A stretch of 64,000 nt of DNA from Roseobacter fucihabitans (lineage in GTDB: Bacteria; Pseudomonadota; Alphaproteobacteria; Rhodobacterales; Rhodobacteraceae), in contig NZ_CP143423.1 of assembly GCF_014337925.2 (NCBI RefSeq), forward strand, positions 3,068,501-3,132,500, read 5' to 3'. This document shows positions 1 to 64,000 of this stretch, piece after piece. Each line of letters begins with the position of its first letter. The stretch's first letter is position 1. Both the position numbers and the translations under genes were made by a program. The notes under the pieces were generated by a model. That model worked only from the letters and a program-made list of their open reading frames with translations, was not told the origin of the DNA and did no database searches.

Positions 1-762
1 CCTATCGCTGCAAAGATTGCCGCAAGCATTTCAGCGTCCGCACTGGCACAGTCCTTGCAGAGAGTCGCCTTCCTTTGCTCAAATGGCTGCTTGCCATCTA
101 CATGCTCACCAGCGCCCGTAAGGGCATCTCCAGCACTCAGATGGCTCGCGAATTGGGTGTCACTCAGAAAACAGTATGGTTCCTTGCGCAGCGCATCCGC
201 GAAACTTGGATGGGCGGCAATAGTAACAAGATGGACGGCCAAGTTCAGGTGGATGAAACCTATGTGGGCGGAAAAGAGAAGAACAAACACGCCGATAAGA
301 AGCTGAAAGCGGGCCGTGGCGCGGTTGGCAAGATCGCTGTCGTTGGCATGCGGGACGAAAGCGGCGAAGTTGTCGCCAAGCCTGTTAAGCGCACCAATGC
401 GGCCACACTGGTTGGTTTCGCGCAGGAAAACGCACCAGAGGGTGGCGAAGTCGTTACAGACGAGTCCGCGCCTACAAAGCCTTGAGGTCAAGGGCTACAC
501 CCACAAGACGGTTCGTCACTCTGCTGGCGAGTATGTCCGCGACATGGTGCACACCAACGGAATTGAAAGCTTCTGGTCATTGCTCAAGCGCGGGTACATC
601 GGCGTTTACCACTACATGAGCGAAGATCACCTGCACCGCTACATCAACGAATTTTCGTTCCGCCATAACACCTCAAAAGCTAGCACCATGAACTTCATCA
701 CCATGACGATTGACCGGATGGTTGATAAACGTCTGACCTACAAGGACTTGATCAATGGCTAA
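1..762 (+). pseudogene. IS1595-type (ISXO2-like) transposase, frameshifted, 5' end outside window
   Basis: The reading frame enters the window at base 3 with a zinc-ribbon tail (RCKDCRKHF). It continues through a helix-turn-helix-like stretch and the first DDE aspartate in VDETYVGG (about 250-273), then VVTDES near 455-470. There it changes frame. The C-terminal part, EVKGYTHKTVRHSAGEY then NGIESFWSLLKRGY, is in the frame of 481-762. Restoring one C after 'gagtc' (near 470) and one near 480 gives a continuous DESRAYKALEVKGY, so two single-base losses are the simplest reading; one +1 change is the alternative. The gene is therefore probably inactive unless frameshifting rescues it. Its stop overlaps the start of the next gene. 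Family assignment is by motif and is fairly sure. Confidence 0.85.
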
Positions 763-1765
763 AAAGCCCGAAACCACAATTAAGCCTATTGATGCCAGCT
801 TTGATGAGGTGGTCGGCGCGATCACCCCAAAATCAAGCAAAAACAGAATGTTAACTACCGCCCCCGGGGCTTCCGCGATCACCCCCGCCCAAGGCAGGCT
901 AAATCTGCAAATTGAAAAGCAGATCGAAGTAGATGGCGTCGGCATGGGTGTGCTGACGGATGGGACGCCGTTCCTAACTGGACGAGGGCTTGCCCGACTA
1001 TGCGGCGTCAGCAACGCACGTATCGTTGAGTTGAGTGCCGATTGGGTAAACGAGCGCCGAGCGCTCACCAAGCGCGTTAAAGAACTGCTGGAGTCCAAAA
1101 GCATCAAGGTTGAGGCCCCACACATCAAGATAAATCAGCGCAGCGGTGCCTTCTATGCCTATCCGGATGTCGTCTGCATAGCAGTCTTGGAGTATTACGC
1201 CTTTGACGCTGGCGAAGGTGTTCGGGATACCGCAATCAAGAACTTCCGGCTTTTGGCAGGAAAGGCCCTTCATGATTTCATCTATTCCCAAGTCGGGTAT
1301 GACCCCGAACAGCACGTCCCAGCTGTCTGGAAGCAATTCCACGACCGAGTGTCTCTGACGTACAATTCCGTTCCCACTGGATATTTCAGCGTCTTTAAGG
1401 AGATAGCAGACATGATTGTCACGCTTGGGCAGGCTGGCCTCTCGATTGACAGTTCATTTGTGCCGGACGGCAGTGTTGGTATTCACTGGGCAAAGCATTG
1501 GAAAGCCCAAGAGCTTGAGTCCAAGTTTGGAAAGCGCGTTCCGTGGGATCACAACTTCCCTGATTATTTCCCTCAAGCAAAATCAAACCCGCAGCCAGCG
1601 AATGCCTATCCAGAGGCGGCGTTGCCAGAGTTTCGAAGGTGGATGCGTGAGAATTATATCGGTGATGGAAAATTCACCACATACATCAACACGAAAATCA
1701 AGCAAAAGGAACTTCCGGCATCGTTTTCGCAGCTTGTCATAGCAGCGTATGATCTTGACTCATGA
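755..1765 (+). CDS. P63C-domain protein, IS passenger gene
   Basis: A 336-residue protein of unknown function. The ATG lies inside the last codons of the transposase (8-bp overlap), so the two were probably translated together. The C-terminal third carries what I recognise as the P63C domain of phage and IS-linked proteins: FHDRVSLTYNSVPTGYFSVF, then VGIHWAKHW, then FPDYFPQAKSNPQ and ALPEFRRWMREN. The N-terminal third (residues 1-55) is low in complexity. Residues 60-160 (GVLTDGTPFLTGRGLARLCG, DVVCIAVLEYYAF) resemble a phage-antirepressor-like fold, which is an inference. The frame is intact although the transposase is broken. IS1595-family elements are known to carry passenger genes; the function of this one is not known to me. 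Confidence 0.75.
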   Translation: MAKKPETTIKPIDASFDEVVGAITPKSSKNRMLTTAPGASAITPAQGRLNLQIEKQIEVDGVGMGVLTDGTPFLTGRGLARLCGVSNARIVELSADWVNERRALTKRVKELLESKSIKVEAPHIKINQRSGAFYAYPDVVCIAVLEYYAFDAGEGVRDTAIKNFRLLAGKALHDFIYSQVGYDPEQHVPAVWKQFHDRVSLTYNSVPTGYFSVFKEIADMIVTLGQAGLSIDSSFVPDGSVGIHWAKHWKAQELESKFGKRVPWDHNFPDYFPQAKSNPQPANAYPEAALPEFRRWMRENYIGDGKFTTYINTKIKQKELPASFSQLVIAAYDLDS

Positions 1766-2010
1766 CATGCAGAAAACGCGTCCTATTCGATACGCCGCCT
1801 CAGCGTCTGAAATGCGCGCTAAGATAGTCACCATGCCGTTTGGCTCTGCCACACGCTCTTCCATAAGGAAGTACCCACTGGTGTCCTCTGGCGGCTCTGG
1901 GCAGCGTGCCAGCTTAGAGGAAGTGATCGGCGCAATTGAAAGGCGCTTACTATCTTCAGTATTCGCGGTAAGATAGAGTTCCTCTATAACTACCCTGAAA
2001 GGTTCTTGGT
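1766..2010. other. Intergenic stretch, no supported gene
   Basis: No convincing gene here. A minus-strand frame (about 1760-2026) has 88 codons but starts only at TTG and matches nothing I know. The right end of the IS1595 element should lie in or near this stretch, but I could not identify its terminal repeat without the left end, which is outside the window. Confidence 0.4.
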
Positions 2011-2527
2011 ATGAGTGATAAGCCAACGCACCGATGGGTCAAGACGCCAAAGGTGAGCAGTCGGTTCCTTAGTGACTATATGGTCGCATCTGAAATACAA
2101 CAGCGCTCCATCGTTCGCAACTGCAAATAGCGCAAAATCGCCAGAGGCATTCAACATATCAGGGCGAAAACCTTCATCGCCAACTCTAATAAAAGATGGA
2201 ACGCTTAGCGCCGATTCGTTTAGTACAGAAGGTTACCGATATCTTGAAATGGTGGCCAATGATGACTTTGAGCGTGACACCTTAAATGTCAATGGGGATT
2301 TCTTGATTTCCTATGGCGAAGACGAAATCGCCGCAGAGGAAAAGTTATGTCTGACACTGGATGGTGCGACGGGACACTTCATAGCCGCGCCTACCAACGC
2401 CACAAGACGGTTTCAAAATGTTCAGGCCGCTTGTGTCTCAATTGCCGAGCGATGGGAGAATATTGAACCGCCTGAAAGTGCAGTCTTGTCTAACGGCGGG
2501 TTAAGTATATACGCACCCTTTGACTAA
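2011..2527 (+). pseudogene. Broken conserved hypothetical gene (nonsense codon plus frameshift)
   Basis: An ATG at 2011 with GAAAGG 8-9 bases upstream opens MSDKPTHRWVKTPKVSSRF and runs to RNCK, where TAG at 2128-2130 interrupts it. Reading on in the same frame gives RKIARGIQHIRAKTFIA before another stop. The downstream frame (entered near 2190) continues with KDGTLSADSF and DDFERDTLNVNGDFL to a stop at 2525-2527. Together these resemble, from memory, one family of conserved bacterial hypothetical proteins with a CKYxxIARxxQH stretch followed by a DFERDTLxVN motif. The TAG would replace a Tyr codon. I infer one decayed gene, not two small ones. The function is unknown. Confidence 0.55.
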
Positions 2528-2530
2528 GCG

Positions 2531-3034
2531 CTAGGTGCAGAGTTTTGCGCGATTATCTGCATCAAAACGGGTTTCCATCACCGTACCATCCGCGAAACTG
2601 AAAAAGACGCGCGCGCCCGCCATCTCACCGCCTGTAACGCGGATTTGGCCGAGATCCGAGCGAATCTGGCGATCATCCACGTCAATGGTGAACCCGGCGC
2701 GCTGCCCCTTGGACATGTTGTTCAGGCGCACTTCCAACTGATCCGCGCCATCCGCCACGTCGATCCGCTGCATCTCACCTTGCGGCTCAAACGGTTGGAA
2801 CACCTCAACACCCTGCCCCCCCGCAGCCGTGTCAAACACCAGATTTCCCGCGGACCCCTTGAGATCAATACGCAGGCCGGTCACGAAAACACCCGTGGCG
2901 GTGTGAATAATGTCAAACCGATCCTTTGGGGCGCTTTCGATGAATTTCACCGTCAAGGCCTGCTTACATTCCGCATGTGCTGCTGGGGCGCAGAGTGCTG
3001 CGACGGCCAGAGCGAAGTATTGGAGCTTTAACAT
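2531..3034 (-). CDS. Secreted hypothetical protein
   Basis: A 167-residue protein with a clear Sec signal peptide (MLKLQYFALAVAALCAPAAHA, cleavage after about residue 21), so it is probably periplasmic. The mature part is beta-rich, with Cys23 directly after the cleavage site and a second Cys next to the C-terminus that could form a disulfide. No known domain was recognised. The start is well supported: GGGAG lies 7-8 bases upstream of ATG at 3034. It is followed, 60 bp away and on the same strand, by the end of the molybdopterin genes, so it may be transcribed from their operon. It converges with the pseudogene on its other side. Confidence 0.7.
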   Translation of the reverse strand: MLKLQYFALAVAALCAPAAHAECKQALTVKFIESAPKDRFDIIHTATGVFVTGLRIDLKGSAGNLVFDTAAGGQGVEVFQPFEPQGEMQRIDVADGADQLEVRLNNMSKGQRAGFTIDVDDRQIRSDLGQIRVTGGEMAGARVFFSFADGTVMETRFDADNRAKLCT

Positions 3035-3094
3035 TTTGATCTCCCTGTTTGAGATATTTTGATGACACCGCCACAGCTATGTCAAACACCAAGG

Positions 3095-5167
3095 CTACAT
3101 GGAGAAACTGCCAAAGGGAATGTATCTGACCATGGTCCCGGTTGTGATCTCGACCGCTGCATCGGGCAGTTCCACAAAGCCTTCGGCCCAGGACAATCCG
3201 CTGATACGGCCGGAACCTTCAGAGCCAAAAACCTCCGCCTGCCCATCCCGGATGCGCGCGCGCAGGTATTCCGTGCGGCCCGCCTTCTTGCGCTTGGAAA
3301 ACCCCGCCGGTACGTCAAAACCCTGCGGCTCTTGCCAGTCCTGACCGGCCAGACGCGCCATGGCAGGGGCCGCAAAGATCATCGCGCAAGTCATGGCCGC
3401 GACCGGGTTTCCGGGCAGGCCGAAGACCGGCGTTCCCGCCCACATCCCCAAAGCGAGCGGGCGCCCCGGTTTCACCGCGATGCGCCAAAGCGTCATCGCC
3501 CCAGCCTCGCGCAACAAGGCGGAAACATGGTCCTCATCCCCCGCCGAGGCACCACCGCTGGTCAGGATCAGGTCGGCCCGTCCGGCAGCCAGGTCCAGCC
3601 GTTGCGCCAGCAAGGCGCGATCATCCGGCACGATCCCCATATCCAGCGGGACATGGCCACAGGCGCGGATCAGTTCCAGCAGCATCGGACGGTTGGCGTC
3701 AAATATCTGGCCCGGCTGGGCCGCGTCCCCCGCTTGCACCAATTCCGCACCGGTTGACAGCACCGCAACCTGCAAGGGGGCATGCACCGCGACCTCCCGC
3801 ACCCCGATGGCTGCGAGCAAAGCCGCCTCAGCGGCCCCCACGCGGATGCCTTTTTCCAGCGCTTTTGCGCCTTCCTGAACGTCTTCGCCAGCGCGCCGTG
3901 TATTTGCTCCGGGCTTGATCGGCCCGCGAAATGCGATGTGCCCCTCAGAGAGCGTCACGTCCTCTTGCAGCACGACCGTGTCGACGCCGCCCGGCAAGGC
4001 AGCCCCGGTCAGAATGCGCACCGCATGACCCTGCGGTACAACGCCCGGCGCATCGCCCGCCGCCGCGCGCCCCTCTGCCAGCGGCATCCGGTGCACGCCC
4101 GCCGCCTTGCCCCCGGCAAACCCATATCCATCCACCGCCGTGTTGGGCAGGGGCGGGTTGGACCGCTGTGCCATGACCTCATGCGCCAGAATACGCCCCG
4201 TGGCCGCGCCAACCGGCACGGTGCTCACAGGCGTGACCGGTGAAAGCCGCGCACGCAACATATCAAGGGTTTCGCGCACCGGGGTCCAATGCACACCGGG
4301 CGGCAAGGCGAAGCAATCATTGGTCAATTTAGGCGGTTGCGCCGCAGCGTGCCGCAGGTCGGCTTCGTGCCCGAGACCGAAAATCCACCCCTCCTCGGGA
4401 GCATCAACCTCCAGGATGCGCGCCAGCACATCCGATCCGATGTTTGAGACCATTCTGGCCACTTCTTGCACCTGCCAGGCGTCCTTGATCTGGCCCAACG
4501 GTCCCGCCCCAAGCGTCAGGGAGGGCCAGATTTCGACGAATGCAATTTGACCGGTCAACGGCTCAAACGGCCAAACGGCCACATCAAAGCGTTTTCGCAA
4601 CCGCGACAGAACGGGCAAGCCCATCAGAACCTGTGATCCCACAGCCCCCGTCCCACCCAGCTGCCAGCAGGAAAACGCACCCTTGGTGGCCTCTTCGGCG
4701 GCGCGTTTTTCGGGGAACGGGTTTTCGTAACCGTCCTTGCGACGGGGCAACCCTTCGATGTCGCGTTTCAATGCGTTGAACCAGAACGGGCCTTTTCCCC
4801 CGAACCGCTGGTTGATGCCAGCCGCCAGATCAAAGCGGTTACTGGCGTGCGGGGTGTCCTCAATCTGCTCTTCCAACCACGCCCAAACGGCGAACGGATC
4901 GTCGCGCCCGGTGAGGGCCTGGGCAAATCCGCGCGGGTATCCGAAGGGAAAATCAAACCCGGCCAACACACGGTTTCCCGCCCGTGTTTCGGCCTCAAAC
5001 AACTCGACAAGCCAGTCCTCCGCTTGCGCCCGGTTGCGCAGATATACCGGCTCCTCGGCCCGTCCCTGCCGCGCAACGCAAGCCCAGATCGCATCCGCGC
5101 GCGGGGTCTTGCCGGTATCGTTGCCGCCGGACCAATCCACCATGACAATCGTGTCAAAGCCCTTCAC
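3095..5167 (-). CDS. moeA: Molybdopterin molybdotransferase MoeA fused to an N-terminal extra domain
   Basis: A 690-residue protein. Residues about 285-690 are a complete MoeA, which inserts molybdate into adenylated molybdopterin. The motifs are PNTAVDGYGF (substrate-loop Asp346), RILTGAALPGG, the GANTRRAGEDV stretch, VLSTGAELV, TSGGASAGDEDHV and PVFGLPGNPVAAM. Residues 1-284 are a separate domain beginning MKGFDTIVMVDWSGG with an AGFDFPFGYPRG loop, which looks like the RNase-H-like DUF429 fold (inference). MoeA alone is about 400 residues, so this is a true fusion. The start overlaps the mobB stop by 4 bp, and fdhD-mobA-mobB-moeA form one operon. The role of the extra domain is unknown to me. 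Confidence 0.9.
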   Translation of the reverse strand: MKGFDTIVMVDWSGGNDTGKTPRADAIWACVARQGRAEEPVYLRNRAQAEDWLVELFEAETRAGNRVLAGFDFPFGYPRGFAQALTGRDDPFAVWAWLEEQIEDTPHASNRFDLAAGINQRFGGKGPFWFNALKRDIEGLPRRKDGYENPFPEKRAAEEATKGAFSCWQLGGTGAVGSQVLMGLPVLSRLRKRFDVAVWPFEPLTGQIAFVEIWPSLTLGAGPLGQIKDAWQVQEVARMVSNIGSDVLARILEVDAPEEGWIFGLGHEADLRHAAAQPPKLTNDCFALPPGVHWTPVRETLDMLRARLSPVTPVSTVPVGAATGRILAHEVMAQRSNPPLPNTAVDGYGFAGGKAAGVHRMPLAEGRAAAGDAPGVVPQGHAVRILTGAALPGGVDTVVLQEDVTLSEGHIAFRGPIKPGANTRRAGEDVQEGAKALEKGIRVGAAEAALLAAIGVREVAVHAPLQVAVLSTGAELVQAGDAAQPGQIFDANRPMLLELIRACGHVPLDMGIVPDDRALLAQRLDLAAGRADLILTSGGASAGDEDHVSALLREAGAMTLWRIAVKPGRPLALGMWAGTPVFGLPGNPVAAMTCAMIFAAPAMARLAGQDWQEPQGFDVPAGFSKRKKAGRTEYLRARIRDGQAEVFGSEGSGRISGLSWAEGFVELPDAAVEITTGTMVRYIPFGSFSM

Positions 5168-5655
5168 AAACCGACCTCGGCCAGGATGAAATCAGCAATG
5201 GCCCCGGTATCATCGAGGTTGAAAACCGGCCTGTCCAATGTGAGGGGCGTATCACTGGCCACCGCCCGGATCGTTTCATCCTCAGGCGCAATCAGCGGGT
5301 TGTTTGTCTCGGCGCGATGGGCCTCGATCTTGGGGTGCAGGTCGCGTTTGTAGCCTTCGATCAGGACTAAATCGACCGGGCTCAGTTTGCTCAGCAACAC
5401 CTCCAGGCTTGGCTCTTCGGCGTCGCGCAATTCATGCATCAAGGCGAAACGTTTGCGCGAGGATAATAGGACCTCGCGCGCGCCCGCCTGCCGGTGCCGA
5501 TGGCTGTCCTTGCCCGGCTGATCCACGTCAAACACGTGATGCGCATGTTTGACCGTCGAGACCGAAAACCCGCGGCGCGTGATCTCGCTCACCAGCCGTT
5601 CCATCAGACCTGTTTTGCCCGCATTTTTCCAGCCGACGACGCCGTAAACCCTCAT
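5164..5655 (-). CDS. mobB: Molybdopterin-guanine dinucleotide biosynthesis protein MobB
   Basis: A 163-residue GTP-binding protein that assists MobA in making the bis-MGD cofactor. A P-loop, GWKNAGKT, is at residues 8-15. TVKHAHHVFDVDQPGKDSHRH follows, and VDLVLIEGYK carries the Walker-B-like region. Length and order fit the MobB family. It overlaps mobA by 4 bp upstream and moeA by 4 bp downstream, which suggests translational coupling. Confidence 0.92.
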   Translation of the reverse strand: MRVYGVVGWKNAGKTGLMERLVSEITRRGFSVSTVKHAHHVFDVDQPGKDSHRHRQAGAREVLLSSRKRFALMHELRDAEEPSLEVLLSKLSPVDLVLIEGYKRDLHPKIEAHRAETNNPLIAPEDETIRAVASDTPLTLDRPVFNLDDTGAIADFILAEVGL

Positions 5656-6260
5656 AAAAACGCCTCTGCGCGGGCCAGATCCTCGGGGGTATTCACATTG
5701 AAAAACGGATCAATCGTGCTTACCGGAAACAGGGCCTCGCGCCCGCCGTGCTTTTCCGTCCAGATCACAACCTTGCGCAAACCACCCTGCAATGCCGCGC
5801 GCAGGTCATCGCGCAACGCCACCGGCCAAAGACCAAAAGTCGGATGGCGCGCGCGGCCCCGTTCGGGGTCCGGCGTGGCCGATAACACCAGCGGATGCGT
5901 CATGCCGTCGCTGGCCAATAACAGCTGCGGCACCAGATCGCCGGGGAAAAACGGCGTGTCCGCGGCGGCCGTCACAATCTTATCGGCACCGCGCGCCGCC
6001 GCCCAATCGAGCCCGGCCAGCACACCGGCCAGCGGCCCCGCAAACCCCTCGATACTATCCGCCAGAACCGGCAGGCCGAAGGGGTCAAACCGCGCCGGAT
6101 CGCCATTGGCATTCAACGCCAACCCCGCGACCTGTGGCGCAAGCCGGTCGATCACGCGGGACAACAACGTTTGGCGTCCCAACATCAAAAGGCCTTTGTC
6201 ACCGCCGCCCATGCGCGTGGCCTGACCGCCTGCAAGGATCACCCCCAATGGCTGTTTCAT
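5652..6260 (-). CDS. mobA: Molybdenum cofactor guanylyltransferase MobA
   Basis: A 202-residue nucleotidyltransferase that couples GMP from GTP to molybdopterin in the cytoplasm. The signature GVILAGGQATRMGGGDKGL near the N-terminus is the nucleotide-binding loop, AAADTPFFPGDLV holds the metal-binding Asp, and FFNVNTPEDL is the usual C-terminal motif. The length is typical. The start overlaps the fdhD stop by 4 bp. Confidence 0.93.
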   Translation of the reverse strand: MKQPLGVILAGGQATRMGGGDKGLLMLGRQTLLSRVIDRLAPQVAGLALNANGDPARFDPFGLPVLADSIEGFAGPLAGVLAGLDWAAARGADKIVTAAADTPFFPGDLVPQLLLASDGMTHPLVLSATPDPERGRARHPTFGLWPVALRDDLRAALQGGLRKVVIWTEKHGGREALFPVSTIDPFFNVNTPEDLARAEAFL

Positions 6261-7144
6261 GTGCCGCTCTTTCGGCCCGCGCGGCGCGGTTCCTGTGGCA
6301 CGGCAGCTGGGTCAGCGTCGCGGATCAGGCGGTCCTCGCCGGACAGGCAGACAAAGCGTTGCCCCTTCATGCGCCCAATCAGCGTCAGACCAACTTGTTG
6401 GGCAATCTCAACACCCCATGCGGTAAATCCGGAGCGCGAGGCCAGCACCGGGATGCCCATTATCGCCGTCTTGATCACCATTTCCGAGGTCAGCCGCCCG
6501 GTGGTATAGAGGATCTTATCCTCGGCGCTCACGGCTTCAGACAACATCCACCCGGCGATCTTATCCACCGCGTTGTGCCGCCCGACATCTTCCATATAAA
6601 CCAACGGCCTATCCTCATGACACAGGACCGTTCCGTGGATCGCCCCCGCCTCCAGATAAAGCGATGGCGTGCGGTTGATCTTGGCGCTCAGCGCATAGAG
6701 CCACGATGTCCGCACCGGCGTCGTGGGCAGGCTCACCCCCTCCAGCCCCGCCATCATATCGCCAAACACCGTCCCCACGGCGCAACCGCTGGTGCGGGTT
6801 TTCTTGCGCATCTTTTCCTCATAGTCGGTCTTGCGGGCCGTGCGCACGATGACGGTTTCAAGCTCCTCGTCATAGTCCACACCGGTAATGTCATCAGCAG
6901 CGCTCAGCATGCCCTGATTGCGCAGAAACCCCAGCGCCAGATAATCCGGATAATCGCCAATCGTCATCGCCGTGACGATTTCCTGCGCGTTCAGGAATAT
7001 CGTCAGCGGCCTTTCCTCCACGACACTGGCTGTAATTCGATTACCCTCGTGATCGATCCCGTCCACCGCCCGCGTGAGGCGTGCAGCGCCGGGATCGGGT
7101 GCGATCAAATAGTCACCGATGTCATCCAGTCTGGCCAATTGCAT
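6257..7144 (-). CDS. fdhD: Formate dehydrogenase accessory sulfurtransferase FdhD
   Basis: A 295-residue FdhD, which passes sulfur from IscS to the bis-MGD cofactor of formate dehydrogenase. Family stretches are EERPLTIFLN, ALGFLRNQGML, EDVGRHNAVDKIAGW and GRLTSEMV. The catalytic loop reads RTSGCAVG: Cys121 is present at the same number as in the E. coli protein, but position 124, the second Cys of the E. coli C-x2-C, is Gly. It is the first gene of the operon (run of G directly before the ATG) and diverges from azlC across 47 bp. A formate dehydrogenase is not in the window. Confidence 0.92.
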   Translation of the reverse strand: MQLARLDDIGDYLIAPDPGAARLTRAVDGIDHEGNRITASVVEERPLTIFLNAQEIVTAMTIGDYPDYLALGFLRNQGMLSAADDITGVDYDEELETVIVRTARKTDYEEKMRKKTRTSGCAVGTVFGDMMAGLEGVSLPTTPVRTSWLYALSAKINRTPSLYLEAGAIHGTVLCHEDRPLVYMEDVGRHNAVDKIAGWMLSEAVSAEDKILYTTGRLTSEMVIKTAIMGIPVLASRSGFTAWGVEIAQQVGLTLIGRMKGQRFVCLSGEDRLIRDADPAAVPQEPRRAGRKSGT

Positions 7145-7191
7145 CCCCCCTGCGGCTCGGCTACGTCTGTGGGGTAACTTAGAAGCATCCT

Positions 7192-7926
7192 ATGTCCTCC
7201 ACCACACCGAAAATACAAACAAAAGCGCGGGCCTTCTGGAAAGGTGCCGCCGAAGGTGCCCCGTTCCTGCTGGTGGTCGCCCCCTTTGCCATGCTGTTTG
7301 GTGTTCTGGCGACCGAAGCGGGGCTCAACGTGTTGGAAACGATGCTGTTTTCCGTTGCGGTTTTTGCCGGGGCTGCGCAGTTCACCGCCCTGCAATTGAT
7401 GCAGGAAAATGCGCCCACGCTGATCATTCTGGCCTCTGCGCTGGCGGTCAACCTGCGCGTGGCGATGTATTCGGCGGCCCTTACGCCATGGATCGGGGCC
7501 GCGCCCCTGTGGCAGCGCGCCATTGCCGCCTATTTCACGGTCGATCAATCCTATGCCTGTTCGGTCATGCAATTCGAAAAAGATCCGCAGATGAGCGTGC
7601 CGCAACGCATGGCTTATTTCTCCGGGGTGCTCTTTCCGATTGTACCGATGTGGTATGCCAGCACCTTGTTCGGGGCGCTGCTCGGCGCACAGGTGCCCGA
7701 GGCCTGGGCGCTTGATTTCGCGCTGCCAATTACCTTTCTGGCGATGGTGGCCCCAATGTTGCGCACCCCTGCGCATGTCATTGCCGCCGTCGTTGCGATC
7801 ACCACCAGCCTGCTGACCGCCTGGGTCCCCTACTCACTGGGGCTGATCATCGCGGGGACACTTGGCATGATGGCGGGGGCGCAGGCCGAACTGATGCTCG
7901 AAGGCAAGAAAGCGCGCCATGATTGA
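7192..7926 (+). CDS. azlC: AzlC-family branched-chain amino acid exporter subunit
   Basis: A 244-residue inner-membrane protein, the large subunit of an AzlCD-type exporter for branched-chain or related amino acids. The family core is FWKGAAEGAPFLLVVAPFAMLFG, then FAGAAQFTALQLM and NLRVAMYSAALTPW. Several hydrophobic helices follow. It overlaps azlD by 8 bp, the usual arrangement. Substrate is inferred from family only. Confidence 0.9.
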   Translation: MSSTTPKIQTKARAFWKGAAEGAPFLLVVAPFAMLFGVLATEAGLNVLETMLFSVAVFAGAAQFTALQLMQENAPTLIILASALAVNLRVAMYSAALTPWIGAAPLWQRAIAAYFTVDQSYACSVMQFEKDPQMSVPQRMAYFSGVLFPIVPMWYASTLFGALLGAQVPEAWALDFALPITFLAMVAPMLRTPAHVIAAVVAITTSLLTAWVPYSLGLIIAGTLGMMAGAQAELMLEGKKARHD

Positions 7927-8245
7927 TCCCGTTAAACTCTGGACGGTCATCATCGGCCTTGGCATCGGCAGCTACGCCCTGCGCTTCACCTTCCTCGGGA
8001 TCGTCGGCGACCGACCGATGCCCGCGTGGTTGTTGCGTCACCTGCGTTATACCGCCGTGGCGATGCTGCCGGCGCTGGTTGCCCCGCAGGTTGTCTGGCC
8101 CGCGGCCACCGATGGGACCGCGGATCTGCCCCGCATCTGCGCAGCCGTGGTCACGCTCGTGGTGGGGTTGATGACGAAAAACGTGCTGGCGGCTGTTTTC
8201 TCAGGGGGCGCGACGCTCTTTGGATTGCTTTATCTGGCGGCCTGA
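7919..8245 (+). CDS. azlD: AzlD-family transporter small subunit
   Basis: A 108-residue membrane protein with about four hydrophobic helices. The family N-terminus is WTVIIGLGIGSYALRFTFLG, with RHLRYTAVAMLPALVAPQV in the middle. It partners AzlC, whose stop it overlaps by 8 bp. It ends 10 bp before the converging lipoprotein gene. Confidence 0.88.
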   Translation: MIDPVKLWTVIIGLGIGSYALRFTFLGIVGDRPMPAWLLRHLRYTAVAMLPALVAPQVVWPAATDGTADLPRICAAVVTLVVGLMTKNVLAAVFSGGATLFGLLYLAA

Positions 8246-8255
8246 CCCGCGCATC

Positions 8256-8867
8256 TCAGCTTTGCGCCGCAATGATCCCGTCGCGCACGTCGCCTGCGTC
8301 ATTCTCGTAATATTCATTCATGACGACGCCGGGGCGTGTTGCCAGTTGCCGCATCAGATTGGCAGGATAAAAGGTCGTTTTGACGTCTTCAAACCCTGGC
8401 ACCTGCCGCAGGATCGAAGACGTCGACTGCGTACAAAAAGCATTTCCCACCGCGCCATTTGACAGCACAAGTTGCAATGCGCGCTCGGCCTGTTCGGGGC
8501 TGACGACAAATTCCTGGCTGACCACGTGATAGGTACTGCGCGCATGCGCGCCTTTATAGGCCTGCACCCACCCCGGCGTCATGCCGAACAATACATCGCC
8601 ACGTTCCGCCACATCGGCGTGAAAAAACGAGCCCGCAGGGTCAAAGATGACCCGCTGGGACCCCGATACCATCAAGGCCGTATGCCCACCACTGCCGGTG
8701 TTATTATTGATCACCGTGAATAGGGTCAGCTTTGGCGCACCATCCGCCACATAGGTTTTGGCGGCGATTTCTTCGGGTGTGGCTTGTGGCATGGAGGAGA
8801 CCGCGCAGCCCATCAGCAGCGCCAAAACGCCAAAAACCACGCCAGCGCGCAGCGCACGGACCGCCAT
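8256..8867 (-). CDS. Predicted lipoprotein
   Basis: A 203-residue protein with a lipoprotein signal (hydrophobic VVFGVLALLMGC, Cys21 as the lipidation site). The rest contains HTALMVSGSQRVIFDPAGSFFH and a pair of Cys-containing or conserved stretches (GNAFCTQSTSSIL). This resembles conserved Rhodobacterales hypothetical proteins with a His/Cys papain-like arrangement (H-...-D-...-C), but I cannot prove catalysis. I chose ATG at 8867. It lies 11 bases after the stop of the upstream oxidase subunit gene and has only a weak ribosome site, so the two are probably co-transcribed. A longer frame exists but runs through the oxidase subunit. Confidence 0.72.
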   Translation of the reverse strand: MAVRALRAGVVFGVLALLMGCAVSSMPQATPEEIAAKTYVADGAPKLTLFTVINNNTGSGGHTALMVSGSQRVIFDPAGSFFHADVAERGDVLFGMTPGWVQAYKGAHARSTYHVVSQEFVVSPEQAERALQLVLSNGAVGNAFCTQSTSSILRQVPGFEDVKTTFYPANLMRQLATRPGVVMNEYYENDAGDVRDGIIAAQS

Positions 8868-8878
8868 CGAAACAGGGA

Positions 8879-9013
8879 TCACGTGATGAAAATCGCCATC
8901 CACACGAACAGGACGATGATCGCGATCACGATACGCGTGGTCCAGCTCATGAAGCCGTCGAAAGTTTTCTCTTGGGTGGTGGTATCCATTTCGCCGTGTT
9001 TGTGATCTGCCAT
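8879..9013 (-). CDS. aa3-type cytochrome c oxidase subunit IV (44 aa)
   Basis: A 44-residue gene starting ADHKHGEMDTTTQEKTFDGF after the initiator Met, with one transmembrane helix (about residues 24-43) ending MAIFIT. This is the pattern of the bacterial aa3 oxidase subunit IV family (short acidic N-terminus, EKTFxGF motif, single helix). AAGGG lies about 8-12 bases before the ATG. The main oxidase genes are not in the window, so the subunit is encoded apart from its complex. It is too short for most gene finders. Confidence 0.85.
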   Translation of the reverse strand: MADHKHGEMDTTTQEKTFDGFMSWTTRIVIAIIVLFVWMAIFIT

Positions 9014-9177
9014 TGCCGCAGCCCTTTTTGATGTTGCTGGCACAAGCCCTAATGGATTCGTTCGGCCCTGTCACCCGTCGCCTTACGCCGTGGGACAATT
9101 GATCGCGTCCTGCCGCTGCGCGCATCCGGTGGCCCTGCTGGCAGGCACTAACACTCGGGTTTGCCACTGCGCCGCCC

Positions 9178-10221
9178 TCACGCTTTGCGCTGGTACACCC
9201 AGGCCCCATCCGCGCGCCGCTCCCGTGTGGCAAGACCGTCCTGATAGAGATGGCTCACATGCGCGACCGCTTCCACCAGCGCCAACCCGTATTCCGCCGA
9301 ACCAATCTTGCGTTTGAACAACGGCGTGAAGCACTCGGCCGCGGATTTCGGCGTATCGAGATAATCGAGCAATCGCGTCAGCGCCCCGTGATGGTTGTCG
9401 ATCAATTGCCGCATTCGCATCGGCAGGCCGGTAAAGGGCAATTTGTGCCCACCCAGCACCAGATGATCCGGCCGCGCCAGTGGCGCAAGCCGCTCGCAGG
9501 CCTCCAGCCAGTCGGCAATCGGATCGGCCATGGGTTCGGTCGCATAGACCCCGATGTTGGGGCTGATAGAGGAGAGTATCTGATCCCCCGCCAGCACCAG
9601 ATTGTCCTCCCGACTCCAGAAGGTCGCGTGTTCGGGGGCATGACCATTGCCGATATGCACGTCCCAGATGCGCCCGCCCATGGTGATACTGTTGCCCTGC
9701 GCGATCCGGGTATACCCAAGCGGCAAGGGCGTGACCACGTCACAGAAGTTGAACGGGCGTTCCTGCGCGCGCTGCGCATAGACCTGCGCGTCCATCCCGG
9801 CAGAACGGTAGAATGCAAGGGATTCGCGTGACGGCAGTTTTTGTTCATCCAGCGTCAGCATCCGCGCCGTCAGCCAGGCGGTACGTGTCGTCACAAGTTC
9901 CGCGCCATATTCCGATTGCAACCACCCGGCCAGCCCGATGTGGTCGGGGTGGTGATGCGTGACAACAACGCGCCTGACCGGTTTACCGCCCAGCGGACCG
10001 GTCATAAGCGCGCGCCAGATGGCCTTGCTGCGTTTGGAGGCAAAGCCGGTATCCACCACGCTCCAGGCGTCGCCATCATCCAGCGCATAGATATTCACGT
10101 GATCGAGCTTCATCGGTAATGGCAGGCGCATCCAGAGCACACCGGGCGCGACTTCGATCGCTTCGCCCTCGGACGGGGGGTGCTCCCAGGGCGTGCGCAA
10201 ACCTTCTGGTTGATCTTTCAT
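9178..10221 (-). CDS. MBL-fold metallo-hydrolase
   Basis: A 347-residue metallo-beta-lactamase-fold hydrolase. The metal motif is H89-x-H91-x-D93-H94 (THHHPDH). Later ligands are the His in IGNGHAPEH, Asp in LAGDQIL and His in LVLGGHKLPF. A C-terminal extension of about 100 residues after the last ligand is all-helical and looks like the lactamase-B-associated winged helix. Its ATG shares one base with the stop of the acyl-CoA dehydrogenase (TGATG), so the two are coupled; a thioester or lactone substrate is an inference. Confidence 0.87.
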   Translation of the reverse strand: MKDQPEGLRTPWEHPPSEGEAIEVAPGVLWMRLPLPMKLDHVNIYALDDGDAWSVVDTGFASKRSKAIWRALMTGPLGGKPVRRVVVTHHHPDHIGLAGWLQSEYGAELVTTRTAWLTARMLTLDEQKLPSRESLAFYRSAGMDAQVYAQRAQERPFNFCDVVTPLPLGYTRIAQGNSITMGGRIWDVHIGNGHAPEHATFWSREDNLVLAGDQILSSISPNIGVYATEPMADPIADWLEACERLAPLARPDHLVLGGHKLPFTGLPMRMRQLIDNHHGALTRLLDYLDTPKSAAECFTPLFKRKIGSAEYGLALVEAVAHVSHLYQDGLATRERRADGAWVYQRKA

Positions 10222-11936
10222 CAGGCGACCAACTCTTGGGCACTCAGCGCAAACAGATCCTCTGCCCCCGCTTGTGCATGGATCAAAAGACCGACGTGCT
10301 CGGGCAACAACCGTTTGATATAGAACCGCGCCAGTGCCTCATGTGTCCCGCCCCTGTCCGCGAGGGCCGCCTTAAGGTGCAGATATCCCCCCATGACCCG
10401 CGCGAACGCCCGCAGATAGGGCACCGCCCCGGCAAATCGCGCGTCCATATCCGGCTCGCCCGCGATCCATTCCGTCACCTCGCGCAGGGTTTCAGAGGCC
10501 TGCCAGACCGGCTCGGCAAGGTCGGGCAGGGTTGCGCGCGCTGCCTCCGCGCAGGCCTCGATTTCATCGAGCAAATGCGCCGCCGCCTCCCCGCCGTCCA
10601 TCATCTTGCGCGCCACAAGGTCCATCGCCTGAATGCCGTTCGTGCCCTCATAAATCGCGGTGACGCGCACGTCACGGCTGAATTGTGCAGCACCCGTTTC
10701 CTCGATCACGCCCATGCCGCCATGGACCTGAACACCCATTTCGGCCACGGCGATCCCCGTATCCGTGCCAAAGGCCTTGGCGATGGGCGTCAGGAACGCC
10801 GCCCGCGCCTGCCAGTCGGCATCACCGGTCGCATGTGCCATATCAATGGCCATCGCACAGCTCAGCGCGATGGCTCGGGCGGCGAAAACATCTGCTTTCA
10901 TGCTCATCAGCATCCGCCGCACATCCGCGTGATCCACAATGGTGCCCGCCCCCCCGGCGCGCGCCGTATGCCCCTGTTTGCGATCAACGGCGTAGTCCAG
11001 CGCGTGCTGGCAGGCCGCTTCGGCCACGCCAATGCCCTGCCCGCCGACACCGAGACGCGCGTTATTCATCATCGTGAACATGGCCGCCATGCCGTCTTGT
11101 TCCTGGCCGATCAACAGGCCGGTGGCGCCTTCAAACTGCATTACCGCAGTCGGTGAGCCATGCAGGCCCAATTTATGCTCGAGGCTGACAACCTTCAGAT
11201 CATTGGCCCGACCCAGCGTTCCATCGGCGTTGGGGATATATTTCGGCACCAGAAACAGGCTGATCCCCTTGGTGCCCGCAGGCGCATCCGGCAGACGCGC
11301 CAGAACAAGATGGCAGACGTTTTCGGCGATGTCATGGTCCCCCCAGCTGATGTATATCTTTTGTCCCGTCACCGCGAAAGTACCATCGCCCCTGTCCACG
11401 GCCTTGGTCGAGAGCGCCCCCACGTCCGAGCCGGCCTGCGGTTCGGTCAGGTTCATCGTTCCGGTCCACGCCCCGGCGGTCAGTTTGGGGAGATAGAGCG
11501 CTTTGATCGCCTCACTTGCGTGGTGATGCAGCGCCTCGATCTGCCCCTGGCTCATCAACGGCGCGATTTGCAGCGACAAACATGCCCCGCTCATCATTTC
11601 GTTCACGGCGGATGTCAGCGTCATCGGCAAGCCCATCCCGCCATGTTCCGGATCCGCCGACATACCAATCCAACCGCCCTCCGCAATAGCCTTCCAGCCC
11701 TGCGCAAAGCCCGGCGAGCTGCGCACCACACCGTTTTCCAGCCGCGCCGGGTTCATATCGCCAGCGCGCTGCAATGGTGCCAGAACCTCATCAGACAGCT
11801 TACCCGCTTCGCTGAGGATCGCCTGGGTGACATCCTCTGTGGCCTCGCGAAACCGCTCGGTTGCACGCAGTTTTGCGTAATCCACCACATGTTTGAACAA
11901 AAAGGCAAACTCATCCACGGGGGCATGATAGGGCAT
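10221..11936 (-). CDS. Long-chain-type acyl-CoA dehydrogenase (DmdC-like length class)
   Basis: A 571-residue flavoprotein that oxidises an acyl-CoA. The family motifs are NLTEPQAGSDVGALSTKA, GQKIYISWGDHD and IYEGTNGIQAMDLVARK. N-terminal (DEFAFLFKHVVDY) and C-terminal extensions make it longer than the 380-residue short class. Such 570-600 residue enzymes include DmdC (methylmercaptopropionyl-CoA dehydrogenase), a common roseobacter enzyme; the exact substrate cannot be read from sequence. I chose ATG at 11936, preceded by GGAGA, over a longer frame. Coupled downstream to the MBL hydrolase by a one-base overlap. Confidence 0.9.
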   Translation of the reverse strand: MPYHAPVDEFAFLFKHVVDYAKLRATERFREATEDVTQAILSEAGKLSDEVLAPLQRAGDMNPARLENGVVRSSPGFAQGWKAIAEGGWIGMSADPEHGGMGLPMTLTSAVNEMMSGACLSLQIAPLMSQGQIEALHHHASEAIKALYLPKLTAGAWTGTMNLTEPQAGSDVGALSTKAVDRGDGTFAVTGQKIYISWGDHDIAENVCHLVLARLPDAPAGTKGISLFLVPKYIPNADGTLGRANDLKVVSLEHKLGLHGSPTAVMQFEGATGLLIGQEQDGMAAMFTMMNNARLGVGGQGIGVAEAACQHALDYAVDRKQGHTARAGGAGTIVDHADVRRMLMSMKADVFAARAIALSCAMAIDMAHATGDADWQARAAFLTPIAKAFGTDTGIAVAEMGVQVHGGMGVIEETGAAQFSRDVRVTAIYEGTNGIQAMDLVARKMMDGGEAAAHLLDEIEACAEAARATLPDLAEPVWQASETLREVTEWIAGEPDMDARFAGAVPYLRAFARVMGGYLHLKAALADRGGTHEALARFYIKRLLPEHVGLLIHAQAGAEDLFALSAQELVA

Positions 11937-12062
11937 CGTGTTGTCTCCGATTGACTGTGCGGCGGCCTTGGCAAGCAAGACATGACCCGGTAAAGGTCCA
12001 CACATTGCAACATGTGCCGCATGGCTGCCTTCGGCAATAAAAACGCGGCGTCACGGAGCCTT

Positions 12063-13022
12063 ATGGACATGACCTCGCCCCTGATCCTGCCTGCGGATGC
12101 CCCAGGCATCGCGCGGGCGGCTGGCTTGCTCGCAGATGGGGACCTCGTGGCCTTCGCGACCGAAACGGTCTATGGGTTGGGGGCTGATGCACGCAACGGG
12201 CGCGCGGTTGCGGCGATCTTTGACGCCAAGGGGCGGCCGCGGTTCAACCCGCTCATCGTGCATGTTCCCGACATTGATGCGGCACGCACCTACGTTGAAT
12301 GGAGTGATGCGGCGGATATACTCGCGCGCACCTTCTGGCCCGGTCCGCTGACACTTGTTTTGCCACTGCTGCCCGATCACGGGCTGTCGCCTCTGGTGAC
12401 GGCGGGGCTGTCGACCCTGGCCCTGCGCGTGCCTGCCAAACCCTCTGCGAGAGCGCTGCTAAAGGCGTTCGGCGGGCCTGTCGCGGCACCCTCGGCAAAC
12501 CCCTCCGGACGCATAAGCCCCACAACCGCCACACATGTGCGGCAAGGTCTGGGCGATCGCATCGCTGCAATCCTGGATGATGGTGCCTGCCCGGTGGGTC
12601 TGGAAAGCACAATCATCGCCTTTTCGCCGGCACCGGTCCTGATGCGCGCGGGCGGCCTGCCCGCAGAAGCCATACAAACGGCCCTTGGAACTGCGTTGCC
12701 GCGTGCGCCGCACCCCAAAAGCGAAGAAACCGTCACGGCCCCCGGCCAGCTGAACTCGCATTACGCGCCCCGCGCTCCGCTCCGAACGCAGGTGACGGAG
12801 CCAAATGCCAATGAACTCCTGCTGGGTTTTGGCCCAATGCCCTGCGATCTCAATTTATCCGAAACCGGCGATCTTCAGGAAGCGGCCGCGAACCTGTTTG
12901 CACATCTTCACCAACTGGACAAACTGCACCGCCCCATCGCGGTGGCACCCATTCCTGATACTGGCCTTGGCTGTGCCATCAACGACCGGCTGTCACGTGC
13001 TGCCGCGCCGCGTGCGCCGTAA
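12063..13022 (+). CDS. tsaC: L-threonylcarbamoyladenylate synthase (Sua5/YrdC/YciO family)
   Basis: A 319-residue full-length Sua5-type enzyme that makes threonylcarbamoyl-AMP for the t6A modification of tRNA. The YrdC domain (1-200) shows GDLVAFATETVYGLGADA, KGRPRFNPLIVHV, FWPGPLTLVLP and APSANPSGRISPT. The C-terminal Sua5 domain follows the linker APGQLNSHYAPRAPL. Start at 12063 has GGAG 7 bases upstream; ATG at 12069 is an alternative. It diverges from the acyl-CoA dehydrogenase and ends just before an intergenic hairpin repeat. Confidence 0.9.
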   Translation: MDMTSPLILPADAPGIARAAGLLADGDLVAFATETVYGLGADARNGRAVAAIFDAKGRPRFNPLIVHVPDIDAARTYVEWSDAADILARTFWPGPLTLVLPLLPDHGLSPLVTAGLSTLALRVPAKPSARALLKAFGGPVAAPSANPSGRISPTTATHVRQGLGDRIAAILDDGACPVGLESTIIAFSPAPVLMRAGGLPAEAIQTALGTALPRAPHPKSEETVTAPGQLNSHYAPRAPLRTQVTEPNANELLLGFGPMPCDLNLSETGDLQEAAANLFAHLHQLDKLHRPIAVAPIPDTGLGCAINDRLSRAAAPRAP

Positions 13023-13042
13023 GGTGGGCTTCAGGCCACCTT
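13021..13042. repeat. Dispersed intergenic hairpin repeat, copy 1
   Basis: AAGGTGG and CCACCTT arms face each other around GCTTCAGG. The copy at 62737 is identical over these 22 bases, and 31332 holds an inverted variant. It starts at the last base region of tsaC and separates it from converging yqgE, so it may end transcription in both directions. Confidence 0.85.
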
Positions 13043-13060
13043 TGCTCCCTGTACTCCCGG

Positions 13061-13645
13061 TCAGGCATGGCCCGCCGTGGAGGACAGCCCCAAAGGATCC
13101 ACCCCGAGGCTCCTGAGCGCGGCGCTCCATTTGTCCGCCGCAGGTGTTTCAAAAATCAACGCGGACGTGGCATCCGCCGTCAGCCACCCGTTGCGCGCAA
13201 TCTCGCTTTCCAACTGCCCCGGCCCCCATCCCGCATATCCCAACATCATCAACGCACGCGACGGCCCGCTGTCCTGCGCAATCTCTTCGAGGATATCCAA
13301 AGTCGCCGTCATCCCAAACCCGCCAGGAACGGACAGGGTATGCAGGCTCGACTGATAATCACCCGAATGCAGCACAAAGCCCCGCCCGGTCTCTACGGGA
13401 CCGCCAAAATGCACCGGCATCGCAGCGGCCTTGCGGGAGGGTTCGATCTCCAATTGGTCCAGAACATCGCTCATGCGCACATCACCGCTTTGCTTGTTGA
13501 GGATCAACCCCATCGCCCCTTTGTCTGAGTAGGCGCAGAGCAAAATCACCGACCTCTCAAAACGCACATCTCCCATGCTCGGCATCGCCACCAACAGCGA
13601 CCCGGTCAAATCAAGCGTATCATCGCGCGTATCGGAAAGTCCCAT
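13061..13645 (-). CDS. YqgE/AlgH family protein
   Basis: A 194-residue protein of the DUF179 (YqgE/AlgH) family, whose function is not settled. It shows [21 protein letters not shown] at the N-terminus, then [26 protein letters not shown] and [14 protein letters not shown], all family hallmarks, at typical length. ATG at 13645 is the first good start; an AGGAGGG stands 17 bases upstream, further than ideal. It diverges from the DsbD-like gene. Confidence 0.9.
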
Positions 13646-13762
13646 GGCGTCAGAATGGCCTGACCCTCCTGCCAGTGCAAGAGGCATCCAGAAATCCGTG
13701 GCGAAACATGGCTGAACGGAACGTGACTTGGCTTTCCGGGCTTGCTCGGCCATATCAGGCTC

Positions 13763-14569
13763 ATGAGAAATACGATTACCGCTGCCACCGCTGCCTGTCT
13801 TTTCGCGCTGCCTGCCGTCGCGCAGGACCAATTTGCCATTCCCGTCACGGCGCAGATCTTGCCCGGATGGGAACGCGAGGATGGCACCCGCATGGCCGCC
13901 ATCCACCTGTCGCTCGATCCGGGCTGGAAGACCTATTGGCGCGCGCCCGGAGACGCTGGCATCCCGCCCAGCTTTGACTGGTCGGGCTCGCGAAATCTGC
14001 ACTCGGTCTCCGTCGCATGGCCCAGACCAAAGGTTTTTGACCAAAACGGCATGCGTTCCATCGGATATGAAAACGAGCTGGTGATCCCGCTTACCCTTGC
14101 GCGCTCGCACGCCGGGCAACCGATCAGCATTGATCTTGACATGAACATCGGCATTTGTTCGGACATCTGCGTGCCCCATGACGTCAGCCTGAAGGCCATG
14201 CTCGACGGCACCGCCACAACACCCACACCGGCCATCGCCGCCGCCCTGGCCCAAACCCCCTACTCCGCGCGCGAGGCGGGGGTGACGCGGGCCACCTGCA
14301 AAATCGAGCCGACCAAAGACGGGTTGCGCATTGAGGCGCGGGTCACGGCACCCTCCGCCGGAGGTGCAGAAGTCATCGTGATCGAACCCGGCCTGCCAGA
14401 TGTCTGGGTCAGCGAAGCGGATACGCGCAGGACCGGCAATGACATCATCGCCGTTTCCGAAATGATCCATGTGGAAGGGGGCAGCATCGCGATTGATCGC
14501 TCTGCGGTGCGCCTTACGGTGCTGGGCAGCAGCCACGCCATCGACATACGCGGATGCACTGCGGGTTAG
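13763..14569 (+). CDS. Periplasmic DsbD N-terminal-domain-like protein
   Basis: A 268-residue secreted protein (signal peptide [20 protein letters not shown]). It matches the thiol:disulfide interchange DsbD N-terminal domain class: [21 protein letters not shown], then [11 protein letters not shown] and [16 protein letters not shown] with the Cys pair C-x3-C. Two more Cys are near RATCKI and IRGCTAG. There is no membrane or thioredoxin part, so it would need a partner encoded elsewhere to receive electrons. Its end overlaps the converging RND gene by 4 bp. Confidence 0.82.
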
Positions 14570-17500
14570 GGCGCGGGGGCGCGCTTGCGCAACAGCATGA
14601 TCAGCACCGCACAGAGATAGGCGAGCAGAACCAGAGCCGCCGCGCCAATCACGAATAGCAACAACGCAGCGGGCATCACAGGCCAGCCCTGCACCCCCGG
14701 CACCAGCGCGGTGATCACAAAGGCCAGGCTCCCTTGCGCGATGGCAACCCCCATTGTCGCACCGGCCCAGCCCAGGATCAGCCCCCAAAGCACCACAAAT
14801 GACATCCGCAGGCTCAGAACCGGGGCCTGCATTCCGCGCCGCATTGCCCTGATCTGGCGCGAAATATCATGTGACACCGCCACCAGCGCCGGCACCATCA
14901 TCAACACCAATACGACCCCAAATCCCAACCCATAGACCAATGTGATCACCGTGGGTTTAAGGAACTGCGCCTGGCGGCTGCTTTCATGAAGCAGCGGCGT
15001 CATGCCCAGAACCGTGGTCATGGTCGTCAACATGACAGGCCGCAGCCGATCCGCCGCCCCGTCAATAATCGAAGGGATGAGACCGCGATCTTCAGCGTAT
15101 TCGTCAATGGTTGTGATCAAAACGATAGAATCATTAATTATGATGCCGGTCATGCCCAAAAGCCCCACAACCGTGAACATGCTCAGCGGCACCTCCCAGA
15201 CCACATGGCCATAGATTGTGCCAATCAGACCGAAGGGGATGACCGCCATGATCAGGAAGGGGCGCGACCAGCTGCCAAAGACCCATGCCAGCACCAGAAA
15301 TATGCCCAGAAGACACAGGATGAGACCGCTCAGCGCATCGCTGAGGAAATCCTGTTCCTGCTCGGCCAGCCCGCCAAGGCTCCAGGACACTTGATGCTCG
15401 CTGGCGATGCGGGGCAGGATTTGCGCGCTGAGCACCCGTTGGATTTCCGCCGCGCGTTCCGGGTCATCCTCGGAGATATCACCGCTGACTGTAATCACCC
15501 GCGTGCCGTTTTGTCGCTTGAGCGCCAGAAATCCATCGCGGCTTTGCACGCTGACGATATCTGCAAGCGGGACGTAGACCCCCTCTGGCGTGCGCATCTG
15601 CGTGCGTTCCAGAAAATCCGCCGTCAATTCATCGTCCGGCAGCTGAACCTCAATCGTCGCGGTGCGCGCGCCTTCGGGATATGTCGCGGCCTCAATCCCG
15701 CCCAGACGGTCCCGCAGAACCCGTCCCAATGTATCGATGCGAAATCCCAGCGCCTGCCCCTTGGCGGTCAGATCAAGGATCAACTCTTCCCTGCCGTAGG
15801 CCAGGTCATCCTGTAGAGACAGCACCTCGGGATATTCCAGCAGCGCATCCTGCAACGCCAGGCTGGCTGTTTTCAGTCGCTGCGTATCGGCGCCCGAGAA
15901 CTCGACTGACAGCGCGTCACCGCCCTGCCCCGACCTCCAGCCACGAAACGACAGCGTTTCGATCAGTGGATGGCTCGCCACCCGGTCGCGCAGATCACCG
16001 GTAAAGGCAAAACTGGAATAGGGTCTCAGGTCCGCATCGATAAGTTCAATCGAAATGCCCCCCAAGAGGTCATTATCTTTGAATTCCGCGCCATCCAGCC
16101 CGCGACCGATGGTGCCGCCCACTTGCGCCAACACGAAATCAACCGGATTACGCCCGTATTTTTCGGCGTATTCCAGGCTCAATTCTTCGGTGGCGCGCTG
16201 CAATTCCTGCATCATGGCGATGGAATCCGCGCGGGTCGCGCCCTCGGTCATGGCGAAATTGCCCGTCACAGATCCGCGTTCAGGTGCGTTGAAAAAGCGC
16301 CATTGCACATCGCCACGAATGAAAATACTGACCTGCGCCGCGAGCAGGACGATCAGCCCCGCCAGCACCACATAACGCGCCGCAATCACACCGGCCATAA
16401 AGCGGCGAAACAGCACATCACGCATCCAGTCGAACCCGTAATTGACCAGCGTCGAGGGCCAATCCACCCCGCGCATGCCCATCCATTGCACCACATGCGC
16501 TTTGCGCGCGCGCGGCATCAGCAGGAAAACACCCGCAACAACGCCCAGCGCGATCAACCCCGTGACCACATCCTGGCGATACGGCAGATCCGCAATCAGC
16601 GCACCCTCCGGGGCCAGCCACAGCCGCGCCCCAAAGGCCGCCGTTCCGCCCACAAGCACCACCAGTGCGACGAGAGCCCCGCCGAGTTTCAGGCGCGAAA
16701 ACCCGGTCTCTTTGGCGCGTGCGATCGAATGGGCCATATGGTTGGGCAGAATCAGAAAACACTCCACCAGCGAGGCCACGAGCACCGCAATCACCGTCAG
16801 GGGAATATCCTGGATCAGCGTGCCAAAACGCCCGCCCACGGCCAGCAGCCCGAAAAACGCGATCACCGTGGTCAGGGTCGCGGCGAACACCGGAATGGAC
16901 ATGCGCCGCGCGGCGGATTCTGCGGCCACAAACGGGTCCTCCTTGAGGTGGCGCGCCCGGTAATCGGCATGCTCGCCAACCACAATCGCATCATCGACAA
17001 CGATCCCGAGCGTGATGATCAGCCCAAAGAGCGAGATCATATTCAACGTGATGCCGCCCGCATACATGATCGCAATCGCCGCCAGCATCGCCGCCGGAAT
17101 GCCCGCAGCCACCCAAAATGCCGTGCGCGCATTGAGGAACAGGAACAACAGGCCCAGCACCAGCCCAAGCCCCATCAGCCCATTGTCGATCAATATATCA
17201 AGCCGGTCCGAAATCGCCGCCGCCCGCGTCCGGATCAATTCAAGCGACGAGCCTGCGGGCAAGGTCGCCTGTAAATCAGCGGCGATCTCCTCCACGGACG
17301 CCTGTATCTTGATCGCATCGCCCTGCGCCGAGCGGTCGACGCGCACCGAAATCGCCGGGTTTTGCCCAACGAAATAGGCGCGGTTCCGATCCCCGCTTTC
17401 CTTGGTGATACGCGCGACATCCCCCACGTTCAGTTTCGAGCCATCCGGGTTCGAACGCAGCACGATCTGCGCGATCAGTTCGGGGTCGCGTTTTTCGGTC

Positions 17501-18198
17501 CCGGTGCGAACCTGCGTGTTTGCACCGCGCACGTTACCCGCGGGCGCGGTATCCACTTCCGCCTCAATCGCAGCGGCAATTTCCGCCATGGTAATGCCAT
17601 AGGTCACAAGGTTCAGCGTGCTCACTTCCACCGTAATTTGTGGTGCTGCCACGCCCCGGATCGTGGCGCGGGTGATGCCAGCCGCAAACAGCCGGTTCAC
17701 GAATTCATCCGCAAAGAGGCCTAATTGCTCTGGCCCGACCGGGCCGCTGATCACCACATCCGTGACCCGGTCCCGCCAGGCCGCGCGCCGCACAACCGGA
17801 TCATCCGCACCATCGGGCAGATCCGTCACCGTATCCACCGCATCCTGCACATCGCCTGCGGCGCGCGTCATGTCCCAATTGGGTTCAAAATGCAGCGTGA
17901 TGGTGCCGCGTCCCTGCCGGGCCGTGGACGACGTGCTCTCCACCCCCTCCACCGTGCGCAGGGCGGGTTCGAGCACCTGCACAATACCCCGGTCCACATC
18001 CTCAGAGGCGGCATTGGCCCAGGAGGTATTGACCGTCACGCGCTCCAATACTGTGTCGGGAAAGAACTGCGTGCGCATGTTCGGCAAGGCGGCAAGGCCC
18101 GCGACCACCATCATCACCAGGATCAGGTTCGCCAGCGTCCGGTGACGCGCAAAATAGGAAAGAACGCCCCTGGCTGCCCCCGGAATTTGCCGCGCCAT
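14566..18198 (-). CDS. RND-family efflux pump permease
   Basis: A 1210-residue AcrB-like inner-membrane transporter that would expel compounds with proton influx, together with the adaptor encoded just upstream. The N-terminus [20 protein letters not shown] is helix 1. The helix-4 signature [17 protein letters not shown] and the second-half equivalent [17 protein letters not shown] carry the family's charged or polar residues. It is about 170 residues longer than AcrB: two extra hydrophobic segments sit before the second half (near residues 515-570) and about three at the C-terminus. No outer-membrane channel gene is nearby. The 6-bp gap to the adaptor shows one operon. Confidence 0.93.
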
Positions 18199-18204
18199 AG
18201 CGTT

Positions 18205-19662
18205 CTACCCCCCCATGCGGCTTTCGATGCGCGCCACCACGGCGGCGGCGACGACCGGTTCGGCCAATTGTGCCAAGACACGGTCGCGGGCCTGCTTGGG
18301 CATGGTATTGTTGCCCTGCACAAAGGCCACGAGACGCGCACGCCGCTCTGCGCTGAGTTCCAGCATTTCAGGGCCCGTATCGCGCGCCGCGCTGTCACGC
18401 CGCAGCGGGCGCACCAGAATACCGGAACCAAGCAAAGGGGTCTGCGCCGCGATCACTTCGCGCCCAACCAACCCGCTGCCACGCACCAGAATGTCGTTGC
18501 CCTGACGGCGAAGCAGCGTGACAGCGACCGCCTCTGCGCGATCATCCGCGCCCAGGACAAGCACATCGCCCTGCGCATTCAGGGCGGCTGCCGGCAAGCG
18601 CACTACATTATTCAGCGGCGGCTCGAGCACGCTCAGCGACACGAAATCTCCGGGACGAAATCCCGCCACCTGATCCAGCCGGGCAAACATGAGACGCCCC
18701 GTCTGGTTCTGCGCCGTGGCCGCACTCACCCGGCTCAAAACGCCGGTGGCCTGCAAATCATTGCCCGCCCCATCCAGCGTCGCCGTCACTGGCACCGCCA
18801 TCAGGTTGCCTTCTGCGTCCAGCAGCCGCGCGTATTGCGCGGTCGAAATCCGAAAGGCCACCTCAAGATCTGTGGGGTCGATCAGATCCGCAAGACGCTC
18901 ATTGGCGGAGACCAGACGCCCGGCCACCACGGAGGTGTCGCTCAGGATGCCGTCAAAAGGCGCGCGTACGGTGGTATCATTGAGGTTCCGCTCGGCCTCT
19001 TCCAGCGCGATCCCGGCGCGCAACAGCCGTGTGGTGCCCTGATCCACACGGGCTTCGGCCTGCGTGACAACCTGGCGACGCGCCAAAACGGTTGCACGCG
19101 CAGCAGCCACGGCCAGTTCGGCCGTTTCCACCGCCGCCGAGGTGCCCACACCGCGCGCGGCCAGATCGACCTGACGGCGGTAGGCCTTTTGGCGCAGATC
19201 GACCTGATCTTCGGCCGCTGTTTCCTCATCGCGCGCCAGATCGCGCGAGCGCGCGGCATCGCGCACTTCGGCCTGTGCATCCGCCAGATCCGCTTTTGCG
19301 CGGTCCAGGACCGATAGCATATCCGCCGGGTCGATCCGCGCCAGCACCTCACCTGCACCCACGCGACCGCCATCCTCGAAAACCTCAGACAGTTCCACCA
19401 CGCGCCCCTCAATGGCGGCACGCAACTCCAGGGTGCGCCGGGATTTGATCTCTCCGAAGGTCTCAAGGATCGGGCTGATCGTCTGTGCCTCTGCGCGGAT
19501 CAGATTGACCGCAAACACACGCTCGTTCGCGCTTGGCGCGGCGGGCTTTTCGGCCAGCCGGTCCTGTATGGCCCCGCCAACCAGTTGCCCCGCATAAAGC
19601 AGCAGGCCAAAGGTCAGCGCCGCCAGAAAAAGACCGATCATGCTTTGGCGCAAAAACCGCAT
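18205..19662 (-). CDS. RND efflux periplasmic adaptor (membrane fusion protein)
   Basis: A 485-residue adaptor with an N-terminal membrane anchor (SMIGLFLAALTFGLLLYAGQ), a lipoyl half (RTLELRAAIEGRVVELSEVF and VRAPFDGILSDTSVVAGR), a long coiled-coil hairpin between them (alternating Ala/Arg/Asp, residues about 130-220) and a beta-barrel. It links the RND permease to an outer-membrane channel. ATG at 19662 is the first gene of the operon, preceded by a 93-bp gap to moaB. Confidence 0.92.
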   Translation of the reverse strand: MRFLRQSMIGLFLAALTFGLLLYAGQLVGGAIQDRLAEKPAAPSANERVFAVNLIRAEAQTISPILETFGEIKSRRTLELRAAIEGRVVELSEVFEDGGRVGAGEVLARIDPADMLSVLDRAKADLADAQAEVRDAARSRDLARDEETAAEDQVDLRQKAYRRQVDLAARGVGTSAAVETAELAVAAARATVLARRQVVTQAEARVDQGTTRLLRAGIALEEAERNLNDTTVRAPFDGILSDTSVVAGRLVSANERLADLIDPTDLEVAFRISTAQYARLLDAEGNLMAVPVTATLDGAGNDLQATGVLSRVSAATAQNQTGRLMFARLDQVAGFRPGDFVSLSVLEPPLNNVVRLPAAALNAQGDVLVLGADDRAEAVAVTLLRRQGNDILVRGSGLVGREVIAAQTPLLGSGILVRPLRRDSAARDTGPEMLELSAERRARLVAFVQGNNTMPKQARDRVLAQLAEPVVAAAVVARIESRMGG

Positions 19663-19755
19663 TTCGCCGTTATCCTAATCACTTGATCAACACTGGTGTA
19701 AACTAGTGCGCACGCGCTGCATACCAAACCCTAAAAAGCAATACGCACCGAAACG

Positions 19756-20298
19756 TCATTTCCGCCGTTGATGCTCATCCAATCGCGGCAGGATTTCCAC
19801 AAAATTGCAGGGGCGGTGGCGGAAATCGAGCTGCTTGGCGAGGATTTCGTCCCAGGCGTCCTTGCAGGCCCCCGGACTGCCGGGCAGGGCAAACAGATAG
19901 GTGCCATTGGCCACGCCGCCGGTGGCGCGGCTTTGCACGGCGCTGGTGCCAATTTTCTGCATCGACACGATGGTGAATACCGTGCCGAAGGCGTCGATTT
20001 CCTTTTCATAAACATCGCGGTGCGCCTCGACGGTGACGTCGCGCCCGGTGAGCCCCGTGCCCCCGGTTGAAATCACCACATCCACGCCGCTGTCCTTGCA
20101 CCAGGCGCGCAATTGTGCCGCGATATCGGCGCGCTCATCAGGCAGGATGCGGCGGTCGGCCAATTCATGCCCGGCCGCCAGCAGCCGGTGCACCAAGATA
20201 TCGCCCGAACGATCCTCCGACAGACCCCGCGTGTCCGATACCGTCAACACGGCGATACGCACCGGCAGGAAGTCCTTTGTTTCGTCAATTCGGCTCAT
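19756..20298 (-). CDS. moaB: Molybdenum cofactor biosynthesis protein B
   Basis: A 180-residue MoaB/MogA-type protein that adenylates molybdopterin. The molybdopterin-binding signature is VVISTGGTGLTGRDVT, and TVSDTRGLSEDRSGD is the N-terminal motif; LFALPGSPGACKDAWDEIL closes it. ATG at 20298 follows GGAGAG. It lies 1 bp after lysE, on the same strand as UDG and lysE. Together with the fdhD-moeA operon it shows active molybdenum enzymes in this organism. Confidence 0.93.
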   Translation of the reverse strand: MSRIDETKDFLPVRIAVLTVSDTRGLSEDRSGDILVHRLLAAGHELADRRILPDERADIAAQLRAWCKDSGVDVVISTGGTGLTGRDVTVEAHRDVYEKEIDAFGTVFTIVSMQKIGTSAVQSRATGGVANGTYLFALPGSPGACKDAWDEILAKQLDFRHRPCNFVEILPRLDEHQRRK

Positions 20299-20299
20299 C

Positions 20300-20911
20300 T
20301 CAACTTCTCTCCAACAGGGCAAGGCGACCGGCAAGGGCGGTGAAAATTCCCGCTGTGATCCAGTCCAATATTTGACTGCCACGCGCAAGGCGCTGGCCCA
20401 ATGAGCTCGCGAAAACGCCGACCAACCCGTTTATGGCAAAACCGCCCAAGCCGATCACAGCGCCAAAGATCGCAAATTGCGTCAGAACGGGACCGGCTTC
20501 GGGGCGGATGAACTGCGGCATGAAGGCGAGAACGAAGAGGATGACCTTGGGGTTGGTCAGATTGACCAGCAACCCTTGTCGAAAAGGCCGTCCCCGCGGC
20601 GCAGGCAGGGTTGCGTCTGTCCGGGGCCTGTTGCGCAACGCGCAAAACGCCAGCCACAGCAGATAGGTAACACCAATCCAACGGATCACGTCAAAAGCGA
20701 TCGGCGCGGAGGCAATCAGGGCGCTCAGCCCTGCACCCGCCAGCAGGACGTGGATCATGCCACCCGTCGCGATCCCGGCACTGGCCAACCATGCCGCCCG
20801 TGGCCCCGCGCGCACCCCCTGACCCAGACAGAACATCATATCCGCCCCCGGTGTCAGGTTCAGCGCCAAAGCGGCGGGGATAAACGCGACGAGGGTCAGG
20901 GGATCAACCAT
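20300..20911 (-). CDS. LysE/RhtB-family amino acid exporter
   Basis: A 203-residue membrane protein with six hydrophobic segments. It opens with [20 protein letters not shown] and GLGQG-like [13 protein letters not shown], the LysE/RhtB family motif; [16 protein letters not shown] and [18 protein letters not shown] are also typical. It exports an amino acid, which one is unknown. It overlaps the UDG gene upstream by 8 bp and sits 1 bp from moaB. Confidence 0.9.
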
Positions 20912-21677
20912 CCGAAAGACGCGCTTTCAGGCTCAGCAAATCCGCCCAGGCCTCGCGTTTGGCAAGGGGTTGGCGCAGCAGGTAGGCGGGGTGGAACATC
21001 GGCAGGGCGGGAAGCCCAAAGCACTCCGTCCAACTCCCGCGCAACCGCGTGATGCCACGTTTGCCCAGGCATGCCTGCGCGCTGATGTTGCCCATGATCA
21101 CAAGGACCTGCGGCTTGGCCAGCGCGATGTGGCGTTCCAGAAACGGGCGCATCATGGCGATCTCTGTAGGGTGCGGATCGCGGTTTTGAGGAGGGCGCCA
21201 GGGCAACACATTGGTGATATAAACCGGCGATGCCGCAGGGTCGCGCCCCATGTCGATGGCCGCCAGCATCCGGTCCAGCAATTGCCCCGCACGCCCGACA
21301 AAGGGGCGCCCCTCGCGGTCTTCATCGCGCCCCGGTGCCTCGCCAATGATCATGACGGGCGCCCCCGGCACACCGTCGCAAAACACCAGATTGCGCGCGC
21401 CCCGTTTCAATTCACAATGCTCGAAACCGGCCAGCGCATCACGCAGCGCCTCCAGCGTATCCACACCCGCCGCCGCCTGCTCGGCTTGCGCCACAGCATC
21501 CAGTTTTGCCGCGACGGACGCGGCCTGCTGTACAACCGGAGCCGCGCTCTTTGGTTTGGCCAGCTTATCGGGCAATTCATAGCAATTGACCGGCACGTCA
21601 CAGATCGCCTCGGTCGCGCCAAGCTCGATCTGCCAATCCAAAAGCGCCAGGGCGTTGTGAAACTCTGCTGATTCCAT
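20904..21677 (-). CDS. Uracil-DNA glycosylase, family-4-like without Fe-S cysteines
   Basis: A 257-residue DNA repair enzyme that removes uracil. Motif 1 is [20 protein letters not shown] (112-131), and motif 2 near the end is [12 protein letters not shown]. Classical family-4 enzymes use four Cys to hold a 4Fe-4S cluster. Here C88 is present, but its partner three residues on is Lys91 and the KCRPPxNR cysteine is Trp160 ([11 protein letters not shown]), so the cluster is probably absent. The N-terminal 80 residues are an extra, Ala-rich part. ATG at 21677 chosen over a longer frame; diverges from pyrB. Confidence 0.85.
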
Positions 21678-21793
21678 ATCCGCACAATACGCCGACCCTG
21701 CGGCAAACTGAACAGCCACTTGCACATGAACCCCCGCTTGCCCGCCCCGCGCGCGCTCCCTATAAGGTGGCAAATCACGATAGGTTGCCGCAT

Positions 21794-22741
21794 ATGAGTT
21801 TTCCGCACCGACATCTGCTGGGTATCGAGGCCCTGCGCCCCGAAGAAATCACCACGTTGCTTGATCTGGCGGATACCTATGCGGGTCTGAACCGCCAGCC
21901 GGATAAACATTCCGACGCGCTCGCCGGGCTGACCCAGATCAACATGTTCTTTGAAAACTCCACCCGCACGCAGGCCAGCTTCGAGATCGCAGGCAAACGT
22001 CTGGGTGCCGATGTGATGAACATGGCGATGCAGGCCAGTTCGGTGAAAAAGGGCGAAACGCTGGTGGATACCGCGCTGACGCTGAACGCCATGCACCCCG
22101 ACCTGCTGGTGGTGCGCCATCCCCATTCCGGTGCGGTCGATCTTTTGGCGCAAAAGGTCAATTGCGCGGTGCTGAACGCAGGCGACGGGCGGCACGAACA
22201 CCCCACACAGGCGCTGCTTGATGCGCTGACGATCCGGCGCGCCAAGGGCCGTTTGCACCGCCTGTCCATCGCCATATGCGGCGATATCGCCCATTCACGG
22301 GTCGCGCGCTCCAACATCATGCTGCTGGGCAAGATGGAGAACAGGATTCGTCTGATCGGGCCGCCCACCCTGATGCCTGCGGGCATTACCGAGTTCGGTG
22401 TCGAGGTCTTTGATGACATGCGCGAAGGATTGAAGGACGTGGACGTCGTGATGATGCTGCGCTTGCAAAAAGAGCGCATGGACGGCGGGTTCATCCCCAG
22501 CGAGCGCGAATACTATCACAGGTTTGGGCTGGACGCTGAGAAGTTGTCCTACGCCAAACCCGATGCGATTGTCATGCACCCCGGCCCGATGAACCGCGGT
22601 GTGGAAATCGACGGCACGCTGGCGGATGATATCAACCGCAGTGTTATTCAGGATCAGGTGGAAATGGGTGTGGCCGTGCGTATGGCCGCGATGGATTTGC
22701 TGGCGCGCAACCTGCGGCTGACCCGTATGGTGCCTGCATGA
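21794..22741 (+). CDS. pyrB: Aspartate carbamoyltransferase catalytic subunit
   Basis: A 315-residue enzyme joining carbamoyl phosphate and aspartate, the first committed step of pyrimidine synthesis. [20 protein letters not shown] binds carbamoyl phosphate; [30 protein letters not shown] and [12 protein letters not shown] complete the active site. Length is that of a stand-alone catalytic chain. It overlaps the next gene by 4 bp and shares an operon with the PyrC-like gene. Confidence 0.95.
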
Positions 22742-23277
22742 GCGCGCGCGTCGAGGTACAATCGCAGGAACGCGGCAAGATCAGAGTGTTCGCGATCAAC
22801 AAGCCTGCCTCAGAAATCGAAACGGCGTTGAAAACAATGCCGAAATCCGATCTGGCAAGGGACTTGCTGGGCGATCCGCATCTTAACACGGCCAGCACCG
22901 AGATTTTTCCCATTGCCGATCTGACCGGCATGGGGTTGGGGGCCTATCTGAGTGAAGGCTACGCCGTGCCGAGTGATCAGATCGCGCCCGATCGCAGCAA
23001 ACTTGATGCTTTGGAAGGCTATGCCCTGTTGCTGTTCTCGGATAGCTTTGCCGGAGCAGAGACAACGCTGACACCGGGAGAGGCGCTGACCCTGATCGCC
23101 ACTTACAGCGAATACCAACCCCCGACGGGTACAACCACCATGGCCAGCGAGAGCGCCAGACCCTATAGCGGCCAAGCGTCAAAACGGCCCGACCCGGCCA
23201 GGAAAAAACCCACAGGCAGCATGATCATTGTACTGGCGATCGTGGTTTTGGCCGCTCTGGTGCTGTGGTTGCTGTGA
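22738..23277 (+). CDS. C-terminally anchored membrane protein, unknown function
   Basis: A 179-residue protein whose first 130 residues look soluble (start [20 protein letters not shown]) and whose C-terminus is a single hydrophobic helix, [19 protein letters not shown], preceded by a basic Pro/Lys-rich linker. This is a tail-anchor arrangement. ATG overlaps the pyrB stop by 4 bp (ATGA). It sits between pyrB and the PyrC homologue, a place often filled by small proteins in roseobacters. No domain was recognised. Confidence 0.72.
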
Positions 23278-23298
23278 CGAAATGCGAGGATAAACCCG

Positions 23299-23400
23299 AT
23301 GAATGAGCCCAAAGACCCGAAAATGTCCGGACGCATCGCGATGATCGCCCTGCTCGTCGCCTTCTTTGTTGTCGGGCTCATGTTCTGGGTCGGCACGTGA
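23299..23400 (+). CDS. 33-residue small membrane protein
   Basis: An ATG at 23299, with GAGGA about 10 bases upstream, opens MNEPKDPKMSGRIAMIALL and ends FWVGT. The second half is one transmembrane helix (about residues 13-31) behind a charged start. It lies 21 bp after the tail-anchored gene and 61 bp before the PyrC-like gene, in the same direction. The short length leaves coding status uncertain; ribosome site and helix argue for it. Confidence 0.55.
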   Translation: MNEPKDPKMSGRIAMIALLVAFFVVGLMFWVGT

Positions 23401-23461
23401 AAGGCCCGCTTTTTAACGCCGGACATGGCCCAACACAAAAGCGCCTGCGGAGCCCTCGCTC

Positions 23462-24745
23462 ATGAATAAACTGACGTTTCTCAACGCCCGTCTTGTCGAT
23501 CCGGAAACGGATGAAATCACGGTGGGCGGGCTGGTGGTCGAGGACGGCCGCATCACCAAACGCCTGCCCAAGGATGCGCCGCGTCTGACCTCCGGGCGGG
23601 TCATCGACTGCCACCTCAAATACCTCGCTCCCGGCATTGTGGACATCGGCGTCAAGGTCTGTGAACCCGGCGAGCGGCACAAAGAAAGCTATCGCTCTGC
23701 CGGGCTGGCAGCGGCGGCGGGGGGCGTGACGACCATGATCACCCGCCCGGACACCGAACCCGCCATCGACAACCCCGAAACACTCGAATTCGTGACGCGG
23801 CGCGCCAATGAGGCCGCACCGGTCAACGTGATGCCCATGGCGGCGCTGACCAAGGGGCGTGCGGGACGCGAGATGACCGAAATCGGGTTTTTGATGGACG
23901 CCGGTGCCATTGCCTTCACCGATTGCGACCGCGTTGTCACGGACACAAAGGTGTTCTCCCGCGCGCTGACCTATGCGCGCAGCCTTGGCGCTTTGGTGAT
24001 CGCCCACCCGCAAGACCCTGGCCTGAGCCGTGGTGCCGCCGCCACATCAGGCAAATTCGCCTCGCTGCGCGGCTTGCCTGCGGTCTCGCCCATGGCCGAG
24101 CGCATGGCGCTGGACCGCGACATGGCGCTCATTGAGATGACCGGCGCGCGCTATCACGCGGATCAGATCACATCCGCGCGCGCCCTGCCCGCCCTTGAAC
24201 GCGCCAAGGCCAACGGTCTGGACGTCACGGCAGGCACCTCCATCCACCACCTGACCCTGAACGCGCTGGATGTGGCGGATTATCGCACCTTCTTCAAACT
24301 GAAACCGCCACTACGCGATGAGCAGGACCGGCTTGCCATCGCGGAGGCCGTCAAATCCGGGCTGATTGACGTCATTTCCTCCATGCACACGCCCCAGGAT
24401 GAGGAAAGCAAGCGCCTGCCGTTTGAGGAGGCCGCTTCCGGCGCCGTCGCGCTTGAAACGATGCTGCCAGCGGCGATGCGGCTTTATCATGCCGGGTTGA
24501 TCGACCTGCCCGCTTTGTGGCGCGCGATGTCGCTTAATCCGGCAAAACGTCTGGGCCTTGCGAGCGGACGTCTGGCCATTGGCGCGCCCGCCGATCTGGT
24601 GCTGTTCGACCCAGACACGCCGTTTCTGATGGACCGCGCGACGCTACATTCCAAATCCCGCAACACCCCGTTTGACGGCGCGCGGATGCAGGGCCGCGTC
24701 CTGTCGACGTTCGTCGCCGGCACCTGCGTCTATGAGAGGTCCTGA
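23462..24745 (+). CDS. pyrC: Dihydroorotase homologue lacking metal ligands (PyrC')
   Basis: A 427-residue amidohydrolase-superfamily protein in the pyrB operon. The dihydroorotase HxH metal motif (normally VDxHxHxREPG) reads VDIGVKVCEPG, so both His are replaced (Gly63, Lys65) and the substrate Arg is Cys67. The distal DHAPH-type motif is SSMHTPQDEES. The fold is otherwise complete (LAAAAGGVTTMITRPDT, IDNPETLEF, FKLKPPLRDEQD). I infer an inactive PyrC' that supports PyrB, as known in Pseudomonas; the active enzyme should be encoded elsewhere. The TGATG overlap couples it to plsY. Confidence 0.9.
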   Translation: MNKLTFLNARLVDPETDEITVGGLVVEDGRITKRLPKDAPRLTSGRVIDCHLKYLAPGIVDIGVKVCEPGERHKESYRSAGLAAAAGGVTTMITRPDTEPAIDNPETLEFVTRRANEAAPVNVMPMAALTKGRAGREMTEIGFLMDAGAIAFTDCDRVVTDTKVFSRALTYARSLGALVIAHPQDPGLSRGAAATSGKFASLRGLPAVSPMAERMALDRDMALIEMTGARYHADQITSARALPALERAKANGLDVTAGTSIHHLTLNALDVADYRTFFKLKPPLRDEQDRLAIAEAVKSGLIDVISSMHTPQDEESKRLPFEEAASGAVALETMLPAAMRLYHAGLIDLPALWRAMSLNPAKRLGLASGRLAIGAPADLVLFDPDTPFLMDRATLHSKSRNTPFDGARMQGRVLSTFVAGTCVYERS

Positions 24746-25353
24746 TGCCAGTCCTTGAACACTCCGCCGCCATTCTGGGGCTCTGGGCCGTCATCGGTTA
24801 TCTGCTTGGCTCGATCCCTTTCGGCATGGTGCTCGCGCGCGTGATGGGTCTGGGCAACCTGCGCGACATCGGGTCGGGCAATATCGGGGCCACCAACGTG
24901 CTGCGCACCGGCAATAAAACCGCCGCCGCGCTCACGCTTTTGCTCGATGGGGGCAAGGGGGTTGTCGCCGTCCTGCTGGCGCGCGCCTTTGGGGGCGAGG
25001 ATACGGCGCAAATCGCGGCCCTCATGGCGATGATCGGCCATTGCTATCCGATCTGGCTGCGCTTTGCCGGTGGCAAGGGTGTGGCCACCTTTCTGGGACT
25101 GATGCTGGCGCTGAGCCTGCCGGTCGGGATCGGCTGCTGTATCGCCTGGCTGGTGGGCGCATTTACCGTGCGCATCTCCTCTATGGGGGCCATTGTGTCT
25201 TCGCTCGCTTCCCTCATTTTATTGCCTGCACTCGGGGCGGGTCACGCGCTGTTTCTGGGGCTGGTGCTGAGCCTGATCCTGCTGTGGCGCCACCGCGGCA
25301 ATATCGCGCGCATCCGCGCCGGGACCGAACCCAAAATCGGCCAGAAACCGTGA
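24745..25353 (+). CDS. plsY: Glycerol-3-phosphate acyltransferase PlsY
   Basis: A 202-residue inner-membrane enzyme that moves the acyl group from acyl phosphate to glycerol-3-phosphate, starting phospholipid synthesis. The three loops are present: LGSIPFGMVLAR, GSGNIGATNVLR and FAGGKGVATFLG. About five hydrophobic segments. It shares one base with the PyrC' stop and four with the next gene (GTGA). Confidence 0.94.
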   Translation: MPVLEHSAAILGLWAVIGYLLGSIPFGMVLARVMGLGNLRDIGSGNIGATNVLRTGNKTAAALTLLLDGGKGVVAVLLARAFGGEDTAQIAALMAMIGHCYPIWLRFAGGKGVATFLGLMLALSLPVGIGCCIAWLVGAFTVRISSMGAIVSSLASLILLPALGAGHALFLGLVLSLILLWRHRGNIARIRAGTEPKIGQKP

Positions 25354-25637
25354 ACCCGTCAAGATTGGCGCGGCTCGAAACCGCGCTGCTGGCATTGCCA
25401 AACGGCAGCTTTACCGGCGCATCGCAGGATCGCCGATACATCGTGACCAAGTCGCTCTTCAATGCGGGAAAATCAATGAAACTGGTCGCCGAAGAACTGG
25501 GTGGAGCTGATTATATAAGCCTCAACTTCTATCGTCTGGCGCGCGGATCACGTCTGTTTCCCTGTGAAATGAGCGTCGAAAAAGTGACCGATTTCATCCT
25601 GGACCTGCGCCCTCATCCCGTTCAGGCCGAGGCGTAG
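25350..25637 (+). CDS. Small conserved hypothetical protein (95 aa)
   Basis: The GTG at 25350 lies inside the plsY stop (GTGA overlap). It encodes 95 residues with DRRYIVTKSLFNAGKSMKLV, then ELGGADYISLNFYRL, and near the end FPCEMSVEKVTDFIL. The composition and motif pattern look like a genuine compact alpha/beta protein; I recall similar hypothetical proteins behind plsY in roseobacters. Its last 16 bases overlap the end of the converging ectC-like gene. A longer in-frame start exists upstream, but it lies wholly inside plsY. Confidence 0.7.
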   Translation: MNPSRLARLETALLALPNGSFTGASQDRRYIVTKSLFNAGKSMKLVAEELGGADYISLNFYRLARGSRLFPCEMSVEKVTDFILDLRPHPVQAEA

Positions 25638-26008
25638 CTGCCATCCGGCCCATGAGTTTCATCCCCCTGCAAGGCGGGCGAGAACACACAGATGAGATGA
25701 AACGGCACGTCACCGTCGTTGCGCACCGCGTGGCGATCATGCAAATTCGGTGCATAAAGCACACCCGGCGTGATGTGATGCACCATACCGCTGTCCAATT
25801 CGGTCACGACACCTGCACCGCCGATGCAATAACACGCCTCGACGTGGTGCTTGTATTCCAACGTCATGGCGGCGCCGGGCAACACTTGTGTTTCGGTCAT
25901 GGAAAACCCCATGCCGTCGGATTTCACCAACAGGCGCAGGCTGGTCCACCCCGGCCCGGCGGCATCGCGCGGCGTCCCTTGCAGGTCGGATTTTTTTGTG
26001 ACGATCAT
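25622..26008 (-). CDS. ectC: Ectoine synthase-like cupin (EctC), solitary
   Basis: A 128-residue cupin. Pattern and length match EctC, which closes N-gamma-acetyl-diaminobutyrate to ectoine: GPGWTSLRLLVKSDGMGFS, HHVEACYCIGGAGVV, ITPGVLYAPNLHDRH and LICVFSPALQGDETHG. The three iron ligands described for EctC (Glu57, Tyr85, His93) are present at the same numbers here. No ectA, ectB or ectD is in the window, so it is an orphan that may import its substrate, act on another one, or work with a remote ectAB. ATG at 26008; it diverges from the aldo/keto reductase across 75 bp. Confidence 0.82.
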   Translation of the reverse strand: MIVTKKSDLQGTPRDAAGPGWTSLRLLVKSDGMGFSMTETQVLPGAAMTLEYKHHVEACYCIGGAGVVTELDSGMVHHITPGVLYAPNLHDRHAVRNDGDVPFHLICVFSPALQGDETHGPDGSYASA

Positions 26009-26083
26009 GGCAATGCCCCATATGGTTTCAAACCGGTGTTTTGAATATTGCATGGGCGCGCATGACATGCCACTTCTGGAGGC

Positions 26084-27019
26084 ATGAAATCACATCTGAC
26101 CAGCCCTGATGGCACCCCCGCAAGCCGCCTCGCCTTTGGCACAATGCAATTTGGCGGACGCGCGGACGCGACCGCCGCGCGCGACATGTTCGAGGCCTCG
26201 CGGGCCGCTGGCATTACCCATTTCGATACCGCCTATGTCTATAACGACGGTGCATCCGAGGAAATCCTGGGAGCATTGCTCGGTGATCAGCGCGACCGTC
26301 TGATCATCGCGACAAAGGCCGCCTATACCGGGGGTGGGTCGAAACAGAACATTCACGATTCCTTTGCGATTTCGCGCAAACGGCTCAATCTGGATGTGGT
26401 TGATGTGCTTTACATGCATCGCTTTGACCCGGACACGGACCTGCGTGAGAGCATGGAGGCGCTTGCAGAGCTCAAGCAGCAAGGGCTGATCCGCTATGTT
26501 GGCGTGTCCAATTTCGCCGCCTGGCAGGTCGTCAAAGCGATTGGTATCGCTGCCAAATTTGATCTGCGGGTGGATATCCTTCAACCGATGTATAATCTGG
26601 TCAAACGTCAGGCCGAGGTGGAAATTCTCCCCATGTGCGCCGATCAGGGCGTGGCCTGCGCGCCCTATTCTCCCCTGGGGGGCGGGTTGCTGACGGGCAA
26701 ATACACCACCGGATCAGCGGGACGTCTGAGTGAGGATGAGCGTTACGCGGCGCGTTACGGGTTGGAGTGGATGCATGACGCGGCGGCCGGGCTGAGCGAA
26801 GTTGCGCAGGAGGTCAACGTGAACGCCGCAACCCTGGCCGTGGCCTGGGCGGCGGCGCATCCGATGGGGCCGACACCGATCATCTCCGCGCGCAACGTGG
26901 AACAATTGAAACCCTCCCTCGCGGCGATGGATTATATGCTGACACCGGACCTCTATGACCGGCTCGCCACGCTCACCCCGACACCACCCCCGGCAACCGA
27001 CCGCATCGAAGAGCAGTAA
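26084..27019 (+). CDS. Aldo/keto reductase
   Basis: A 311-residue NADPH-dependent reductase. The catalytic tetrad can be placed: Asp and Tyr in HFDTAYVYNDG, Lys in IIATKAAY and His in LYMHRFDPD. GLIRYVGVSNFAAWQV and YSPLGGGLLTGKY are further family motifs. The substrate is unknown. GGAGG precedes the ATG very closely. The A of its stop is shared with the next start (TAATG), and it forms a three-gene operon with the flavoprotein and the DUF938 gene. Confidence 0.9.
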   Translation: MKSHLTSPDGTPASRLAFGTMQFGGRADATAARDMFEASRAAGITHFDTAYVYNDGASEEILGALLGDQRDRLIIATKAAYTGGGSKQNIHDSFAISRKRLNLDVVDVLYMHRFDPDTDLRESMEALAELKQQGLIRYVGVSNFAAWQVVKAIGIAAKFDLRVDILQPMYNLVKRQAEVEILPMCADQGVACAPYSPLGGGLLTGKYTTGSAGRLSEDERYAARYGLEWMHDAAAGLSEVAQEVNVNAATLAVAWAAAHPMGPTPIISARNVEQLKPSLAAMDYMLTPDLYDRLATLTPTPPPATDRIEEQ

Positions 27020-28089
27020 TGCAAGACATCCTCGTCATCGGCGGCGGCATCGCGGGCCTGTCTGCTGCCGCGCGCCTGTCCGAGACGGCCAAGGTCACGG
27101 TAATCGAGGCCGAAACCGCGCTTGGGTATCACGCCTCCGGGCGCTCTGCCGCGCTGATCGAGCCAAATTACGGTGCCACCAGCGTGCAGGCGCTAAACCG
27201 GGCCAGCGTGGCATTCCTCGCAGAGGGCGGGTATCTGAGCCCGCGCGGGCTGATGATCATCGCACAGGCGCATGAGCGCGCCGCCTATGAAGCCGATATC
27301 GCGGTGATGGGCACGAGCCCGATCACCAAGGCGGAGGCGCTGGATTTCGTGCCCGTGCTGAACCCCGAAAAGCTCGCCTTTGCCGCCTATCACGAGGATG
27401 CGCAGGATATTGATACGGACCTGCTGTTGCAGGATTTCGCCCGGACGCTGCGCGGTCATGGTGGCACCGTCGAAACCGGCTGTCGCGTGGAGGCGATCCG
27501 TCGCGACGCGGGCCTTTGGGAGGTGCGCGCGAGCGATCGGGTGTTTACCGCACCAACGCTGATCAATGCCGCCGGTGCCTGGGCTGACGGTATCGCGCAG
27601 ATGGCCGGGATCGCGCCTCTTGGCATCACACCGCATCGCCGGTCCATGGCCCGCATCCCCGCGCCGGGCGGTCACGATGTGCGCGCCTGGCCGATGTTCT
27701 TTGGGGTGAATGAGACATGGTATGCCAAACCGGATGCCGGCTGTTTGCTGGTCTCCCCGGCTGATGAAGACCCCGTGGAGCCGCATGACGCCTGGGCCGA
27801 AGACATGACACTTGCGCAAGGTTTGGCGCTCTATGAGGAGATGGTGAGCGAACCCGTTACGCGATTGCTCTCAAGCTGGGCGGGGCTGCGCAGTTTTGCA
27901 CCTGACCGCACGCTTGTTCTGGGCCGTGACCCTGACGCGCCGGAATTCATCTGGTGCGCGGGTCAGGGCGGGTATGGGTTCCAGACAGCCCCAGCCGCCT
28001 CGCGCCTGTTGGCCGATCTGGTTCTGGGGCGCGCCCCGGAGATGGCCCGCGACACCGTCGCCGCCCTTCAACCGGACCGTTTGCGATGA
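27019..28089 (+). CDS. FAD-dependent oxidoreductase (DAO family)
   Basis: A 356-residue flavoprotein of the D-amino-acid oxidase/glycine oxidase type. The FAD motif is VIGGGIAGLSAAARL at the N-terminus, then GYHASGRSAALIEPNYG; INAAGAWADGIAQMAG and the C-terminal CAGQGGYGFQTAPAASRLLA finish the fold. Substrate probably an amine or amino acid. Starts at the stop of the aldo/keto reductase and overlaps the DUF938 gene by 4 bp. Confidence 0.88.
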   Translation: MQDILVIGGGIAGLSAAARLSETAKVTVIEAETALGYHASGRSAALIEPNYGATSVQALNRASVAFLAEGGYLSPRGLMIIAQAHERAAYEADIAVMGTSPITKAEALDFVPVLNPEKLAFAAYHEDAQDIDTDLLLQDFARTLRGHGGTVETGCRVEAIRRDAGLWEVRASDRVFTAPTLINAAGAWADGIAQMAGIAPLGITPHRRSMARIPAPGGHDVRAWPMFFGVNETWYAKPDAGCLLVSPADEDPVEPHDAWAEDMTLAQGLALYEEMVSEPVTRLLSSWAGLRSFAPDRTLVLGRDPDAPEFIWCAGQGGYGFQTAPAASRLLADLVLGRAPEMARDTVAALQPDRLR

Positions 28090-28736
28090 GCGGCAAACTC
28101 CCTCCCAGCGCCAGCGTCGCCTCCGCTTTGGAAGGTGCCAAGCTGCACGCCCCAGCAGCGGCGCGCAACACGGAGGCTCTCTGCGGGCTTTTACGGCAAC
28201 ACGCCCCGACATCCGGGCAGGCGCTCGAACTCGCGAGCGGCACGGGTCAGCATGTGATCGCCTTTGCGGCGGCTTTGCCAGACGTCATTTGGCAGCCCAC
28301 AGAAATCGGTGTCACACGTCTGGCCAGCATCAACGCCTATGCGTCCGGGTCGGGTTTGAGCAACATCAACCCTGCGCGCGTCCTGGATGCCACGCAACCG
28401 GGATGGCACCGGGTGCATCCGGACAAGAGCCTGATCGTGCTGGCCAACCTGTTGCATTTGATCACCGAGCAGGCGGCCAACACCCTGATCGCAGAGGCCC
28501 TTATGGCGCTGGCACCGGGCGGCAGGGCCATTCTTTATGGCCCCTTCAAACGGGCTGGGACCCTTACCAGCCCAGGTGATGAACGCTTTGATGCACAGCT
28601 GCGCGGGGCCGATCCCACCATTGGCTATAAGGACGACAGCGACGTTAAGGGATGGGTGATACAGGCGGGCGGCAGTGGCATCAAAACCGTGGAAATGCCC
28701 GCCAACAACCTCGCCTTTATCGCAACCAAAGCTTAG
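28086..28736 (+). CDS. DUF938 SAM-dependent methyltransferase-like protein
   Basis: A 216-residue protein of the DUF938 family. ALELASGTGQHVIAFAAAL is the SAM-binding glycine loop, followed by WQPTEIG and VLANLLHLITEQA. FGPF-type ILYGPFKRAGTLTSPGDERFD is the family hallmark. The acceptor is unknown. ATG at 28086 overlaps the flavoprotein stop (ATGA). Its end overlaps the converging dehydrogenase by 4 bp. A longer in-frame start lies inside the previous gene. Confidence 0.87.
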   Translation: MSGKLPPSASVASALEGAKLHAPAAARNTEALCGLLRQHAPTSGQALELASGTGQHVIAFAAALPDVIWQPTEIGVTRLASINAYASGSGLSNINPARVLDATQPGWHRVHPDKSLIVLANLLHLITEQAANTLIAEALMALAPGGRAILYGPFKRAGTLTSPGDERFDAQLRGADPTIGYKDDSDVKGWVIQAGGSGIKTVEMPANNLAFIATKA

Positions 28737-31225
28737 CCATCCACGCGGATACGCTCGTTTTTAGGATCATAGGGGCTGTCCTCGACGATCTCGGCATCCC
28801 AAAGCTGATCGAGCATCTTGACCTTGAGCTTGGTGCCTTTGACGGCCAGATCCGGCGTCACATAGCCCAGGCCAATGCTCTTGCCGAAGGCCACCGAATA
28901 GCCCCCGGACGTGAGCCGCCCAACGCGCGTGTCACCGTGATACAGCGCTTCGCGCCCCCAAGGGTCTGCATCATCCGGCCCATCGATCAGCAATGTCACG
29001 CATTTTGAACGCACACCGGTTTTCTGCAAAGCGTCCTTGCCGTGGAAGTCCTTGTTGAGGTCGATAAACCGCGGCAAATCCGCCTCCAACGGGGTCGCAT
29101 CCCGGCCCAACTCATTGCCGAAAGCGCGGTAAGATTTCTCCTGCCGCAACCAGTTCTGCGCCCGCGCGCCCACCAGTTTCATACCATGCTTTTCACCCGC
29201 TTTTTCAAGCTGATCGAAGAGGTAATTCTGCATCTCGATGGGGTGGTGCAATTCCCAACCCAATTCGCCCGTATAGGCCACGCGGATCGCGCGTACCGGG
29301 CACATGCCCAGCTCAATATTGCGCATCGTGAGCCAGGGAAACCGCTTGTTGGACAGAACGGTCGCAGGATCGGCATCCTTTACGATCTCATTCAGCACAT
29401 CGCGCGATTTCGGCCCGGCGATGGCAAAGACGCCCCATTGCGTCGTCATATCATGGCATTCGATATAGCCAAACTCGGGTGCCTTATCCGCAATCGCCTT
29501 GCCCAGATAATCCGCGTCATAGGCCGTCCAAGCCCCCGCGGAGACGAGGTAATATTCATCCTGCGCCAATCGCACAATCGTATATTCCGTGCGCGTGGTA
29601 CCATGCCCGGTCAGCGCATAGGTCAAGTTGATCCGGCCAACCGAAGGCAATTTATTGCAAGTGAACCAATCGAGGAACTGCGTCGCCCCCGGCCCCCGCA
29701 CCAAATGTTTGGTGAAGGCCGTGGCATCAATCAGCCCGACGGTTTCGCGGATGGCTTTGGCCTCCTCGACGGCATATTGCCACCAGCCACCGCGCCGAAA
29801 AGAGCGCGCCCCGTGATCATCAAACCCCTCGGGGGCGTAATAATTCGGGCGTTCCCAACCGTTGACCCAACCGAATTGCGCCCCGCGCGCAGCCTGGCGG
29901 TCATAGGCGGGCGATGTGCGCAGGGGCCGACAGGCGGGGCGTTCCTCATCCGGGTGGTGCAGGATATAGACGTGCTCATAGGCCTCCTCGTTCTTGCGCG
30001 CGGCAAATTCCGTGGTCATCCAGTCGCCGTAGCGTTTGGGATCGAGGCTGGCCATGTCGATCTCGGCCTCCCCCTCCACCATCAGCTGCGCGAGGTAATA
30101 GCCCGTGCCGCCCGCCGCCGTGATGCCAAAGGAAAACCCCTCGGCCAGCCACATATTGCGCAGACCGGGTGCCGGACCGACCAGCGGGTTGCCATCGGGC
30201 GTATAGCAGATCGGGCCGTTGAAATCATCCTTGAGACCACATTCCTCAGCCGACGGGATGCGGTGGTTCATCGCCATATACTGATCTTCGATCCGGTCCA
30301 GATCGAGCTGAAACAGATCGGCCCGGAAACTGTCCGGCACGCCGTATTCAAACCGCGCAGGGGCGTGTTTTTCATAAACCCCCAGGATCCAGCCGCCGCG
30401 CTCTTCACGCACATAGGATTGCGCATCGGCATCGCGGATCACAGGATGTTCGACATTTCCCTCGGCGCGGAATTTCACCAGCTCGGGATCCTGATCCATG
30501 ACGATGAATTGATGCTCCACGGGAATCGCGGGGATTTTGATGCCCAGCATCTGTGCGGTGCGCTGCGCATGGTTGCCCGATGCGGTCACGACATATTCGG
30601 CGGTGATTGTGATCTGCTCATCCGATGGGATCAGATTGCCGCCCTTTTCCACCATCTTGGTAGCCGTGACCTCCCAATGCGTGCCGTTCCAATGGAAGGC
30701 ATCCACCTGCCATTTGCGCTCGATCATCACGCCGCGTTGTCGCGCACCCTTGGCCATCGCCATGGTGACGTCAGCGGGATTAATATAGCCATCGGTGTGG
30801 TGATAAAGCGCGCCCTTGAGGTCTTCGGTGCGGATCAAGGGCCATTTCGCCTTGATCTCCTCCGGCGTCATCCACTGATAAGGCACACCACAGGTCTCGG
30901 CGGTGGAGGCATAGAGCATATATTCATCCATGCGCGCATCAGTTTGCGCCATGCGCAGGTTCCCGACAACGGCAAACCCCGCGTTCAGACCGGTTTCCTC
31001 CTCCAATGTCTTATAAAAACGAATGGAGTAGTCATGGATGTGCGTTGTTGCATAAGACATGTTGAAATATGGCAAGAGCCCGGCGGCGTGCCATGTGGAG
31101 CCAGAGGTCAGTTCGTCCCGCTCCAGCAGCATTACATCGTCCCAGCCCGCGCGCGCAAGGTGATAGGCGATGGAGGTGCCAACCGCACCGCCTCCGACGA
31201 CAAGAGCTTTGACCTGGGTTTTCAT
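28733..31225 (-). CDS. Dimethylglycine/sarcosine dehydrogenase-like FAD-GcvT fusion
   Basis: An 830-residue enzyme of two halves. Residues 1-430 are a FAD oxidoreductase (VVGGGAVGTSIAYHLARAG, SGSTWHAAGLLP with the covalent-flavin-type His region). Residues about 430-830 are a GcvT/aminomethyltransferase-like part (WWQYAVEEAKAIRETVGLID, RVAYTGELGWELH, LTSGGYSVAFGKSIGLGYV) that would hand a one-carbon unit to tetrahydrofolate. Substrates of such fusions are N-methylated glycines from betaine or choline. GGGAG lies 10 bases before the ATG. It stands alone, downstream of the mobile-element region. Confidence 0.9.
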   Translation of the reverse strand: MKTQVKALVVGGGAVGTSIAYHLARAGWDDVMLLERDELTSGSTWHAAGLLPYFNMSYATTHIHDYSIRFYKTLEEETGLNAGFAVVGNLRMAQTDARMDEYMLYASTAETCGVPYQWMTPEEIKAKWPLIRTEDLKGALYHHTDGYINPADVTMAMAKGARQRGVMIERKWQVDAFHWNGTHWEVTATKMVEKGGNLIPSDEQITITAEYVVTASGNHAQRTAQMLGIKIPAIPVEHQFIVMDQDPELVKFRAEGNVEHPVIRDADAQSYVREERGGWILGVYEKHAPARFEYGVPDSFRADLFQLDLDRIEDQYMAMNHRIPSAEECGLKDDFNGPICYTPDGNPLVGPAPGLRNMWLAEGFSFGITAAGGTGYYLAQLMVEGEAEIDMASLDPKRYGDWMTTEFAARKNEEAYEHVYILHHPDEERPACRPLRTSPAYDRQAARGAQFGWVNGWERPNYYAPEGFDDHGARSFRRGGWWQYAVEEAKAIRETVGLIDATAFTKHLVRGPGATQFLDWFTCNKLPSVGRINLTYALTGHGTTRTEYTIVRLAQDEYYLVSAGAWTAYDADYLGKAIADKAPEFGYIECHDMTTQWGVFAIAGPKSRDVLNEIVKDADPATVLSNKRFPWLTMRNIELGMCPVRAIRVAYTGELGWELHHPIEMQNYLFDQLEKAGEKHGMKLVGARAQNWLRQEKSYRAFGNELGRDATPLEADLPRFIDLNKDFHGKDALQKTGVRSKCVTLLIDGPDDADPWGREALYHGDTRVGRLTSGGYSVAFGKSIGLGYVTPDLAVKGTKLKVKMLDQLWDAEIVEDSPYDPKNERIRVDG

Positions 31226-31331
31226 GACGCGAGACTCCCTGACGCGTGTTAACGGTCAAGCTTTAGCGGTTGAACGCAGAACGTGCAAAACACGCCCGAC
31301 CGGTCATGGCGGGAAAGCGACATCCCAAGCA

Positions 31332-31354
31332 AAGGTGGCCTAAAGCCCACCCTA
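31332..31354. repeat. Dispersed intergenic hairpin repeat, copy 3 (inverted, diverged)
   Basis: Reads AAGGTGG..CCACCCTA here; its reverse complement aligns with the copies at 13021 and 62737 with a few changes. It ends one base before the GTAAGCG end of the IS66 remnant, so the IS may have entered at this repeat. Confidence 0.75.
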
Positions 31355-31382
31355 CGTAAGCGTTGCTTCAGGTTTTGAAGTT

Positions 31383-32420
31383 TCAGGGTAGCAGTTGCTC
31401 GATTTCCTTTTGTTTATGGCGATTGACGATGGCTTTGAGGACGCCTGTCAGATAATTATGTGACTCGATTTGGGTGAGTTTGCATGTTTCAATCAGTGAC
31501 GCGAGCACGGCCCAGTTCTGTTACATTCCATGCGCGATCATCGCGGGTGATCGCTCAAAAGTAACCCTTCTTTGTCCTGCCGCTTCCCGGATTGAGAACC
31601 ATAGCGGCGTCTCATCTATTACCCAGCAGACGATTGCGCAGCAATCTGCCGAGAGGGCATGAAGAGCTTCGCAGATGCTTTGAGATGCGCCAGCAAGGCG
31701 CGGCCTCAGTTCATGTGCGGCCTTGTCGACCCAGAACGCCAAAGTGGAGCGGTCGATATCGACGCCCTATCGCGCATAGATTTGCGATTGACGATACAGT
31801 GGCAGATGGTCGGCATACTTCGAGACAATCACACTGGCGACAGCCGCCTCGGCCGGCATCCCATCTTCGATCAGTTGCAGTTTGGCAGGCGCGTGCACAA
31901 TTCCAGCTTCACATGACCGGCATCTATACTTAGGACGACGGGTGACGATGACGCGGAACTGCGCAGGGATGATATCCAGCCGTTTGCTGACGCCTTTGCC
32001 CCCCTCTCATTGATCGCTTTGCAATCAACTGCCGGGCAGAGGATGACGTGGCGCTCAGTACCGCAACCACAGGTCACGTCTGGGGCGCGCACTTCCTCGA
32101 TGCGCAGCAAATGCTTTGGCAGAACCCCGCGCTCTTTGCTTTGGGGTGATCAACTGCTTTATCCTCAACCTGGACGACAGCCATGGCTGTCTCAATATCG
32201 TCCAGCGCAAGGTGGTATGGATCCGCCCTCCCGGCGGATTTCTACGTAATCGCCTGCCGGGCAATAGATGGCCCTTCTCGCACTTTGCGCCGTAAAGCGC
32301 CTGCTTGAAGTCTGCCAGCAGTTTTTCAAGGCGCACAACGGGACCTTCCTTGAGTTCGATGATGCCATCACACTCATCAATAGTCCTGTTTTGCGCGCCA
32401 ATCTGGACCTTTGCCGTCAA
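31383..32420 (-). pseudogene. IS66 TnpC transposase, multiply broken
   Basis: Pieces of TnpC appear in order but in different frames. The N-terminus has RLEKLLADFKQALYGAKCEK (near 32290-32360), the zinc-binding part has LRIEEVRAPDVTCGCGTERH (near 32050-32110), and the core has GVDIDRSTLAFWVDKAAHEL (about 31695-31760). The C-terminus, NWAVLASLIETCKLTQIES followed by HNYLTGVLKAIVNRHKQKEI, ends at 31383. The catalytic middle is largely deleted between 31510 and 31690. No functional product is possible. Confidence 0.85.
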
Positions 32421-32570
32421 TTAAGAGGGCCTTGAACGCATCGATATCGTCCACTGCCCGACAGGGCATCGCATAGCGATGTCCCGAGAGGGAGGAAGAT
32501 CAGCAGGAAAAGGCATGGATGTTTTTTACCAAAACCTCGCCTCAGCCGCCTGCGTAAAACGCCGTCCGAG

Positions 32571-32795
32571 TTATTCTGTCGCAGCAGGTAGACGGCTCTT
32601 CAACGGCGTTACCCCCCGCCAATCCAGACCCGCAAACAGCGCCTCAAATTGCGCAGGGTCCAGCCGTAAAACGCCGTCGCGAATGATAGGCCATTTGAAT
32701 GCATTCTGCTACAATCGTTTGTACTCCATGACCAAGCCGGTCCCATCCCATCCTTTACCCTCGTCGTGCTTGATCTTATCTAAGAGCAGATGACG
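32571..32795 (-). pseudogene. IS66 TnpB (accessory protein) fragment
   Basis: One frame reads GWDGTGLVMEYKRL, a TAG stop, then WPIIRDGVLRLDPAQFEALF and GLDWRGVTPLKSRL to a stop at 32571. This matches the TnpB (Orf2) protein of IS66 elements, whose WDGTGL and GLDWR motifs are conserved. The 5' end is lost at the junction with the IS3 terminal repeat. Confidence 0.8.
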
Positions 32796-32808
32796 TGCCC
32801 CTAGTTTC

Positions 32809-33096
32809 CTAGACGCTTGCCTTGTTCATTTTCTGCTGTTCCATTTCATAGTCAACCGGTGACTGCATGCTATTGTTCGTGTGCTTGCGTGTAGGGTTGT
32901 AGAACATCTCGATGTAGTCGAACACGTCTTGCCTTGCTGCGTCGCGTGTGAGGTACGTTCGTCGCCTGATCCGCTCCCGTTTCAATAGGTGAAAAAAGTT
33001 CTCTGCCACGGCATTGTCATGGCAATTCCCACGCCTGCTCATACTGGCATCCAGATTGTGTTTGCTGAGAACCGATTGCCACTCTGCACCCGTGAA
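32809..33096 (-). pseudogene. IS3-family OrfB transposase, C-terminal fragment
   Basis: Encodes FTGAEWQSVLSKHNLDASM, then SRRGNCHDNAVAENFFHLLK and QDVFDYIEMFYNPTRKHTNN, the classical end of an IS3 (IS51/IS407-type) OrfB integrase core including the catalytic Glu region. It is cut at about 33097, where the IS110 element starts. The missing upstream part of the same gene is at 34528-34622. Confidence 0.88.
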
Positions 33097-33123
33097 CTAT
33101 AGCCTTGGACGCCCTTCTAAGTG

Positions 33124-34272
33124 TCAAGCCGCGATCTGAGCCCGATTGATCTGTTTGTGGCGTCGCGCGATGATGTTGAAGACTTCGCGAGCTATGTATC
33201 GCTTGACGCAGCGGATTGCTTCGAGTTTGGAATGGCCTTGGGCTACTCGGCGCGCCACGTATTCTTGGGTCTTTGAATCCAGTCGCAACCGTCCAATTGC
33301 AATGATATGAAGCGCGCTGTTGGCGGCACGGTCGCCGCCCCGGTTCAACCGGTGGCGTGTTGTTTTGACTGATGACGCCGGAACCGGACTGACACCGCAT
33401 AGAGCAGCAAAGCTTGTCTCTGATCTCAGTCGTTCAGGATTGTCACCTGCAGTCAGCAAAAGTTGGGCCGCGCTGTTCAACCCAATTGAGTTGCGTGCGA
33501 TCAGCTCTGGAGCCAGGTCTTTGACAATTGCTTCGATCATATCGTCAAGGTCGGCCACTTCGTCATGCAGTTCGAGATAACGACGTGCCAGTGATTTGAG
33601 CGCGATCTTGTAGGCTTCTTCAACATCCCGATACCCTGATAAGTCGGGCTGCCAGGCCGCCAAAGTCCGTATCAATTGCATACGGGTCATTTTGCGCAGA
33701 GTGTCGCGCAATCGATCCGGAGCGCAAACAATTGTCGTCTGGATTATTTGCAGCGCGATCCGGCGTGCTTGAACCGCATGCGTCGGGCAAACAGCGCCCC
33801 ACGCTGTTTGCTGGTCCTCCTCATTGCGGCAAACCTTCAATACACGCAGGGATTCCACCATTCTATCTCGACTGCGCGGGGTGACTGTGCGCCGCTCTGC
33901 GAAAGCCGCATGGGCGGTACTTTCAGCATCAAAGTCATCATTCTTGCCGCGCCGTCTTCGATCCAGCTTGTGTGGTGCGGTTACCTCCAGAACATCAACA
34001 TCAGCGACCTGCATATATCTTAAAAGTCCTGCGCCGCAACTGCCGGTGCATTCCACCCCAATGCGCTGCAGGTTCCCGAATGACCGCATCCACGCCAGCA
34101 TCAACTTGTAACCCTGCCGCGTCGTCGCAAAGTTCTGCGTGCCCAGCACTTGATCATTATCATCGACAACTGCCGCAACATGAAGATCTTTATGCGTATC
34201 AACCCCGCCAACGACTGGGATGGTTTGCTTAGTTTTGCCCATGGGATCATCCTTTGCGGCGGCTTTCGACAT
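33124..34272 (-). CDS. IS110-family transposase (DEDD recombinase)
   Basis: A 382-residue, apparently intact recombinase. The DEDD RuvC-like domain shows GGVDTHKDLHVAAV (first Asp), IGVECTGSCGAGLL (Glu) and DDFDAESTAHAAF (last Asp pair). The C-terminal Tnp2 domain shows FAALCGVSPVPASSVKTTRH, RLNRGGDRAANSALHIIAI and the catalytic-Ser region. The start ATG at 34272 was taken; an internal ATG at 34242 (MGKTKQ) also works. This is the only mobile-element protein in the 31-36 kb region that looks complete. Confidence 0.92.
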   Translation of the reverse strand: MSKAAAKDDPMGKTKQTIPVVGGVDTHKDLHVAAVVDDNDQVLGTQNFATTRQGYKLMLAWMRSFGNLQRIGVECTGSCGAGLLRYMQVADVDVLEVTAPHKLDRRRRGKNDDFDAESTAHAAFAERRTVTPRSRDRMVESLRVLKVCRNEEDQQTAWGAVCPTHAVQARRIALQIIQTTIVCAPDRLRDTLRKMTRMQLIRTLAAWQPDLSGYRDVEEAYKIALKSLARRYLELHDEVADLDDMIEAIVKDLAPELIARNSIGLNSAAQLLLTAGDNPERLRSETSFAALCGVSPVPASSVKTTRHRLNRGGDRAANSALHIIAIGRLRLDSKTQEYVARRVAQGHSKLEAIRCVKRYIAREVFNIIARRHKQINRAQIAA

Positions 34273-34527
34273 ACTTCACCAGAAAGAATGCACGGACAGG
34301 ACAGTCATGAGACCAAGTGGTCAGGCCCTTCTTTGGTCACGCGATATCTTCGAGACGAAGCCTCACCGCAAAGCGTTCCCGGATGATCGACAGGTCCAGG
34401 GAAAGACACAAGTCAGGTCGATCGGAGTGAGGGTCAGATCACACCAAGAGGCCAAGCGGTACCAACCCAACGAATGGTCGATCGGTGTTAGAGTCAAACC
34501 ACCCGAGAACTGGTGTCCATTCTATGA
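34273..34527 (-). ncRNA. Candidate IS110 bridge RNA region
   Basis: The 255 noncoding bases between the transposase start and the element end lie where IS110-group elements encode the bridge (seek) RNA that pairs with target and donor DNA. Two imperfect direct repeats, TCGATCGGAGTGAGGGTCAG (from about 34419) and TCGATCGGTGTTAGAGTCAA (from about 34480), could form related RNA loops. The assignment rests on position and established family knowledge only; I did not derive a fold. Confidence 0.4.
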
Positions 34528-35439
34528 CTGTCGGAATGGATCATGACCTTTTGCTTTGGCTTGCGTCGCCAAACCGCGGCCAAGAGCGCTTGTAGGGCGA
34601 GATCGGTTGTCATACGCGCCCAAATACTTGCCTGCGATGTGGTGGTGTGTGCCAACCTCAGCGCGACGCAGGCGGCTAAAGAAGCTTTCCGCTTGGTTGG
34701 TGCAGGCACCATTTTTGGAATATGCGATCTGGTGGTTGATGCGCTTTATTGGGAAGTAGGCGGCCAGCTTGTCCCAGTGTGACGCTTCGTCAGCGTGAAC
34801 TGTGGAGCCGTGCTGCACGTTTGCGGCGACCAGAGCGACGCCTTCGGCCTCTGTGGCGGTCACATAGGTAATTGTGCGGCCACCACGCTCACGCATGACG
34901 ATAACAGACTGACGCTTGCCGGACTGGTGGATTTTCTTGCGGCGGTCCTTGCGGTCCTTCTTTTCGTTTGCGGGCTTAACATAGCCACCGAAGTAAGCGC
35001 CATCCACTTCGACAGAACCGGACAATGCGCCTTCGTTGCGGGCAATCTCTATGCTTTCGCGGACCTTGTGCAGCAGGACGAACGCGGTTTTGTAGTCAAC
35101 CGACAGATCGCGGGACAACTGCAATGCGCTGTAGCCCTTTGCGCCGTTTATAAAGATCGCGATTGCCGCCAGAATATCGCGGATCGCCAGTTTGCGGCTT
35201 GCGAAGATCGTGCCAGAGGTCAGGCTGTATTGCTTTGCGCACCCTTTGCACTTGTATACCTGACGTGTTCTGAGGTCGTAGGCTTCACAGCAACCGCACT
35301 CTGGGCAATATGGTGCGCCATCGGTGTCAGCGAAGCGGATATTGCGGACAGCATCGCGGGCTTCGTCGTGAGACATGCGCATGACCTTCACAAGTGAAAG
35401 TGTTTTGGCTGCGGGCGAGAGTAGAAAGTGCTGTGACAT
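34522..35439 (-). pseudogene. IS1595-type transposase, C-terminus replaced by IS3 sequence
   Basis: Starts MSQHFLLSPAAKTLSLVKV (ATG at 35439; a longer start is only nominal). It carries the zinc ribbon CPECGCCEAYDLRTRQVYKC, the first DDE residue in VEVDGAYFGGY, the second Asp in VHADEASHWD, and NQAESFFSRLRRAEVGTHHH. After YLGAY the frame runs into the IS3 fragment (NRSRPTSALG...), so about the last 40 residues are foreign. It is a different lineage from the transposase at the left edge. All DDE positions survive, so partial activity cannot be excluded. Confidence 0.82.
34528..34622 (-). pseudogene. IS3-family OrfB transposase, internal fragment
   Basis: One frame reads RMTTDLALQALLAAVWRRKP then KQKVMIHSD, the block just before the second catalytic Asp in IS3-type OrfB (normally HSDxGSQFT). 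It breaks off in HSD at about 34528, and the matching continuation (FTGAEWQ) is at 33096, across the IS110 element. On its other side it joins, at about 34617-34622, to a truncated IS1595 transposase. Confidence 0.85.
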
Positions 35440-35456
35440 ATCATATCCGATGATGT

Positions 35457-35517
35457 TATACATCGTATACAGGTATAGTGTTCATCACATGCAAGAGTTA
35501 TATCATCATAAATGATG
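35457..35517. promoter_or_regulatory. Palindromes in the divergent IS1595/DUF6471 promoter region
   Basis: TATAC-ATC-GTATA (35457-35469) and CATCAT-AA-ATGATG (35504-35517) are perfect inverted repeats in the AT-rich gap between the two divergent starts. The DUF6471 protein looks like a small HTH-type protein, so these may be its operators. Confidence 0.45.
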
Positions 35518-35534
35518 TATTTTATGAGGATTCG

Positions 35535-35765
35535 ATGATGTCAGCAACAGATGCCTATGAAGCTAAAGCCAAGAATATACTGAAATCCGAACTCAAACGG
35601 CGCGGGATCACTTATGCCCAGTTGGCGGAAAAGCTTGCCGCCTTTGGTGCTACCGAGAATGAGCGCAACCTTGCGAACAAGATAAGCCGGGGCAGCTTCA
35701 CGGCTGCATTCTTTATGATGTGTATGGATGCAATAGGTGCCAACAACGTCAACCTAGAAGCGTGA
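35535..35765 (+). CDS. DUF6471-type small HTH-like protein
   Basis: A 76-residue protein. The pattern KNILKSELKRRGITYAQLAE, then ENERNLANKISRGSFTAAFF, matches the DUF6471 family as I remember it and looks like a Cro/C1-type helix-turn-helix (ITYAQLAEKL as helix 2-3). GAGGA precedes the double ATG at 35535/35538. It faces away from the IS1595-type transposase across 95 bp and lies inside the IS3 boundaries. A regulatory role for that transposase is an inference. A weak hairpin (ACACT...AGTGT near 35780-35795) follows the stop. Confidence 0.72.
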   Translation: MMSATDAYEAKAKNILKSELKRRGITYAQLAEKLAAFGATENERNLANKISRGSFTAAFFMMCMDAIGANNVNLEA

Positions 35766-35862
35766 TCGCGCATAAAAACACTAAATAAAGTGTATTACTT
35801 CATCATGTTTGGTGAGCTTGCTCCATAATGTCGTAAAATTACCAAGCAAAGCGTCTAGAAAT

Positions 35863-36429
35863 CTAGGGGCACCTCAGCCCTTCATCCGAAATGTCGTTAA
35901 ATGTGACTGCGAAGGAGTCATAGGTTTGTGCTCTCAGGCAGCCAAGCTCCACCAAACGGCATTGCCTGGCGAAGACCTTCACGGAAAGCTCGCGGCTGTA
36001 TTCGCCTGCCATGACTCGCTTGACGGTCTTCAGCAGGTTAGAGCCGATGCTGCTGTCGTTTTCGAACTGCTCGCCACAATAATGGACCCGGATCCCGGCA
36101 CGAGAGCAGACATGCTCGTGACAGGCCCCTTTATCAGCATCCTGAAGCTGGCCCCAGCGGCTGACGTCACAGACCAGAATGGCCCTGAAATCAGCCTGGA
36201 CTGTTCGGACCTCGACCATCAGGTTCTGCAGCGCCTCGCGGCCGTACAAGCGCAATCCGAACCGTCCGGAGTCGTCAAAGACGCGCAGGATCTGCAAACC
36301 CCGGACGGAAGCAAAATTCCGGATTATGTCGAGCTGGTTCTCGGTCGAGCACTTCTGGTGATCGGTCGACATCCGCACATAAACTGGGATTGCACCACAA
36401 TGCTCAGATGTGGCCAAAACCGGCCACAA
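35863..36429 (-). pseudogene. Serine recombinase (resolvase/invertase) N-terminal remnant
   Basis: The frame reads VYVRMSTDHQKCSTENQLDI, with the catalytic Ser in RMSTDHQ, then FDDSGRFGLRLYGREALQNL, AILVCDVSRWGQLQDAD and LLKTVKRVMAGEYSRELSVK, the catalytic domain of a large serine recombinase. After RLVELG the sequence loses the family and runs into the IS3 end; the whole C-terminal DNA-binding part is missing. Several residues in conserved blocks are odd (CDVSRWGQ, GIRVHYCGEQ). It is a cut and decayed integrase-like gene, probably from a former island. Confidence 0.82.
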
Positions 36430-36546
36430 CTACTTGCCTCCTGCTTCCTTCCACAAACTTTTACACAGGGATCACACCTAACTTTAGGTTGCATTTTTCA
36501 GATTTTTTGGTTAACATTTGCTATTCTTTGATTTATTTGGCTTGGT

Positions 36547-37551
36547 TTGGATGTGAATTTCCGGAACCGCTTTCATTTTTATACTCTGGTGTTGGCATTT
36601 GCGATTATCCCCCCGCAGAGCCACGCAGATTTGTTAATTTACCACTTTGATGTGGAAACCGGGGATTCCACCCTGATCATGGATACTGTGTCCCGCCGGA
36701 GTTTGCTTGTCGATGCCGGCGACAGAGGATACGGGCGAAATATTCTGGTGCCAGAGCTGAAGAAACTGGGCCTTAACCAAATCAACTACTTTTTGGCGAC
36801 ACATTACGATGCGGATCACATCGGTGGTTTTCACGAGCTGATCGATGAGGGCATTCTGTTCACGGAGGCTGTTTTTGATCGAGGTGGCGTCACCAGTCGA
36901 ACCGAAACGACGGCAAAAGGGAACAAGACGGAATACGGGACCTATATTGAATACGCCTCCTCACTCAGAACGACACTTCGGCCCGGATGCGACAAGACGA
37001 TCGACTTGGGCCCGGATATCTCCGTCATGGTCGTGGCCGGTGCGGGCGAATTTCTGAAAGAAACTAAACCGTCCTGCGTTCTGGACAGTATTTCCATACC
37101 CAAGAACAAGGACAACGATCTGAGCATCGCTCTGGTGATCTCAATCGGCAACTTTTCGTATTTCATCGGTGGGGATCTGACGGGTGGCGGCAACGGCACG
37201 AAAAAGATGGAGCCGCTGGTGGCCCGTGCGGTGGGGGACATTGACGTTCTCAAGGTGAACCACCACGGCTCGGAAACCAGTTCAAACGAAGATTTTCTGC
37301 GGTTTCTGTTGCCCGAGGTGGCCGTGATTTCCATCGGCAATGGCGGGCGGAACCTGAAGTATCGCTTGCCACGACAGTCAATTTTGGACCGTCTGTCGGA
37401 TTTGGAAAGTGACCCCACCGTTTTTCTCACCAACAGCGGCGAAGGTGGTCGCTTGTCCGACAGCTATGTCGAGGATCGCCATATTATCGTATTCTCGGAT
37501 GGCGAGAGTTATCACGTGAACGGCATCATTTATTCAGCGAATGACAACTAG
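36547..37551 (+). CDS. Secreted ComEC-like MBL-fold protein
   Basis: A protein of about 333 residues with a signal peptide (LVLAFAIIPPQSHA) and a metallo-beta-lactamase fold of the ComEC/Rec2 C-terminal type. It has H86-x-D88-x-D90-H91 in THYDADHIGG, GGDLTGG and VNHHGSETSS; the middle contains PKNKDNDLSIALVISIGNFS. No ATG is in frame; TTG 36547 or GTG 36553 would start it and no clear ribosome site is visible, so the start is uncertain. It stands 27 bp before the membrane-protein gene. ComEC-type domains act on DNA or nucleotides, but a secreted stand-alone form has no assigned role here. Confidence 0.82.
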   Translation: MDVNFRNRFHFYTLVLAFAIIPPQSHADLLIYHFDVETGDSTLIMDTVSRRSLLVDAGDRGYGRNILVPELKKLGLNQINYFLATHYDADHIGGFHELIDEGILFTEAVFDRGGVTSRTETTAKGNKTEYGTYIEYASSLRTTLRPGCDKTIDLGPDISVMVVAGAGEFLKETKPSCVLDSISIPKNKDNDLSIALVISIGNFSYFIGGDLTGGGNGTKKMEPLVARAVGDIDVLKVNHHGSETSSNEDFLRFLLPEVAVISIGNGGRNLKYRLPRQSILDRLSDLESDPTVFLTNSGEGGRLSDSYVEDRHIIVFSDGESYHVNGIIYSANDN

Positions 37552-37578
37552 GAATTCGAACGTTTTGAGGAGCGCGCA

Positions 37579-38535
37579 ATGACAGACCAACAGAACAGCA
37601 TTCCCGACCAGCCCGAAACGGAAACCGGATTCATGAGTATCTTTCGCCGCAAAGCTGGGCGCGAAATTAACATCACCGAAAAGCTGCTGGATGACGTCGG
37701 CCTATTGGCCCAGCATGGCGTGCGCACAGGTCGGGTGCCCGCCGACGTCAGTTTCCAAGATATTTATAACGCCCGCATTCAGTGGGAGACCAAAGGCGAA
37801 CTCTCACCGCAGGAAATCGGACTTCTGGTGGAGGCCTACCAAAAACTGCAAAGCCAGTTCGCCAATGTCACCCCCGACACCCTGAGCGCCACAACGCCGG
37901 AAAAAGAGGGTAAGATGCAGACCAGTCCAGCTGGCCGATATCTGTTCAAACTATGGATTACCGTCATCGTGATGATCGTGATGGTTCTGTTGTCCAATTT
38001 CCTGCAGTTCTACCACGATTTCAACTTGACGGATTTTGAGGAGGAATGGGAAGACTGGGACTATAAAGTCAGTTACGCTTATCAGTTTTCGCAATATATG
38101 GAGCCCTTCGTTTATGGGACGCTTGGCGCGTTGGCGCATATGTTGAGGGTGACGGCCCGGACGCTGCGAGATCGGGAATTTGACCCCAGTCGTGCGCCTG
38201 AACACATTAATCGCATCATTCTTGGCACGCTGAGCGGCGGTGCCATCATCCTGTTTATTGCACAAATAACCGACGAAGACGGTCAGCTCCTGCAAATCTC
38301 GGCGGCCGCTCTGGGTTTTATCGCCGGGTATAGTGTGGATTTTCTGTTCCAGACAATTGACAGGATCGTAGAGGCCATCTTGCCACAGGTTGGTCTTTCT
38401 ACAGTTCAGTTGCGCCAGAAGAATGCTCGCAACCTCGACCTTCTGGCTCAATATCGGGACCTGCTCAACACCGAGACCGACGCTGCGAAGAAAGAGCTTC
38501 TAAAAGACGTCGTGTCTGACCTGAAGCGCCTGTAA
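37579..38535 (+). CDS. Four-helix membrane protein, partner of the MBL protein
   Basis: A 318-residue protein not matched to a known family. Residues 1-119 are soluble and acidic. Hydrophobic segments lie at about 122-143, 176-192, 211-230 and 237-258, separated by a very acidic loop (TDFEEEWEDWDYK, 151-163). The C-terminus (270-318) is charged and helical (LRQKNARNLDLLAQYRDLL). GAGGAG precedes the ATG. It follows the secreted MBL gene by 27 bp, so both are likely one operon. The soluble-plus-membrane make-up could be an exported effector with a membrane sensor or carrier; this is speculation. Confidence 0.8.
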   Translation: MTDQQNSIPDQPETETGFMSIFRRKAGREINITEKLLDDVGLLAQHGVRTGRVPADVSFQDIYNARIQWETKGELSPQEIGLLVEAYQKLQSQFANVTPDTLSATTPEKEGKMQTSPAGRYLFKLWITVIVMIVMVLLSNFLQFYHDFNLTDFEEEWEDWDYKVSYAYQFSQYMEPFVYGTLGALAHMLRVTARTLRDREFDPSRAPEHINRIILGTLSGGAIILFIAQITDEDGQLLQISAAALGFIAGYSVDFLFQTIDRIVEAILPQVGLSTVQLRQKNARNLDLLAQYRDLLNTETDAAKKELLKDVVSDLKRL

Positions 38536-39061
38536 ACCGCGAGACCAGTCCGGTGCAGGCCGCCAAACCTAATAGCTTTGGGTGCCTTTTTGGACCGGGA
38601 TATCGATTTTTGGCAATTTATTGATGCGTGGCAACAGAAAACGGGGGAATTCGGGGCGAAACTGACGCGCAAAAAACGAAGGCATGTCAATCAACGCGGC
38701 GCTGCGAACCCATCGTGATGCGCCGATCCGATTGTCGACGCGGCAACACCTGATCACGCCGAAAAAATACCGCGGAGCTTGCCCAAAAGCTGGCAGGGCC
38801 GACCCCGCGCTTGGCCCAATGGACCTCGTTCAACGGGTCCGTCAAATCGGACCCAAGGCAATTTTGGGACGCTTTAGCCACAGTTGTTGAATGTAATGGA
38901 CGACCGTTTCGGGCCGTCCTCAGCCCCTGAGCACGATTCATTCAAAGTCTGGAGTGACTTCAGATTGGCATCTCAACGGACATCACGCGGGAACAGATAC
39001 GGCTTGGGCAAATGAGCTTCGACATTTTTCCAATGCTTGAAACCACATATTACGGGGGCAG
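38536..39061. other. 526-bp stretch without a recognisable gene
   Basis: Several short open frames occur on the minus strand (for example 38569-38757, ending NKLPKIDIPVQKGTQSY), but none has a ribosome site or a family match. A GC-rich hairpin (GGACG...CGTCC, about 38898-38919) lies 140 bp beyond the fmdB stop and could end that operon. Nothing else was seen. Confidence 0.4.
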
Positions 39062-39391
39062 TCAGTGCGAGATCATCCAGGGCCGTTTCGTCGGGAAAGA
39101 CTTTGCGCCATTGGCATGATGCAGGGTCTTGGAGGGGCGTGCTTTGGAAGACGAACAGCATGAACACCCCGGCCCATGACTGGACCTTTTGGGGCTGTCG
39201 GCGCTGCGTTCATTTGTTTCATGCGCACGACGCGTACCGCCCGACATGACGGCAAGCCTCGGTGCGTTCAATAAAACGCGGGGCGCGCTGCTGGCGCATT
39301 CCGGGCACTCACAGGGCACATTGAACCGCTCCAGAGTGGCGAAGGCGGTAAAGGGACCGCAGTCCTCGCAATAATAGTCATATAGAGGCAT
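39062..39391 (-). CDS. fmdB: FmdB-family zinc-ribbon protein
   Basis: A 109-residue protein with the FmdB zinc ribbon: MPLYDYYCEDCGPFTAFATL then VPCECPECASSAPRV, giving two C-x2-C pairs. The tail is Ser/Cys-rich (GPGCSCCSSSK). FmdB was named from the formamidase locus of Methylophilus, where it was proposed to regulate fmdA. AGGAG lies 6 bases before ATG 39391. It is the last gene of the amide operon, 59 bp after fmdA. Confidence 0.85.
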   Translation of the reverse strand: MPLYDYYCEDCGPFTAFATLERFNVPCECPECASSAPRVLLNAPRLAVMSGGTRRAHETNERSADSPKRSSHGPGCSCCSSSKARPSKTLHHANGAKSFPTKRPWMISH

Positions 39392-39450
39392 GTCCTGCTC
39401 CTTGTTGTTTGGGGGCCGGGCGGCTTGCATCAAACCGCCCGTTGTATTTT

Positions 39451-40680
39451 TCAAAGATCCGGCGCAATCGGCATATCAACGGAGCCATCGAGATATTTCT
39501 TCGGGCCATCGGCGTTGGGCATCATGTCCCATTCGAATATATCGTTCGGCAACCAAAGCGTGGCACAAGCGTTGGGAATATCAACAACGCCGGAAATGTG
39601 CCCCTGCACTGGGGCCGTTCCGAGAATGGAGTAGGCCTGCGCGCCAGTGTAGCCAAATTTCTTCAAATACTCTATGGCGTTAAGGCAAGCCTGCCGGTAG
39701 GCAATATGTACATCAAGGTAGTGCTGCTCACCACTCTCATCGACAGAAATCCCCTCAAAAATCAGGAAATCATCATATTGCGGCTTGATCGGAGAAGGTT
39801 TGAAGATCGGGTTCTTGACCCCGTATTTCTCCATGCCAGCCTTGATGACCTCAACCTTCAGATGCAGCCAACCGGCCATTTCGATGGCCCCGCAGAAGGT
39901 GATCTCACCGTCACCCTGGCTGAAATGGAGGTCCCCCATCGAAAGGCCTGCGCCGTCCACATAAACGGGGAAATAGATCTTGCAGCCCCGGCTCAGATCC
40001 TTGATGTCGCAGTTCCCGCCATGTTCGCGCGGGGGCACCGTGCGGGCGGCTTCCATGGCGGCCTTGTCACGTGCATCACCCTGCATGGCACCCATATGCG
40101 CGCTTTGTGTATTGGGCAGCGCAGCCAGCGGCGGTACACGCTCGGGGTCGGTGTTGAAAAGCTTGGTCTCGCGGCTGTTCCACATGTCCAGCATCTTGCG
40201 ATCCGGCAAACACCCGATCAGGCCGGGGTGGATGAGCCCTGCGTATTTCACGCCAGGCACGTGGCGGGATTTGGTGAACATGCCGTCGAAATCCCAGATC
40301 GATTTCTGTGCCGATGGGAAGTGATCGGTCAGAAAACCACCCCCGTTGTTCTTGGAAAAGAAGCCGTTAAAGCCCCAGTTCATCTCTTCCTTGGCACCGA
40401 TGTCCAGAATTTCGACGACCAGCAGATCGCCCGGTTCGGCCCCTTTGACGCCAATGGGTCCCGAGAGGTAATGCACCTGTTCAAGTTCCACATCGCGCAC
40501 ATCGGAGGCATCATCGTCGTTTTTGATCTGCCCGCCGGTCCAGTCGTAGGTTTCGATCTTGAAATCATCGCCCTGCTCAACCCAGATGTTGATGGGAATG
40601 TCAGGATGCCAGCGGTTGTGGATATTCTCGTTCGTGTGCGGGCTTTCGCTGAGATCCACAGAAATTAATGTGTCTGCCAT
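39451..40680 (-). CDS. fmdA: Formamidase
   Basis: A 409-residue enzyme of the acetamidase/formamidase family that hydrolyses formamide to formate and ammonia in the cytoplasm. Family stretches are ESPHTNENIHNRWHPDIP, LVVEILDIGAKEEMNWGFNG, HVPGVKYAGLIHPGLIGCLP and DLSRGCKIYFPVYVDGAGLS followed by MGDLHFSQGDGEI. AGGAGAGG lies before the ATG. It is co-directional with the ABC genes, 33 bp after the second ATPase. The formate produced may link to the molybdenum-dependent formate dehydrogenase implied by fdhD. Confidence 0.93.
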   Translation of the reverse strand: MADTLISVDLSESPHTNENIHNRWHPDIPINIWVEQGDDFKIETYDWTGGQIKNDDDASDVRDVELEQVHYLSGPIGVKGAEPGDLLVVEILDIGAKEEMNWGFNGFFSKNNGGGFLTDHFPSAQKSIWDFDGMFTKSRHVPGVKYAGLIHPGLIGCLPDRKMLDMWNSRETKLFNTDPERVPPLAALPNTQSAHMGAMQGDARDKAAMEAARTVPPREHGGNCDIKDLSRGCKIYFPVYVDGAGLSMGDLHFSQGDGEITFCGAIEMAGWLHLKVEVIKAGMEKYGVKNPIFKPSPIKPQYDDFLIFEGISVDESGEQHYLDVHIAYRQACLNAIEYLKKFGYTGAQAYSILGTAPVQGHISGVVDIPNACATLWLPNDIFEWDMMPNADGPKKYLDGSVDMPIAPDL

Positions 40681-40713
40681 GGTGTAGGTCCTCTCCTTCT
40701 TAGTTTCTTGACG

Positions 40714-41403
40714 TCAAACGGATAGAAATTTCGATACGCGGTCGGCGTCGATGCCATCGCGGGGGCTGTCATGGACAAAACTCCCGTTCTCGATCACGAT
40801 CACCCGGTCAGCCACGTCCAGCGCAAAGCTCAAAACTTGTTCTGACACGACGATCGTCAGGTTTTTCTCGTCGCGAATGCGGCGCAGGGTGCGGGCCATT
40901 TCGCGGATGATCGACGGCTGAATGCCCTCAGTTGGCTCATCAAGCAAAAGCACCTTCGGCGCGCTTGCCAGAGCGCGTGCAATGGCCAGCTGCTGTTGTT
41001 GACCGCCAGAAAGGTTGCCCCCCCGGCGCGACTTCATTTCCAACAGCACCGGAAAGAGTTCGTATATGTCCTCGGGGATATCCTTGGAGCCTGTCGTCGT
41101 AAGCCCGGTTTCGATGTTTTCGCGCACGGTCATGGAGGAAAAGATCATCCGACCCTGTGGCACATAAGCAAGCCCCGCGGCCACGCGCTGGTGCGGTTTC
41201 ATGCCATAAACAGAGGTTTCGCCCACCCGCGCGTCGCCGTCCCTTTCGGGCAGGATACCCATGAGCGTCTTCATCAGCGTGGTTTTGCCCATGCCATTGC
41301 GACCCATTATGGCGACAATCTCGGCTGGTTTCACGTCCAGGTCGAGACCGTGAAGCACTTCGGATTCGCCATAGGCCGCGCGGAGATTCTTGATCGAAAG
41401 CAT
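40714..41403 (-). CDS. Amide/urea ABC transporter ATP-binding protein (UrtE/LivF type)
   Basis: A 229-residue ATPase. Walker A is GRNGMGKTTLMKTL, the signature is LSGGQQQQLAIARALAS and Walker B is VLLLDEPTEGIQPSI. Architecture matches the second ATPase of branched-chain amino acid/urea importers. It works with its neighbour ATPase on the two permeases. It is 12 bp from the first ATPase gene. Confidence 0.92.
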   Translation of the reverse strand: MLSIKNLRAAYGESEVLHGLDLDVKPAEIVAIMGRNGMGKTTLMKTLMGILPERDGDARVGETSVYGMKPHQRVAAGLAYVPQGRMIFSSMTVRENIETGLTTTGSKDIPEDIYELFPVLLEMKSRRGGNLSGGQQQQLAIARALASAPKVLLLDEPTEGIQPSIIREMARTLRRIRDEKNLTIVVSEQVLSFALDVADRVIVIENGSFVHDSPRDGIDADRVSKFLSV

Positions 41404-41415
41404 GGAGGCTCCTTT

Positions 41416-42165
41416 TCAGTGGCCGAGATAAACTTCGATGACCTTGGGGTCGTTTTGCACCCGTTCCATGGAGCCCTCAGAGAGGGTCTTGCCCTGGTGC
41501 AATACGGTCACGCGCGTCGCGATATCGGCGACAAATCCCATGTCGTGCTCGATCACAATCACCGAACGGTCCTTGATAATCGTGTTGAGAAGTTCCGCGG
41601 TTTTCTTGCGCTCAGCCACAGACATGCCCGCAACGGGTTCATCCAGCATCAGAAGTTCGGGGTCCTGGATCAGCAACATGCCAATTTCGAGCCATTGCTT
41701 TTGCCCATGGCTCAGAAACGCGGCTTTCTCATCAAGCAATGCCTCGAGGAAAATCGTCTTGGCGATCTCCTTAATCCGTGACCTGACCGCGTCGTTACGA
41801 CGAAACGTCAGCGCGCCAAAAACGCTGTAACCATGCGGGTAGGACAGCTCCAGATTTTCGAAAACCGTCAAGTCCTCGTAAACCGAAGGTGTCTGGAATT
41901 TGCGCCCGACACCGGCATGCACGATCTGATCCTCGCGCATGCTCAAGAGTTCCTGACCCTTGAAATTGACGGACCCGCTGGTCGCCATGGTGCGCCCGCA
42001 GATAAGGTCAAGCACGGTTGTCTTGCCGGCACCATTTGGGCCGATGATGACGCGGCATTCATTGGGCTCAACATAAAAGCTGAGGTCATCGACCGCCTTG
42101 AACCCGTCAAAAGAGACGGTCAGCCCTTCGACGGAGAGAACGAAATTGGGGTTCTGGTCCAACAT
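41416..42165 (-). CDS. Amide/urea ABC transporter ATP-binding protein (UrtD/LivG type)
   Basis: A 249-residue ATPase. Walker A is GPNGAGKTTVLDLICG, the signature LSHGQKQWLEIGMLLIQDPE is of the UrtD/LivG type (SHG instead of SGG), and Walker B is LLMLDEPVAGMSVAE. ERKKTAELLNTIIKDR follows. Located between the permease and the second ATPase with 11- and 12-bp gaps. Confidence 0.92.
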   Translation of the reverse strand: MLDQNPNFVLSVEGLTVSFDGFKAVDDLSFYVEPNECRVIIGPNGAGKTTVLDLICGRTMATSGSVNFKGQELLSMREDQIVHAGVGRKFQTPSVYEDLTVFENLELSYPHGYSVFGALTFRRNDAVRSRIKEIAKTIFLEALLDEKAAFLSHGQKQWLEIGMLLIQDPELLMLDEPVAGMSVAERKKTAELLNTIIKDRSVIVIEHDMGFVADIATRVTVLHQGKTLSEGSMERVQNDPKVIEVYLGH

Positions 42166-42176
42166 GGGTCTGTCTC

Positions 42177-43316
42177 CTATTCCGCCGCCGCGCGGGTTGC
42201 GTCGTCAGGCTTGGTTGCGTCGGTCGCGGATTTTGCCAAAAGGCGGTTGATGCGCGGGGCGACATGGTCGGCGTAAAGCCCGGCCAACCCGTTGGGAAAG
42301 AGCATCACGACAGCGATGAACAGACCGCCAAGACCGAACAGCCACAACTCCGGAAAGCTCTCAGAGAGCGAGGTTTTTGCCCAATTCACCAAAAGCGCGC
42401 CATAGACCGCACCGATGATGGACAGACGCCCGCCCACAGCACAGAAGATCACCATTTCGATGGAGGGCACGATGCCGACAAGCGTCGGCGACATAAACCC
42501 GACCTGCAAAGTGAACATGGCCCCGCCGATCCCGGCAAATGCAGCGCCCAAGCAGAAGATGAAGATCTTGAAGCTTGCAACGTCATAACCGGAAAAGCGC
42601 ACCCGGTCTTCCTGATCCCGCATCGCGATAAGCAGGCGGCCCAGTTTTGATTTGCGCACGAATTGCGCGATGAACAGGCAGATGAAGAGCAACACGCCGT
42701 TGACGTAATAGAGCGTCTCTTTTGCGGCCTCAGTCCGGATGTCCCAGCCCTGCAATGTGCGCAGATCGGTAATGCCGTTCACACCGCCGGTGAAACCCTG
42801 TTGCCCGATGATCAGGATCGTCAGGATCGCGGCGAAGGCCTGGGTGATGATCGCAAAATAAACCCCGCCCACGCGCCGACGAAACATCGCCATGCCGATG
42901 ATAAAGGCGAATATGACCGGCACCGCGACAACCGCAAAAAGGGCAAAAGCGAGATGGCTGAACGGTTCCCACCACCATGGCAAAGCTGTGAGCTGGTTCC
43001 AATCCATGAAATCGGGGATGCCGGGCGTGGATTGGATGGACGTGTTTTCAGGTGTTGAGGCTTCGAGTTTGAGAAACATCGCCATGCAGTAGCCGCCCAG
43101 TCCGAAGAAGACGCCTTGGCCAAGGCTGAGGATGCCACCGGCCCCCCAACACAGCACCAGACCGACCGCGACGAAAGCGTAGGTCAGGTATTTGCCAAAC
43201 AAGTTGAGGCGGAAGCTGTCCAGTGCCAGCGGCAGGACAATGAAGATGATCGCGGCGAGTATGGCAAAGCCAACGATGTCTTGCCGGGTGAACAGGCGGT
43301 TGGAGGCGATGCTCAT
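42177..43316 (-). CDS. Amide/urea ABC transporter permease (UrtC/LivM type)
   Basis: A 379-residue inner-membrane permease. It has the LivM-like GLGGYCMAMFLKL and SGYDVASFKIFIFCLGAAFA blocks, and the EAA-like GLGGLFIAVVMLFPNGLAG near the C-terminus. The N-terminus is helical with SFRLNLFGKYLTYAFVAVGL. Partner of the LivH-type permease next to it (12-bp gap). Together they import short amides or urea, by analogy with FmdE/FmdF and UrtB/UrtC. Confidence 0.92.
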   Translation of the reverse strand: MSIASNRLFTRQDIVGFAILAAIIFIVLPLALDSFRLNLFGKYLTYAFVAVGLVLCWGAGGILSLGQGVFFGLGGYCMAMFLKLEASTPENTSIQSTPGIPDFMDWNQLTALPWWWEPFSHLAFALFAVVAVPVIFAFIIGMAMFRRRVGGVYFAIITQAFAAILTILIIGQQGFTGGVNGITDLRTLQGWDIRTEAAKETLYYVNGVLLFICLFIAQFVRKSKLGRLLIAMRDQEDRVRFSGYDVASFKIFIFCLGAAFAGIGGAMFTLQVGFMSPTLVGIVPSIEMVIFCAVGGRLSIIGAVYGALLVNWAKTSLSESFPELWLFGLGGLFIAVVMLFPNGLAGLYADHVAPRINRLLAKSATDATKPDDATRAAAE

Positions 43317-43328
43317 CTGTCAGGCTCC

Positions 43329-44255
43329 TTATTTGCGCAGCTTGAGGGTGAACAGACCTTGCGGGCGGATCATCAGGATGCCGACGACAATCAGCAGCGT
43401 CAGCACTTTGGCCATCGAACCGGAGAGGAAGAATTCCATGATCGACTGTGCCTGACTGATCGAAAAGGCGCTGGCGATGGTGCCGAGCAGGCTGCCTGCG
43501 CCACCAAAGACCACGACAAGGAAGGTATCCACAATATAGAGCTGCCCCGCTGTGGGCCCGGTCGATCCGATCATCGTGAAGGCGGAACCCGCCACGCCCG
43601 CGACACCGCAGCCGATGCCAAAGGTCAGACGGTCGGTCCAGGCGGTGTTGATCCCGACCGCATCGGCCATCACCCGATTTTGGCTGATCGCGCGTACCTG
43701 CAGACCCCAAGAGGAGCGAAACATCAGATAATAGACGGCCAGCGAGATCGTTACTGCCAGCACCATGACAAATATGCCGTTGATCGGGATTTCGACCAGA
43801 TCGGTGAGCGGTAGCGATCCCATCATCCAATCCGGGATGCTCACGCCGACTTCGCGCGCACCGAAAACGCTGCGATAGAGCTGCTGCAAGATCAGGCTCA
43901 AACCCCAGGTGGCGAGCAATGTGTCAAGCGGGCGTTTGTAGAGGTGTCGGATCATCGCCCATTCAACGAAAAGACCCAATAAGCCGGACGCGAAGAATGC
44001 GATGATCATTGCGACAAAGAAATACATGCTAAAGAGGCCAGGCAGATAGGCCTCAAACAGATTGGACGTCAGATAGGTCATATAGGCGCCGAGGATCATG
44101 AACTCGCCATGCGCCATGTTGATCACGCCCATTTGGCCAAAAATGATGGCCAAACCCAAGGCCATCAGCACGAAGACCGAGAACAGAATAAGGCCGGCGA
44201 AGCCCTGCATGGCGAAAATCGCGCCTAGTTCGCTCATTGAGTAGTCGGCAAACAT
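43329..44255 (-). CDS. Amide/urea ABC transporter permease (UrtB/LivH type)
   Basis: A 308-residue permease with about eight helices. The family motif GQMGVINMAHGEFMILGAYM is in the first third; QNRVMADAVGINTAWTDRL and VVVFGGAGSLLGTIASAF are in the last third. ATG at 44255 preceded by GGAGG is preferred over a longer frame that starts before the hairpin. It follows the binding-protein gene by 73 bp, which contain a strong hairpin. Confidence 0.9.
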   Translation of the reverse strand: MFADYSMSELGAIFAMQGFAGLILFSVFVLMALGLAIIFGQMGVINMAHGEFMILGAYMTYLTSNLFEAYLPGLFSMYFFVAMIIAFFASGLLGLFVEWAMIRHLYKRPLDTLLATWGLSLILQQLYRSVFGAREVGVSIPDWMMGSLPLTDLVEIPINGIFVMVLAVTISLAVYYLMFRSSWGLQVRAISQNRVMADAVGINTAWTDRLTFGIGCGVAGVAGSAFTMIGSTGPTAGQLYIVDTFLVVVFGGAGSLLGTIASAFSISQAQSIMEFFLSGSMAKVLTLLIVVGILMIRPQGLFTLKLRK

Positions 44256-44289
44256 CCTGTGCCTCCGTGTCATGTTGGGGGAGAAAGGC

Positions 44290-44318
44290 GGGGGGCGTAT
44301 CCTGGCAATACGCCTCCC
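44290..44318. terminator. Hairpin between binding protein and permease
   Basis: An 11-bp stem (one G-U pair) around a seven-base loop (CCTGGCA): GGGGGGCGTAT and ATACGCCTCCC pair as seen on the plus strand. It directly follows the binding-protein stop at 44329 on the minus strand. It fits a partial terminator or mRNA stabiliser that keeps binding-protein mRNA higher than permease mRNA. Confidence 0.75.
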
Positions 44319-44328
44319 CTTGCGGTGC

Positions 44329-45600
44329 TTACTGGTAGCCTTCCGGGAACGGATCCGGCTCCACCAACTCCGCAGTCTCAAAGACCACTTCATATTGACC
44401 ATCCGCCTGCGCACGGCCCACGCGGGTCTTGGACCACAGATGGTGATTTTCGTGTATTTTCACGTATCCCTCGGGCGCGGTTGTCATCTCAATACCTGGG
44501 CTGGCCTCGCGCACTTTATCCACGTCAAAGGAACCCGCCTTCTCGACCGCAGCCTTCCACAGCCAAGGTCCGAGGTAAGCCGCCTGCGTCACGTCACCGA
44601 TCACGATGTCCTCGCCCCACATCTCCTTGAAGGCCTTGACGAATGCGAGGTTGTTTTCGTTCTGAAGGCTCTGGAAATATTTCATGCAGGCATAGGTGCC
44701 TTCGATATTCTCGCCGCCGATGCCACGGATTTCATCCTCGGTCACGGAGATGGTCAGCACCATCGGGCTTTCACCTGCCGGATCGATCCCCGCGGCTTTC
44801 AACTGCTTATAGAATGCCACATTGGAACCGCCGACAACGATGGCATAGATCACATCGGGCTTGCGCAGGCGGATCTTGTTGATGACGGAGTTGAACTGGG
44901 TATGGCCCAGCGGATAATATTCCTCGCCCACAACCTTGGAATCCGGCAGGAAATTTTCGATATGCTTGCGCGCGATTTTATTGGATGTGCGTGGCCAGAT
45001 GTAATCGGACCCGAGAAGATAAAACGACTTGGCGCCTTTGGTTTCAGAAACCCAATCAAGGCCCGCGATGATCTGCTGGGTCGCTTCCTGGCCCGTGTAG
45101 ATCACATTGGGTGACTGCTCGAGACCTTCATAGAAAGTCGGGTAATAGAGGAACCCGTTATGCTGCTCAAAGACCGGCAGAACCGCCTTGCGGCTGGCGG
45201 ACGTCCAGCAACCCATGACGGACGCAACCTTGTCATTCACCAGCAATTTGCGCGCCTTTTCCGCAAATGTGGGCCAGTCAGACGCGCCATCTTCCTGAAT
45301 ATATTCGATCTTGCGACCCAGAATACCACCCTGAGCGTTGATCTGTTCGATGGCCAGTTTTTCAGCCTGAACGGAACCGGTCTCCGAGATTGCCATCGTG
45401 CCCGTGACGGAATGCAGAATTCCGATCGTGACGGTGTCATCAGTCACTGCGAGGCCGGTTGTGTTGACTTCAGCGGTAGGAAAATCAGCGGCGCGCAGGC
45501 TTTTGGGCAAAAACAGCGAGGCTGTCATCGCGGCGGTGCCAGCCATAAACGCACGACGGCTCGCGCCTGTCATCTTTGCCGGGAATTTCTTATCAGACAT
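44329..45600 (-). CDS. Amide/urea ABC transporter substrate-binding protein (UrtA/FmdD type)
   Basis: A 423-residue periplasmic binding protein with a twin-arginine-like signal (SRRAFMAGTAAMTASLFLP, R15-R16), suggesting export in folded form. The mature part begins at about AADFPTAEVNTTGLAVTDDT and includes VTIGILHSVTGTMAISETG, GSDYIWPRTSNKI and GPWLWKAAVEKAGSFDVDKV, typical of UrtA/FmdD. GAAAGGA precedes the ATG; a longer nominal start is a TTG. It is the first gene of the operon. Specificity (urea, formamide or acetamide) follows from fmdA next door. Confidence 0.9.
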   Translation of the reverse strand: MSDKKFPAKMTGASRRAFMAGTAAMTASLFLPKSLRAADFPTAEVNTTGLAVTDDTVTIGILHSVTGTMAISETGSVQAEKLAIEQINAQGGILGRKIEYIQEDGASDWPTFAEKARKLLVNDKVASVMGCWTSASRKAVLPVFEQHNGFLYYPTFYEGLEQSPNVIYTGQEATQQIIAGLDWVSETKGAKSFYLLGSDYIWPRTSNKIARKHIENFLPDSKVVGEEYYPLGHTQFNSVINKIRLRKPDVIYAIVVGGSNVAFYKQLKAAGIDPAGESPMVLTISVTEDEIRGIGGENIEGTYACMKYFQSLQNENNLAFVKAFKEMWGEDIVIGDVTQAAYLGPWLWKAAVEKAGSFDVDKVREASPGIEMTTAPEGYVKIHENHHLWSKTRVGRAQADGQYEVVFETAELVEPDPFPEGYQ

Positions 45601-45684
45601 GGACAATCCTTTCAGTTGATTGCGGTATTTGTGCAGAATCTGTGCAGGTTGCCTTAATCATCTGTTAATCATTGCCCGTCGCGA

Positions 45685-45702
45685 ATACGTCGATTGACGT
45701 AT
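45685..45702. promoter_or_regulatory. 18-bp perfect inverted repeat in the amide-operon promoter region
   Basis: ATACGTC-GATT-GACGTAT is a perfect palindrome, 85 bp upstream of the binding-protein ATG (minus strand) and 124 bp upstream of the sensor gene (plus strand). Spacing and symmetry fit a dimeric LuxR/NarL-type site, which the adjacent response regulator could bind. Confidence 0.7.
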
Positions 45703-45825
45703 GCCGCTGCGCGTAACTACGCTGTATCAACGTTCCAACATTGAATGTGACGGGGAGGGGAGGTCCCATTGCGCTGAAAACTTCAGCCAATCATCCTTTT
45801 CAGGATTACGGCTGTGGGACCGGGG

Positions 45826-48800
45826 ATGCAGATGGCGACGACGTATCGCGCGACAAAGGAAAAACGGCAGTATAATCGTTGGGTTGCCAATGAAACAAAG
45901 GAAGACTTCGCGTTGCGCTTTACGGCCCACCGGGCCCGGCGCTGGTCTTGTGCACGAGTTGCCAATACCGCCATTGGCTCGATATCTTTCCTAGCGCTTG
46001 AGGCCATAGGTGCCGCGATCACGCTCTCTTACGGGTTTGATATCGCCGTCACCGCGATCATGCTGGTGGGGGCGGTTCTGTTTCTCACGGCCCTGCCCAT
46101 CAGCTACTATGGTGCGCGCTACGGTGTGGATATTGACCTGCTGACGCGGGGGGCGGGATTTGGCTACATCGGCTCGACGATCACCTCACTGATCTATGCC
46201 ACCTTCACCTTCATCTTTTTCGCGCTTGAGGCCGCAATCCTTGCGCTGGCCCTGGAATACAGCCTTGGGATTCCACTGGTTATTGGTTACTTCATCAGCG
46301 CGGTGGTGGTTATCCCACTTGTCGTGAATGGCTTCTCCAAGATCTCCTCATTTCAGGCCTGGACACAGCCGCTCTGGGTGCTGCTGCATATTGCGCCCTT
46401 CGTCATTCTGGGCGTTGTGGGCTACGATATCCAAGGCTGGTCCAGCTTTGAGGGCAACGCCGAACAAACCAGTGAGAGCAGCAGCAAGCTGATCATGTTG
46501 GGCGCGGCCTCTGGCGTCATTTTCTCTCTGATTGCGCAGGTCGGTGAACAGGTTGATTACCTGAGGTTCCTGCCCGTGCCGCACACGCCGTCAGAAAAGC
46601 GCCGCTGGTGGGCGTCGCTCCTATTAGCCGGTCCGGGGTGGTCCATCCTGGGCATGCTCAAGATGCTTGCAGGCTCCTATCTGGTGGTAATTGCCATCGC
46701 GAACGGGGTCCCCGAAGCACTGGCCACCGACCCGACGCGCATGTATGAAACCGTGTTTGACATGGCGCTGGAGCAGCCCTGGGCAGTTTTGTTGCTCACC
46801 AGCAGTTTTGTCATTCTCAGCCAGCTCAAAATCAATGTGACCAACGCCTATGCCGGCTCGATCGCTTGGTCCAACTTCTTTTCCCGCCTGACCCACGCCC
46901 ATCCTGGCCGCGTGGTCTGGCTGGTGTTCAACGTCGCCATTGCCCTGATGTTGATGGAACTGGGCGTGTTCGGCGCTTTGGAGGCCACATTGGCGCTTTA
47001 TTCGCATGTCGCGCTGGCGTGGATCGGCGCGTTGGTTGCCGATCTGGTCGTAAACAAACCGCTTGGCCTCAGCCCGCCGGGCATCGAATTTCGTCGCGCG
47101 CATCTTTACGATTTCAATCCTGTTGGGATCGGATCCATGGCAACGGCCTGTTTGCTCTCCCTACTTGCCTTTGGTGGCGCGTTCGGTGTGATGATGGAGG
47201 CCTTGTCCAGTTTTATCGCATTGGGAACCTCGTTTCTGCTGGCCCCTGTGATCGCCTGGGGCACGGGCGGGCGTTACTATATCGCAAGGCCCGCGCCGGT
47301 GGATGTCGCCGGGACATGCATCGTGTGTGATTACAGCTTTGATCCGCCCGACATGACGCATTGTCCGTTTCACGCCGGTCCGATCTGCTCGCTTTGCTGT
47401 ACGCTGGACAGCGCTTGCAGAGACAGTTGCAAACCGCATGCACGTCTCGATAACGCCACACGTGGATTGCTGTTGCGGAAGCTACCGGGATCGGTGGCGC
47501 AGGCGCTGATGTCGCGCATGTCACGATTTATCTTCAGCACGGCTTTCATCGGTTTAGGCTTTGGAGGATTATTACTTTTTGTGCGTGACCTGCGTTATGC
47601 AGAGAACTTTGATGCGATACTCTGGGTTGTTTTCACGATGGTTCTGATCGTCAGCGGCATCACGGTTTGGATGTATCTGTTGGTGTCCGAAAGCCAAAGA
47701 CAGGCGCGCAAGGAAGCTGAAAAACAGACGGAACGACTGCTTTTTGAGGTGCGCGCGCATGAACGCACGGATCAAGAGCTGCAACAGGCCAAGGATAAGG
47801 CGGAGGCCGCCAATCTTGCCAAGACGCGTTATATGACCGGGCTCAGCCATGAATTGCGAACGCCGCTTAATTCCATCTACGGATTTGCACAAATCCTTGA
47901 GCGCGACGAAGACATGCCCGCGCGCAGGCGCAATTCGATCACCACCATCCGGCGCAGCAGCGAACATCTGGCCGGTCTCATTGAGGGGCTGCTCGACATC
48001 TCGAGGATCGAGGCCGGGCGGCTGAAAATCAGCCGGGACCGCATCAACCTTCGGGTCTTTTTGCAGCAAGTCAGCTCGATTTTCGAAGAAGCCGCACGCG
48101 AAAAGAACCTCCGTTTCAGTATGGAAACCAGCAGGGTTCTGCCGGTGTGGATCACCTTTGATGAAAAGCGCCTGCGTCAGATCATCATCAACCTGCTGTC
48201 CAATGCCATCCGCTATACCGAGCAGGGCGAGGTTTCGATGCGGATCAAATACCGCAATGAAGTCGCCGTGATCGAGGTCAGCGACACCGGATGCGGCATT
48301 CGCAAAGAAGATCGCGCGCGGATCTGGGAGCCGTTCGAGCGCGGCAGCGGATCGCAGGCGCAGGGGTCGGGTCTCGGTCTGACCATTACCAAGCTGTTGG
48401 TCGAGATTCTGGGTGGCGAGATCGAAATGGAAAGCACCGAAGGCAAAGGCAGCCTGTTCCGGGTCCGCGTAATGTTGCCAGCGGTGCCGACGGATGCACG
48501 GGACAACCCATTTGAAACAATCGCGGAAACTGAACCGGTGTCTGTCTCGCGGGTGCTGGGGTCGCGCAAGACCTTGCTTGTGGTGGATGATGACCCCAAC
48601 CACCTGGACCTTGTCGATAGCTTTCTGGCGCCCTTGGGTTTTGCGGTGTTGACCGCCCCGAGTGCAGAGCAGGCGATGGCAATGCTCGAAGACATCACGC
48701 CTGATCTGTTTGTGCTGGATATCGATTTGCCGGGTCTGGATGGGTATTCGCTGGCCGATAAATTGCGACAGGGGGCGCATCATTCATCCCCGATCATTGT

Positions 48801-49176
48801 GATCTCCGGGCATGCGATGGACACGCAAACTCCCACGTCCCAGGTCCCCCTGTGCGACGCTTTCATCACAAAACCCTACAATCTTGATGATCTTCTGTTG
48901 CGTATTGCCGAACTCCTGCGGCTTGAACTCGCCTATAAGGAAACACCCGGTTCAATGATAAGGCCCATCGCGGAATTTACCAAAGCAGAGCGTATCGAAT
49001 TGATAGACCTTGCACGTAACGGCATGGCGCGCGCTTTGACAGATCGGATTGGCGAACTGGCCAAACAAGGCAGTTTGCGAGGCTCCATGCTGGTGCGCCT
49101 CAACAAGATGGCCTCGGTTTTCGATCTGCCGGGCATTGCTGATATTCTTGAGGAGATGACCGATGCCGACCGTTGA
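45826..49176 (+). CDS. Transporter-like hybrid sensor histidine kinase
   Basis: A protein of about 1116 residues. In order: an NCS1/purine-cytosine-permease-like region of about twelve helices (1-490); eight Cys at 498, 501, 513, 521, 524, 525, 531 and 535; two further helices (about 575-625); a coiled coil; HisKA with His675 in GLSHELRTPLNSIYGFA; an HATPase (LLSNAIRYTEQGEVS, GSGLGLTITKLL); and a receiver with Asp965 in LFVLDIDLPGLDGYS. An Hpt-like part (KAERIELIDLARNGM...) ends it. It diverges from the amide operon and overlaps the response regulator by 14 bp. ATG 45826 or 45832 is possible. A substrate-sensing transporter role is inferred. Confidence 0.9.
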   Translation: MQMATTYRATKEKRQYNRWVANETKEDFALRFTAHRARRWSCARVANTAIGSISFLALEAIGAAITLSYGFDIAVTAIMLVGAVLFLTALPISYYGARYGVDIDLLTRGAGFGYIGSTITSLIYATFTFIFFALEAAILALALEYSLGIPLVIGYFISAVVVIPLVVNGFSKISSFQAWTQPLWVLLHIAPFVILGVVGYDIQGWSSFEGNAEQTSESSSKLIMLGAASGVIFSLIAQVGEQVDYLRFLPVPHTPSEKRRWWASLLLAGPGWSILGMLKMLAGSYLVVIAIANGVPEALATDPTRMYETVFDMALEQPWAVLLLTSSFVILSQLKINVTNAYAGSIAWSNFFSRLTHAHPGRVVWLVFNVAIALMLMELGVFGALEATLALYSHVALAWIGALVADLVVNKPLGLSPPGIEFRRAHLYDFNPVGIGSMATACLLSLLAFGGAFGVMMEALSSFIALGTSFLLAPVIAWGTGGRYYIARPAPVDVAGTCIVCDYSFDPPDMTHCPFHAGPICSLCCTLDSACRDSCKPHARLDNATRGLLLRKLPGSVAQALMSRMSRFIFSTAFIGLGFGGLLLFVRDLRYAENFDAILWVVFTMVLIVSGITVWMYLLVSESQRQARKEAEKQTERLLFEVRAHERTDQELQQAKDKAEAANLAKTRYMTGLSHELRTPLNSIYGFAQILERDEDMPARRRNSITTIRRSSEHLAGLIEGLLDISRIEAGRLKISRDRINLRVFLQQVSSIFEEAAREKNLRFSMETSRVLPVWITFDEKRLRQIIINLLSNAIRYTEQGEVSMRIKYRNEVAVIEVSDTGCGIRKEDRARIWEPFERGSGSQAQGSGLGLTITKLLVEILGGEIEMESTEGKGSLFRVRVMLPAVPTDARDNPFETIAETEPVSVSRVLGSRKTLLVVDDDPNHLDLVDSFLAPLGFAVLTAPSAEQAMAMLEDITPDLFVLDIDLPGLDGYSLADKLRQGAHHSSPIIVISGHAMDTQTPTSQVPLCDAFITKPYNLDDLLLRIAELLRLELAYKETPGSMIRPIAEFTKAERIELIDLARNGMARALTDRIGELAKQGSLRGSMLVRLNKMASVFDLPGIADILEEMTDADR

Positions 49177-50074
49177 CAGCAAAGACCGTCACATCGCGCT
49201 GGTCGTGGACGACAGTCCGGAAACCTTGAGCATGATCAGTACGGCGCTGGAGGAAAACGGCATCAGTGCCGTTGTGGCCACCAATGGTCACACGGCCCTT
49301 GATCTGGCACAACGCATACTCCCCGACGTCATTTTGCTGGATGCCATGATGCCGGGCATTGATGGGTTTGAGACCTGCTCCCTGCTCAAGGCAGACGAGC
49401 GTCTGGCGTATGCGCCGGTGATCTTCATGACCGGGCTTAGCGACCCTGAACATATCGTGCGCGGTCTTCAGGTTGGGGGTGTGGATTATGTCATGAAGCC
49501 CGCGGTCATCGACGAATTAATTGCGCGGATCACCACCCACATCATAAATGCAAAGGCGATACAGAGTGCACGTCAAGCGTTGGATACCTCAGGGCGCTCC
49601 ATCATTGCGGTGTCCCCAACGGGTGCGTTGCTCTGGGGCAGCCCAAAAGCGCTTCGTTTTCTCGGGGAGCCGATAAAACATCCTGAAACGGCACTTACGG
49701 AAAACAAGTGTTTTCTGCGTTGGCTGTCTTCAACTTCGCAACTGCCTGCCTCAAAAGCGAGCAGCTTTTCGTTTGAGACCTTTGTGCTCGATTACATCGG
49801 CACGTCGCCTTCTGGTGAGGTTTTGCTGAAAACCCAACAAAAAGGGGGCGCGCGTCCCTATCACCAGCTTGAAGAGGTATTCGGCCTGACCCCGAGGGAG
49901 GCGGAGGTGCTGTTCTGGCTATCCCTGGGCAAGGCCAATCGCGATATCGCGCAAATCCTGTCGCTGAGCAGCAGAACCATCAATAAACATCTCGAACAGG
50001 TATTTCAGAAAATGGGCGTGGACAATCGCACCGCGGCGGCGGTCTCAGCAGACCGTGTGATGCATCAGCTATGA
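49163..50074 (+). CDS. LuxR-family response regulator
   Basis: A 303-residue regulator. A receiver (1-125) has Asp60 in VILLDAMMPGIDGFE and Lys in YVMKPAVIDEL. A linker of about 100 residues (SIIAVSPTGALLWGSPKALR...) is PAS-like in outline. The C-terminus is a LuxR HTH (LTPREAEVLFWLSLGKANRD, SSRTINKHLEQVFQKMGVDN). GAGGAG lies before ATG 49163. The 14-bp overlap with the sensor makes it the obvious partner, and the amide operon is the likely target through the palindrome at 45685. Confidence 0.92.
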   Translation: MPTVDSKDRHIALVVDDSPETLSMISTALEENGISAVVATNGHTALDLAQRILPDVILLDAMMPGIDGFETCSLLKADERLAYAPVIFMTGLSDPEHIVRGLQVGGVDYVMKPAVIDELIARITTHIINAKAIQSARQALDTSGRSIIAVSPTGALLWGSPKALRFLGEPIKHPETALTENKCFLRWLSSTSQLPASKASSFSFETFVLDYIGTSPSGEVLLKTQQKGGARPYHQLEEVFGLTPREAEVLFWLSLGKANRDIAQILSLSSRTINKHLEQVFQKMGVDNRTAAAVSADRVMHQL

Positions 50075-50147
50075 GGCATTGACCCGTTACGCCCTGTTGT
50101 TGAACAGACTGCCAGGCACATATTGAATGCCCATAGCGAAGATCACG

Positions 50148-51305
50148 TCAGATTGGCTGTTCAAAGCAGCTTTCAAGCAGATCCGTTGTGTTCTTTTCCG
50201 TCATTTTGATCGGATTCCCGCCACAACTGGGATCCTGCAAGGCAGAGGCCACAAGAGCGGCAATATCGGGATCTTTGACACCCAATTCGGTCAGGTTCTT
50301 CGGAATGCCCAATTGCGCGTTGAGTTCCCCCACGAAATTGTAAAATCCGTCGAACCCACCCGAGATGCTAAGGTAATTCGCGGCCCGCGCCAGGTGCTTG
50401 CGCACGCGGGGACGGTTAAACACCAACACCTGCTGCATGACCACCGCGTTCGTGGTGCCGTGATGCGTGTGATGCACAGCGCCGATCGGGTGGGAGAGCG
50501 CATGAATGGCTCCAAGCCCCTTCTGGAACGCCGTGGCCCCCATCGCTGCCGCCGACATCATATGCGCGCGCGCCGTCAAGTTGGTGCCATCGGTATAGGC
50601 CAGCACGAGGTTATCCTTGACCAGACGCATCCCTTCCAGTGCAATGCCCTGTGACATCGGGTGGTAATGCGGCGAGCAATAGGCCTCAAGGCAATGGGCA
50701 AAGGCGTCCATGCCGGTACCTGCGGTAATCATCTGCGGCATGCCAACGGTCAGTTCGGGGTCACAGATCACCACTGCGGGCAGCAGTTTGGGGTGGAAAA
50801 TGATCTTTTTCTCGTGGGTTTCAGAATTGGTGATGACACTGGCGCGCCCGACTTCGGAACCGGTGCCTGCGGTGGTTGGTACGGCCACAATCGGCGCGAT
50901 GGCGTCGGCATCGGCACGCGTCCACCAATCCTCAACGTCCTCGAAATCCCACAAGGGCCGGGTCTGTCCGGCCATGAAGGCAATCATCTTGCCCAGATCA
51001 AGCCCCGAGCCGCCGCCAAAGGCAACGACACCGTCATGCCCACCCTCAAGATAGGCCTTCACGCCCTCTTCAACGTTCTTTTCCGTTGGGTTGGGGTCTA
51101 CATCCGAAAACAGCCCACGCCCCAGACCGCCCGCCGTCAGCAGTTCCAGCGCATTCCCCGTGATCGGCAGGTCCGCCAGCCCCTTATCCGTGACCAGCAA
51201 GGGTTTGGTGATTCCCGCAGCAGCGCAGGCCTGTGCGATTTCGGATATGCGGCCCGCACCAAAACGCACGGCGGTGGGGTATGACCAGTTAGCAATAAGA
51301 GACAT
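50148..51305 (-). CDS. Iron-containing alcohol dehydrogenase
   Basis: A 385-residue NAD(P)-dependent enzyme. The nucleotide loop is AFGGGSGLDLGK, the metal site lies in AGTGMDAFAHCLEAYCSPHYH, and HALSHPIGAVHHTHHGTTNA carries the remaining His ligands. PTTAGTGSEVGRASVI is a family motif. It is the last gene of the catabolic operon, 4 bp after the aldehyde dehydrogenase, so it probably oxidises an alcohol to the aldehyde used by its neighbour. Confidence 0.92.
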   Translation of the reverse strand: MSLIANWSYPTAVRFGAGRISEIAQACAAAGITKPLLVTDKGLADLPITGNALELLTAGGLGRGLFSDVDPNPTEKNVEEGVKAYLEGGHDGVVAFGGGSGLDLGKMIAFMAGQTRPLWDFEDVEDWWTRADADAIAPIVAVPTTAGTGSEVGRASVITNSETHEKKIIFHPKLLPAVVICDPELTVGMPQMITAGTGMDAFAHCLEAYCSPHYHPMSQGIALEGMRLVKDNLVLAYTDGTNLTARAHMMSAAAMGATAFQKGLGAIHALSHPIGAVHHTHHGTTNAVVMQQVLVFNRPRVRKHLARAANYLSISGGFDGFYNFVGELNAQLGIPKNLTELGVKDPDIAALVASALQDPSCGGNPIKMTEKNTTDLLESCFEQPI

Positions 51306-51309
51306 CGGT

Positions 51310-52683
51310 TCAGGCCTTCTTGAGGTGGTAAGATTTGGGGCGCGTCAGGTTATGATAGCCGATCACAGACAGCCCGCCCCCCCGGCCCGTATCCTTGCAA
51401 CCCGTCCAGCACAAGGCCGGATCGAGGTAATCGGCCCGGTTCATGAAGACGGTTCCAGTCTCGATCGCATCGCCAATGGCCTCGGCGCGCGCAATGTCTT
51501 GGGTCCAGAGCGAGGCCGTCAGCCCATAATCGCTGTCATTCATCAGCCGGATCGCCTCGGCGTCATCCTTGACGGGCATGATACCGACGACAGGGCCGAA
51601 GCTCTCCTCACGCATGACGCGCATGGAATGGTCCACATTCACCAGGATCTGCGGCATCAGATACGCGCCATCGTCCTGCGGGAAGAGCGCGGGATCAATC
51701 AATGCTTTCGCCCCCGCGGCAACCGCCTCAGCGGTTTGGCTGCGCACGGTATCGGCAAAACGGGCCTGCGCCATCGGGCCAAGAGTGGTTTCCGGGTCCA
51801 TCGGATTGCCCAGCTTGTAGCCCTCAACGATCTTCACCGCCTTGGCCACGAAATCGTCAAACAGGCTCTCCACTACATAGATCCGCTCGATCCCACAGCA
51901 ACATTGCCCGGAATTGAACATCGCGCCATCAATCAGCGTTTCGACCGCCGCATCGAGATCCGCGTCCTCCATCACATAGCCGGGGTCCTTGCCGCCAAGC
52001 TCCAGCCCGAGCCCGGTAAAGGTCCCCTGAGCGGCGGCTTCCATCGCCTGCCCGCCGCCAACCGATCCGGTGAAATTGACAAACCCGAATGCACGATCCG
52101 CGATCAGCGCCGATGTGGTCTTGTGATCAAGGAACACGTTCTGGAACACGCCGTCCGGCACGCCCGCATCATTAAATGCCTGGGCCAGCCGCTCGCCCAC
52201 CAGCGGCGTTTGGCTGGCATGTTTGAGTATCACCGCATTGCCAGCGATCAACGCGGGCGCGACCGTGTTGATCGCCGTCATATAGGGGTAATTCCACGGG
52301 GCCACGACCAGCACCAACCCGTGCGGCACCCGCTTGATCACGCGGCGAAAATCACCGCTGTCCTCGACGGTGATTTCGGCCAATGCCTCTTCGGCGATGT
52401 CGGCCATATGCTGTGCGCGCTCGTTAAAGCCGCCAAATTCGCCGCCATAGCGGATCGGACGGCCCATTTGCCAAGCCAGTTCAGGCACGATCTCATCATT
52501 CATCGCGCCGATGTTTTCGACGCCCTTCATCACAAGCGCAGTGCGTTCGGACAGGGGCCGCGCGGCCCATAGGATCTGCGCGGCGCGCCCCTTACCCACG
52601 GCTTCGGCCGCCTCGAATTCGCTTAGGGTGGCGCGGGTGGCGTAAACCGATCCGTTGATCGGCGAAATACAGGTGATCGTCAT
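51310..52683 (-). CDS. Aldehyde dehydrogenase family protein
   Basis: A 457-residue NAD(P)-dependent enzyme. The catalytic Cys is in FNSGQCCCGIERIYV, the catalytic Glu in GLELGGKDPGYV, and the cofactor loop is GFVNFTGSVGGGQAM. SFGPVVGIMPVKDDAEAI closes the fold. The start is 2 bp after the ligase stop. Substrate inferred from context as the aldehyde formed by the neighbouring alcohol dehydrogenase. Confidence 0.93.
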   Translation of the reverse strand: MTITCISPINGSVYATRATLSEFEAAEAVGKGRAAQILWAARPLSERTALVMKGVENIGAMNDEIVPELAWQMGRPIRYGGEFGGFNERAQHMADIAEEALAEITVEDSGDFRRVIKRVPHGLVLVVAPWNYPYMTAINTVAPALIAGNAVILKHASQTPLVGERLAQAFNDAGVPDGVFQNVFLDHKTTSALIADRAFGFVNFTGSVGGGQAMEAAAQGTFTGLGLELGGKDPGYVMEDADLDAAVETLIDGAMFNSGQCCCGIERIYVVESLFDDFVAKAVKIVEGYKLGNPMDPETTLGPMAQARFADTVRSQTAEAVAAGAKALIDPALFPQDDGAYLMPQILVNVDHSMRVMREESFGPVVGIMPVKDDAEAIRLMNDSDYGLTASLWTQDIARAEAIGDAIETGTVFMNRADYLDPALCWTGCKDTGRGGGLSVIGYHNLTRPKSYHLKKA

Positions 52684-52685
52684 TT

Positions 52686-54050
52686 TCAGGCCCTCTCAAA
52701 GCCGCGCGCGATTTCCCAATCGGTCACGGCACGGTCAAATTCTTCCTGCTCCCATTCGGCGCAGCGGGTGTAGTGATCCACCACATCATCGCCCATGGCT
52801 GCCCGCAACATTGCAGAGCCGCGCAGAGTTTCCGTGGCTGCGCGCAACGTTTGCGGGATATCGGCGGCCTTGGCATCCTCGTACACATCGCCCTGGGTCG
52901 GAGCGGCCAATTCCATCTTCTCCTCGATCCCTTTGATGCCTGCCGCCAACATTGCGGCCTGTGCCAGATAGGGGTTCAAATCCGACCCGCCGATGCGACA
53001 TTCAACGCGCACGCCCTTGGTGCCATCTCCACAGAGGCGGAACCCAGCGGTGCGGTTATCCACCGACCAGACTGTTTTGGTGGGCGCGAAGGTCCCCTTG
53101 GAAAAGCGTTTATAGCTGTTCACGTAAGGCGCGAGAAACACCGTGTAATCAGGTGCATAAGCAATCAGCCCAGCCATATAATGCCGCATGAGATCGGACA
53201 TGCCCAGCTTGTCCTTGGCATTGTAAAACGCGGGCGTCTCACCGTCCCAAAGCGATTGGTGCACATGGGACGAACTGCCCACCATGCCCGCCGCCCATTT
53301 GGGCAGGAAACTTGCGGCGTGCCCGTGCTGCCAGGCGATTTCCTTGATCGCATGTTTCGCAATCGTGTGGTGATCGGCACAAGCCAGCGCATCGGCATAG
53401 CGGATGTTTAGCTCCTCTTGTCCCGCTTCGGCCTCGCCTTTGGTGTTCTCTACCGGGATTCCAGCGGCATAGAGGTGATTGCGGATCGGGCGCATGATGC
53501 CCTCTTCTTTGGTGGTCTGGAAGATATGGTAATCCTCGTTATAGCCACTGATCGGGGCCAGATCGCGGAAACCGCTCTTGCGGATCTCATCCAGGCTTTT
53601 TTCGAACAGGAAAAACTCCAGCTCCGTCGCCATCATCGGGGTCAGCCCCATCGCCTCCAACCGCGCGATCTGGCGTTTCAGGATCGTGCGGGGGGCTTGG
53701 GGGACCAGATCATGGGTGCGGTGATCCAGCAGATCGCAGAGCACCATTGCGGTGCTCTCCAGCCACGGCACCGGGCGAATTGTCGTAAGGTCCGGTTTCA
53801 TTACATAATCGCCATACCCGGAGGCCCAGGAGGTAGAGGCATAACCCTCCGGCGTGGCCATTTCGAGGTCCGTGGCCAGCAAGTAATTGCAGCAATGCGT
53901 CTCCACATAGGAATGTTGCACGAAATTCGCGCCGTGAAAGCGCTTGCCGGTCAGGCGGCCTTGCATATCGACAAAACACACAAGCACCGTGTCGATCAGC
54001 CCATCGGTGACCTGCGATTTCAGTTGATCAAAGCTTAGCATACCTGCCAT
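52686..54050 (-). CDS. Glutamine synthetase-like gamma-glutamyl ligase
   Basis: A 454-residue member of the glutamine synthetase fold: ATELEFFLFEKSLDEI, GEAEAGQEELNIRYADAL, GSSSHVHQSLWD and APYVNSYKRFSKGTFAPTKT then NRTAGFRLCG. Length and motif variants (no adenylylation Tyr block at the end) place it with the GlnA-like/PuuA-like ligases that couple glutamate to amines instead of ammonia. It lies between the TRAP genes and the aldehyde dehydrogenase, which supports a gamma-glutamylated intermediate. The real ammonia-assimilating GS should be elsewhere. Confidence 0.85.
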   Translation of the reverse strand: MAGMLSFDQLKSQVTDGLIDTVLVCFVDMQGRLTGKRFHGANFVQHSYVETHCCNYLLATDLEMATPEGYASTSWASGYGDYVMKPDLTTIRPVPWLESTAMVLCDLLDHRTHDLVPQAPRTILKRQIARLEAMGLTPMMATELEFFLFEKSLDEIRKSGFRDLAPISGYNEDYHIFQTTKEEGIMRPIRNHLYAAGIPVENTKGEAEAGQEELNIRYADALACADHHTIAKHAIKEIAWQHGHAASFLPKWAAGMVGSSSHVHQSLWDGETPAFYNAKDKLGMSDLMRHYMAGLIAYAPDYTVFLAPYVNSYKRFSKGTFAPTKTVWSVDNRTAGFRLCGDGTKGVRVECRIGGSDLNPYLAQAAMLAAGIKGIEEKMELAAPTQGDVYEDAKAADIPQTLRAATETLRGSAMLRAAMGDDVVDHYTRCAEWEQEEFDRAVTDWEIARGFERA

Positions 54051-54103
54051 CGGGAATTCCGTTCCATGTTAAGTGAGGGGCGACCAAAGCCGCCCCCAAG
54101 TGT

Positions 54104-55138
54104 TTAGCCATAGCGGTAAGGACGTCCCGCCTTCACCATATCTGCGTTATACTGTTTGAAGATTTCGACAACCTTCGCCTTGGTCGGGCTTTCTGCGGCG
54201 ATCTCGTCCCAGAACACGAGGGCTGCGTCCTCGACCTGCTGCCATTCTTCGTCCGGAATCGTGGTCAATTGCATCTTGGTGCCATTGACGCGCAGGTTGG
54301 CCTCGCCGCCCCAATACCACCACTGGCGATAGTAATGCGACTGGTCCATGCACACACGCAGCAGTTCCTGCAAATCGGGCGGCAGCGCGTTGTAGCTTTC
54401 CATATTGGCAAAGAACGATCCCGCCCAGGCGCCGGAAATATTGTTGGTCAGGAAGTAGTTGGTCACATCTGCCCAGCCCACGGTGTAATCCTCGGTGATG
54501 CCCGACCAGGCGATGCCATCCAGCTCGCCCGTCTGCACGGCCACTTCGATATCTTCCCACGGCAGGGTGACAGGCACCACGCCAAATTGTGTCAGGAACC
54601 GGCCCGCCGTGGGGAAGGTAAAGACGCGCTTGCCCTTGAGGTCCGCAAGGCTGTTGATCGGGTCTTTGGTCGCGAAATGGCACGGATCCCAGGCCCCCGC
54701 AGAGATATGTTTGACGCCGACCGCTGAATATTCCTCGTCCCAGATTTCGTTCAGACCGTATTGGTTGAACAACACCGGAACATCGAGAGAGTAGCGCGAC
54801 GCGAACGGGAAATAGCCGCCAAAAACCGTCACATCCGTGGGCGAGGCCATGGAATCATCATCCGATTGCACCGCGTCGATGGTGCCGTTTTGCATCGCGC
54901 GGAACAATTCGCCCGTGGGGACCAATTGGTCGGCAAAGAACAGCTCGATCTGCATCCGATCCCCGGCGATCTTGTTGAAACTATCGATAGCGGGTTTGAT
55001 CACATGCTCGGCCAGCGCGGGACCGGCATAGGTCTGCATGCGCCATTTAATGGTGGATTGCGCCAGGGCCGGGGCGGCGAGCGGCGCGGCGGCGGCACCC
55101 GCTGCGGCGGTGGTGATAAACTTACGTCTTGTCGTCAT
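54104..55138 (-). CDS. TRAP transporter substrate-binding protein DctP
   Basis: A 344-residue periplasmic protein with a twin-arginine-like leader (MTTRRKFITTAAAGAAAAPL then AAPALAQ). The mature protein starts STIKWRMQTYAGPALAEHVI; the DctP motif ADLKGKRVFTFPTAGRFL and a long C-terminal helical region follow. AGGAG precedes ATG 55138. It captures the ligand for the DctQM membrane parts. The ligand is unknown, but the neighbouring enzymes suggest an amine-containing or N-acylated acid. Confidence 0.9.
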   Translation of the reverse strand: MTTRRKFITTAAAGAAAAPLAAPALAQSTIKWRMQTYAGPALAEHVIKPAIDSFNKIAGDRMQIELFFADQLVPTGELFRAMQNGTIDAVQSDDDSMASPTDVTVFGGYFPFASRYSLDVPVLFNQYGLNEIWDEEYSAVGVKHISAGAWDPCHFATKDPINSLADLKGKRVFTFPTAGRFLTQFGVVPVTLPWEDIEVAVQTGELDGIAWSGITEDYTVGWADVTNYFLTNNISGAWAGSFFANMESYNALPPDLQELLRVCMDQSHYYRQWWYWGGEANLRVNGTKMQLTTIPDEEWQQVEDAALVFWDEIAAESPTKAKVVEIFKQYNADMVKAGRPYRYG

Positions 55139-55185
55139 GGTGGTTCTCCTTGTTGAATTGAATGCCCCACATGCCGGGGTCTTGG

Positions 55186-56508
55186 TTATTTTCCGTAAAC
55201 ATAATTGGGTAACCACAGGGCAATCTGTGGGAATATCATGATCAGCGCCAGACAGACCAACATCACGCCGACAAAGGGCAGAATGGAGCTGTAAATGTCG
55301 CGCAAGGTGATCTCGGGCGGAGCCATCGCCCGCATCAGAAAAAGGTTATAGCCGAAGGGCGGCGTCATATAGGCGATCTGCGTGGTGATCGTATAGAGGA
55401 TGCCGTACCAGATCAAATCGAACCCAAGTGCTGCCACCAGCGGCACATAGAGCGGTGCGACAATGACCAGCATCGCGGTGTCATCCAGAAACGTCCCCAT
55501 GATCAGAAAGGACAGCTGCATGAGGATCAGGATCATCCAGGGGTTCAAGCCCAACTGTTCAGTAAACAACATATCGATGGCTTTAACCGCCCCCAAACCA
55601 TCAAAAACCGCACCAAAACCGAGGGCGGCGAGAATAATCCACATGAACATGCAAGAGATCGCCAGCGTCTGGCGGACGGAGGTTTCAAACACCTGCCGGT
55701 TCATGCGGCCTTTGAGGACGGCGGCCAGAAAAGCGGTGATCGCGCCGATGGCGGAACTCTCGACCAGCGAGGTCCAGCCATTCACGAAAGGCACCATCAT
55801 GGTCATGAAGATCACAACCGGCAGCAGTCCCGCGCGCAGCAGGCGTATCTTTTCCCCAAGCGGAACTGTGCGCTCTTCGGGCGGCAGGACCGGCCCAAGC
55901 GACGGGTTCGCCTTGCAGCGCAGGTAGATATAGAGAATGAACGCGCTCGCCATCATCAGCCCCGGAAACACGCCTGCAAGCCAGAGTTGCCCAACGGGCT
56001 GGCGCGCGATCATCGCGTATAATACCAGAACCACCGAGGGCGGCACAAGGATCCCCAAACTCGATCCGGCCTGAATAACCCCCGTTACCATGCGCTTGTC
56101 ATAGCCGCGCCGCAGCAGTTCCGGCAGCGCGATGGTTGCGCCAATGGCCATGCCCGCCACGCTCAGCCCGTTCATCGCCGAGACCAGCACCATCAAGCCG
56201 ATCGTTCCAATCGCCAGACCGCCTGACACCGGCCCCATCCAGACATGGAACATCTTGTAGAGATCATCGGCGATTTTGCTCTCTGAGAGCACATAGCCCA
56301 TGAAAATAAACATCGGCAGGGTCAGCAGCGGATACCATTTCATCAGCTTCATGGCGCTTGAAAACGGGATGTTCATCCCGCCTGGCGTCCAGAGTAACAC
56401 GGCGGCCACCGCGGCCACCCCGCCAATTGCGCCGAACACGCGCTGGCCCGTCATCATCATCAGCATCATGGAGGCGAACATGAAGATCGCGATCATCTCA
56501 TAGGACAT
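55186..56508 (-). CDS. TRAP transporter large permease DctM
   Basis: A 440-residue membrane protein with about twelve helices. The family stretches are LLTLPMFIFMGYVLSES, SAMNGLSVAGMAIGATIALP, GSSLGILVPPSVVLVLYA and MGTFLDDTAMLVIVAPLYVP. It forms the channel of the TRAP system. ATG 56508 lies inside the dctQ gene (11-bp overlap). Confidence 0.92.
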   Translation of the reverse strand: MSYEMIAIFMFASMMLMMMTGQRVFGAIGGVAAVAAVLLWTPGGMNIPFSSAMKLMKWYPLLTLPMFIFMGYVLSESKIADDLYKMFHVWMGPVSGGLAIGTIGLMVLVSAMNGLSVAGMAIGATIALPELLRRGYDKRMVTGVIQAGSSLGILVPPSVVLVLYAMIARQPVGQLWLAGVFPGLMMASAFILYIYLRCKANPSLGPVLPPEERTVPLGEKIRLLRAGLLPVVIFMTMMVPFVNGWTSLVESSAIGAITAFLAAVLKGRMNRQVFETSVRQTLAISCMFMWIILAALGFGAVFDGLGAVKAIDMLFTEQLGLNPWMILILMQLSFLIMGTFLDDTAMLVIVAPLYVPLVAALGFDLIWYGILYTITTQIAYMTPPFGYNLFLMRAMAPPEITLRDIYSSILPFVGVMLVCLALIMIFPQIALWLPNYVYGK

Positions 56509-57076
56509 TGAGATCGACCTCGCGCAGAGTGGCAATATCCTTGATCAGCTCGGAAATCGCCTGAAGCAGCATCAGAAAAAAGCCCAGAACCATAATGGAT
56601 TTGACCGGCCAGATGTAGGGCCGCCAGGCGGTGCTGGAGCGTTCCAGACGACCAATTTCTTCGGTCCCCGTGAGCAGGCCCGCAAGATAAGCCGCCGGTT
56701 CCTGCCCCCAATAGCCCAACGAATAGGCGGTGGAACTGAGGCCCCCATAAAACAGAATGCCTAGATAAAAGATCAGCAAAAGCACGGTGAACGCATCAAA
56801 CCACGCCTTCTTGCGCGTGGACCAGGTGCCATAAAACAGATCCATGCGCACATTCGCACCCATCTGCACCGCGTATGGCCCCCCCATGATGTAATAGGCG
56901 ACCATGGCGAATTGCGCGATTTCCAGCGTCCAGAGCGAGGGCAGGAAAAACGTCTTGGACACCGAGGACCACAGCAAAATCGCCATCATCACGAAAATGC
57001 CGTACATCATCATGCGCCCGATCCGGTAATTCACGGCGTCCACGACGCGCACATAGAGAGCGGCCAATCGCATCAT
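56498..57076 (-). CDS. TRAP transporter small permease DctQ
   Basis: A 192-residue membrane protein with four helices (VNYRIGRMMMYGIFVMMAIL, WTLEIAQFAMVAYYIMGGPY, AFTVLLLIFYLGILFYGG, SIMVLGFFLMLLQAISELI). It is the DctQ partner of DctM. Start ATG 57076 overlaps the amidohydrolase stop by 4 bp; a longer nominal start lies inside that gene. Confidence 0.9.
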   Translation of the reverse strand: MMRLAALYVRVVDAVNYRIGRMMMYGIFVMMAILLWSSVSKTFFLPSLWTLEIAQFAMVAYYIMGGPYAVQMGANVRMDLFYGTWSTRKKAWFDAFTVLLLIFYLGILFYGGLSSTAYSLGYWGQEPAAYLAGLLTGTEEIGRLERSSTAWRPYIWPVKSIMVLGFFLMLLQAISELIKDIATLREVDLNVL

Positions 57077-57840
57077 GATTGTGCCTCGATGGTTGCGGCA
57101 ACCGATGCGCAAAGCCAGGGGGTCAGCATTTCGGCCATCGCGCGCTGTGCGTCCTGCGTGGCGATCAAGTCATTGCGTAGTTCCAGCATGACATTCAGCA
57201 AACCGCGTTTGATCCCGTGTTCCTTGAGCGTGTGCGTCACGCCATCCTCCGGTCCGTAGGGTTGATTACGCTCGGTTTTCAGATCGGTATGGGCCGACGC
57301 ATGCGCCAGCATCGCATCGCCCAGACGCGCGTCTGCATCATGCAACACGCCGATTTCAACAGGGCGCGACTGGCCGAGGTAAATGGGCGTAAAACTGTGA
57401 ATTGTGATCATCACGCGGGCTTCTGAGGCGTCCAGAACCTGCGACAGGGCCGTGCTGAAAGGAGTATAGACCTGCGCTACACGTGCTGCCCGCGCCGCTG
57501 CGCTCAGTTCAATATTACCTTTTACATCAAAGGCTTCGCTGCGCATAGGCATGGCATCGGGGGCCTCAGGCGGGCGGTTGCAATCATAAATCAGGCGCGA
57601 CACGCCCCCCGCCACCAAAGGCGCATCCAGCAGATCCGACAGATGCCGCGCCACACCTAACGCACCGGGATCCCATGCGATATGGCTATCACGCGCGCCC
57701 CTGCTCAACCCCAAATCCCCAAAAGCGTCAGGGATGAAATTCGATGCGTGTTCGCACACCAGCACAATGCCCGACGCCCCGCTTTCGCGGCTGACAACAG
57801 CGGGTGTAAACCCCACATCAGACATGGTTTCCAGCGTCAT
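57073..57840 (-). CDS. N-formylglutamate amidohydrolase-family protein
   Basis: A 255-residue hydrolase of the FGase family. LVCEHASNFIPDAFGDLGL carries the metal-binding Glu-His, HIAWDPGALGVARHLSDLL and LIYDCNRPP follow, and MITIHSFTPIYLGQSRPVEI holds the distal His. It would cleave an N-acyl or gamma-glutamyl amide bond of glutamate; the exact bond is inferred. It is the first gene of the catabolic operon: GGAGG before ATG 57840, then a 119-bp promoter gap to the divergent regulator. Confidence 0.85.
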   Translation of the reverse strand: MTLETMSDVGFTPAVVSRESGASGIVLVCEHASNFIPDAFGDLGLSRGARDSHIAWDPGALGVARHLSDLLDAPLVAGGVSRLIYDCNRPPEAPDAMPMRSEAFDVKGNIELSAAARAARVAQVYTPFSTALSQVLDASEARVMITIHSFTPIYLGQSRPVEIGVLHDADARLGDAMLAHASAHTDLKTERNQPYGPEDGVTHTLKEHGIKRGLLNVMLELRNDLIATQDAQRAMAEMLTPWLCASVAATIEAQS

Positions 57841-57896
57841 TCGTCCTCCATTTGTCACAAACCTCTTGCCGGATCGGGATTCTGTCAACACAATAA

Positions 57897-57912
57897 TGAA
57901 ACTATTGTTTCA
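57897..57912. promoter_or_regulatory. Candidate RpiR operator palindrome
   Basis: TGAAAC-TATT-GTTTCA is a perfect inverted repeat in the only promoter region shared by the RpiR gene and the catabolic operon, 57 bp upstream of the amidohydrolase ATG. TGAAA-type half sites are often used by RpiR-family regulators, so it is probably their operator. Confidence 0.65.
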
Positions 57913-57959
57913 CTTTCTGCACTCCTGTAACAAAATCCATCAAAACACGGGCAACCCCT

Positions 57960-58832
57960 TTGCAAACACCCGACCTCACCATCGCAGATCGCATTCAGGC
58001 CCGGCTGGACACGCTGACACGGGCCGAACGGCAGCTGGCCGATTCCATCTTGCAAAACTACCCGGCCTCCGGCTTGGGGCCCATTTCAGCATTGGCCCAT
58101 GACGCAGATGTTTCCACGCCGACAGTCGCGCGCATGGTTCAGAAACTGGGTTTCAAGGGCTATCCGGAATTCCAATCCGACCTGCGCGAAGAGCTCAAGG
58201 CCAAGGTCCAAAGCCCCATCGCCAAACATGACACCTGGGCGACGGGCGTACCCTCGGGCCATATGCTCAACCGCTTCACCGATGCGGTGATCGACAACAT
58301 CCGCCAATCACTGGCCCAAATCGACACTGGCGATTTCGACACGGCCTGCGCGCAGCTCGCCGATACCACGTCCCGATTGCATATTGTCGGCGGGCGGATC
58401 ACCCATACCATGGCGGAATACCTGTTCCTGCACCTGCAAATGATCCGCCCGGATGTGATTCACATCCAATCGACCTCCAATACCTGGCCGCATTACCTGC
58501 TGGACGTGAAACCGGGGGATACCTTCGTAATTTTCGATGTGCGCCGCTATGAGAGCAATACGCTGAAACTGGCGGAAATGGCGCATCAGCGCGGGGCGAA
58601 AATCATCCTGTTTACCGATCAATGGCGCTCGCCCGTGCACCGGTTGGCGGAAATTTCATTCTCCAGCCGCATCGTGGTGCCATCAGCCTGGGATTCCGCC
58701 ACAACGACGCTCCTGCTTGTGGAGACCGCCATCGCCGCCGTGCAGGATCTGATCTGGGATGACACCAAAGACCGGATGCAGACGCTTGAAGACATGTTTG
58801 ATCAGACCAAATTATTCCGTAAATTCACCTGA
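57960..58832 (+). CDS. RpiR-family transcriptional regulator
   Basis: A 290-residue regulator. An N-terminal HTH ([40 protein letters not shown]) is joined to a SIS sugar-isomerase-fold domain (residues about 120-250; [40 protein letters not shown]). RpiR proteins usually sense sugar- or amine-phosphate-like ligands. No ATG fits; TTG at 57960 is the likely start, and the ribosome site is weak. It diverges from the TRAP/amidohydrolase operon and very likely controls it. Confidence 0.87.
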
Positions 58833-58879
58833 CGCCTGCACCACCCCATACCACCCTGCACCACAACGAAAGGCCGCCC

Positions 58880-60574
58880 ATGACACCGCATGACCGACGC
58901 CCCCAAAACGGCCTGTCCCATGTGATCGGTGATACCTCTTCGCCGCTCCTCAACCTCACGATTCCGGATCTGCTGACAGGGACTGTTGCCGATATGCCGG
59001 AGCATCCGGCCGCAGTGTTCCGGGCGCAGAACATCCGCTGGACATATGCTCAATTCAGCCGCGAAATCGACCGTCTCGCAGGCGGGCTGCTCAGCCTTGG
59101 CATTGAAAAGGGCGACCGTGTGGGCATCTGGTCGCCCAACCGCGCGGAATGGTTGCTGACGCAGTTCGCCACAGCCCGTATCGGCGCGGTGCTGGTCTGC
59201 ATTAACCCGGCCTATCGCCTTGCGGAACTGGAATTTGCGCTCAACAAAGTGGCCTGCAAAGCCCTCATCACCGCTCGATCGTTCAAATCCTCCGACTATA
59301 CTGGCATGTTGAGCAACCTCGCATCCGGTGCCATTCTGCCCTCAGAACGACTCCCCCATCTCCACCATATCATCGTCATGGGTCCAGACATCCCGGCCGG
59401 TATGCGCAGCTTTGATGCCCTCTGCGCCAAAGGCGACGCCGCCTGCGTCAATCTCGATGCCATCACCGCGACGCTCGATCCGGCAGACGTGATCAATATC
59501 CAATTCACCTCCGGCACCACCGGCAATCCCAAAGGGGCAAGCCTCACCCATCACAACATCGTCAATAACGCACATTTCGTGACACAGGCGATGCGCTTCA
59601 CACCTGCCGACAGGCTCTGCATCCCCGTCCCCTTCTATCACTGCTTCGGCATGGTCATGGGCACCCTGGGCTGCGTCACCAAAGGGGCCACCATCGTGGT
59701 GCCCGGCGAGGGTTTTGATCCCCGCGACACCCTCAAAGCCGTCTCAGAGGAGGCCTGCACCGCGCTCTTCGGCGTGCCCACGATGTTCGTCAACGAACTG
59801 GCCCTGCCAGATTTCCCCGATTACGACCTCTCCACCCTGCGCACCGGGGTCATGGCCGGTGCGCCTTGCCCGATCGAGGTCATGAAACAGGTGCAATCCA
59901 AAATGCACATGCGCGATGTCACCATCTGCTATGGCATGACCGAAACCTCGCCCGTGTCCTTCCAAAGCAATATGGATGATCCACTGGAGCAACGCGTCGC
60001 CTCGGTCGGGCGCATCCATCCCCATGTCGAAGTACGCATCGTTGACGCGGACGGAAACACCTTGCCCATCGGCGCTCAGGGCGAATTACACACGCGCGGC
60101 TACTCTGTGATGAAAGGTTACTGGGATGAACCCGAACAAACCGCCGCCTGCATCGATGCGCGGGGGTGGATGCACACCGGCGATCTTGGCACTTTGGACG
60201 CCAATGGGTATTGCGCCATCACCGGACGCCTCAAGGATATGATCCTGCGCGGCGGTGAAAACATCTATCCGCGCGAAATAGAGGAGTTTCTCTACACCCA
60301 CCCCGATATCGCACAGGCGCAGGTCTTCGGTATTCCCGATGCGGCCCTGGGTGAAATCGTCTGTGCGTGGATCGTGCCCCGTGACCGCGCGACCCCAACG
60401 CCCGAAACAATCCGACAATTTTGCAAAGACAACATCGCGCATTTCAAAGTACCCGCACATATCGTCTTCAAAACCAACCTGCCCATGACCGTCACGGGCA
60501 AGCCGCAGAAATTCATCATGCGCGAACAGATGATCGCTGAACTCGCGTCCGCACCAACACCGGCTCAATCCTGA
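58880..60574 (+). CDS. Fatty acyl-CoA synthetase / AMP-forming ligase
   Basis: A 564-residue AMP-binding ligase. The nucleotide loop is [20 protein letters not shown], then [12 protein letters not shown], the Asp of [12 protein letters not shown], and [20 protein letters not shown]; the C-terminal Lys is in [13 protein letters not shown]. It activates a carboxylic acid as acyl-CoA. The class includes medium-chain FadD and DmdB-like enzymes; substrate is not evident. GAAAGG precedes the ATG. A strong hairpin overlaps its stop codon. Confidence 0.92.
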
Positions 60575-60588
60575 AAGGATTGAGCCGG
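60560..60588 (+). terminator. Perfect 12-bp hairpin spanning a stop codon
   Basis: CCGGCTCAATCC and GGATTGAGCCGG pair perfectly around TGAAA; the TGA stop of the ligase lies at the loop (60572-60574). No T-run follows, so it may block 3' decay, slow ribosomes near the stop or end transcription together with Rho. The other strand would read the same structure for the converging peroxiredoxin gene. Confidence 0.8.
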
Positions 60589-60620
60589 GACATGTCGTGT
60601 GGCGTAGCCACCCATTTGGA

Positions 60621-61157
60621 TCAGACGGCGCCGCTATACTCACCGCGCGCGGGATACTCGTTGGCAATCGCGAAATCCAACGCGCCGACCAGTTCCGAGA
60701 AATGCGGCCGCACAAATGGCATCGTCTGCACCGACCCATAATACAGCGTCTGTTGCGGTGTCACCATGAACAATCCCGGCTCTGAAAACAGCGCGGGCTC
60801 CTCGATACCGATGGATGTCTTGCCGCGCGACGTGGAAACATAAAGCCCCCATGCGCGCGCCTTGCTCAGGCTCAGATCATAGCCAAAGCGTAAGGATTTC
60901 GCCGCGATCTTATCGGCCATCGCCTGCGTGCGCTCTTGACCATCCGAACTGATCGCAATCGTTTTAACGCCGCGCGGCGCAAAATCCGCAGTGCGCTTTT
61001 CCAGTTCCGCCAGATAGGTCGCGCAAAGCGGGCAGTGCAATCCCCGGTAAAAGCAGACGACCGTGCCTTTTTCCGAACCGTGCTTCGACAAATCGAAAGT
61101 CCCGCCACCCAACAGTGGCAACTGAAGGTCCGGTGTTTTTTCGCGCGGCATTAGCAT
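60621..61157 (-). CDS. Peroxiredoxin-like (AhpC/TSA) protein
   Basis: A 178-residue thiol peroxidase-like protein. The active-site block is VVCFYRGLHCPLCATYLAEL with a C-x2-C, followed by GVKTIAISSDGQERTQAMAD and PALFSEPGLFMVTPQQTLYY. The two close Cys differ from the single peroxidatic Cys of AhpC and suggest an atypical peroxiredoxin. AAAGGGA stands before ATG 61157. It converges with the acyl-CoA synthetase across 46 bp. Confidence 0.87.
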   Translation of the reverse strand: MLMPREKTPDLQLPLLGGGTFDLSKHGSEKGTVVCFYRGLHCPLCATYLAELEKRTADFAPRGVKTIAISSDGQERTQAMADKIAAKSLRFGYDLSLSKARAWGLYVSTSRGKTSIGIEEPALFSEPGLFMVTPQQTLYYGSVQTMPFVRPHFSELVGALDFAIANEYPARGEYSGAV

Positions 61158-62014
61158 GATTGAATCCCTTTCATGGCTCCACCGCGCTCGTCGCATGAAA
61201 AAACCAACGAGACCAGAGCCGCCGCTTCACGTATCCTTGTGATTTCTTTATACCCCCTGGGGCTGCCAGCGGATTATGCTTTCGCGCCGGGCTTGGTTGT
61301 TCAATACCCTACGCAGGTTCCTACACTCACCTGGTGCGGCGCATAGGCAGGCGCGCCCCGTCCTCATCAAACACGCCATCCGACCAAAACGTCCAAGGAA
61401 CGAAATAATAGATATCACGACTGACCCCTGCGATCCGCCCCCTGGTTCTCTCTGGCATTCGACGCTCTTACAAAGCACCAAGGCATCATGCTCCTTCGTG
61501 TTGATCAGAGCGCGCTGTTCCCGTCGGACAGATCGCCGAGACGCCGTCTGAAACGCGCCCATCAACAGGCGCGCTCGGCTTTGCACCTTTTCGTTTGTGC
61601 CATCGTTGCGCCTTGATGCTGGAACGCGATGGCTCGTTTGGATCACCCCTGGCCCGATGATCGACGCCCGCCTGCGCTTTACCAAACCTGCATTATTCTT
61701 GCACAGGCCCTGACCTGCTGCGCGACCGCCCTTTGGACGCGGGTGCATCAGCGAGATATTTCACTTCTGCACAAACTGGAGAGTTCCTCTCTCAACCCAA
61801 GGGCCGCAACGCCCCCCTAAACCGAAGCCATGCCAAAGATCTCGGCACGCGGCGACAGATCGATTTCCATCATACTAGGCTTTCACGCCTGTGCTCTCGC
61901 GCGTTGGTTCAAAGCCAACTCGAAACCTCCAAAGCCGTGAGAGAGCCCCTTGCCCCGCGCCGTGTCACAAGGCTATAGCGGGGTCATCCAATCACCCCAA
62001 CCAAGGCGTTTCCC
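61158..62014. other. 857-bp stretch without a recognisable gene
   Basis: Open frames on both strands (up to 167 codons on the minus strand, 61248-61748) lack starts with ribosome sites, are rich in Arg/Pro/Ser, and match no family. No RNase P RNA, tmRNA or tRNA core was found. A possible small hairpin is GAGAGTTCCTCTC near 61780-61795. The promoter of rpe should lie at the right end and that of the peroxiredoxin gene at the left. Confidence 0.4.
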
Positions 62015-62707
62015 ATGTCCTTTGACCGTACCCTTAAAATCGCCCCCTCTATCCTCGCGGCGGATTTCGCCAATTTCGGCTCGGAATGCGAAGCTATCGA
62101 AGCACAGGGTGCCGATTGGGTCCACGTCGATGTGATGGATGGGCATTTCGTACCCAACATCACCTTCGGCCCCGCGACCTGTGCCGCGATCCGCCCGCAT
62201 ATCAAGGGCGTGATGGACGTGCATCTGATGATCTCCCCCGTCGATCCCTATATCGATGCCTTCGCACAGGCCGGTGCCGATGTGATCACCGCCCATATCG
62301 AGGCGGGTCCGCACATCCACCGGACCCTTCAAGCGATCCGTGGTGCGGGTGCCAAGGCAGGTCTGGCGCTTAATCCCGTCACCCCGGCCAATACGGTGGA
62401 ACACCTACTCGACATGGTCGATCTAATCTGCGTGATGACCGTAAATCCCGGTTTTGGCGGCCAGAAATTCATCCACTCCCAGATCGACAAGGTGCGCCAA
62501 CTGCGCGCGATGATTGGCGATCGCCCCGTACATATCGAGATTGACGGCGGCGTTGATCCTTCCACGGCACCCTTGGTCGCAAATGCCGGCGCGGATGTTC
62601 TGGTCGCCGGTTCCGCCGTGTTCAAGGGCGGCTCGGTATCCGACCCCGCACCTTACGGCGCAAACATCCGCGCCATCCGCGACGCTGCAAATGGTACCTA
62701 CGTCTGA
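62015..62707 (+). CDS. rpe: Ribulose-phosphate 3-epimerase
   Basis: A 230-residue TIM-barrel enzyme interconverting ribulose-5-phosphate and xylulose-5-phosphate. Motifs: IAPSILAADFANFGSECEAI, DWVHVDVMDGHFVPNITFGP (metal and catalytic Asp/His), MTVNPGFGGQKFIHSQIDKV and IEIDGGVDPSTAPLVANAGA. Length typical. AAGG lies before the ATG. It is followed by the intergenic hairpin repeat. Confidence 0.96.
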   Translation: MSFDRTLKIAPSILAADFANFGSECEAIEAQGADWVHVDVMDGHFVPNITFGPATCAAIRPHIKGVMDVHLMISPVDPYIDAFAQAGADVITAHIEAGPHIHRTLQAIRGAGAKAGLALNPVTPANTVEHLLDMVDLICVMTVNPGFGGQKFIHSQIDKVRQLRAMIGDRPVHIEIDGGVDPSTAPLVANAGADVLVAGSAVFKGGSVSDPAPYGANIRAIRDAANGTYV

Positions 62708-62736
62708 GGGCTCACAGACCGATAGGGTGCGCGTGT

Positions 62737-62758
62737 AAGGTGGGCTTCAGGCCACCTT
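62737..62758. repeat. Dispersed intergenic hairpin repeat, copy 2
   Basis: AAGGTGG and CCACCTT arms around GCTTCAGG, identical over 22 bases to the copy at 13021 and also preceded by GT. It sits between rpe and the converging thioesterase remnant. Confidence 0.85.
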
Positions 62759-62775
62759 GGCCCCAGCGCAGATTT

Positions 62776-63119
62776 TCACGAAACCCGTTTGAACACACCA
62801 GACGCCTTGGCGATCAAAACACCTGCTTCACCCCGCACCTCCGCCTCCGCATGGACGATCTTGCGCCCCCCACCTGAAACATGGCCGGTGGCCACGACCT
62901 TTCCGGCGGTCACGGCGGCGACGAATTGCGTGTTCAACGTCACCGTCACCACGCGCGACAACACCTCCCCACCAAAGCTGAAAGAGGCGGCAAAACCCGC
63001 GGCGGAACCCAGCATCATCGCTAGTATCCCCCCATGCAGCGTGCCGTTACGGTTCAGATGTTGCGACGCGATCTCAAGGCTCACCTCAGCCCGCCCCGAT
63101 ACCGGGTCCAGATCGACCT
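62776..63119 (-). pseudogene. PaaI-type hotdog thioesterase, 5' end cut off
   Basis: The remaining frame reads VDLDPVSGRAEVSLEIASQH, then LNRNGTLHGGILAMMLGSAA, the PaaI hotdog-fold signature (NGTLHGG with the helix-capping residues), and ends KASGVFKRVS. The family normally has 130-150 residues; about the first 30-40 are missing, because an in-frame TAG and unrelated sequence begin at about 63117. A GTG at 63084 could start a short product of 102 residues, but its N-terminal strand would be absent. The cut coincides with the start of Tn3-type DNA. Confidence 0.75.
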
Positions 63120-64000
63120 ATAGCCGATCAACCAAGGCCTGGTACGCACGAAGTGGGTTAAGACCGGCAAGGTTTCAGAGTTTGGTTTGAGCTGTTGGCA
63201 ACGAGTATTGTTTCGCAAATATATTCCGATATTGATTTGAATTGGAATATGCATGCAACAGATTTGGTCGGATTAGGAGTTGCGGGCGCACTGGATCGTA
63301 AGTGATGCGGAGCTTGGTCTATTGAAGGGCATGTCTGAGCCGCGACGTCTGACGCTTTGCTATTACCTCAAGTATTTTCAACTCCACGCGCAGTTTCCCA
63401 GATCGTTGGATTTTGTCTCTCCACAGGTTCTTAAGTTTTTGGCGTCGCAGATTGGTAGCGCCGATGGTGATGGGCTTCCCGTCGTTCCGAAGAGAACAGA
63501 TTGTTTTTATCGACGCCAGATTATCGCGTTTGTTGGTATCAGGCACTTTGACAAGAAGGCCCGCGCGGTTTTCCTGGATTGGTTGGTCGAGCCCGTTTTG
63601 CCGAGCGCCCCAAATGAAGCGACATCGGACGCAGCCATTACAGAATGGTTCTTGTCCATGCGAATGATCCGCCCCAAGGCCAAAGCCCTGCGATCCTGGC
63701 AAAGGCAGAGCGCCGGTTTGAGCGCATTCTGTTTGCCAGGATCGCAGGGCGGCTTCCCGATGACCATCGGGCGCGCCTTGATGCCTGCTCGAGACGGCGG
63801 CTGGCCTTTCTCCCTTTGCCGGAGTGTCGCGCAGTTCCGGTGCAGCCAGCGTCGAAAATCTGCTCAGAACGGTTTCACGCCTGGAAACCGTTTGTGCAGT
63901 CGGCTTGGATCAGACGATCCTGGCGGATGTGCATCCTGATATTATTGAACGGTTTTGGTTGCGGGCGGGCACAGAGGATGCGTGGGACATCCGGATGAGA
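63120..64000 (+). mobile_element. Tn3-family transposon end, running out of the window
   Basis: The thioesterase frame stops at about 63117, and the next 160 bases are noncoding. They include a stretch ending GGGTTAAG (63157-63164), the terminal pattern of Tn3-family repeats, though the full repeat could not be confirmed without the other end. A Tn3-type transposase gene starts behind it. Confidence 0.6.
63280..64000 (+). pseudogene. Tn3-family transposase, N-terminal (DUF4158) part with frameshifts
   Basis: Reads RAHWIVSDAELGLLKGMSEP and LTLCYYLKYFQLHAQFPRSL, the DUF4158 start of Tn3 transposases, then PKRTDCFYRRQIIAFVGIRH. Near 63690 the frame changes: AILAKAERRFERILFARIAG is one base off. 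Near 63800 it changes again: VENLLRTVSRLETVCAVGLD and then ILADVHPDIIERFWLRA are in a third frame. All three segments are family-like, so this is one gene with two frameshifts, presumably dead. It is cut by the window end. Confidence 0.78.

Follow-up and report, generated by a model that had tools for sequence, protein, structure and literature searches.

A ComEC-like protein and a four-helix membrane protein form a two-gene unit whose relatives suggest a modular, envelope-associated nuclease system

Two adjacent genes of Roseobacter fucihabitans encode a stand-alone, ComEC-like MBL-fold protein and a four-helix membrane protein, and close relatives of the membrane protein in other genomes are paired with predicted exported enzymes of three unrelated nuclease folds. 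The genes lie in the window, by which we mean the whole 64,000-nucleotide stretch of DNA analysed. We propose that the pair could be one of several forms of a modular two-gene system, in which an exported nuclease and a dedicated four-helix inner-membrane protein together form a DNA barrier at the envelope, and we put this tentatively, at slightly under an even chance.

The first gene (36547–37551, plus strand) was read from its open reading frame and translation as a protein of 334 residues. Its start codon is TTG, and no clear ribosome site was seen upstream. As the earlier note on this DNA had claimed, the N-terminus is signal-peptide-like by sequence and by a simple hydropathy scan, with a basic n-region, a hydrophobic core and Ser-His-Ala before Asp28, and residues ~1–27 are the predicted signal peptide. 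Hydropathy is the only basis for all signal-peptide calls reported here, for this protein and for the partner enzymes of the relatives described below. The metal-binding motif, His86-x-Asp88-x-Asp90-His91 (codons at 36802–36819, plus strand), is intact in the translation and invariant in alignment A4. Asn190, Ser193, Asp210 and His239-His240-Gly241-Ser242 are also present, and all of these residues are invariant with respect to the closest relative (in genome G403, 42% identity). The last four form part of the sequence Asn-His-His-Gly-Ser (residues 238–242; codons at 37258–37272, plus strand), which aligns with the H-H-G-S of ComEC. Both motifs had been picked out earlier and both stand, with the qualification that Asn238 is not kept in the G403 relative.

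Pfam assigned the protein to Lactamase_B (5.8e-08). The best NCBIfam match was ComEC_Rec2 (TIGR00361), a partial match of 77.4 bits against a cut-off of 190.05, spanning only profile positions 440–650 of 663, and the top PDB sequence was also ComEC (7.2e-14). The likeness to the ComEC C-terminal MBL domain, its best PDB relative, extends to H-x-D-x-D-H, N-x-x-S, the single aspartate, H-H-G-S and a predicted extracytoplasmic location; the available part of the report on the crystal structure of a ComEC MBL domain describes the H-x-D-x-D-H motif (PMC12455585). The window protein differs in standing alone with a predicted signal peptide of its own, and no competence channel or OB domain was matched. 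As neither it nor the next protein matches the ComEC channel domain in Pfam or NCBIfam, and given its own predicted signal peptide, we rejected the idea that the pair is a ComEC remnant; the previous description of a ComEC-like but stand-alone protein is borne out.

PADLOC models gave only partial matches to the MBL protein, the best being LmuA, RTasMBL, a PDC-M48B model and Avs1a, the last at 41.9 bits against a curated score of 420. According to the accessible portion of PMC12799240, the gated MBL nucleases (Avs1a, LmuA, RTasMBL and HamM, from the AVAST, Lamassu, Hachiman, DRT and canu systems) similarly place a ComEC-like MBL beside a partner gene, with a partner protease as the activator in those tested. 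In the window, by contrast, the MBL gene adjoins that of a membrane protein, and the MBL protein itself begins with a signal-peptide-like stretch. No protease gene lies beside the MBL gene: the downstream product is the membrane protein, which has no protease match, and upstream are resolvase, DUF6471 and transposase pieces. With no protease next door, an AVAST-type pair was rejected.

The second gene (37579–38535, plus strand) begins 27 bp downstream of the first, with GAGGAG six bases before its ATG, and the reading frames and translations agree with the two genes as originally described. Translation, hydropathy, charge and clade alignment A3 together describe a 318-residue protein with an N-terminal helical cytosolic part, TM1, TM2, a conserved cytosolic loop, TM3 and TM4 with the motif G-Y-S-V-D-F, and a helical C-terminal tail, where the topology was deduced from charge. 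Three helices of the window protein exceed the hydropathy threshold, and because the second helix passes it in all five clade relatives, four is a fair count, as first proposed. The strongly acidic loop noted at the same time is present in the window protein, but it is not a family trait, being weaker or absent in the clade relatives.

The membrane protein gave no match reaching the cut-off in Pfam or NCBIfam and nothing up to E 1 in PADLOC or PHROGs, and the clade profile matched no PDB sequence up to E 1. The earlier statement that it belongs to no known family therefore holds across these libraries, and membership of a housekeeping family was rejected, given its rarity and the absence of any library match. 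Single-chain structure models were of poor confidence; the mean pLDDT of 51.5 for the membrane protein counts against the modular-nuclease reading, as does the absence of a matching PADLOC model.

Sequence conservation within the clade is uneven. Mean pairwise identity is highest in TM4 (0.71), TM2 (0.56), the stretch after TM4 (0.53), the cytosolic loop (0.45) and TM3 (0.42), and lowest in periplasmic loop 1 (0.19), the N-terminal part (0.22), the C-tail (0.24) and TM1 (0.27). The contrast between the conserved TM2, TM4 and cytosolic loop and the variable periplasmic loop 1 is as expected of a putative fixed core with a partner-specific outer face. However, the N-terminal cytosolic part is also variable, and loop 1 is not the sole variable region, which counts against the idea of a partner-specific loop.

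Profile A2 of the membrane protein was searched against 385 genomes of the class Alphaproteobacteria, the window's own included. Six exceeded 100 bits (G151, the window's own, G204, G210, G310 and G403), the next genome reaching 50.6 bits, and among 398 genomes of the phylum there was no further genome above 100 bits, the next being G541 at 62.6. The clade is rare. A tree of 13 proteins groups the six members together with 100/100 support against seven wider-family members; it does not resolve the branching inside the clade, so partner swaps cannot be counted.

At all six clade loci, where neighbours were found by reading open reading frames on both strands together with a Pfam scan, the membrane gene is adjacent to a predicted exported nuclease-fold gene that overlaps it or lies within 27 bp, making a tight two-gene unit. 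The partner is a ComEC-like MBL protein in the window (27 bp upstream of the membrane gene), in G403 (L054 8603–9727, overlapping the membrane gene) and in G310 (L053 9242–9955 and 8833–9348, two frames, the latter overlapping the membrane gene). It is an Endonuclease_NS protein, with a 4 bp overlap, in G151 (L011 9227–10285, Pfam E 6.9e-19) and G204 (L051 180–1199, Pfam E 7.5e-23), and a DNase I-like EEP protein in G210 (L052 8698–9717, 7 bp downstream, Exo_endo_phos 3.2e-08). Every partner has a hydrophobic, signal-peptide-like N-terminus by hydropathy; the overlaps and N-termini depend on the start codons chosen. The MBL copy of G310, which occupies two overlapping frames across L053 8833–9955, is either a broken gene or a sequencing error.

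PDB sequences were compared with one enzyme per fold, namely the window MBL and the partners in G204 and G210; the top match for G204 was EXOG, followed by Serratia nuclease and EndoG, and that for G210 was DNase I. For the G210 enzyme, NCBIfam matches to MnuA and ExeM/NucH were weak and fell far short of the cut-off, and neither this enzyme nor that of G204 matched a PADLOC defence model. The translations contain RGH and N...W..LE (G151 and G204) and QE, GDFN and SDH (G210), which we take to be catalytic motifs. G310 and G403 belong to the same genus, leaving at most five independent clade loci; a rough estimate, assuming that 0.4% of genes have such a neighbour, gives a chance of ~1e-12 for five of five. 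Since three unrelated nuclease folds share one membrane partner, the sequences argue for nucleic acid as the simplest common substrate and for the membrane protein as the fixed part. The earlier note had called the genes a two-gene unit and had asked whether they co-occur elsewhere. The MBL and membrane proteins are indeed paired in two other genomes (G310 and G403, one genus), the tight spacing recurs, and the pairing of the clade membrane protein with two further exported nuclease folds is stronger evidence still.

The reverse search gave a matching picture. Profile A4 of the MBL protein matched in 25 of the same 385 genomes but exceeded 100 bits in only three (G403, the window's own and G310), and the membrane protein is next door in all three. 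Around 26 loci of other MBL matches in 22 genomes, no open reading frame of the membrane family was found within the ~1.5 kb flanks; some of these loci overlap, and the set leaves out four further places. The window type of MBL protein and the membrane clade go together, and we rejected the proposition that ComEC-like MBL proteins in general bring the membrane protein with them. A match on a Klebsiella plasmid was also rejected as an instance of the two-gene unit, the next annotated neighbour there being a DUF3006 protein.

To the left of the pair (33124–36429), Pfam identified the remains of mobile elements, namely an IS110 transposase, an IS1595 transposase, a DUF6471 protein and an N-terminal piece of a resolvase, much as the earlier phrase ‘mobile-element graveyard’ suggested. 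The DUF6471 protein (35478–35765) adjoins the IS1595-type transposase at the edge of this debris. To the right, blastn against congeners defined a genus-conserved block (39062–45286, minus strand) that contains, from a reading of the translations, a small FmdB-type protein, formamidase and the start of a urea-type ABC transporter. Formamidase is present in 10 of 19 genus genomes, the window's own included. The DNA match of the nine other bearers ends at 39061–39066 in six (in one of these within a short separate piece), at 39064 in a short piece in one, and at 39455 in two, and no piece of the pair occurs in ~13 kb on the formamidase side of these nine congeners. The gene to the left of the debris (28733–31225) is found in 19/19 genus genomes, and in G012 it lies on the same contig as the formamidase gene, ~1.8 Mb away. 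Because the congener match ends to the right of the pair and the flanks are ~1.8 Mb apart in G012, the pair sits at a gene-order breakpoint.

The GC content is 52.0% in the MBL gene and 52.7% in the membrane gene, against 58.7% for the whole window. The AT-richer 5′ end remarked on earlier is also evident, with GC at 49.0% over the initial 200 bases of the MBL gene and 36.8% at 36430–36546. When 390 genomes of the same order were searched by profile, only the window's own contained the window type of membrane protein (1/390), and the two weak matches (G972 and G1106) are different proteins of ~640 residues. At L140 1027–2943 and L141 397–2325, proteins of ~640 residues carry a membrane core and a long extra C-terminal part, and are followed by a small lipoprotein-like gene. 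The pair was probably acquired horizontally, in line with the origin first suggested for it.

Beyond the clade, a profile built from 20 members, themselves part of the resulting set, gave 37 distinct loci in the retrieved sequences at an E-value threshold of 1e-4, with duplicates merged; this count leaves out marginal matches in G221, G148, G659 and G319 and plasmid matches in Vibrio THAF191c and THAF64 and Caballeronia SL2Y3. A nuclease neighbour (Endonuclease_NS in both G455 and G872) is present in at least 2 of the 31 non-clade loci, a lower bound given that most loci were read for same-strand open reading frames within 900 bp, with whole stretches scanned using partner sequences. Flanks were ~1.5 kb for G541:C118, G972 and G1106, and G204, G241 and G096 lie near contig ends. 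The low count speaks against the modular-nuclease reading. The G455 unit (L056) comprises a small exported protein, the membrane protein and the endonuclease, and the G872 unit (L108) a small exported protein, the membrane protein, a Zn-dependent phospholipase C, a small protein and the endonuclease. The small exported protein alone is the partner in G541 (L062) and in G124 (L014, grouped by eye). Elsewhere, a double lamin-tail-domain (LTD) protein (L018 5121–5897) lies just upstream of the membrane protein on the Vibrio sp. THAF191d megaplasmid, a DUF6765 protein is the neighbour in G181 (L067), and subtilase and phosphoesterase genes are near, though outside a tight unit, in Paraburkholderia phymatum (L107). 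No such neighbour was seen within the regions read at the rest of the 31 loci, most of which are solo or beside other genes.

In the scheme that we favour, the signal peptide would export the MBL enzyme to the periplasm, where, judging from its motif and homology, it may cut DNA as a metal-dependent phosphodiesterase, probably with Mn2+, in the manner of the ComEC MBL domain. The variable periplasmic loop of the membrane protein would serve to hold or license the nuclease on the outer side of the inner membrane; the conserved TM2–TM4 core and cytosolic loop might perform a job common to all versions, such as clustering, envelope sensing or sitting at DNA entry sites. The genomic pairing places MBL, Endonuclease_NS or DNase I-like enzymes beside the same platform, and we infer that they are functionally interchangeable. 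The benefit, the weakest step, would most likely be the destruction of foreign DNA crossing the envelope, be it phage, gene-transfer-agent, plasmid or free DNA. A fuller version of the proposal, modular envelope-level defence in which the membrane platform and interchangeable exported DNases (MBL, His-Me finger or DNase I-like) destroy foreign DNA in the periplasm and the host's own DNA escapes because of its compartment, not its sequence or modification, is possible but doubtful. If true, self and non-self DNA would be told apart by location, by a nuclease kept outside the cytoplasm and tied to the inner membrane. Finding three unrelated nuclease folds on one conserved partner would also provide a role, open to testing, for an unnamed membrane family.

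SNIPE (2026), which cuts phage DNA during injection, likewise stations a nuclease at the inner membrane at the point of DNA entry, and the proposed system would be its counterpart in the periplasm, with exchangeable nucleases. As described in the available part of PMC13190303, SNIPE is one protein with GIY-YIG and DUF4041 domains and a cytoplasmic nuclease, whereas here there are two proteins and the nuclease is predicted to be outside; neither GIY-YIG nor DUF4041 was matched by Pfam in the MBL or the membrane protein. EndA and NucM are likewise exported or membrane-attached, non-specific endonucleases, of the type paired in G151, G204, G455 and G872. EndA retains its signal sequence as its own anchor (PMC3764208), and the portions of the EndA and NucM literature at hand mention no dedicated membrane partner of the window-type family. 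A nuclease at the site of DNA entry is thus a known idea. The membrane family and the two-gene arrangement with exchangeable nucleases are, to the extent of our searches, undescribed: among the matches listed, titles and abstract starts in the open literature, a scope outside which most subscription papers and bioRxiv preprints fall, contain no description of such a pairing.

The genomic setting speaks on both sides of a defence role. PADLOC places PD-Lambda-3_B (6e-79) and PDC-S21 (5.4e-124) on either side of the wider-family unit of G455. Of the clade, only the window locus adjoins mobile genes in the flanks as read, which counts against the barrier reading; the surroundings in G151, G210, G310 and G403 are metabolic genes, the G204 unit is close to the end of its contig, and reading the clade flanks by eye turned up no defence gene. 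Ten neighbours, mostly from other loci, were compared with defence models and returned only MTase_I and a weak AbiZ match, both near a second, distant copy in the window's genome. The membrane protein matched nothing in 50,697 phage records, which counts against the modular-nuclease reading, and viral contigs held no confirmed relative of either protein. The defence function that the earlier note thought conceivable is accordingly not established: four clade loci lie among metabolic genes and the defence-like setting belongs only to the distant member in G455. For the competition role that the note raised alongside it, nothing in these results speaks either way.

The best-placed alternative is DNA uptake or processing, with the exported enzyme as an entry nuclease and the membrane protein as its dock in transformation or DNA import. 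Endonuclease_NS-type entry nucleases are known in Streptococcus pneumoniae (EndA, PMC3764208) and Moraxella catarrhalis (NucM, PMC6384898), and the MBL domain of ComEC, a Mn2+-dependent nuclease, plays an important part in transformation (PMC8579336), as the parts of these sources available to us state. Against this, the membrane protein has no ComEC channel match in Pfam or NCBIfam, the clade profile matches no PDB sequence, and no pilus or competence gene was noticed when the clade flanks were read by eye. DNA uptake machines are usually core, unlike this patchy and probably acquired unit. We consider uptake unlikely, and between it and defence we lean towards defence because the unit is patchy and probably acquired, one wider-family member has a defence-like setting, and SNIPE offers a precedent.

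A role in nutrient scavenging or the turnover of biofilm DNA, with an exported DNase breaking down DNA outside the cell and the membrane protein sensing or importing what is released, seems to us rather unlikely. Secreted members are well known for each of the three nuclease types, the sub-cut-off MnuA and ExeM/NucH matches of the G210 enzyme point the same way, and four of the six clade loci as read have metabolic neighbourhoods. Yet a dedicated four-helix partner with a large cytosolic part would be needless for a secreted scavenging enzyme, and no nucleotidase or nucleoside transporter was noticed inside the units.

It is improbable that the membrane protein is instead an immunity or quality-control partner of exported hydrolases generally, with a non-nucleic substrate in the window such as a phosphodiester in envelope polymers: the LTD, DUF6765, Zn-dependent phospholipase C, subtilase and phosphoesterase genes near wider-family members would suit it, but the clade neighbours are nuclease folds in six of six. 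The window MBL does match phosphorylcholine esterase CbpE/Pce in the PDB (7.8e-09), which favours this alternative and makes a non-DNA substrate possible for the window version, but the best ComEC match (7.2e-14) is the better of the two. Pce is also, in the part of the source available, the closest structural relative reported for a ComEC MBL domain (PMC12455585), so a CbpE match is to be expected.

Several further features of the wider family were observed. The small exported proteins directly upstream of its members are 167–187 residues long (L056 6172–6699, L062 6094–6597, L014 4835–5398 and L108 5974–6528); none of the four matched Pfam and neither of the two tested matched NCBIfam, and two carry Y-F-D-W-R-T-W while the other two have looser forms. 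The distant copy in the window's genome (G000:C1:590810–591346; L010 8796–9725, minus strand) is 25% identical to the membrane protein; it has a type I methyltransferase gene nearby and an apparent IS3-type transposase next to it, with no nuclease seen adjoining. In four genomes of one genus (L016, L057, L058 and L068), a partnerless membrane gene of the wider family is found near the same kind of neighbour, and here it appears to be a stable solo gene.
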